24,975 nucleotides of DNA from the IMG/VR virus record IMGVR_UViG_3300025727_000050, positions 1 to 24,975 of that record; one strand, written 5' to 3'. The stretch's first letter is position 1. Every line of letters begins with the position of its first letter. The stretch comes from a virus. The notes under the pieces are model-generated. The model had not been told where the DNA came from. It did no database searches and was given only the letters and a program-made list of their open reading frames with translations. The position numbers were made by a program, and so were the translations under genes. Below, in pieces: positions 1-24,975 of this stretch.

Positions 1-1
1 T

Positions 2-499
2 CATATTTTTTCGGAAGAATCAAATAAGAAAAAAAGCAAATCATTAAAAGGAAGAATTCGTTCTAAAGAACATTCTATGAATATTAGTAAAGGCTTGCTG
101 GGTAGAAATTTATCTGATGAACATCGTAAAAATATTAGTAAGACAATGTTTGGAGTAACTAAATCTGAAGAACATTGTAATAATATTAGCAAAGGTCTTA
201 CTGAAAAAAAATTAACAGAATCTCATCGTAAAAGTATTAGTGATGCGTTAATGGGCATACCATTATCTAAAGAACGATGTCGAAATATGAGCATTGGCAG
301 AACAGGTATGAAATTTTCAAGAGTTGAATGCCCATCATGTGGTGTAGTTGGTGGAATAAATTTGATGCATCGATATCATTTTGAAAATTGTGGACGGATA
401 CATAAACAAAAAATAGATACTTGTCCTAACTGTGATAAAACTGGAGGAGTAACTAATATGAAACGATATCATTTCAATAATTGTAGGAGCAAAAAATGA
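2..499 (+). CDS. Homing endonuclease, C-terminal part (NUMOD3 repeats and paired zinc fingers), 5' end outside window
   Basis: The reading frame is open from base 2, well before the first ATG at 77, so the gene starts upstream of the window. The visible part is a series of about four NUMOD3-like DNA-binding repeats (SxEHxxNISKxLxGR type, roughly bases 15-310). Two zinc-finger-like units follow, each with CPxC, a GG, then M+RYHF and NC. This tail is known from phage GIY-YIG and HNH homing endonucleases; no catalytic domain lies inside the window, so the nuclease class cannot be told. The last codons (NCRSKK) are encoded by the RBS of the next gene, and the stop overlaps the next ATG as ATGA. 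This fits an element inserted just before a conserved gene. Confidence 0.8.
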   Translation, partial: HIFSEESNKKKSKSLKGRIRSKEHSMNISKGLLGRNLSDEHRKNISKTMFGVTKSEEHCNNISKGLTEKKLTESHRKSISDALMGIPLSKERCRNMSIGRTGMKFSRVECPSCGVVGGINLMHRYHFENCGRIHKQKIDTCPNCDKTGGVTNMKRYHFNNCRSKK

Positions 500-804
500 T
501 TGAATTACCGATTAAAAAAGGCGACACTGTAAAAATGGGTAAATTTAAGAATAAGCCAGTAGTAATTAAATCTATTAAATGGAATGAAAAGGGGGATTTA
601 TTGATAAATGATCGCCCAGCACTTAAATTTAGACTTTTTAAAACTGTAAATATTTTCGACAAAGGTTTTACTGAGGACATAAAACGTGATAGTGAAGGAT
701 ATGGTAAATATAAAGAACCAATGGATAGTGAATTTGATGAACCGTCAAAAACTAAGAAGTTAGAAGGTAAGTCTACTTATAAAAAAATAATGGAGATGGA
801 ATAA
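496..804 (+). CDS. Conserved small phage protein, function unknown
   Basis: 102 residues. The N-terminal half (about residues 5-55) starts with IKKGDTVKMGKFKNKPVVIK and looks like a small beta-barrel (SH3/KOW-like) domain. It then has LLINDRPALKFRLFK, a pattern I associate with small proteins of marine T4-like phages. The C-terminal half is charged and probably disordered. The start overlaps the preceding endonuclease stop (ATGA) and has an AGGAG at 485-489. It sits at the left end of the small-gene cluster before the terminase. The SH3-like fold is inferred from the strand pattern, and no function can be given. Confidence 0.6.
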   Translation: MIELPIKKGDTVKMGKFKNKPVVIKSIKWNEKGDLLINDRPALKFRLFKTVNIFDKGFTEDIKRDSEGYGKYKEPMDSEFDEPSKTKKLEGKSTYKKIMEME

Positions 805-1118
805 TGGAATGGTTAAAGAAGTTAATTATTGCGATTTTAGGACTTTTCGGGTTGAGCACATTACTGAGTGCAAAAAAATCAAAAGAAGCCAAAGAGTTGA
901 AGAGGGTTATTAAAGAGAACAAGAAAAAAGAAGAAGTGGTACTAAAAGAAATAAAAACTTTACAGAAAAATAAGAAGAAAAACAAGAAAGAAATAACAAA
1001 ATTAAAACGGAAATTGACTAAAACTAAAAAAGATGTCCAGAAAATGGAAACAGCCTTTGAAAATGATGACGCAGATGATGCAGCAGAATTTTTAAGGAAA
1101 TTTTCCAAAAGTAAATAA
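804..1118 (+). CDS. Small membrane-anchored coiled-coil protein
   Basis: 104 residues with a single hydrophobic segment at about residues 5-22 (LIIAILGLFGLSTLLSA). A long, very lysine- and glutamate-rich predicted coiled coil (about 24-84) and an acidic tail (FENDDADDAAEF) follow. One N-terminal membrane span plus a coiled coil is the layout of an inner-membrane spanin (Rz-like) and of other phage envelope proteins. No family motif proves either role. Its ATG directly abuts the upstream stop (ATGGAATAATGG region), suggesting translational coupling. A second membrane/coiled-coil protein lies two genes downstream (1420-1794), so a lysis-related pair is possible but unproven. Confidence 0.6.
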   Translation: MEWLKKLIIAILGLFGLSTLLSAKKSKEAKELKRVIKENKKKEEVVLKEIKTLQKNKKKNKKEITKLKRKLTKTKKDVQKMETAFENDDADDAAEFLRKFSKSK

Positions 1119-1139
1119 TTATATATAAGGAGAAATTAA

Positions 1140-1418
1140 ATGGCAGATGCAGGGACAATGTTCAGATCATTACCAACAGACCAAAAGCTTGGTGATTACA
1201 ATGGTATAACAAAAGTACTATCGAGTACAACAGTAGAATTCACTGGATCAAACGCTGGAGCTGCATTTATAGTTGAAAATACTACAAACGTGGTTGTTCA
1301 CGGATCAGGTGGTGGAACACTACCATCGACAGTATTAAACACGAAAACACTATATCCAATTGGAGTAAACAAAGTAGTAATTGGTGAAACCGGTGTAGTC
1401 TACGTATTACATAGATAA
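1140..1418 (+). CDS. Small putative virion structural protein
   Basis: 92 residues, rich in Gly, Thr, Val and Ser with few charges, giving a beta-rich profile unlike its neighbours. It begins MADAGTMFRSLPTDQKLGDY and ends GVVYVLHR. A good RBS (AAGGAGAAATTAAATG, 1128-1142) decides the start. The composition and the location directly upstream of the terminase suggest a small head or neck decoration protein. That is inference from composition and context only, since I cannot match it to a named T4 protein. Confidence 0.55.
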   Translation: MADAGTMFRSLPTDQKLGDYNGITKVLSSTTVEFTGSNAGAAFIVENTTNVVVHGSGGGTLPSTVLNTKTLYPIGVNKVVIGETGVVYVLHR

Positions 1419-1419
1419 T

Positions 1420-1794
1420 ATGAAATATATTTGGATAGTATTATTATCCACTGTTCTGTTCGGGCAACAGACTTTTACAGACGAACAGGTAGTGGCTATA
1501 GCAAATCAAATAAAAGAACTTCAGTATTCTGATAGCACTAAATCTGTGCAACTTGGAATATACGAAGAATTACTGGTTGGTTATAATGAACAGGCTAAAA
1601 CCGATTCTACTTTATTATTAAAGAAAGATGAACAGATTGGATTATTAGAAGAACGTAATGATTTATTGGAAAAACAAGTGAAACTTTCCAAGCCTTCGTG
1701 GTATGAAAATAAATGGCTATATTTCACATACGGAGCAGCATCTATAATTATACCTACGTATTTTGGAATAAAAATTGTGGAAGTAGCAAAGTAA
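1420..1794 (+). CDS. Secreted/membrane coiled-coil protein, spanin-like topology
   Basis: 124 residues. The N-terminus (MKYIWIVLLSTVLFGQQ) looks like a signal peptide or anchor. The middle (about 40-90) is a charged coiled coil (DEQIGLLEERNDLLEKQVKL). A C-terminal hydrophobic stretch (about 98-118, YFTYGAASIIIPTYFGIKIV) looks like a transmembrane segment. The protein could span the periplasm; a role in lysis or envelope interaction is inferred only from topology and from the neighbouring coiled-coil gene at 804-1118. The ATG is 1 base after the previous stop, and the gene ends directly against the terminase ATG at 1795. Confidence 0.6.
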   Translation: MKYIWIVLLSTVLFGQQTFTDEQVVAIANQIKELQYSDSTKSVQLGIYEELLVGYNEQAKTDSTLLLKKDEQIGLLEERNDLLEKQVKLSKPSWYENKWLYFTYGAASIIIPTYFGIKIVEVAK

Positions 1795-3372
1795 ATGAGT
1801 AATAGCCAAAACATAAAAGAAATAATAAAGGCCGAATACATAAAGTGTGCTAAAGACCCAATATACTTTCTAAAAAAGTATGCTGTCATTCAACATCCAA
1901 TAGACGGTAAAATTCCATTTTCCTTATATGATTTCCAAGAAAAAACATTAGAAGATTTTAATAAGCACAATTATAATATTATTCTCAAAGCTCGTCAGTT
2001 AGGAATATCCACTCTCGTAGCTGGTTATTCATTATGGATGATGACCTTTCAAACAGACAAGAATATATTGGTTATTGCTACCAAACAGGATACAGCAAAA
2101 AATCTCGTAACAAAAATACGAGTTATGCATGCTAATCTTCCAAATTGGGTAAAATCCAGTTGTACGGAGGATAATAAATTATCTTTAAAATATTCAAATG
2201 GTTCACAAGTAAAGGCAATTTCCAGTGGTGAAGATAGTGGTAGATCAGAAGCATTATCATTATTGATACTCGATGAAGCCTCATTTATTCCAAAAATTGA
2301 TGCAATATGGACAGCGGCACAAAGTACCTTATCTACTGGTGGTCAATGTATTGCATTAAGCACACCCAATGGAGTAGGAAATTGGTTTCATAAAACATGG
2401 GCTGGAGCTGAAGAAGGGAAAAATGATTGGAATTTCATTAAACTCCATTGGACAGTACACCCAGATAGGGAACAAGATTGGAGAGATGACCAAGATAAAC
2501 TATTAGGTCCTTCAATGGCAGCACAAGAATGTGATTGCTCATTCATCACATCTGGTCAAACTGTAATTGATGGTGTTATACTTGAAGAATATAAAAATAC
2601 CCACATTGAAGAACCAATGGAAAAAAGGGGATTTGATAGTAATTTATGGATATGGAGACCACCAGATTACACACAAGATTATGTATTGAGTGCTGACGTT
2701 GCCCGTGGTGATGGTAATGACTTTTCAGCATTCCACGTAATAGATGTACAGAAAATGGAACAAGTAGCGGAATATAAAGGAAAAATATCCACAAAAGATT
2801 TTGGTAATTTATGTATGAATACTGCAGTAGAATATAACAACGCGTTACTCGTTATTGAAAATGCATCAATAGGTTGGGCAGCAATACAGCAAGTTATAGA
2901 CAGAGATTATGATAATTTGTTTTATACGAGTAAGGATTTACACTACGTGGATGTTCAGCGTCAAATATCAAATAAATATAGAAATATGGATCAAAAGATG
3001 GTCCCGGGTTTCAGTATGACCATGAAAACACGACCATTAGTAATAGCAAAATTAGAAGAGTATTTTAGAGAAAAAACTGTAATAGTTCATTCATCTAGAT
3101 TGATAGAAGAATTGTTTGTATTTATTTACCACAATTTTAAGGCACAGGCAATGGAAGGATATAATGATGATCTTTCAATCAGTCTTGCAATAGGTATGTG
3201 GGTTAGAGATACAGCATTAAGATTAAAATCAGAAGGAATAGCATTACAGAAAGATGTATTAAGTAGAACATTAGATTACGAAGCAGTTTACCAACCAATG
3301 GATAATAGAAATGATTCTTGGGAAATGGAAGTTGCTGGAGAAAAAGAAAATTTAACATGGTTAATAAAATAA
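1795..3372 (+). CDS. terL: Large terminase subunit (T4 gp17-like packaging ATPase/nuclease)
   Basis: 525 residues, somewhat shorter than T4 gp17 (610). The N-terminal ATPase has a classic terminase Walker A variant at about residues 65-74 (KARQLGISTL), Walker B at 156-161 (LILDEA) and a coupling motif STPNG near 189-193. The C-terminal RNase H-like nuclease has acidic residues in SADVARGDGNDFSAF (D301), LLVIENAS (E355) and GYNDDLSISLA (D458/D459). Together these form the motor that pumps DNA into the prohead through the portal and cuts the concatemer. The ATG follows the upstream stop directly and has only a weak RBS, so translation is probably coupled. A homing endonuclease separates it from the portal gene. 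Confidence 0.95.
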   Translation: MSNSQNIKEIIKAEYIKCAKDPIYFLKKYAVIQHPIDGKIPFSLYDFQEKTLEDFNKHNYNIILKARQLGISTLVAGYSLWMMTFQTDKNILVIATKQDTAKNLVTKIRVMHANLPNWVKSSCTEDNKLSLKYSNGSQVKAISSGEDSGRSEALSLLILDEASFIPKIDAIWTAAQSTLSTGGQCIALSTPNGVGNWFHKTWAGAEEGKNDWNFIKLHWTVHPDREQDWRDDQDKLLGPSMAAQECDCSFITSGQTVIDGVILEEYKNTHIEEPMEKRGFDSNLWIWRPPDYTQDYVLSADVARGDGNDFSAFHVIDVQKMEQVAEYKGKISTKDFGNLCMNTAVEYNNALLVIENASIGWAAIQQVIDRDYDNLFYTSKDLHYVDVQRQISNKYRNMDQKMVPGFSMTMKTRPLVIAKLEEYFREKTVIVHSSRLIEELFVFIYHNFKAQAMEGYNDDLSISLAIGMWVRDTALRLKSEGIALQKDVLSRTLDYEAVYQPMDNRNDSWEMEVAGEKENLTWLIK

Positions 3373-3384
3373 TAAGAGGGTAAA

Positions 3385-4176
3385 ATGGCAGAATATAAAA
3401 GAAATTGTCCAACTTGTAATAAAAAATTAACTTATACAAGTACGTCTGGATATACTTATTCAAATAAAATAAATTCTAATTGCAATTCGTGTTCTCACAT
3501 TGGAAAAATGAAAATTTTAAATGAAAAAAAATATGAGAGATTTTGTCCAAAATGTATTGTGGAAGTTTTACATACTACCAAATATAGACGAGACTTAGCA
3601 ATCAAAAATGAAAGTTTGTGTAGGAGTTGCTCACAGAAAGGTAGAATTTTATCTGAAGATCATATAAAAAATATAAGTATATCAATGTCTGGAAAAAATA
3701 ATCCATTTTATGGAAAGAAACGTCCAGAATTTAGTAAATTAAGAATGGGTCATGAAGTGAGTAACGAAACAAGAAAAAAATTAAGTATTGCAAATACTGG
3801 AAACATTCATACAGAAAAAACAAAGAAAAAACAAAGAATATCTGCCATAAGAAGAATTGAACGAACTGAATTAAATGGAGGTCAATTGATACCAAACTAC
3901 AACCCAGACGCCTGTAAAATAATAGAAAACTACGGAAAAGAAAACGGCTACAACTTCCAACACGCAGAAAATGGTGGTGAAGTAAGAATAGGTGGATATT
4001 ATCCAGATGGATTAGATGAAAATAGAAAAACAATTATAGAAGTTGATGAAAGTCATCATTTTAAGAATGGTGAATTAAGAAAGAAGGATATAAAACGACA
4101 AACATATCTTGAAAGTTTAGGATATGATGTTATACGAATTAAATTAAATAGGAGTAATATAAGTTATGGCAGATAA
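3385..4176 (+). CDS. Homing endonuclease: zinc fingers, NUMOD3 and Vsr/EDxHD-like nuclease domain
   Basis: 263 residues. Two CxxC-CxxC zinc ribbons come first (C8/C11 with C33/C36; C54/C57 with C79/C82). NUMOD3-like repeats (about 84-150, SEDHIKNISISMSGKNNPFYG) follow. The C-terminal nuclease has IPNYNPDACKIIENYG, HAENGGEV, YYPDGLDENRKTIIEVDESHH and ends GYDVIRIKL. The D-x(n)-E-V-D-x-x-H-H arrangement resembles the Vsr-like EDxHD homing endonucleases. The gene sits exactly between terminase and portal. Its last codons are formed by the portal RBS (GGAG, 4151-4154), and it overlaps the portal by 11 bases. The segment around 3885-3975 is visibly richer in C (AAC, TAC, TTC codons) than the N-terminal half, hinting at a domain fusion. 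Confidence 0.85.
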   Translation: MAEYKRNCPTCNKKLTYTSTSGYTYSNKINSNCNSCSHIGKMKILNEKKYERFCPKCIVEVLHTTKYRRDLAIKNESLCRSCSQKGRILSEDHIKNISISMSGKNNPFYGKKRPEFSKLRMGHEVSNETRKKLSIANTGNIHTEKTKKKQRISAIRRIERTELNGGQLIPNYNPDACKIIENYGKENGYNFQHAENGGEVRIGGYYPDGLDENRKTIIEVDESHHFKNGELRKKDIKRQTYLESLGYDVIRIKLNRSNISYGR

Positions 4177-6025
4177 AAGTTTACGGAGCCGTCTCCGCCG
4201 ATTATTCAGCACAAATGCTATCGTTAGACACGCTGGTGGTAAAAAGTTAAAAATTGCTGATACAAACCAAGTTCAGAACGCTACAAGAAACAGTCTTGTG
4301 GACAGATGGTCCAGAATACACACCAATTTAACAACTGGTGGATATGGACACGCTCAAGCAATTAGTTTCCAAGCACAACGTCTTGGATTATTCAAAGATT
4401 ATGAAGAAATGGATAATGACGCAATCCTGTCAAGTGCATTGGATATTTATGCTGATGAAAGTACGTTACGATCCGAATATGGTAAAGTGTTAGAAATTAG
4501 ATCTGAAAATGAAAATATTCATGATATATTACATAATTTATATTACGATGTTTTGAATATAGAATTCAATCTCTGGCCATGGGTTCGTAATATGTGCAAA
4601 TACGGTGACTTCTATCTTTATTTGGATATTAAGGAAAAATATGGCATTACAAATATAGTACCACTTTCAGCGTATGATGTTACTCGTATAGAGGGTGAAG
4701 ATCCAGATAATCCATACATGACACAGTTCGTAGTGGAGCACGGTGACGCGAGACATAGTTCAAATATGAATGGCAACAAAGAATTGGAAAATTATGAAAT
4801 GGCACATTTCAGATTACTATCAGATTCAAATTTCCTACCTTATGGTAAAAGTATGATTGAAGGTGGTCGTAAAATCTGGAAACAACTTTCACTTATGGAA
4901 GACGCTATGTTAATCCATCGTATTATGAGAGCACCAGAAAAGAGAATTTTCAAATTTGACATTGGAAACATCCCACCTGCAGAAGTTGATAACTTCATGC
5001 AAAAAGTTACAAATAAAATGAAGAAAGCTCCAGTTATGGATACAGCAACTGGTGATTACAATTTAAAATACAACATCCAAAATCTTACAGAGGACTTTTT
5101 TATCCCTGTTCGTGGTGGCGATAGTGGAACGTCAATAGAAACTTTAAGTGGTCTTACATACGAAGCTGTGGACGATATAGAGTATTTGAGAAATAAACTC
5201 CTAGCAGCATTAAAAATCCCAAAACCATTTCTTGGTTATGATGAAAACGTAAGTGGAAAAGCTACTCTTGCAGCCGAAGATGTTCGTTTCGCAAGAACAA
5301 TAGAACGACTCCAACGAATAGTAACAAGTGAATTAACTAAAATTGGTATCGTTCATTTATATGCACAAGGTTATACTGACGCTGACCTAGTCAATTTTGA
5401 ATTGAAACTTACAAACCCATCCACAATATACGAAGAAGAAAAGATAGAGTTATGGAACAACAAACAAAGTCTTGCGTCAAGTATGATGGACTCCAAAATA
5501 GCAGATACAGAATGGATTTACAATAACATTTTCAAGTTTACAGAAGAAGAGAAGAAGAATGTTAGACTCGGTATTATTAAAGACCAAAAACGTAAATTCA
5601 GATGGGATCAGATAGAACAAGAGGGAAATGACCCAGTTCAAAGTGAGGAAGCAGTTGGAACTCAAGGTGCTATGGCAGGTCAAGATCAACAAGGTGGTGG
5701 TAGTCCATTTGGGAGAACCGGAAAAGAATTAGATATGGAAATGCCAGACGACGGTTGGCCAGGAAGTGGTCGTCCAAAAGAAGGTCCAAAATATGGTAAA
5801 GATTCGAGTATCAGAGGTCGTGATCCATTAGGGTCACATGATAAAAGAAAGGCAAGTAGTGGTAGTCCGAAATATGGACTCGCATTAGCACACTACGATA
5901 CATTAAAGAAAAGTTTAGGTAAAATTGGTAAAGAAGATAGGAAGATTTTATTTGAAGCTAGTGATGTAGAAGAAGAATATAAAAATGAATTATCATCATC
6001 GTTAAGTAACGAAATAAATGATTGA
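4166..6025 (+). CDS. gp20: Portal vertex protein (T4 gp20-like)
   Basis: 619 residues; T4 gp20 has 524. It forms the dodecameric ring through which DNA enters and leaves the head. Recognisable features are the N-terminal YEEMDNDAILSSALDIYADE region, LWPWVRNMCKYGDFYLYLDI, the core segment MLIHRIMRAPEKRIFKFDIG (start near residue 249), and LAALKIPKPFLGYDE followed by the ARTIERLQRIV helix region. The C-terminal ~130 residues after about 490 are a Gly/Ser/Asp-rich linker plus a charged helix, an extension not found in T4. The ATG lies inside the 3' end of the upstream endonuclease gene, with GGAG at 4151-4154. Confidence 0.95.
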   Translation: MADKSLRSRLRRLFSTNAIVRHAGGKKLKIADTNQVQNATRNSLVDRWSRIHTNLTTGGYGHAQAISFQAQRLGLFKDYEEMDNDAILSSALDIYADESTLRSEYGKVLEIRSENENIHDILHNLYYDVLNIEFNLWPWVRNMCKYGDFYLYLDIKEKYGITNIVPLSAYDVTRIEGEDPDNPYMTQFVVEHGDARHSSNMNGNKELENYEMAHFRLLSDSNFLPYGKSMIEGGRKIWKQLSLMEDAMLIHRIMRAPEKRIFKFDIGNIPPAEVDNFMQKVTNKMKKAPVMDTATGDYNLKYNIQNLTEDFFIPVRGGDSGTSIETLSGLTYEAVDDIEYLRNKLLAALKIPKPFLGYDENVSGKATLAAEDVRFARTIERLQRIVTSELTKIGIVHLYAQGYTDADLVNFELKLTNPSTIYEEEKIELWNNKQSLASSMMDSKIADTEWIYNNIFKFTEEEKKNVRLGIIKDQKRKFRWDQIEQEGNDPVQSEEAVGTQGAMAGQDQQGGGSPFGRTGKELDMEMPDDGWPGSGRPKEGPKYGKDSSIRGRDPLGSHDKRKASSGSPKYGLALAHYDTLKKSLGKIGKEDRKILFEASDVEEEYKNELSSSLSNEIND

Positions 6026-6039
6026 TTATTAGAAGTTTT

Positions 6040-6049
6040 TATATTTATA
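6040..6049 (+). promoter_or_regulatory. Candidate late promoter motif TATATTTATA
   Basis: TATATTTATA lies 33 bases upstream of the 6083 start, in one of the few real intergenic gaps. The same 10-mer recurs in other gaps at 15134-15143 and 17344-17353, with a 9/10 match at 17481-17490. T4-like late promoters are short AT boxes (TATAAATA). This motif may be the equivalent here, but AT-rich DNA makes chance matches likely. Confidence 0.35.
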
Positions 6050-6082
6050 GATGAAGAAATATACTTATTTAGGAGTTAAATT

Positions 6083-6949
6083 ATGAGTCAAAGAGTACGT
6101 CATAGTAAAATTAAGAATACTGGGATACTTTTCGAATTACTATCTCGTCAGATCACAGTAGACGTGATGAATGATAATGCGAAAAGCAAATCAGTTGAAA
6201 TTTTAAAGAAATTTTTCAATGAGGGAACGGAGTTAGGTAAAGAGAATCAACTCTATCAAGTTTTATTAAAGGAAAATTATAATTCACCACGGAAAGCTGA
6301 AAAATTACTTGAAGTAGTTTTAAAGTCAAGGGAAAAACTACAGAACAAAAAATTACGAACTGAAAAATATAATTTAATTAAGAAAATTAAAGAAAATTAT
6401 AAAGTAGAAGATTTTTTTAATGTGAGAATACCTAATTACAAGGTATATGCTTCAATATATAAGTCATTTCTTGCAGAAACTACTCCGGTATTTGATCCAG
6501 CAGATGAAGTAAATAGTACATTTACTATAATGGAACACATCACACGAAATAAAACAAAACCGAGAAATACAGACAATAAAACTCTTGCTGAATTCAAAAA
6601 AGAAGATACAGATTTACGATTGTTGTCTTATCAGTTAATGGTGGATAATTTTAATGGTAAATATAAAACTCTTAATTCAATGCAACGAAATCTATTAAAA
6701 GAATATGTAAATAACATTTCTAATACAAATTCATTAAGAGAATTTATCAACGGTGAAGTTAAAAAGGTAAAAGAGATTTTGACTAAATCACTACCAAAGA
6801 TTACTGATAAAATTACTAAAATTAAGTTAAAAGAATCTATAGCACAAGCTGATACTCTAACAAAAGGTAAAATTGTTAGAGATAAGCAGGTTGTATCACT
6901 AATGAGATATTATTCACTTATTGGAGAACTTAGAAATGTCGTTAAATAG
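6083..6949 (+). CDS. Conserved head-region protein of T4-like phages, function unknown
   Basis: 288 residues, highly charged and almost entirely helical. The opening RHSKIKNTGILFELLSRQIT is a pattern I recognise from proteins next to the portal gene in marine T4-like phages. The rest (LKKFFNEGTELGKENQLYQ, the MEHITRNKTK region, and a C-terminal GELRNVVK) gives no catalytic signature. The start has AGGAG at 6071-6075. It has no capsid-targeting leader, unlike the genes that follow. A structural or assembly role is inferred from position. The 3' end overlaps the next gene by 14 bases. Confidence 0.65.
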   Translation: MSQRVRHSKIKNTGILFELLSRQITVDVMNDNAKSKSVEILKKFFNEGTELGKENQLYQVLLKENYNSPRKAEKLLEVVLKSREKLQNKKLRTEKYNLIKKIKENYKVEDFFNVRIPNYKVYASIYKSFLAETTPVFDPADEVNSTFTIMEHITRNKTKPRNTDNKTLAEFKKEDTDLRLLSYQLMVDNFNGKYKTLNSMQRNLLKEYVNNISNTNSLREFINGEVKKVKEILTKSLPKITDKITKIKLKESIAQADTLTKGKIVRDKQVVSLMRYYSLIGELRNVVK

Positions 6950-7517
6950 GGAAAGTCTAATACGAAAACTCGTCCGTGAACTTATTAAACAAGAATTAGA
7001 TGAGGCAAATTCAACTGCAAGTGTAGGTGGTAGTTATAATACACCACACGCTTTCAGTGGTAGTAATAAAAAGGGTACTAAAAAAGGAAAGGCTGGATAC
7101 ACGAAAGGTCACGAAGAACCAACTCGTGGAACTGGTTTATATGTCACAAAGAACCCAAAATTGAGAAAAGAGTCTATAAACGAATCAAAAACTCCAGGAT
7201 TTACCAACAGGAAATTCGGTGATCCACTTCCAACTTTAGCTGGTATCATGAAAAATCACAAATCAAAAGTAAGAGAGGGAAAGTATCATGATTACAGAAA
7301 TGATGAATCGATGAGTGCTAAACAAAAAATTGGTCAGTCAATGAGAGAAGTCCGTGATAAACTAAATGAGTTAGATAAGTTAGTTAAGATGAATGTCAAA
7401 CTAAAAACCGAGCTGTCCATTGATTCCAGAAGCTACTGGAAAAACACTCACAAAGCCATGGGCAAGATTAGTGAAAAATTGGTGAAATTATCCAATAAAA
7501 TTGGGAAACTGTATTAA
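6936..7517 (+). CDS. Putative capsid-core protein with gp21-cleavable leader and internal cleavage site
   Basis: I choose ATG 6936 (193 residues) over an upstream TTG at 6921, because GGAG at 6923-6926 is then correctly spaced. The N-terminus MSLNRESLIRKLVRELIKQE followed by LDE is a basic amphipathic helix ending in an LxE prohead-protease-type site (residue 23). A second site, ESINE (7170-7184, residue 83), is followed directly by the PGFT...GDPLPTL module (7194-7259) shared with three other genes here. The C-terminal third is helical and resembles the ends of the next two proteins. Cleavage at both sites would give two mature peptides. Function after cleavage is unknown. Confidence 0.7.
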   Translation: MSLNRESLIRKLVRELIKQELDEANSTASVGGSYNTPHAFSGSNKKGTKKGKAGYTKGHEEPTRGTGLYVTKNPKLRKESINESKTPGFTNRKFGDPLPTLAGIMKNHKSKVREGKYHDYRNDESMSAKQKIGQSMREVRDKLNELDKLVKMNVKLKTELSIDSRSYWKNTHKAMGKISEKLVKLSNKIGKLY

Positions 7518-7525
7518 GGCCTAAA

Positions 7526-7714
7526 ATGCCCTTTACAGAAAATAAAAAGTCCTATTTGGACTCTTTGTTTAGTATTTCTACTTTATTAAAACGATGGCAC
7601 ACCGAAATACAAAACAAAGATATAAATAAGAATTATATGATTGATTCACTAAATAAGTGGATTAAGAAACTTGAAAAGTTAAGACATGAAATAATGATGG
7701 GGAAATCAAAATGA
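7526..7714 (+). CDS. Small helical protein, no leader
   Basis: 62 residues, MPFTENKKSYLDSLFSISTL onward, predicted as two helices, ending with IKKLEKLRHEIM. It has no targeting leader. The last part resembles the C-terminal helical units of the genes on either side (6936-7517 and 7711-7953), so it may be a leaderless paralogue. The start has a modest AAGG at about 7516-7519. The stop overlaps the next ATG (ATGA). It is an open, well-packed member of the operon, but the evidence for its function is nil. Confidence 0.5.
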   Translation: MPFTENKKSYLDSLFSISTLLKRWHTEIQNKDINKNYMIDSLNKWIKKLEKLRHEIMMGKSK

Positions 7715-7953
7715 AAATAACTAAAACACAATTAAGACAAATAATCAAAGAAGAAGTAACTGAAGCTTATATAGATCCCGATGATGCACCTAAGATGTTA
7801 GTTGATGGGTTGAATACGTTGAGAAATGAGATTTTCAATGCAACTAAATATAAAGGTAAAGTAGAAGGATGGGCTGAAAAATACTATAGATCTGTACCTG
7901 GGATGTTGGATATGATATCTCGGCTGACTAAAATAATAGGGAAAATGAAATGA
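7711..7953 (+). CDS. Small putative capsid-targeted protein (MKITKTQLR leader)
   Basis: 80 residues. Leader MKITKTQLRQIIKEEVTE ends in a VxE site at residue 18, followed by A, matching prohead-protease specificity (aliphatic-x-Glu then a small residue). The mature part (about 62 residues) is helical: an acidic turn (YIDPDDAPKM), then helices around LVDGLNTLRNEIF, and ends MISRLTKIIGKMK, echoing the 6936-7517 protein. It is coupled to both neighbours by ATGA overlaps. The cargo function is unknown; delivery into the head is inferred from the leader. Confidence 0.65.
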   Translation: MKITKTQLRQIIKEEVTEAYIDPDDAPKMLVDGLNTLRNEIFNATKYKGKVEGWAEKYYRSVPGMLDMISRLTKIIGKMK

Positions 7954-8228
7954 AGACATTATTGGAATTAACTAAAGCACAATTAAAAGAAATAATTAGA
8001 GAAGAAATTTATCTTATAGAAAATAATTCAAATTTTGCTATTGATGCTAAAAATTCTATACAAAGTATAAAAATATCATCACTATTAAAGAAACAGTTTC
8101 CAAATGTTAAATATGAAAAAACTTCAACTTTTTTTGATTTTAGTGGTTATATTGATAAAAGTGTAGCCGATAAAATTTATAAAGCCCTAAAAGGAAGTGG
8201 TATAAAATTTAATGTCGATGGTATATAG
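7950..8228 (+). CDS. Small putative capsid-targeted protein
   Basis: 92 residues. Its leader variant MKTLLELTKAQLKEIIREE continues to LIE (about residue 24), another aliphatic-x-Glu site. The mature part has helix-strand character and contains TSTFFDFSGYIDKSVADKIY followed by KALKGSGIKF, which may form a compact alpha/beta fold of about 65 residues. It overlaps the upstream stop by ATGA. I do not recognise the domain. Confidence 0.6.
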   Translation: MKTLLELTKAQLKEIIREEIYLIENNSNFAIDAKNSIQSIKISSLLKKQFPNVKYEKTSTFFDFSGYIDKSVADKIYKALKGSGIKFNVDGI

Positions 8229-8239
8229 GAACAAATAAA

Positions 8240-8620
8240 ATGAAAATAACCAAAACACAATTAAGAGAAATAATCAAAGAAGAAATTCAACTATTAACTG
8301 AACGCAGTCTTTCTGGTGAAATGGAAGAATTAAAACTCTACATTGATAATGATTCTCGTTTATATAATGGTACATATATTCCAATATTAAAGAATTTATC
8401 TAAAAAGAAACAAAAGGGAAAGTATAATTCATCATTAGCCATGAAAGGATTTGTATATCTTGTCAATGATGGAGCTAAGAAGTATGTTAAAGAGTTCGGT
8501 GGAAACGATAGAGACATATTTCCAAAGAGACAAAGAATTATGTTAGCAAAAGATTATGTAGATGAATTTGAACAAATTTTTAAAAATCAAGAATATGATT
8601 TTATGAAAACGGAGAAGTAA
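8240..8620 (+). CDS. Capsid-targeted form of a conserved small phage protein
   Basis: 126 residues. Leader MKITKTQLREIIKEEIQLLTE ends in LTE at residue 21. The remainder (EELKLYIDNDSRLYNGTYIP ... MKGFVYLVNDGAKKYVKEFG ... YVDEFEQIF) is a helical domain that I recognise as recurrent in marine phages, where it is annotated only as hypothetical. In this window it is fused to the leader, which argues that it is a head-internal protein. The ATG has weak RBS support; the next gene starts 1 base after its stop. Confidence 0.65.
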   Translation: MKITKTQLREIIKEEIQLLTERSLSGEMEELKLYIDNDSRLYNGTYIPILKNLSKKKQKGKYNSSLAMKGFVYLVNDGAKKYVKEFGGNDRDIFPKRQRIMLAKDYVDEFEQIFKNQEYDFMKTEK

Positions 8621-8621
8621 T

Positions 8622-8948
8622 GTGATAAAATTAAAAAAATTAATAAACGAAAGTACACCTGGATTCACAAAAAGAAAATTTGGTGATCCACTTCCAACAC
8701 TTGAAGATGTAATGAAACAACATCAAGAAAGTAAATTACAAGAAGATTGGTGGGATGATTTAGATAGAGCAGACCAACCAACTTACACTAAATCTCATTC
8801 AACAAGACAAAAAGTACAGGATGCTAAGGTAGACGATGGTGCTGAAATCACAGTAAACGGAAAACAATACAGATCAATTACAGAATCAAAAAAATCAAGT
8901 TACAATTTCACGGAATTACATGATAGAATTATCAATAGGAGAATATAA
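8622..8948 (+). CDS. Small protein with LINE leader and PGFT/GDPLPTL module
   Basis: 108 residues, GTG start at 8622 with GGAG at 8611-8614. The ten-residue leader MIKLKKLINE is the same length and plan as the T4 internal-protein targeting sequence (ten residues ending aliphatic-x-Glu). The PGFTKRKFGDPLPTLEDVMK module (8658-8723) follows at once. A more variable tail (about 45-108) contains QEDWWDDLDRAD and VNGKQYRSITESK. It ends with an ATAATG overlap to the gp21 protease gene, so the two are probably co-translated. Confidence 0.65.
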   Translation: MIKLKKLINESTPGFTKRKFGDPLPTLEDVMKQHQESKLQEDWWDDLDRADQPTYTKSHSTRQKVQDAKVDDGAEITVNGKQYRSITESKKSSYNFTELHDRIINRRI

Positions 8949-9562
8949 TGAGTAATAGGCAGTTGATTGTCGATTATCTCCCGTTTGAAATTTCACGGGA
9001 ACAAATAACTGAATCACTAAAAACTAATCAGGGTCGTCTCGTAGTGCATGGAGTATTACAGCGAGCAGATGCAAAAAACCAGAATGGTAGAGTTTATCCA
9101 GGCAAGATATTAGCTCGTGAAGCAACGAAATATTCTGAAGGATTTATTAATCAAAAACGAGCAATGGGTGAATTAGACCATCCAGAATCATCCGTGGTAA
9201 ATTTACAAAATGTATCTCACAATATTACTGAAATGCATTGGGAAGGAAAAAACTTAGTAGGAACAGTAGAAGTATTAGGGACACCATCAGGAAATATTCT
9301 AACGGAATTATTTAAGGCAGGAATAAAATTAGGTATTTCGTCAAGAGGTATGGGTTCAGTAGAACCACTAAAGGAGGGTGATGGTCAACAAGTAGGAGAT
9401 GATTTTGAGTTAATTGCATTTGATTTTGTCAGTAATCCAAGCACACACGGTGCATTTTTATATCCACTTAAAGAAGGAGTAGAGAAAGTAGAAGATGGTA
9501 GAACGTGTAACAAATACTGTAAAGTAGAAGAAATTATTAACGACATTATTAGAGGAGAGTAA
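8948..9562 (+). CDS. gp21: Prohead core protease (T4 gp21-like serine protease)
   Basis: 204 residues, close to T4 gp21 (212). A herpesvirus-type serine protease fold is expected. The catalytic His is in AMGELDHPESS (H78) and the catalytic Ser in LGISSRGMG (S131/S132); LIAFDFVSNPSTHGAF is the conserved downstream strand. In T4 this enzyme matures the prohead by cutting scaffold, capsid and internal proteins after (L/I)xE. This window contains a large set of candidate substrates with that motif, flanking the gene on both sides. Its own ends (EQITESL near the start, a Glu-rich C-terminus) could be self-cleavage sites. ATG 8948 is preceded by AGGAG at 8937-8941. Confidence 0.93.
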   Translation: MSNRQLIVDYLPFEISREQITESLKTNQGRLVVHGVLQRADAKNQNGRVYPGKILAREATKYSEGFINQKRAMGELDHPESSVVNLQNVSHNITEMHWEGKNLVGTVEVLGTPSGNILTELFKAGIKLGISSRGMGSVEPLKEGDGQQVGDDFELIAFDFVSNPSTHGAFLYPLKEGVEKVEDGRTCNKYCKVEEIINDIIRGE

Positions 9563-9564
9563 CA

Positions 9565-9804
9565 ATGACAAAAACACAATTAAGAGAAATGATTAGAGAA
9601 ATAGTATCTGAGGAAGGTGATGCATTTGACGCTCCAATCCCAGCACAAGTAAAACGACATATGAATAAGTTTATCGAAGCCACAAAAGGTGCAAATTTAA
9701 ACAAAAAGAAAATTGGTGCCATTTTAGGTCAAGTAGTTACTGCACTTGGTATTGAGGCTAATGAATTAGCAAGATACGTTAGATTAGTTAAAAAGGAATT
9801 ATAA
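9565..9804 (+). CDS. Small putative capsid-targeted protein
   Basis: 79 residues, MTKTQLREMIREIVSEE leader with a VSE site (about residue 16), then an acidic turn. The mature domain (PAQVKRHMNKFIEATKGANL ... ILGQVVTALGIEANELARYV) is a conserved four-helix-like unit that I associate with small proteins of marine phages. It starts 2 bases after the protease gene, with an AGAGGAGAG RBS at 9550-9558. The function is unknown. Confidence 0.65.
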   Translation: MTKTQLREMIREIVSEEGDAFDAPIPAQVKRHMNKFIEATKGANLNKKKIGAILGQVVTALGIEANELARYVRLVKKEL

Positions 9805-9805
9805 C

Positions 9806-10066
9806 ATGAAAGATAGACAAATATACGAAATGAACAAGAAATGGAGAGAATTCCGTCTTGATGAAAAACTAAACGAAGAAAATGAATCTCTTTGGACTTG
9901 GGTATACAAAGGTGTATTGGGTGGATTCAAAAAGGCCGAGAAAAAAGGTGGTGGTAGTGTTAGTTTAGATGAAGTTGCACGAGGTGTTGCATTTCTAATT
10001 AAAACAGAGTTTGGTGGTGGTGCAAAAAACGATTTTGTAAAATCACTTAAAAAGTATATTAGATAA
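9806..10066 (+). CDS. Small putative capsid-targeted protein with LNE site
   Basis: 86 residues. The N-terminal part (MKDRQIYEMNKKWREFRLDE, then KLNE at residue 24) is a charged helix with two possible cleavage sites, LDE and LNE. The mature part ESLWTWVYKGVLGGFKKAEK ... SLDEVARGVAFLIKTEFGGG is a small helical domain with a Gly-rich centre. ATG 9806 lies 1 base after the upstream stop. Its stop overlaps an ATG at 10066 that opens the interrupted frame leading into the polyprotein. Confidence 0.6.
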   Translation: MKDRQIYEMNKKWREFRLDEKLNEENESLWTWVYKGVLGGFKKAEKKGGGSVSLDEVARGVAFLIKTEFGGGAKNDFVKSLKKYIR

Positions 10067-10140
10067 TGAAACCTGGTCATCACACTTGACCATATAGTGG
10101 TGAAGAACACCCAGTTTGGGTAAAACATAAGGAAGAACCT
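10066..10140 (+). other. In-frame upstream extension of the polyprotein, interrupted by one UGA
   Basis: ATG 10066 overlaps the upstream stop (TAATG). It reads MKPGHHT, then TGA (10087-10089), then PYSGEEHPVWVKHKEEP directly in frame into the polyprotein at 10141. The post-stop residues look like real protein. One base change would restore a continuous gene from 10066. It could be a recent nonsense mutation, readthrough, or a sequencing error. Confidence 0.5.
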
Positions 10141-12147
10141 GTGGACGAATATAAATCAAGATTATCAGCCTATCTTAGTGATATGGTACGAGAAGAACTT
10201 GAAAAATACGATGGTGGATTCACAGATGAGTGGAATGACCAACGAAAAAAGAATGCCGAAGTCTTGGGATATAAACTTTCAGGTACAAGTGATATAAAAG
10301 AAACCAAGAAAAAAGATTCTCGTGGAACGGAGAGGGATTACAAAAAAGAATACGCAAAGTATGGTTCATCCACTAAATCTAAAAAGTATAGAGCTGAATT
10401 AAATAAGTACAATCGTAAGAAAGGTACTTATGGAAATGGTGATGGTAAAGATGCATCACATAAGGGAGGAAAAATTGTGGGATTTGAATCAGAATCAAAA
10501 AATCGAGGTAGAGCCGAAAAGAGCAGATTGAAAAAAGAATCCGTAAATGAAGGCCAAAAAAGATTTAGAATCGGACATAATATAGGTAGAGCTAAATACG
10601 TTATCAGTTTCCATAACGGTAAATCAAAACATACTGACGGAAGTGATTTTTGGGATCTGCAAATCCATAAAAACAAAAAATCTCTTGAAAAGGGTAAAGA
10701 AGATTTAAGACAAAAGGGATACTTTGAAGAATCCGTAAATGGGGCAACAAAGAGTAGATTGAAAAAAGAAACGGTATCACGTAATACACTCCGTAAAATA
10801 ATTAGAGAAGAATTACAATCCGTAAATGAAGGATTGTCAGGAAGTATTTTGACGAAAGTTAAAAAGAATTCAAAAGATGTTTATGGTAGAACTGATTATA
10901 CTGCAGATGGTAATCAAATGTCTTATTATAGTGGTAATAACAAATATTATATTGTCTTTCATGGTAAAAAAGGTGAAGTAACAAAATATATTGATATGCC
11001 AGGAAATGTTAATAAACACGATAAAGCAGAAAAATTCTTTAAAGATTTTATAAAAAAATATGATAGAACTAAAAAATTAGAATCCGTAAATGAAGCTAAA
11101 ATAGCACATAGTAAAGGTGGATACGTAGAAGTAGGGAAATGGTATTTACTTAATTATGGAAAATGGAAAGACACAGTTAAAGTAGTGAGTATAGACGCCA
11201 AAGGAATGAAAGTTTATAATCCAAATGATAATTGGAGATACACCATACCAATGACTATGATAAAGAAGAAAAAGATTGGTGGATATATGACTCCGATTGA
11301 CGAATCCATAAATGAAGCTAAAAGATATAAACTCGGTGATTCATGGAGTAAAGATTTTGATTATGAAGGTATGCTAAAATGGGGTATGAGTGTAGATTGG
11401 AGAATGGATGAAGAAAGATTATTATTACTACATCATTCTCTTGAAGATGTGAATTATCATAATATAGCCACCCCACTTTGGGATGCGATGGTTGCATTGA
11501 AAACAGATAATAAATCAAAGGCGAAATCACTTTTGAAAAAAGTTAATAAACTTTCTAAGCATGAAATGAGTGAATCTATAAATGAAACAAAACTTACAGA
11601 AGATTACAAAAACTCTGAATGGGAAGTATATGTTGCTGATGAAAATGGTAAAGAAAAAATTGTGAAAAAAGCTAAATCTAAAAGAGCAGGAGTTATTCTT
11701 TACAATAAATTAATTAATTCAGATAAATATCACGAAGTTGGAATGAGAGTAGTTAAAGAATCCGTAAATGAAGCTAATGCATCAACAATCAAAAAAAAAT
11801 TATTAAAACAGTACGGAGGAGTAGTTATTATGAAAATAACTAAATCACAATTACGAGAAATGATTAGAGAAGAAATTCAGAAGTTGAATGAAAGTTCATT
11901 GGACTATGAACAGGATTTCAAATGGGCTAATGAAAACGAATTAAAAGTAATTTCTAAACTTATTTGGATGAATCCACAAGGTATAGCTGGTGTTATTAAA
12001 ATGGGAAAGAAAAAACCAGCAGAATTTAAAAAATTAATAAAACAAATGGCTAAAAAGGGATTGGGTGAATCTATAAACGAAGGTGGAACCGGAAAACTCG
12101 GTAAAGACGAAAGTGATGATATTCGTCGGTATCGTATATACCAATAA
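10141..12147 (+). CDS. Candidate head-internal polyprotein: about eight modules separated by ESVNE/ESINE cleavage sites
   Basis: 668 residues from GTG 10141 (AAGGAAG at 10129-10135). Sites of the form (E/Q)S(V/I)NE end at residues 137, 230, 318, 392, 482, 544 and 647. There is a degenerate ESVNG at 201 and a KLNE at 584. Between them lie apparently unrelated basic modules of about 40-90 residues: for example 231-318 (YIVFHGKKGEVTKY), 319-392 (GKWYLLNYGKWKDTVKV), 393-482 (a helical module with DWRMDEERLLLLHHSLED) and 483-544 (EWEVYVADENGKEKI). Two internal amphipathic leader-like stretches occur (TLRKIIREELQSVNE; MKITKSQLREMIREEIQKLNE). The sites match T4 gp21-type specificity, with Val as a conservative variant, so processing into separate peptides inside the prohead is inferred. 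No module has a recognisable enzyme motif. The last module is cut short by a frameshift. Confidence 0.75.
   Translation: MDEYKSRLSAYLSDMVREELEKYDGGFTDEWNDQRKKNAEVLGYKLSGTSDIKETKKKDSRGTERDYKKEYAKYGSSTKSKKYRAELNKYNRKKGTYGNGDGKDASHKGGKIVGFESESKNRGRAEKSRLKKESVNEGQKRFRIGHNIGRAKYVISFHNGKSKHTDGSDFWDLQIHKNKKSLEKGKEDLRQKGYFEESVNGATKSRLKKETVSRNTLRKIIREELQSVNEGLSGSILTKVKKNSKDVYGRTDYTADGNQMSYYSGNNKYYIVFHGKKGEVTKYIDMPGNVNKHDKAEKFFKDFIKKYDRTKKLESVNEAKIAHSKGGYVEVGKWYLLNYGKWKDTVKVVSIDAKGMKVYNPNDNWRYTIPMTMIKKKKIGGYMTPIDESINEAKRYKLGDSWSKDFDYEGMLKWGMSVDWRMDEERLLLLHHSLEDVNYHNIATPLWDAMVALKTDNKSKAKSLLKKVNKLSKHEMSESINETKLTEDYKNSEWEVYVADENGKEKIVKKAKSKRAGVILYNKLINSDKYHEVGMRVVKESVNEANASTIKKKLLKQYGGVVIMKITKSQLREMIREEIQKLNESSLDYEQDFKWANENELKVISKLIWMNPQGIAGVIKMGKKKPAEFKKLIKQMAKKGLGESINEGGTGKLGKDESDDIRRYRIYQ
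11815..11832 (+). promoter_or_regulatory. Internal RBS and ATG inside the polyprotein (fossil gene start)
   Basis: GGAGG at 11815-11819 is followed 10 bases later by ATG 11830, in frame, opening MKITKSQLREMIREEIQKLNE, the standard leader of the stand-alone genes. The codon just before the RBS is TAC (11812-11814), one base from a stop (TAA/TAG). This looks like an intergenic junction turned into coding sequence by stop loss. Internal initiation at 11830 may still occur. Confidence 0.6.
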
Positions 12148-12292
12148 AAATAAAAAACCAAAAGATATTCTTAAATTGGTATTGAAAGATACATTTTTAA
12201 CAAAAAATATAAAACAACAAAGAATTAGTACAAAAGAATTATTGAGTTACATTGAAGATGAACTTAAACTGACTAAATTCATGGGGCGTTAA
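12118..12292 (+). pseudogene. Frameshifted terminal module of the polyprotein
   Basis: The +1 frame from about 12118 reads IFVGIVYTNKNKKPKDILKL, then VLKD, and ends KELLSYIEDELKLTKFMGR. It aligns with the C-terminal part of the 13621-13869 protein (VLHAIVMRNKSKNANAILKL, VMKD ... RELLGYIDGVKQFAKYM). The part upstream of the shift (GGTGKLGKDESD) aligns with that protein's GGMGILDKDQTD. A single-base indel near gaaagtgatgatattc (12109-12124) therefore separates the two halves. Without it the polyprotein would end at 12292. A mutation, a programmed +1 shift or a sequencing error are all possible. Confidence 0.65.
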
Positions 12293-12307
12293 TTAGGAGA
12301 AATTGAA

Positions 12308-13594
12308 ATGTTAAAATTAAAAAAATTAATAAACGAAAGTGCACCTGGATTCACAAAAAGAAAATTCGGTGATCCACTTCCAACACTATCTGATATAATG
12401 AAAAATCAAGCAATACAGGCTACTATAAATTATCAAAGAGGATATCCGTATAAAACCCATCGTACTGGTACAGAATTAGAATCTGTAAATGAAGCAACAT
12501 ATCCAAAAAAAGGACAAGTAGTAGCTATTGGTAAAGATGGTATTAAATTTAAATTAGTAAATATAACTCATGGTCATGTAGGTATTCCAGATGACCCATC
12601 AGGAACAAGTTTTGAATTCCACGCTCTCAACAAAAAATATGGAAAAGAACATTTCACCAAAAAGAATTGGGATTTTGCTATGAAAAAGGGTTGGATCACA
12701 GTTGAATCCGTAAATGAAGATAATATTAAATTTTCTAAAGAAGAAATGTCACAATTACATAAAGATGGTAAAGTAGAAAAAGGTGGTCATACAATAGAGT
12801 TTAATGAATCAACTAAAGAATATGGTAAAACATTAGATAAAATCGCTAAAGATAGACAATTAAAATCTATTTCTAAGAAAGACAGAGATACTTTAATAAA
12901 GATAGCAAAATTAATGAAAAGAGCAAATGAATCCGTAAATGAAGGAAACTTAAAATATGTAATTCAATATAAGAAGGATAAAAATAGATATTTAAGTAAT
13001 AAATCCAGAGATGTTAAAAAAGTAAAAGACGCATTACAATTTAAATCTGAAAAGGACGCAAAAAATCAATTAAATGGATTGGATTGGCAATTCAGAGGAA
13101 ATTATAAGATTGTTAAGTTAAAAGAATCAGTAGAAGAAACACAATTACGAAATATGATCCGAGAAGAACTTACGTATCTTAATGAGGCAACGGAATTTAT
13201 AGTATTTTATAAAGGAAAACAATTTACAGTAAAGGGTAAAGATTTATACAATGCTAAAAAAGACTTCATTTCTAAAAATAAAGTTCCGATGAGTAAATGG
13301 GGAACATTAGCAATTATGTCTAAAAAATCATATGATGATCAACAGTTTAGGTATGAGAATATAAACGAAGCCATCGTAAAGCCATCTAAAGTTCAAAGTG
13401 AAGTAAATAAAATTAAAAAGAGATTAATAAAAAAAGCAGAGAGTGGTAAGTTTTATGAAAATTTTGGACAAAAGGAAGTTGATAAATTAGAAGATAAATA
13501 TATTGACATATCAAGTTATACAGTCGAGATGAATAAAATTCGCGACATTCTAACTGATTTTAGAAAATGGGCTAGGAATTATTCACCAAATTAA
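12308..13594 (+). CDS. Second candidate head-internal polyprotein (LINE leader, PGFT module, five further modules)
   Basis: 428 residues, ATG 12308 with AGGAG at 12296-12300. It opens with the ten-residue leader MLKLKKLINE and the PGFTKRKFGDPLPTLSDIMK module. Cleavage-type sites follow: ESVNE ending at residues 62, 137 and 212, YLNE at 293 (after an internal leader-like TQLRNMIREELTYLNE) and ENINE at 354. The modules are each 60-80 residues, for example 63-137 (KKGQVVAIGKDGIKFKLVNI, beta-rich), 213-293 (KYVIQYKKDKNRYLSNKS) and 294-354 (EFIVFYKGKQFTVKGKDLYN). The architecture is the same as 10141-12147, but the module set is largely different. Head-internal delivery and gp21 processing are inferred from the leader and sites. 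Confidence 0.75.
   Translation: MLKLKKLINESAPGFTKRKFGDPLPTLSDIMKNQAIQATINYQRGYPYKTHRTGTELESVNEATYPKKGQVVAIGKDGIKFKLVNITHGHVGIPDDPSGTSFEFHALNKKYGKEHFTKKNWDFAMKKGWITVESVNEDNIKFSKEEMSQLHKDGKVEKGGHTIEFNESTKEYGKTLDKIAKDRQLKSISKKDRDTLIKIAKLMKRANESVNEGNLKYVIQYKKDKNRYLSNKSRDVKKVKDALQFKSEKDAKNQLNGLDWQFRGNYKIVKLKESVEETQLRNMIREELTYLNEATEFIVFYKGKQFTVKGKDLYNAKKDFISKNKVPMSKWGTLAIMSKKSYDDQQFRYENINEAIVKPSKVQSEVNKIKKRLIKKAESGKFYENFGQKEVDKLEDKYIDISSYTVEMNKIRDILTDFRKWARNYSPN
12359..12408 (+). repeat. 50-bp exact repeat of the GDPLPTL module, second copy at 13935-13984
   Basis: The 50 bases at 12359-12408 are identical to 13935-13984, while flanking bases differ. They encode the second half of the PGFT module (RKFGDPLPTLSDIMKN). 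The module occurs four times in the window (7194-7259, 8658-8723, 12344-12409, 13920-13985), each 22 residues long. Exact identity of this pair suggests recent duplication or gene conversion. Confidence 0.85.
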
Positions 13595-13620
13595 ACGGTC
13601 TAAGACGTGGAAACAAAACT

Positions 13621-13869
13621 ATGAAAATAACTAAAACACAATTAAAACAAATGATTCGAGAAGAAATTCAATCACTTAAAGAAGGTGGTATGGGTATATT
13701 AGACAAAGATCAAACAGATGTATTACATGCAATAGTAATGAGAAATAAATCTAAAAATGCAAATGCTATTCTTAAACTTGTAATGAAAGACCCTATGTTT
13801 AAAGATGAAGATAAACGAGAACTATTGGGTTATATTGATGGTGTTAAACAATTTGCTAAATATATGTAG
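13621..13869 (+). CDS. Small putative capsid-targeted protein, stand-alone paralogue of the polyprotein's last module
   Basis: 82 residues. Leader MKITKTQLKQMIREEIQ ends SLKE at residue 21, followed by G. The mature 61 residues (GGMGILDKDQTDVLHAIVMR ... ILKLVMKD ... ELLGYIDGVKQFAKYM) are helical and align with the broken tail of the first polyprotein (12082-12292). So the same cargo exists once as its own gene and once as a polyprotein module. The RBS is weak (GGAAAC at 13610-13615). Confidence 0.7.
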   Translation: MKITKTQLKQMIREEIQSLKEGGMGILDKDQTDVLHAIVMRNKSKNANAILKLVMKDPMFKDEDKRELLGYIDGVKQFAKYM

Positions 13870-13883
13870 ATAGGAGAAGTGAC

Positions 13884-14189
13884 GTGTTAAAACTAAAAAA
13901 ACTAATAAACGAAAATGTACCAGGATTTACCAGTAGAAAATTCGGTGATCCACTTCCAACACTATCTGATATAATGAAAAATCATCAGTCTGTAGTAAAA
14001 GAAGCTGCACCAAAAATGAGAGAGAAACCAGGTCAGAAGGAATTGAAATCAATAAAACTACAATTAGAGAGATTAAAGAGTATAGACATATCTGGAAAAC
14101 ACGCGTCTAAACTTAAAAGTGCAATAAGTAGCACACAGAAATCTATTAGTAAAATTGAAAATATTATTAGAATGAGTAGTACACTTTAA
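13884..14189 (+). CDS. Small protein with LINE leader and PGFT/GDPLPTL module
   Basis: 101 residues, GTG start at 13884 with AGGAGAAG at 13872-13879. Leader MLKLKKLINE (10 residues), then VPGFTSRKFGDPLPTLSDIM, a short linker with VKEAAPK (a possible further VxE site) and a helical hairpin (SIKLQLERLKSIDISGKHAS ... TQKSISKIENIIRM). The hairpin pattern recalls the C-terminal units at 6936-7953. The GDPLPTL part is DNA-identical to that of 12308-13594. Function unknown. Confidence 0.65.
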   Translation: MLKLKKLINENVPGFTSRKFGDPLPTLSDIMKNHQSVVKEAAPKMREKPGQKELKSIKLQLERLKSIDISGKHASKLKSAISSTQKSISKIENIIRMSSTL

Positions 14190-14190
14190 A

Positions 14191-14463
14191 ATGATTAGTT
14201 TAAAGTCCATGTTAAAAACAGTAAAAGAAGCTAGAATAGCAAAGCCAAGAAAGGGTCGTGAGACTCCACTGGATTCAAAGGTTCAAATACCTGGATTCGG
14301 TGTAATGACCAGAAAACAAATGCAAGGTAGTATTCAAAGATACTTAAAGGAAGTGACTAATTATATAAAAAAAGGTGACGCAGAAAAAGCTTATAACACA
14401 TTATATAAACGTGAAGTATTAAAAGGATTTTTAGAAACTGAAATTAAACACAGTGGAAAATAA
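14191..14463 (+). CDS. Small putative capsid-targeted protein
   Basis: 90 residues. The leader MISLKSMLKTVKE differs from the other two types but is also a short basic amphipathic helix ending in an aliphatic-x-Glu site (VKE, residue 13) followed by A. The mature part is strongly basic (RIAKPRKGRETPLDSKVQIP, FGVMTRKQMQGSIQRYLKE) and then helical (IKKGDAEKAYNTLYKREVLK), which would suit DNA binding in the head. DNA binding is only inferred from charge. The start is 1 base after the upstream stop. Confidence 0.6.
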   Translation: MISLKSMLKTVKEARIAKPRKGRETPLDSKVQIPGFGVMTRKQMQGSIQRYLKEVTNYIKKGDAEKAYNTLYKREVLKGFLETEIKHSGK

Positions 14464-14464
14464 A

Positions 14465-15130
14465 ATGAAAATAACTAAAACACAAATAAAACAAATAATC
14501 AGAAATGAAATAAAATCTATATCATTAAAAAAAGAAGCTGAAATTGGGAGATCATCTATAACTGTATATAAAACACCCAAGGCATTCAGTAAATCAACTA
14601 AAAATGCCATGGATATAGATAAAGAAGATGATGACGTGGAAGAATCAATTGCAGCACAATTTAGAAAAAGAAAATTTCGTGGACTTGGTAGACCAATAAA
14701 GGTAGGATTAAATGAAGATACAAGTCCAGAACAATTATTAAAACAATTGGGATCTGAATTAAAGAGGCACGATTGGTGGTATATGATGTCTGATGATCAT
14801 AGATATTATGTAAATGGTACAAGACATATGGATACTATAAGAAAAATAATTGGAATGGTAAATAAAGCAGGACAAAGTAAAAGTGGTGAAAAATTATGGA
14901 ATAAACTCGCACCTAAACCATTCCACGGAAATTATCCAAGTGATTTAAAAGAGACTATTAATGAAAGAGTGGCAAGTCCATTTTCTGAACATTTAAGAAA
15001 TGCACAAGATGAAATTGAATATATGATTTCAGAGCACGGAGAGGCAGAAGGTGAGGGAGTTTATTCAAACCCAGCTATGGCAATAAAATTACTTATGATA
15101 GCACAGAAATCATTATCCAAAATTAAATAA
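14465..15130 (+). CDS. Capsid-core protein with MKITKTQ leader and two internal cleavage-type sites
   Basis: 221 residues from ATG 14465; an upstream GTG at 14453 lies inside the previous gene and would spoil the leader, so I reject it. MKITKTQIKQIIRNEIKSIS is the usual leader, but a clean xE site is less obvious here. Internal sites VGLNE and ETINE divide the protein into three parts: about 1-86 (contains TVYKTPKAFSKS and FRKRKFRGLGRP), a middle tryptophan-rich module (RHDWWYMMSDDHRYYVNG) and a C-terminal helical module (SEHLRNAQDEIEYMIS). It thus has the same polyprotein plan on a smaller scale. Confidence 0.65.
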   Translation: MKITKTQIKQIIRNEIKSISLKKEAEIGRSSITVYKTPKAFSKSTKNAMDIDKEDDDVEESIAAQFRKRKFRGLGRPIKVGLNEDTSPEQLLKQLGSELKRHDWWYMMSDDHRYYVNGTRHMDTIRKIIGMVNKAGQSKSGEKLWNKLAPKPFHGNYPSDLKETINERVASPFSEHLRNAQDEIEYMISEHGEAEGEGVYSNPAMAIKLLMIAQKSLSKIK

Positions 15131-15133
15131 TTA

Positions 15134-15143
15134 TATATTTATA
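15134..15143 (+). promoter_or_regulatory. Candidate late promoter motif TATATTTATA
   Basis: This is the same 10-mer as at 6040 and 17344, placed 22 bases before the 15166 start in a 35-base intergenic gap. It supports a separate transcript start for the core protein and bS21 genes. It is not proven. Confidence 0.35.
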
Positions 15144-15165
15144 ATTGATATAGGAGAAAATAATC

Positions 15166-15804
15166 ATGAGAAAAAAGAAAAAATTAAACGAAGCAATAGG
15201 TGGAATGGTATCCCGTTCAGCATTTGGTGGACTATACAAAAATGTTCCAACTTCAACTTCATTAAAATCAATAGTAGAAGATATTTACGGACAGGATCAA
15301 AAATTTGACGCAAATGGATTTATGAGTGAAGTCTCTAAATTTAACACTTATGGTGTCCAAATTCATAGAGAAGGAAATCTTAAAGAATTAGCAGTAAAAC
15401 TTTCCAGACTTGCAGAAACAGCAAAACAACACACTCTACAAGAAACTGATGACTGGTTCGATAAGGTTACTGTATCCAGAAATATGAAAGAACTAACAGG
15501 TCTTTCAGGTCAGTTTAAAAAGGTGGCAAGTGAAGCACAATCTCTACAAGAAAGAATGAGTGGTCTATATGAAGACATGGGCCACATTCTTGGTAGATAT
15601 TATGAAATTAATGAAGATTGTGATGGTGACCATGATAACTTAGACGAAATAGATTCAGTCAAAGAGGGAACGTATCAGGTCTTTTTTAATTCTGCAATGA
15701 AAAAATTTGGAGTATCTTCACCAGATGAATTAGATGATGAAGAAAAAGTGAAATTTTTTAATTACGTGGATAAAAACTATTCTGCAGAAAACGAAACAGA
15801 TTAA
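15166..15804 (+). CDS. Putative prohead core / head-internal protein
   Basis: 212 residues, ATG 15166 with AGGAG at 15152-15156. The leader is very short, MRKKKKLNE, then AIGGMVSRSAFGGLYKN. This LNE site followed by an A-rich/G-rich start resembles core proteins of marine T4-like phages. The middle (about 60-150) is helical coiled coil with many ExLxxR repeats. After YEINEDCDGDHDNLDEIDSV and VKE comes a C-terminal unit, FFNSAMKKFGVSSPDELDDE, then EEKVKFFNYVDKNY. I recognise this unit as a recurrent C-terminal module on many phage proteins. A role in core assembly is inferred. Confidence 0.65.
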   Translation: MRKKKKLNEAIGGMVSRSAFGGLYKNVPTSTSLKSIVEDIYGQDQKFDANGFMSEVSKFNTYGVQIHREGNLKELAVKLSRLAETAKQHTLQETDDWFDKVTVSRNMKELTGLSGQFKKVASEAQSLQERMSGLYEDMGHILGRYYEINEDCDGDHDNLDEIDSVKEGTYQVFFNSAMKKFGVSSPDELDDEEKVKFFNYVDKNYSAENETD

Positions 15805-15824
15805 AACATCATAAGAGGTAATAA

Positions 15825-16091
15825 ATGTTACAAGTAAAAGTAAAGAATAACAACGTAGAATACGCACTGCGATTATTAAAACGTAAAGTAAAAGAAAGTG
15901 GTCTATTGATAGAATTAAGAGAAAGAGAATACTACAAAAAACCATCCGCAAAAAGAGCAGCACAGAAAAAATTAGGTAAAGTTCGTAATTGGATGGCCCA
16001 ACAAAAATTAAATCCAGATTGGTGTGGAGAACCACCCACAAGTGGATTAAAAGAAAAAATTAAAAAAGAAAAAATACTTTATAAAAAATAA
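15825..16091 (+). CDS. rpsU: Phage-encoded ribosomal protein bS21 homologue
   Basis: 88 residues. Residues 1-55 match the bS21 family closely: VKVKNNNVEYALRLLKRKV, ESGLLIELREREYYKKPSAK and RAAQKKLGKVR line up with the cellular pattern (ALRRFKRxxEKAGVLxExRRREFYEKPT). It keeps the basic helices that contact 16S rRNA near the anti-Shine-Dalgarno end. A C-terminal extension (about 56-88, WMAQQKLNPDWCGEPPTSG then Lys-rich) is unlike the bacterial protein. Phage-borne bS21 is known from metagenomic and cultured phages and is thought to enter host ribosomes and favour phage mRNAs. Here it closes the head-core operon, directly before a terminator. RBS AGAGGT at 15813-15818. Confidence 0.88.
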   Translation: MLQVKVKNNNVEYALRLLKRKVKESGLLIELREREYYKKPSAKRAAQKKLGKVRNWMAQQKLNPDWCGEPPTSGLKEKIKKEKILYKK

Positions 16092-16126
16092 TGGAATACT
16101 AAAATAAAAATAATTAGATAATACCA

Positions 16127-16152
16127 GGGAAGTGTAAAAACTTCCCTTTTTT
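16127..16152 (+). terminator. Rho-independent terminator after the bS21 gene
   Basis: GGGAAG (16127-16132), loop TGTAAAAA, CTTCCC (16141-16146) and a run of six T. It lies 35 bases after the bS21 stop and ends the head-core transcription unit. Confidence 0.8.
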
Positions 16153-16245
16153 ATTTCAAAATATGGCGTAGATAATGTAGCAAAGACAGATAAAGTTAAG
16201 AAATTCCTATCTGAAAGAAAAGTATCTGAAAATACTAAAAGTAAA
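16138..16245 (+). pseudogene. Decayed 5' part of the downstream homing endonuclease
   Basis: The frame of the 16246 gene is open back to 16138 and reads ISKYGVDNVAKTDKVKKFLS then ERKVSENTKSK. The KYGVDN...K...K phrase is typical of the N-terminal part of this homing endonuclease class. No ATG, GTG or TTG start is available before 16246, and the stretch begins inside the bS21 terminator, so the true 5' end seems lost. Confidence 0.55.
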
Positions 16246-17325
16246 ATGAGAAATGCTCAATTTAAAAATACATGGAATGGAATAATTAACAATAGATTCA
16301 ATGATGAGGTGGTTATATTAGACGAGAACGATGCATCTTTTAGGGGTGTGGATAGTACATATAAATTTAAATGCACAGTCTGTAAGGGTGAATTTGATAG
16401 TAATTTGATTTGCAAACAAATCCCGAGATGTTTAAAATGCTATCCATTAAAATCTGGTCAATCTAAAGGTGAAAATGAAATAGTCATTTTTTTAAAAAGA
16501 GAAATTCCAAACATAAAAGTTATACAGCGGGATAGGATATTATTATGTGGGAAGGAAGTAGATATTTATTTACCAGATTATAATATAGCAATAGAATTTA
16601 ATGGGATTTACTATCACGGTGAAAAATTTGGAAAATATAAAAATTACCACTTGGATAAGACGAAATTATGCAATAAAATTGGAGTAGATTTGATCCATAT
16701 ATTTGATATTGAATGGAATGATAAACGGGATATTGTTAAGTCGTTATTATTGAATAGGTTGAATAATACAAAACGAGTGATATATGCTCGCAAATGTAAA
16801 ATAAAACAGCTATCTTCTACAGAATCTAATAATTTTTTAATGAAAAATCATTTACAAGGCATAGCAAAATCCTCAGTAAAATATGGGTTATATTATGAAA
16901 ATGAGTTAGTATCTGTAATGACATTTTCAAAATCAAGATATTCAAAAAAATATAATTATGAAATTGTTAGAATGGCAAATAAATTAAACACTTCTGTTGT
17001 AGGTGGATTTCAAAAACTTTTTAAAGTATTTAATACTGAAATATTAAAAGATACTGAATCGGTAGTATCATATAGTGATATAAGATTTTTTACTGGATCA
17101 ATTTACGAAAAATTGAAATTTAGTTTTTTACATAAATCAAGTCCAAATTATTTTTACCGAAAGTCTCATAATTTATATTCCAGACTTCAATTTCAAAAAC
17201 ATAAATTAAAATTAAAATTAAAAACTTTTGACGATAAATTAACCGAATGGCAAAATATGAAAATAAATGGATATGACCGTATATGGGACTGTGGAAACAA
17301 TACATTTATTTTCCAACCAAAATGA
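16246..17325 (+). CDS. Homing endonuclease with zinc ribbon and PD-(D/E)XK/Vsr-like nuclease core, 5'-truncated
   Basis: 359 residues from ATG 16246. A zinc ribbon (C43/C46 and C62/C65) precedes the nuclease core GENEIVIFLKREIPNIKVI ... GKEVDIYLPDYNIAIEFNGI, YYHGEKFG ... HLDKTKLCNKIGVDLIHIFD. Probable catalytic residues are E104/D106 and E117. A long C-terminal half (about 175-359, VIYARKCKIKQLS ... GLYYENELVSVMTFSKSRYS) is a conserved accessory domain in such phage nucleases. No RBS is visible before the ATG, and homologous coding continues upstream without a start, so expression is doubtful. It separates bS21 from the scaffold gene, a typical mobile-gene position. Confidence 0.75.
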   Translation: MRNAQFKNTWNGIINNRFNDEVVILDENDASFRGVDSTYKFKCTVCKGEFDSNLICKQIPRCLKCYPLKSGQSKGENEIVIFLKREIPNIKVIQRDRILLCGKEVDIYLPDYNIAIEFNGIYYHGEKFGKYKNYHLDKTKLCNKIGVDLIHIFDIEWNDKRDIVKSLLLNRLNNTKRVIYARKCKIKQLSSTESNNFLMKNHLQGIAKSSVKYGLYYENELVSVMTFSKSRYSKKYNYEIVRMANKLNTSVVGGFQKLFKVFNTEILKDTESVVSYSDIRFFTGSIYEKLKFSFLHKSSPNYFYRKSHNLYSRLQFQKHKLKLKLKTFDDKLTEWQNMKINGYDRIWDCGNNTFIFQPK

Positions 17326-17335
17326 TTGGTTTTTT
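17315..17335 (+). terminator. Terminator overlapping the endonuclease stop codon
   Basis: AACCAA (17315-17320), loop AATGA containing the TGA stop, TTGGTT (17326-17331) and T run. It is a small but well-formed hairpin that would isolate the endonuclease from the scaffold gene. Confidence 0.6.
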
Positions 17336-17343
17336 AAAAACCT

Positions 17344-17490
17344 TATATTTATAGTTATAACAAAATACATCATTCAATCGAATATGATGTACCTGATAAT
17401 GTAAACCACATTAAAGTTCCTAATAACTTTATTAAATCCAAAAAATACATAATGTAATTTGATTTGTCATAACGGCAAATTATATTTATT
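17344..17490 (+). promoter_or_regulatory. Intergenic region with two candidate late promoter boxes before the scaffold gene
   Basis: TATATTTATA at 17344-17353 and TATATTTATT at 17481-17490; the second is 20 bases before the scaffold ATG and the better placed. Between them is a short open stretch (17338 to about 17457) with no start codon, possibly a gene remnant. I see nothing else in this 184-base gap. Confidence 0.4.
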
Positions 17491-17509
17491 TTATATAGGA
17501 GAAATAATA

Positions 17510-18793
17510 ATGGATGACTTATTAAAAGACGCAATAGCAGACGCTAAAGCAGTTAGAGAAACAGCACTTGCAAACGCTAAAATCGCTCTTGAAGAAGCTT
17601 TCACTCCTCGTATCCAATCAATGCTTTCACAGAAGATTCAATCTGAAATGGAAGGTGAAGAAGAAGTAGATGGTGAAGAACCTGAAGCAGAAGAAGCACC
17701 AGAAATCGCAGTTGAACCTGAAGTGGGTGAACCAGAAGCAGAATTTGCAGAAGACGACATTGACCCAACTGATGAATTTTCAGAAGAACCAGCAGGTGAA
17801 GAACCCGCAGGTGAAGAAGAATTTGAAGTTGAAGAAGATGAAGAATTTGGTGAAGAACCTGTAGCAGATGAAGCAGAAGGTGATGTAATTGAAATTAACG
17901 GTGTTAAATATGCACCAATAGTTTCTGAGGAAGATGAAGAAGCATTAGACGAACCTGAATTTGAAGAAGACGGTGAGGAAGATGAACTTGATCTTGAAGC
18001 AATTCTTCGTGAATTGGAAGATGATGAAGAAGAACTCGAAGAAGAATATCACGAAGGTGAAACCGGTGACGGTCTTGATTCTTCTGAAGTTGAAACAGCT
18101 GATGAGGCTGAATTGGCAGAGGACTTACAGGATTCTTCCGGGATTGGAGCAGGAGATAACAAAGTTGATGACGATTCAAATGACTCATCTGATACAGGGG
18201 CACAAGGCCCTGAAGGTGAAGGCAGTGATGCTGAAGCTGGTAAAGAAGATGATAACCTTGAAGTAGTTGATGACTTAGTTGAAGTCAATGGTGTTAAATA
18301 CTCACCTATATCTGAAGATGATGAATATGATGAAGAAGACATTGACCTTGAAGAAATCTTGAGAGCACTTTCAGAAGGTGATGATGAGGCTGAAGAAGAA
18401 GAATCAGCAGTAGCTGAACTTAAATCAGTCAAATCTGATCTTAAAGAGCATCGCGATGTAGTTAAGTATCTACGTAGTAAATTGAATGAAGTAAATTTAC
18501 TTAATGCTAAACTTTTGTTTACTAACAAATTATTCCGTTCATACGGTTTAAATAATAATCAAAAGTTAAAAGTAGTAGAAACTTTCGACAGAGCAAGGAA
18601 CCTTAGAGAAGTTAAGTTGGTATTTTCAACATTAGCAGAATCTTTCGGTAACACGCCAAGCAAGACAACAATTAAAGAGAGTAAAGGCTCAGCTTCTAAA
18701 GCAGTAGCTTCTACCAAACCTAAATCCAAAAAAGTAATTGGTGAGGGATTTGATATGAAGAAACGTTTCCAGAAGTTAGCTAATATTCTGTAA
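17510..18793 (+). CDS. gp22: Prohead scaffolding core protein (T4 gp22-like), acidic, internally duplicated
   Basis: 427 residues from ATG 17510 (AGGAG at 17497-17501); an upstream frame start at 17459 is ignored because it lacks an RBS. The N-terminal helix (1-50, LLKDAIADAKAVRETALANA) and C-terminal helical part (about 300-427, including YLRSKLNEVNLLNAKLLFTN) are typical of T4-like scaffold proteins. The middle 250 residues are extremely rich in Glu/Asp. Two units in the acidic part resemble each other: VIEINGVKYAPIVSEEDE ... LDLEAILRELEDD (126-173) and LVEVNGVKYSPISEDDE ... IDLEEILRALSEGD (257-290). Candidate gp21 sites include KLNE (324-327) and the IGE near 410. Its position just before the capsid gene matches T4. 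Confidence 0.9.
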   Translation: MDDLLKDAIADAKAVRETALANAKIALEEAFTPRIQSMLSQKIQSEMEGEEEVDGEEPEAEEAPEIAVEPEVGEPEAEFAEDDIDPTDEFSEEPAGEEPAGEEEFEVEEDEEFGEEPVADEAEGDVIEINGVKYAPIVSEEDEEALDEPEFEEDGEEDELDLEAILRELEDDEEELEEEYHEGETGDGLDSSEVETADEAELAEDLQDSSGIGAGDNKVDDDSNDSSDTGAQGPEGEGSDAEAGKEDDNLEVVDDLVEVNGVKYSPISEDDEYDEEDIDLEEILRALSEGDDEAEEEESAVAELKSVKSDLKEHRDVVKYLRSKLNEVNLLNAKLLFTNKLFRSYGLNNNQKLKVVETFDRARNLREVKLVFSTLAESFGNTPSKTTIKESKGSASKAVASTKPKSKKVIGEGFDMKKRFQKLANIL

Positions 18794-18833
18794 CTTATTA
18801 ATAACGTAAATTATTACGATTAGGAGAAAAAAA

Positions 18834-20474
18834 ATGGCAGACAATTTAACATCCATCGAGCAATTGATGGGTAGCTATGATTCCCAACGTAGTCGTTTAG
18901 CTGAAACCCAAAAGTTAGTCAGTAAGTGGGAACCTACTGGTTTACTTGAAGGAATCGACCAAGAAAATCAAATTCACGGAATGGCAGTTCTTCTTGAAAA
19001 CCAAGCTCGTCAGTTGATTGATGAATCATCAAAAACTGGTACAGCTTCGAATTCAGAAGAGTGGTCAGGTGTGGCGTTACCTTTGGTACGTCGTATCTTT
19101 GGTGAATTGGCAGCACAGGACTTTGTTTCTGTTCAACCAATGAACCTTCCAAGTGGACTTATTTTCTACCTTGATTTCAAATACGGTACAGCTCAAACAG
19201 CTCAACATACGTCAGGATTCGACATACACGGTAACACTTCAGCTTCCAACGCAGACGCAAGTGGTGGTTTATATGGTGCAGGTAAATTTGGATATTCAGT
19301 GAATGACCAGCAAGTTCTCGTTGTGAGTGCAAGCATAACCGCAGCTTCCGCTTCATGGAAAGAAGTTGAGTTCGAACCTTCATTGAGTTCGTCTATTGCA
19401 ACGACAGCATCTGATCAAATAGTTAAGTTCACTATTGAAAAGGCTGACATTAACGCAGCAGCCGATTGGGAAGGTATTCGTGCATTTACAGTAAGTGGTT
19501 CGGATGTTTCCGACTATTATCCAGCATATTCATATACCACAGGACCCTTAGCAACAGACGAAGCAGTCTTTTTTGTTAAGTGTACTAATGGTCAATTTGC
19601 TGGTACAGATGTAGGTATTGCATACCACAAAGCACCAACTGATATTACTCGTGGTGACTTTGAACAAAGTTCATTTACAACACCAGCTCCAAGTACTGCT
19701 GATGATGTAGATATTCCAGAAATTGACATTCAACTACGTTCAGTTAGCATCGTTGCTAAAACACGTAAATTGAAAGCAATTTGGACACCTGAGTTAGCTC
19801 AAGATCTTAACGCTTACCATAGTGTTGATGCAGAAGCAGAATTGACTTCAATGTTATCAGAATATATCTCAATGGAAATTGATTTAGAAATTCTTGATAT
19901 GTTGAAACAGAATGCAGACGCAAGAACAGAATACTGGTCAGCAAAAGTTGGTTTCGAGTTTAATTCAACTACTAACCTATTTAGTGAAGTAAGTGGTAAC
20001 TCCAATGCTTACACTAAAGGTGAATGGTTCCAGACACTTGGAAACAAACTACAAGCTGTAAGTAACACAATCCATCAGAAAACTCTACGTGGTGGTGCTA
20101 ATTTCATGGTGATTTCACCTGAAACAGCAACTATCATTGAAAGTATTCCTGGATACGCAGCAGACACAGACGGCGACGCAATGAAAAACTCTTACGCAAT
20201 GGGCGTACAGAAAGTAGGTGCGTTGAATAACAGATACACAGTTTATAAGAACCCTTATATGTTAGAAAATGACATTTTAATGGGATTCCGTGGAAGTAAC
20301 TTCCTCGAAACTGGAGCTGTATATGCACCGTATGTTCCGTTAATCATGACACCATTGGTTTACGATCCGGTTAACTTTACTCCCCGTAAGGGCGTAATGA
20401 CCAGATATGCTAAAAAAATGGTGAGGCCCGAATTTTACGGAAAAGTCATCGTCGCAGATGTCAATTACGTTTAA
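18834..20474 (+). CDS. gp23: Major capsid protein (T4 gp23-like)
   Basis: 546 residues; T4 gp23 has 521. The N-terminal region ends at a clear prohead-protease site, NQARQLIDE then SSKTG, with cleavage expected after E64; T4 gp23 is cut after residue 65. Conserved HK97-fold segments follow: EEWSGVALPLVRRIFGELAA, VQPMNLPSGLIFYLDFKYGT, IDIQLRSVSIVAKTRKLKAI, WTPELAQDLNAYHSVDAEAE, and near the end FTPRKGVMTRYAKKMVRPEF. Region about 120-270 is a Ser/Thr/Ala-rich insertion-type domain. AGGAG at 18822-18826. A small inverted repeat (CGTAA/TTACG, 18805-18818) lies just before the RBS. Confidence 0.97.
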   Translation: MADNLTSIEQLMGSYDSQRSRLAETQKLVSKWEPTGLLEGIDQENQIHGMAVLLENQARQLIDESSKTGTASNSEEWSGVALPLVRRIFGELAAQDFVSVQPMNLPSGLIFYLDFKYGTAQTAQHTSGFDIHGNTSASNADASGGLYGAGKFGYSVNDQQVLVVSASITAASASWKEVEFEPSLSSSIATTASDQIVKFTIEKADINAAADWEGIRAFTVSGSDVSDYYPAYSYTTGPLATDEAVFFVKCTNGQFAGTDVGIAYHKAPTDITRGDFEQSSFTTPAPSTADDVDIPEIDIQLRSVSIVAKTRKLKAIWTPELAQDLNAYHSVDAEAELTSMLSEYISMEIDLEILDMLKQNADARTEYWSAKVGFEFNSTTNLFSEVSGNSNAYTKGEWFQTLGNKLQAVSNTIHQKTLRGGANFMVISPETATIIESIPGYAADTDGDAMKNSYAMGVQKVGALNNRYTVYKNPYMLENDILMGFRGSNFLETGAVYAPYVPLIMTPLVYDPVNFTPRKGVMTRYAKKMVRPEFYGKVIVADVNYV

Positions 20475-20495
20475 TTCATAGCAGATTAAATAATG

Positions 20496-20524
20496 AAAAG
20501 GGGGAGTTTTTACTCCCCTTTTTT
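20496..20524 (+). terminator. Strong rho-independent terminator after the capsid gene
   Basis: GGGGAGT (20501-20507), loop TTTT, ACTCCCC (20512-20518), with A-rich left flank and a run of six T. It ends the scaffold/capsid transcript. Confidence 0.9.
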
Positions 20525-20568
20525 GTGCCTACTTGATACTTATTACTATACGAAAAGGAGTTATGACT

Positions 20569-21213
20569 ATGTATGAACTAAAATGTAGTAAATGCGATAC
20601 TATAAAAACTTATACGAATAAAAGGTCGTGGTATAATGCCAGACGATGCAAATCTCAATGTAAACCTTGCCAAAATAAAGAAAGTTCAACATATTGGAAG
20701 GGCAGGACAAAACCAAATTATCCAAAAAAGACAAATGGGAAAACTACAGATGGTGATTGGGATAGAAATTGTCCAGATTGCAATAAAGTATTGTATTATT
20801 CGTCAAAGTGGGGTAGAGATGATGCAGAACGAAATGGTAGAATTTGTAATCAATGTTCCGCTTACAAATATAAGAAATCTTGGAATAATGTAATAACAGA
20901 TGACCACATAAAGAAAATGCGAGCAACCAAAGCAGGTTTTACTTCATGGGAAGAATACAAACAGAAATATCCTTCCAAGAAAATGTATCAAAATGAAGTT
21001 AGACGATTAACCAGAAAACAACCTCTTCACATACTACCAAACTATTCAAAATTAGAAGAAAATTGGGGAAAAATGGGAGAAGATGGGGCTTACCAAATAG
21101 ACCATATAATTTCTATAAATAAGGGTTGGAAAGATATGATACCAGCCGAAGAAATAGCAAACATTACTAATTTACAGGTTATGAAATGGGAAGATAATTT
21201 ACGAAAACACTAA
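20569..21213 (+). CDS. HNH homing endonuclease with two zinc ribbons
   Basis: 214 residues from ATG 20569, chosen because AAGGAG (20555-20560) is 8 bases upstream; ATG 20563 is too close. Two CxxC pairs near the N-terminus (C6/C9 ... C31/C34) and a second set (CPDC, CNQC) form zinc ribbons. The C-terminus has the HNH core: YQIDHIISINKGWKDMIPAE, IANITNLQVMKWEDNLRKH (DH, then N, then N). Such HNH enzymes are common as free-standing mobile genes in T4-like phages. It stands between the capsid terminator and the promoter of the next region. Confidence 0.88.
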   Translation: MYELKCSKCDTIKTYTNKRSWYNARRCKSQCKPCQNKESSTYWKGRTKPNYPKKTNGKTTDGDWDRNCPDCNKVLYYSSKWGRDDAERNGRICNQCSAYKYKKSWNNVITDDHIKKMRATKAGFTSWEEYKQKYPSKKMYQNEVRRLTRKQPLHILPNYSKLEENWGKMGEDGAYQIDHIISINKGWKDMIPAEEIANITNLQVMKWEDNLRKH

Positions 21214-21250
21214 ATAGAGAAGATTTGTATCTTCTTGATAAATAAAATAC

Positions 21251-21279
21251 TTGACTTTCTCACTTTTATGTCGTAATAT
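21251..21279 (+). promoter_or_regulatory. Sigma70-like promoter
   Basis: TTGACT (21251-21256), 17-base spacer, TAATAT (21274-21279). The expected transcription start is about 21286, almost at the ATG 21288. The -35 context (acttgacttt) is shared with the two 52-bp promoter copies downstream. Confidence 0.7.
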
Positions 21280-21287
21280 CAAATATA

Positions 21288-21830
21288 ATGAACTGGCCCG
21301 GACCCATAATAGATAAAGCACTTCAACAATCCGTTGATAGTGATGTAATAGATAAATTTGAAAAAATAAAGATACTTGTCGATACAGACACTAGAATATA
21401 TCTATATAAAGATGGAAATAAAGAAGAATTAAAGTCTGAATTTTTACACGGGACAAATAAAATATCTGAAGTGTGTAATATAATTATATATTTAATGACC
21501 AATGAGTTTGTAGATATAAATGAGAATACTGTTGGTACGCGATTAAACTTGTTACGAGATTTATTTAATACGTGTTCTAAAAAACTAAAATCCAATAAAA
21601 ACTATAAAAAGGACAAGTTATTTGTTAGTAAGGTTAGGCATACCATAAGATTTTCTATGTATCCATATTTTTACTCTAAAAAAATGCTATCAGGATTACA
21701 ATTAAAGAAACACGAGCCAAATAAAGAGAATTTGACGAAATGTAATGAGTTATGGAAGAAATACGGTGGAATCAAGGGTACTCCAAAATTAAAATTAGTT
21801 CGCCGTGGTAATTGGATGAAATATTTATAA
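21288..21830 (+). CDS. Protein of unknown function, possibly leaderless
   Basis: 180 residues. I recognise no domain. It is basic and mostly helical: FEKIKILVDTDTRIYLYKDG suggests a small beta hairpin, followed by helices around ISEVCNIIIYLMTNEF and NLLRDLFNTCSKKLKSN, and a very basic C-terminus (LKLVRRGNWMKYL). The only start near the promoter is ATG 21288, about 2 bases after the predicted transcription start, so the mRNA would lack an RBS. No alternative ATG, GTG or TTG is seen until about residue 70. The gene is followed by a promoter copy at 21836. Confidence 0.6.
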   Translation: MNWPGPIIDKALQQSVDSDVIDKFEKIKILVDTDTRIYLYKDGNKEELKSEFLHGTNKISEVCNIIIYLMTNEFVDINENTVGTRLNLLRDLFNTCSKKLKSNKNYKKDKLFVSKVRHTIRFSMYPYFYSKKMLSGLQLKKHEPNKENLTKCNELWKKYGGIKGTPKLKLVRRGNWMKYL

Positions 21831-21835
21831 AAAAC

Positions 21836-21887
21836 ACTTGACTTTACCATTTATTCGTAGTATATTACAACGTAACGAAAAAGGAAA
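21836..21887 (+). promoter_or_regulatory. Promoter cassette, copy 1 (52 bp, identical to 22639-22690)
   Basis: TTGACT (21838-21843), 17-base spacer, TATATT (21861-21866), then a short leader cgtaacgaaaaagga including the RBS. It is a complete sigma70-like promoter plus RBS duplicated exactly 803 bases downstream, so it drives 21890 and 22698 identically. Confidence 0.85.
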
Positions 21888-21889
21888 AG

Positions 21890-22162
21890 ATGATGAACTT
21901 AACATACACAACTAAAAAAGGTAAGACAACTTACTTAACGGCTTCAATCTCAAAAGAAACTGAAAAGGCTATGCTACTCTATTTTAGTGGATTTAAAACT
22001 GGGAACGAAATGTGGATTCCAAAATCTCAAATGACTACATTAGAAAATGGTGAAGTAGAGATACCAGCTTGGTTAGGTGGGAAAATACGACGTGAATTAA
22101 CTCACGTAAGTAATTGGAAACCTTATATGGATGACACTAACAGATACGCACCGTGGAGGTAA
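21890..22162 (+). CDS. Small protein of unknown function
   Basis: 90 residues, ATG 21890 (or 21893) after AAGGAAAA. It has a strand-rich N-terminus (NLTYTTKKGKTTYLTASISK), GFKTGNEMWIPKSQM, and an Arg/Trp-rich C-terminus (NWKPYMDDTNRYAPWR). I do not recognise a family. It is the first gene behind promoter copy 1, followed by two more small genes, and probably expressed early. Confidence 0.6.
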   Translation: MMNLTYTTKKGKTTYLTASISKETEKAMLLYFSGFKTGNEMWIPKSQMTTLENGEVEIPAWLGGKIRRELTHVSNWKPYMDDTNRYAPWR

Positions 22163-22167
22163 TGAAT

Positions 22168-22350
22168 ATGAAAAAAGAATGGATGTTTACATTTGAGAGT
22201 GGTGGATGGAATTCAGTATTTGCAGAGAGTAAGTCTGAAGCACGTAGACTTATGCTTAAAGAGTATGGTGATAGAAACCCTACCGCTAGTACTTTAAAAA
22301 CAGTTGAAGGTAATATGAGTGAATACCGTATGTTATTAGCGTCATTTTAA
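22168..22350 (+). CDS. Small protein of unknown function
   Basis: 60 residues. Start ATG 22168 fits GGAGGT at 22155-22160 (7-base spacing) better than ATG 22162, so the protein begins MKKEWMFTFESGGWNSVFAE. SKSEARRLMLKEYGDRNP forms a helix typical of small phage proteins with a strand-helix-strand fold. The RBS lies in the last codons of the upstream gene. Confidence 0.6.
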   Translation: MKKEWMFTFESGGWNSVFAESKSEARRLMLKEYGDRNPTASTLKTVEGNMSEYRMLLASF

Positions 22351-22363
22351 TAAGGAGAACGAT

Positions 22364-22627
22364 ATGAATAAAACCACCAAAAGAGAATTATTAACGAAAG
22401 TATTTGATTGGTTCGCAGACCGTTCCGATTGGAGAAGTCCAATTAACACAAACATATCATTCGCGATAATGGTAAATAATGGATGGTCAAAAGACTTGAT
22501 TAATGAAGCCATAGAGTTTTTTACAGCAACTACACCGACTTGGATTCCAGTTAGAGATAATGGATATTATGATGTTGAGTGGAATGTTAAGTCTCATGGA
22601 TACAGAATGGGACCCGCTGGAAGTTAA
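22364..22627 (+). CDS. Small protein of unknown function
   Basis: 87 residues with AGGAG at 22353-22357. Helical N-terminus (TTKRELLTKVFDWFADRSDW), then SFAIMVNNGWSKDLINEAIE, and an aromatic C-terminus (WIPVRDNGYYDVEWNVKSHG). I recognise no domain. It is the last gene of the promoter copy 1 unit; copy 2 begins 11 bases after its stop. Confidence 0.6.
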   Translation: MNKTTKRELLTKVFDWFADRSDWRSPINTNISFAIMVNNGWSKDLINEAIEFFTATTPTWIPVRDNGYYDVEWNVKSHGYRMGPAGS

Positions 22628-22638
22628 TTGAAGAAAGT

Positions 22639-22690
22639 ACTTGACTTTACCATTTATTCGTAGTATATTACAACGTAACGAAAAAGGAAA
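22639..22690 (+). promoter_or_regulatory. Promoter cassette, copy 2 (52 bp, identical to 21836-21887)
   Basis: TTGACT (22641-22646), 17-base spacer, TATATT (22664-22669) and the same leader and AAGGAAA. It drives the 22698 gene and the genes after it. Confidence 0.85.
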
Positions 22691-22697
22691 CTAAACA

Positions 22698-22889
22698 ATG
22701 AAAATAAATATGTTAAACGCCGATACCGGTGAAGTTGAAGTAAGAGAAGTGGATATTAATAATCCAGAATCTATTACAAACTTTGTAACTGAAACAAGAG
22801 GAACTCATAACTTATCAGATGAAGATACAGAAAAATTAATTGAATCTATATTTTCAACTGTTAGTTCAAGTATAGTAGGGGAGGCCTAA
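22698..22889 (+). CDS. Small acidic protein of unknown function
   Basis: 63 residues, acidic: INMLNADTGEVEVREVDINN, then a helix (LSDEDTEKLIESIFSTVSSS). First gene behind promoter copy 2. The acidic profile recalls DNA-mimic or host-takeover peptides, but nothing specific supports that. It ends 1 base before the next ATG, with GGGGAGG in its last codons serving as the next RBS. Confidence 0.55.
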   Translation: MKINMLNADTGEVEVREVDINNPESITNFVTETRGTHNLSDEDTEKLIESIFSTVSSSIVGEA

Positions 22890-22890
22890 T

Positions 22891-23211
22891 ATGAGTTACA
22901 ATAACAGTCCATTAAATACTAAAAATAGGATAAACTTTGTTACTAATGAAAAACCAGTATTAGAGTTTATTAAAAATTACCCAGTGGTTGAACTCACTAT
23001 GAGTGAATTCGTAGGAACTAAACGACAAACGATTGATGCTTATATAAATTGGTTAACTACTTATGGTAGCAATCATTCTAATTTAGGTGGTCGTCCTAAA
23101 ACAGTTAATTCACCATCATTTGGCAGTAAAACATTCTATAAATTTGATTGGAATGGAGTTAAGGGTTGGGCAGAAGTTTTTCAGTATTTAACAGATAGGG
23201 AAGGAAACTAA
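22891..23211 (+). CDS. Small protein, possible winged/helix-turn-helix DNA-binding protein
   Basis: 106 residues. VLEFIKNYPVVELTMSEFVG, followed by TKRQTIDAYINWLTTYG and the basic NLGGRPKTVNS, has the helix-turn-helix-like pattern of a small regulator, with the Arg-rich turn after the recognition helix. The C-terminus (FYKFDWNGVKGWAEVFQYLT) is aromatic. HTH assignment is tentative. Good RBS GGGGAGG at 22878-22884. Confidence 0.55.
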   Translation: MSYNNSPLNTKNRINFVTNEKPVLEFIKNYPVVELTMSEFVGTKRQTIDAYINWLTTYGSNHSNLGGRPKTVNSPSFGSKTFYKFDWNGVKGWAEVFQYLTDREGN

Positions 23212-23213
23212 TA

Positions 23214-23402
23214 ATGAAATTAACTACATTTGATGCGGTAATGATAGCCGAGGGTGTTATACCACCAACTAATAAACAAGAATGGATTGACTCGTGGCAG
23301 TTACTATTGGATGATGGAACTGTGTGGTCTTTACAGGGTTGGTTTGGAAGAATGGCTACAAGTTTATTAGACGCTGGAATGATTGTGGAGAAATCAAAAT
23401 GA
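23214..23402 (+). CDS. Small phage protein (AVMIAEG...LQGWFGR family), function unknown
   Basis: 62 residues, FDAVMIAEGVIPPTNKQEWI and LLDDGTVWSLQGWFGRMATS then LLDAGMI. I recognise this pattern from a widespread family of small phage proteins with no known function. RBS AAGGAAA at 23202-23208. Its stop overlaps the ATG of the lipoprotein gene (ATGA). Confidence 0.65.
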   Translation: MKLTTFDAVMIAEGVIPPTNKQEWIDSWQLLLDDGTVWSLQGWFGRMATSLLDAGMIVEKSK

Positions 23403-23926
23403 AAAGTATATTAATTAGTTTATTATTTTTTATATTTATAGGATGTTCAGACAATTCACCATTAAATCCAGTAGTTGAACCAGATGTAATTTCACTTGAA
23501 TTAGATTCAAGGTTGTTGGTAGATAATAATGGATATTACCATTTAGAGTTAAATCAAGGAAGTTGGCAAACAATTCATAGAATATCTGGTCACGCCTATT
23601 GGAATGATGAACCACTTGAAGTATTAAGAGTAAATTGGGAATCATCCCATTTTTGGTATATCGGAGATACTCTTGGGTATATTGTAAGGATGGGACTTAC
23701 AGATGATTTACAATATGTAAGTTATGATACGAGTTATGTGACTTGGTTTAATGGGTTTGAAGTTCCTGTGGTTAATTCAGTGAGTTACAGTAATTCTGAA
23801 GGAGAAGTAAATACGATGTTTGCCCCTGTTCGGTCTATGTTGGGGGATACTGTTACAGTCTGGGCATATTATTGGAATAATGATTATAAAATTGTAACCC
23901 AATCAATTGAGATTGTTTTAGATTAA
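23399..23926 (+). CDS. Phage-encoded lipoprotein, beta-rich
   Basis: 175 residues from ATG 23399, chosen because it opens a clear lipoprotein signal (MKSILISLLFFIFIGCSDNS; lipobox FIGC, lipidated Cys 16) with GGAG at 23387-23390; the longer frame start at 23324 lies in the previous gene. The mature part is beta-rich: a proline linker (SPLNPVVEPD), LLVDNNGYYHLELNQGSWQT and IHRISGHAYWNDEPLEVLRV, perhaps one or two Ig-like domains. It would be placed in the host envelope. A superinfection-exclusion role is plausible by analogy to phage T5 Llp but not shown. Confidence 0.75.
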   Translation: MKSILISLLFFIFIGCSDNSPLNPVVEPDVISLELDSRLLVDNNGYYHLELNQGSWQTIHRISGHAYWNDEPLEVLRVNWESSHFWYIGDTLGYIVRMGLTDDLQYVSYDTSYVTWFNGFEVPVVNSVSYSNSEGEVNTMFAPVRSMLGDTVTVWAYYWNNDYKIVTQSIEIVLD

Positions 23927-23944
23927 ATAAAAAAGGAGTTAGAA

Positions 23945-24862
23945 ATGAAAAAGACACTATTAACCATACTATCACTTTTACTGATTGTTGGGTGTTCCCA
24001 AAAACCAGTAGATGAAACCACATTGATTGAAAAAGATGGTGTGATGTATTTACCTGATTCTGATTCACCGTATAGTGGTGAGGTATTCACTAATTATTCA
24101 AGTGGTGAAAAAGAATATCAAGGAACTTATGAGAATGGATTATTAGTTACATATTCTTATTTGAATAAAGATGGGAGTGTGAAAGAACCAGTCAATATGG
24201 AAACCTTAATTGATCGTGGTGGAAATTTATTTGAGATTAATGGACAAAAACCATATACTGGTGATGTTTTTGAATTGTATGATAATGGAAATAGAAAACT
24301 TTCTGGAATACTTAAAGGTGGAAAATTGGTTAGTCGAACAGAGTGGGATTATTATAAAAATGGACAAAAACATGAGGAATGGACTTATAAAAAAGGTGTT
24401 TTAGATGGATTATACGTTATATGGTATAAAAACGGACAAAAACAGTATCAGGTGGAATATATCGACGGGAAAGAAATTGATTCTTTTGATACTTGGAATG
24501 AAGACGGTGAAATAATGGTGAAAAATGGGACTGGATTAAATATTTGGTTCCATGAAAATGGACAAAAAAGTGTTAAAACTACATTTATTAATGGTAAAAA
24601 AGATGGACCATCCACTCAATGGTATGAAGATGGACAGATAAAATCTGAAGAAACTTACAAGGATGGGAAAAATGATGGATTAGTTACTTGGTGGTATGAA
24701 AATGGACAAATGGAACAAGAAGTCACTTACAAGGATGGGGAATTCGATGGAAAATTGGAAGGGTGGGATGAGAATGGACAGAAACGGTTGGAAAAAACTT
24801 ACAAGGATGGGAATCAGATTTCTTCCAAATGTTGGGATGAAGAGGGAAATGAATGTGAATGA
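23945..24862 (+). CDS. Phage-encoded lipoprotein with MORN/YwqK-like repeats
   Basis: 305 residues. Lipoprotein signal MKKTLLTILSLLLIVGCSQK with lipobox LIVGC (Cys 17). The mature protein has a duplicated unit (LIEKDGVMYLPDSDSPYSGE and LIDRGGNLFEINGQKPYTGD). About seven to nine repeats of the form WYxNGQxxxExxYKDGxxDG follow, the MORN-variant pattern found in bacterial YwqK-type proteins. The sequence acttacaaggatggg is repeated in DNA (near 24653, 24725, 24797). Such lipoproteins are typical of FCB-group bacteria, so this may be host-derived. The function on a phage (surface masking, exclusion) is unknown. RBS AAGGAG at 23932-23937. Confidence 0.85.
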   Translation: MKKTLLTILSLLLIVGCSQKPVDETTLIEKDGVMYLPDSDSPYSGEVFTNYSSGEKEYQGTYENGLLVTYSYLNKDGSVKEPVNMETLIDRGGNLFEINGQKPYTGDVFELYDNGNRKLSGILKGGKLVSRTEWDYYKNGQKHEEWTYKKGVLDGLYVIWYKNGQKQYQVEYIDGKEIDSFDTWNEDGEIMVKNGTGLNIWFHENGQKSVKTTFINGKKDGPSTQWYEDGQIKSEETYKDGKNDGLVTWWYENGQMEQEVTYKDGEFDGKLEGWDENGQKRLEKTYKDGNQISSKCWDEEGNECE

Positions 24863-24926
24863 AGTGTATCTCTTAGATGCAAATAGATTTTCTCGTAGTT
24901 ATATGAATAATATCATCAGTAATTAA
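24849..24926 (+). CDS. Possible very small ORF after the MORN lipoprotein
   Basis: 25 codons, MNVNEVYLLDANRFSRSYMN then NIISN, overlapping the end of the lipoprotein gene, with GAGGG just upstream (24842-24846). Too short to be sure; it may be chance. The remaining 49 bases to the window end show nothing I can assign. Confidence 0.25.
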   Translation: MNVNEVYLLDANRFSRSYMNNIISN

Positions 24927-24975
24927 CAAAAAAAGATGGACATAAATCACCCATTTCTCATCGGTATAACTCTGA

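Follow-up and report, generated by a model that had tools for sequence, protein, structure and literature searches.

A bS21 homologue with a conserved C-terminal tail in the head-gene cluster of an aquatic T4-like phage

Of the ribosomal proteins encoded by phages, bS21 is the commonest, and the gene described here raises the question of what such a protein does for a virus that places it among its head genes and gives it an unusual C-terminus. It lies on the plus strand at positions 15,825–16,091 of a 24,975-nucleotide virus record (IMG/VR IMGVR_UViG_3300025727_000050), analysed at its full length and called the window below, and is the only bS21 gene in it. A preliminary description of this DNA had suggested that the protein could retune initiation toward strong Shine–Dalgarno (SD) sites. 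Here we consider its identity, position, tail and probable host before returning to that suggestion.

Family identity of the gene product

The 88-residue product (MLQVKVKNNNVEYALRLLKRKVKESGLLIELREREYYKKPSAKRAAQKKLGKVRNWMAQQKLNPDWCGEPPTSGLKEKIKKEKILYKK) matches PF01165 (Ribosomal_S21) in Pfam over residues 3–49 (E = 2e-13; 50.1 bits against a cut-off of 27; model positions 1–48 of 55), phrog_21469 in PHROG, and 38 PDB sequences, nearly all of them bS21. Residues 36–41 read YYKKPS, in keeping with a family motif that ends Y..KPS, and the gene is preceded by the SD site AGAGGT (15,814–15,819, plus strand; −7.2 kcal/mol to the anti-SD). The sequence search that could have refuted the family assignment returns bS21, and judged on these matches the identity is beyond chance. 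The division of the protein into residues 1–55 and about 33 extra residues holds in comparison with the short bS21s in the PDB (52–58 residues), but only about 17 residues exceed the 71 of the Escherichia coli protein.

Position in the head-gene cluster

The neighbours are T4-like: TerL, the gp20 portal, the S77 prohead core protease gp21 (8,948–9,562, plus strand; PF03420, E = 1e-25) and the major capsid protein (MCP) gp23 (18,834–20,474, plus strand; PF07068, E = 7e-78). Directly upstream of bS21 is a 212-residue head-core gene (15,166–15,804, plus strand), which stands beside bS21 in relatives too, and further downstream is an acidic scaffold-position gene (17,510–18,793, plus strand), whose start was assigned from a conserved MDDLLK and an SD. 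Loci bearing the extension share the order protease, core genes, 212-residue core gene, bS21, scaffold and MCP. A homing endonuclease gene (16,246–17,325, plus strand; phrog_3339, E = 1e-104) separates bS21 from the scaffold leader in the window and is missing from the bS21–scaffold spacer in most relatives; a second such gene lies at 3385–4176, and both are in the head-gene cluster.

Of the 48 window-type MCP loci that have 3 kb or more of upstream sequence, 47 carry bS21 in this slot, and the slot is common to Microcystis phage Mel-JY01 (PP395634; L142) and the 484-kb phage LR756508. Mel-JY01, whose TerL and MCP are 53–55% identical to those of the window, likewise carries the gene between protease and scaffold/MCP, in the same orientation, and has strong SDs, but its 75-residue bS21 (RpsU) is without the WCGEPPT tail. 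Flavobacterium phage immuto has the same operon without bS21, and since related immuto-type phages lack the gene there, bS21 appears dispensable for the head module itself.

A box, TATATTTATA, occurs four times on the plus strand (6040, 15,134, 17,344 and 23,431) where 0.5 occurrences are expected. Three of the copies sit in gaps immediately ahead of head genes, and a form of the box precedes the core gene in 25 of 50 relatives versus 2.8% of random stretches. It is likely a phage late promoter element, and the copy at 15,134–15,143 probably serves the unit of core gene and bS21. A terminator-like hairpin (16,126–16,147, plus strand) follows bS21 and precedes the homing endonuclease gene; relatives have no such hairpin at this place, the scaffold leader coming directly after bS21. 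The succession of promoter-like box, core gene, bS21 and hairpin makes “the end of the head-core operon” a fair description. The late-operon position noted earlier holds, but it is not notable, as such placement is a published rule, with bS21 no more than ten genes away from core structural genes in 388 of 900 phages that carry it (Chen 2022, PMC9723584), and it recurs in Mel-JY01. The window gene shows the same proximity to protease, MCP, portal or TerL. Late expression of phage bS21, transcribed together with capsid genes, has been reported in the same study.

Between 7711 and 14,463, many small proteins begin MKITKTQL(R/K)QxI(K/R)EE, have TPGFTKRKFGDPLPTL in common, or repeat ESVNE/ESINE; these repeats could be sites at which the prohead protease cleaves expanded head-core proteins.

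The C-terminal extension

The segment PDWCGEPPTSG singled out in the preliminary description is present at residues 64–74, and the extension is indeed conserved. Its loop, NPDWCGEPPT (codons 63–72; 16,011–16,040, plus strand), is followed by a basic C-terminal helix that varies among relatives (codons 73–88; 16,041–16,088, plus strand). Across 13 distinct proteins (N/D)PDWCGE(P/A)PT is almost invariant in spite of a divergence of about 0.5 at synonymous sites, with pN/pS values of 0.21 (core) and 0.44 (tail). By these measures the core is under strong purifying selection, and the tail is under selection as well, mainly in the loop.

A scan of IMG/VR yielded 92 bS21 relatives, of which 80 were kept; the tail is present in L002–L017. 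A degenerate DNA pattern for the motif hit 23 IMG/VR contigs and added new bS21s. The motif was not found outside bS21: all 14 translated loci have it within bS21, and the remaining 9 contigs were already known bS21 carriers. Among the sequences searched, the tail was found only in one phage subclade. A scan of genome contigs for a cellular source, in which the tail was not used as a search pattern, gave 30 loci, none matching beyond residue 59, and the bS21s of 146 Marinimicrobia genomes match to residue 64 at most, or to residue 69 in one sequence translated past a stop codon.

An AlphaFold model built from 22 sequences, of moderate confidence (pLDDT 81, pTM 0.41), predicts helices at residues 11–25, 27–35, 40–62 and 73–87 with a loop at 63–72, consistent with the two-helix fold of the family; its best PDB fold matches are bS21 chains, though weak. 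PDB 7qg8 was considered as a structure spanning the tail and rejected, its alignment being poor in that region. The protein ends KILYKK, with RLxYKK in several relatives and neither in L014, L084 and L086, so that residues similar to the C-terminal RLY/KLY of Gamma- and Betaproteobacteria are present but not terminal. In a gap-free alignment with the Flavobacterium johnsoniae sequence, Val53 stands opposite Tyr54, but an invariant Trp56 follows one helical turn on. A Tyr aligned with the Bacteroidia Tyr54 occurs in the bS21s of L330/L317, L332, L333 and L075; despite it, L332, L333 and L075 have strong SDs, and L330/L317 do not.

Probable host

A gene for a MORN-like lipoprotein of 305 residues (23,945–24,862, plus strand) provides a host clue. 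Two Marinimicrobia genomes contain genes that match the first 116–127 residues of the product at 67% and 63% identity; the surroundings of these genes appear chromosomal (prepilin peptidase; glmS), and the window gene is likely host-derived. In 296 Bacteroidota genomes the best matches reach 27–43%, mostly over the later repeats, and at the same cut-off there were none in 299 Pseudomonadota genomes. For the MCP, one Marinimicrobia genome among 245 has a relative at 66% identity, whereas 375 Bacteroidota and 378 Pseudomonadota genomes yielded none. These clues point to Marinimicrobia, not Bacteroidota, and we regard Marinimicrobia (SAR406) as the probable host, a judgement kept short of proof by possible binning errors and by the phyla sampled (Marinimicrobia, Bacteroidota and Pseudomonadota).

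Two Marinimicrobia 16S genes end in a normal anti-SD, and SD use across the phylum ranges from none to strong depending on the genome; an apparent avoidance of SDs by SAR406 was an artefact of overlapping short open reading frames (ORFs) and gave way to that range in a cleaner count. Recent acquisition of bS21 from SAR406 was also rejected, as the tree, built on few columns, sets the phage bS21s apart from those of SAR406. A “Neomarinimicrobiota” bS21 (L105) has phage-like genes around it and was set aside.

Shine–Dalgarno use and the retuning question

An SD motif precedes 71% of the 17 window ORFs of at least 150 residues (background 1%), and 51% of 37 hand-listed starts bind the anti-SD better than −5 kcal/mol (background 17%). 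The earlier impression of strong AGGAG sites on nearly all genes was therefore right about their strength and somewhat overstated about their reach. The corresponding motif frequency is 21–26% in the two genomes sharing the lipoprotein, and Marinimicrobia seem to use SDs less than the window phage.

That the phage bS21 retunes the 30S subunit toward strong-SD messages, letting phage mRNAs outcompete those of the host, would fit these figures, and also the finding in F. johnsoniae that loss of the bS21 C-terminal region leads to more use of strong SDs (PMC9976891). The presence of bS21 also tends to coincide with SD use: of 107 loci spanning protease to MCP, 34 have both, 63 neither, 6 bS21 without SDs and 1 SDs without bS21, with 3 undecided. 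By a second method, strong SDs characterize 10/10 extension loci, 24/30 other bS21 loci and 4/66 loci without bS21. On an MCP tree of 97 rows, however, bS21 needs only two changes (one of them a short locus) and SD use three, so the association amounts to about one shared event, and an independent-pairs test was without power. Two lineages, moreover, retain bS21 without SDs. Among the loci with bS21, LR756508/L144, L335/L348 and L337 have no SDs, and L317/L330 have few. Nor did a published comparison find a clear relation between phage S21 tails and ribosome-binding-site consensus (Watson 2020, PMC7550191). Because the link is about one event and some bS21 lineages lack SDs, retuning is not established, and we consider it unlikely. 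The more specific proposal, that the bS21 with the WCGEPPT tail serves as a ribosome component peculiar to the phage and, late in Marinimicrobia infection, alters access to the anti-SD in favour of the phage's strong SDs, strikes us as rather improbable.

Immuto-type phages (L143, L254–L333) have almost no SDs at gene starts, often fewer than background, unlike the clade of the window.

Proposed role and alternatives

The reading we prefer, with reasonable though not high confidence, is that this aquatic T4-like phage encodes a true homologue of bS21 which, made late, most likely swaps for host bS21 on the 30S subunit during capsid production. Synthesis would begin late from the short unit shared with the head-core gene, and the phage protein would replace its host counterpart on 30S subunits already assembled, at the time of capsid protein synthesis. 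The core (residues 3–49) would sit where bS21 normally does, next to the 3′ end of 16S rRNA. The E. coli protein likewise has the bS21 core, followed after helix 2 by a C-terminal tail that runs past the SD helix as far as the 30S head, but it ends with RLY at residue 71, without a WCGEPPT loop or added helix (PMC7550191). By analogy with that path, the phage tail—helix to residue 62, loop NPDWCGEPPT, basic helix 73–87—probably passes the SD:anti-SD duplex toward the head, where it may touch rRNA, mRNA or another protein. Binding of rRNA by the tail is argued from this analogy, since no bacterial bS21 with such a tail was found, and any effect on mRNA choice is one that we infer.

Incorporation of a phage bS21 has a precedent in Pelagibacter phage HTVC008M, whose protein is 52% identical to the window core (residues 2–49, where the match ends) and enters E. 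coli ribosomes (Mizuno 2019, PMC6375957). Those ribosomes reached about 5% of normal synthesis, which might suggest a late poisoning of host translation through ribosomes that work poorly on host mRNAs. The authors of that study allowed that the loss may reflect species mismatch; active ribosomes are needed for late capsid synthesis, and the gene belongs to a capsid-gene unit, so we think poisoning improbable. The place of bS21 amid head-core genes would also suit a protein that has become part of the virion or the head core and is packaged, perhaps to be delivered on infection, and packaging was raised as a possibility by Chen 2022 (PMC9723584); strong purifying selection on the ribosomal core and the ability of related phages to build heads without bS21 make this very improbable.

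A structured leader upstream of the scaffold gene

A two-hairpin leader (17,347–17,440, plus strand) lies upstream of the scaffold gene, separated from bS21 in the window by the homing endonuclease gene. Relatives carry the two hairpins in the bS21–scaffold spacer, and further loci include L271:8889–8972, L199:8718–8811 and dozens more. In 36 leader sequences 14/14 pairs are unbroken, 10 of them changed on both sides. Among 32 distinct sequences outside model building, from immuto-type loci without bS21, all pairs hold and 11/14 have changed on both sides, in an alignment that leans to the model, and slid controls were 21–45% paired. Mel-JY01 gave a weak match ending 13 bases before its own scaffold-position gene. 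No Rfam family matched the leader at gathering score, and sub-threshold Rfam matches near it were rejected. The leader may represent a novel cis-regulatory RNA in T4-like phages, and is a finding separate from bS21 because it occurs in phages without the gene. That bS21 binds it to regulate scaffold/MCP translation might be suggested by its strong structure and its adjoining bS21 in relatives, but is hardly credible given that no fewer than 33 immuto-type loci whose operon lacks bS21 have the leader in the corresponding position.

Comparison with known phage bS21s and significance

A close published parallel is with the Bacteroidetes-infecting huge phages of Chen 2022 (PMC9723584), in which bS21 neighbours TerL, portal, prohead protease and MCP, is reported to be transcribed late, and has C-terminal regions that are conserved within phage clades. 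There, however, bS21 is on the opposite strand, whereas the window gene is co-oriented with the head genes; an aromatic residue takes the Tyr54 position, where the window has Val53 (gap-free) with Trp56 three residues on; the window tail is longer; and the host clues differ.

A phage bS21 in capsid-gene position is thus already known, and the gene is ordinary in both kind and place; what sets the window variant apart is its conserved tail, unusual and plausibly functional. The subclade offers a clear element to remove, the 33-residue tail, with nearby phages that have a short bS21 or none as controls. That carrying bS21 and using SDs can come apart is also relevant to the main hypothesis in the field.
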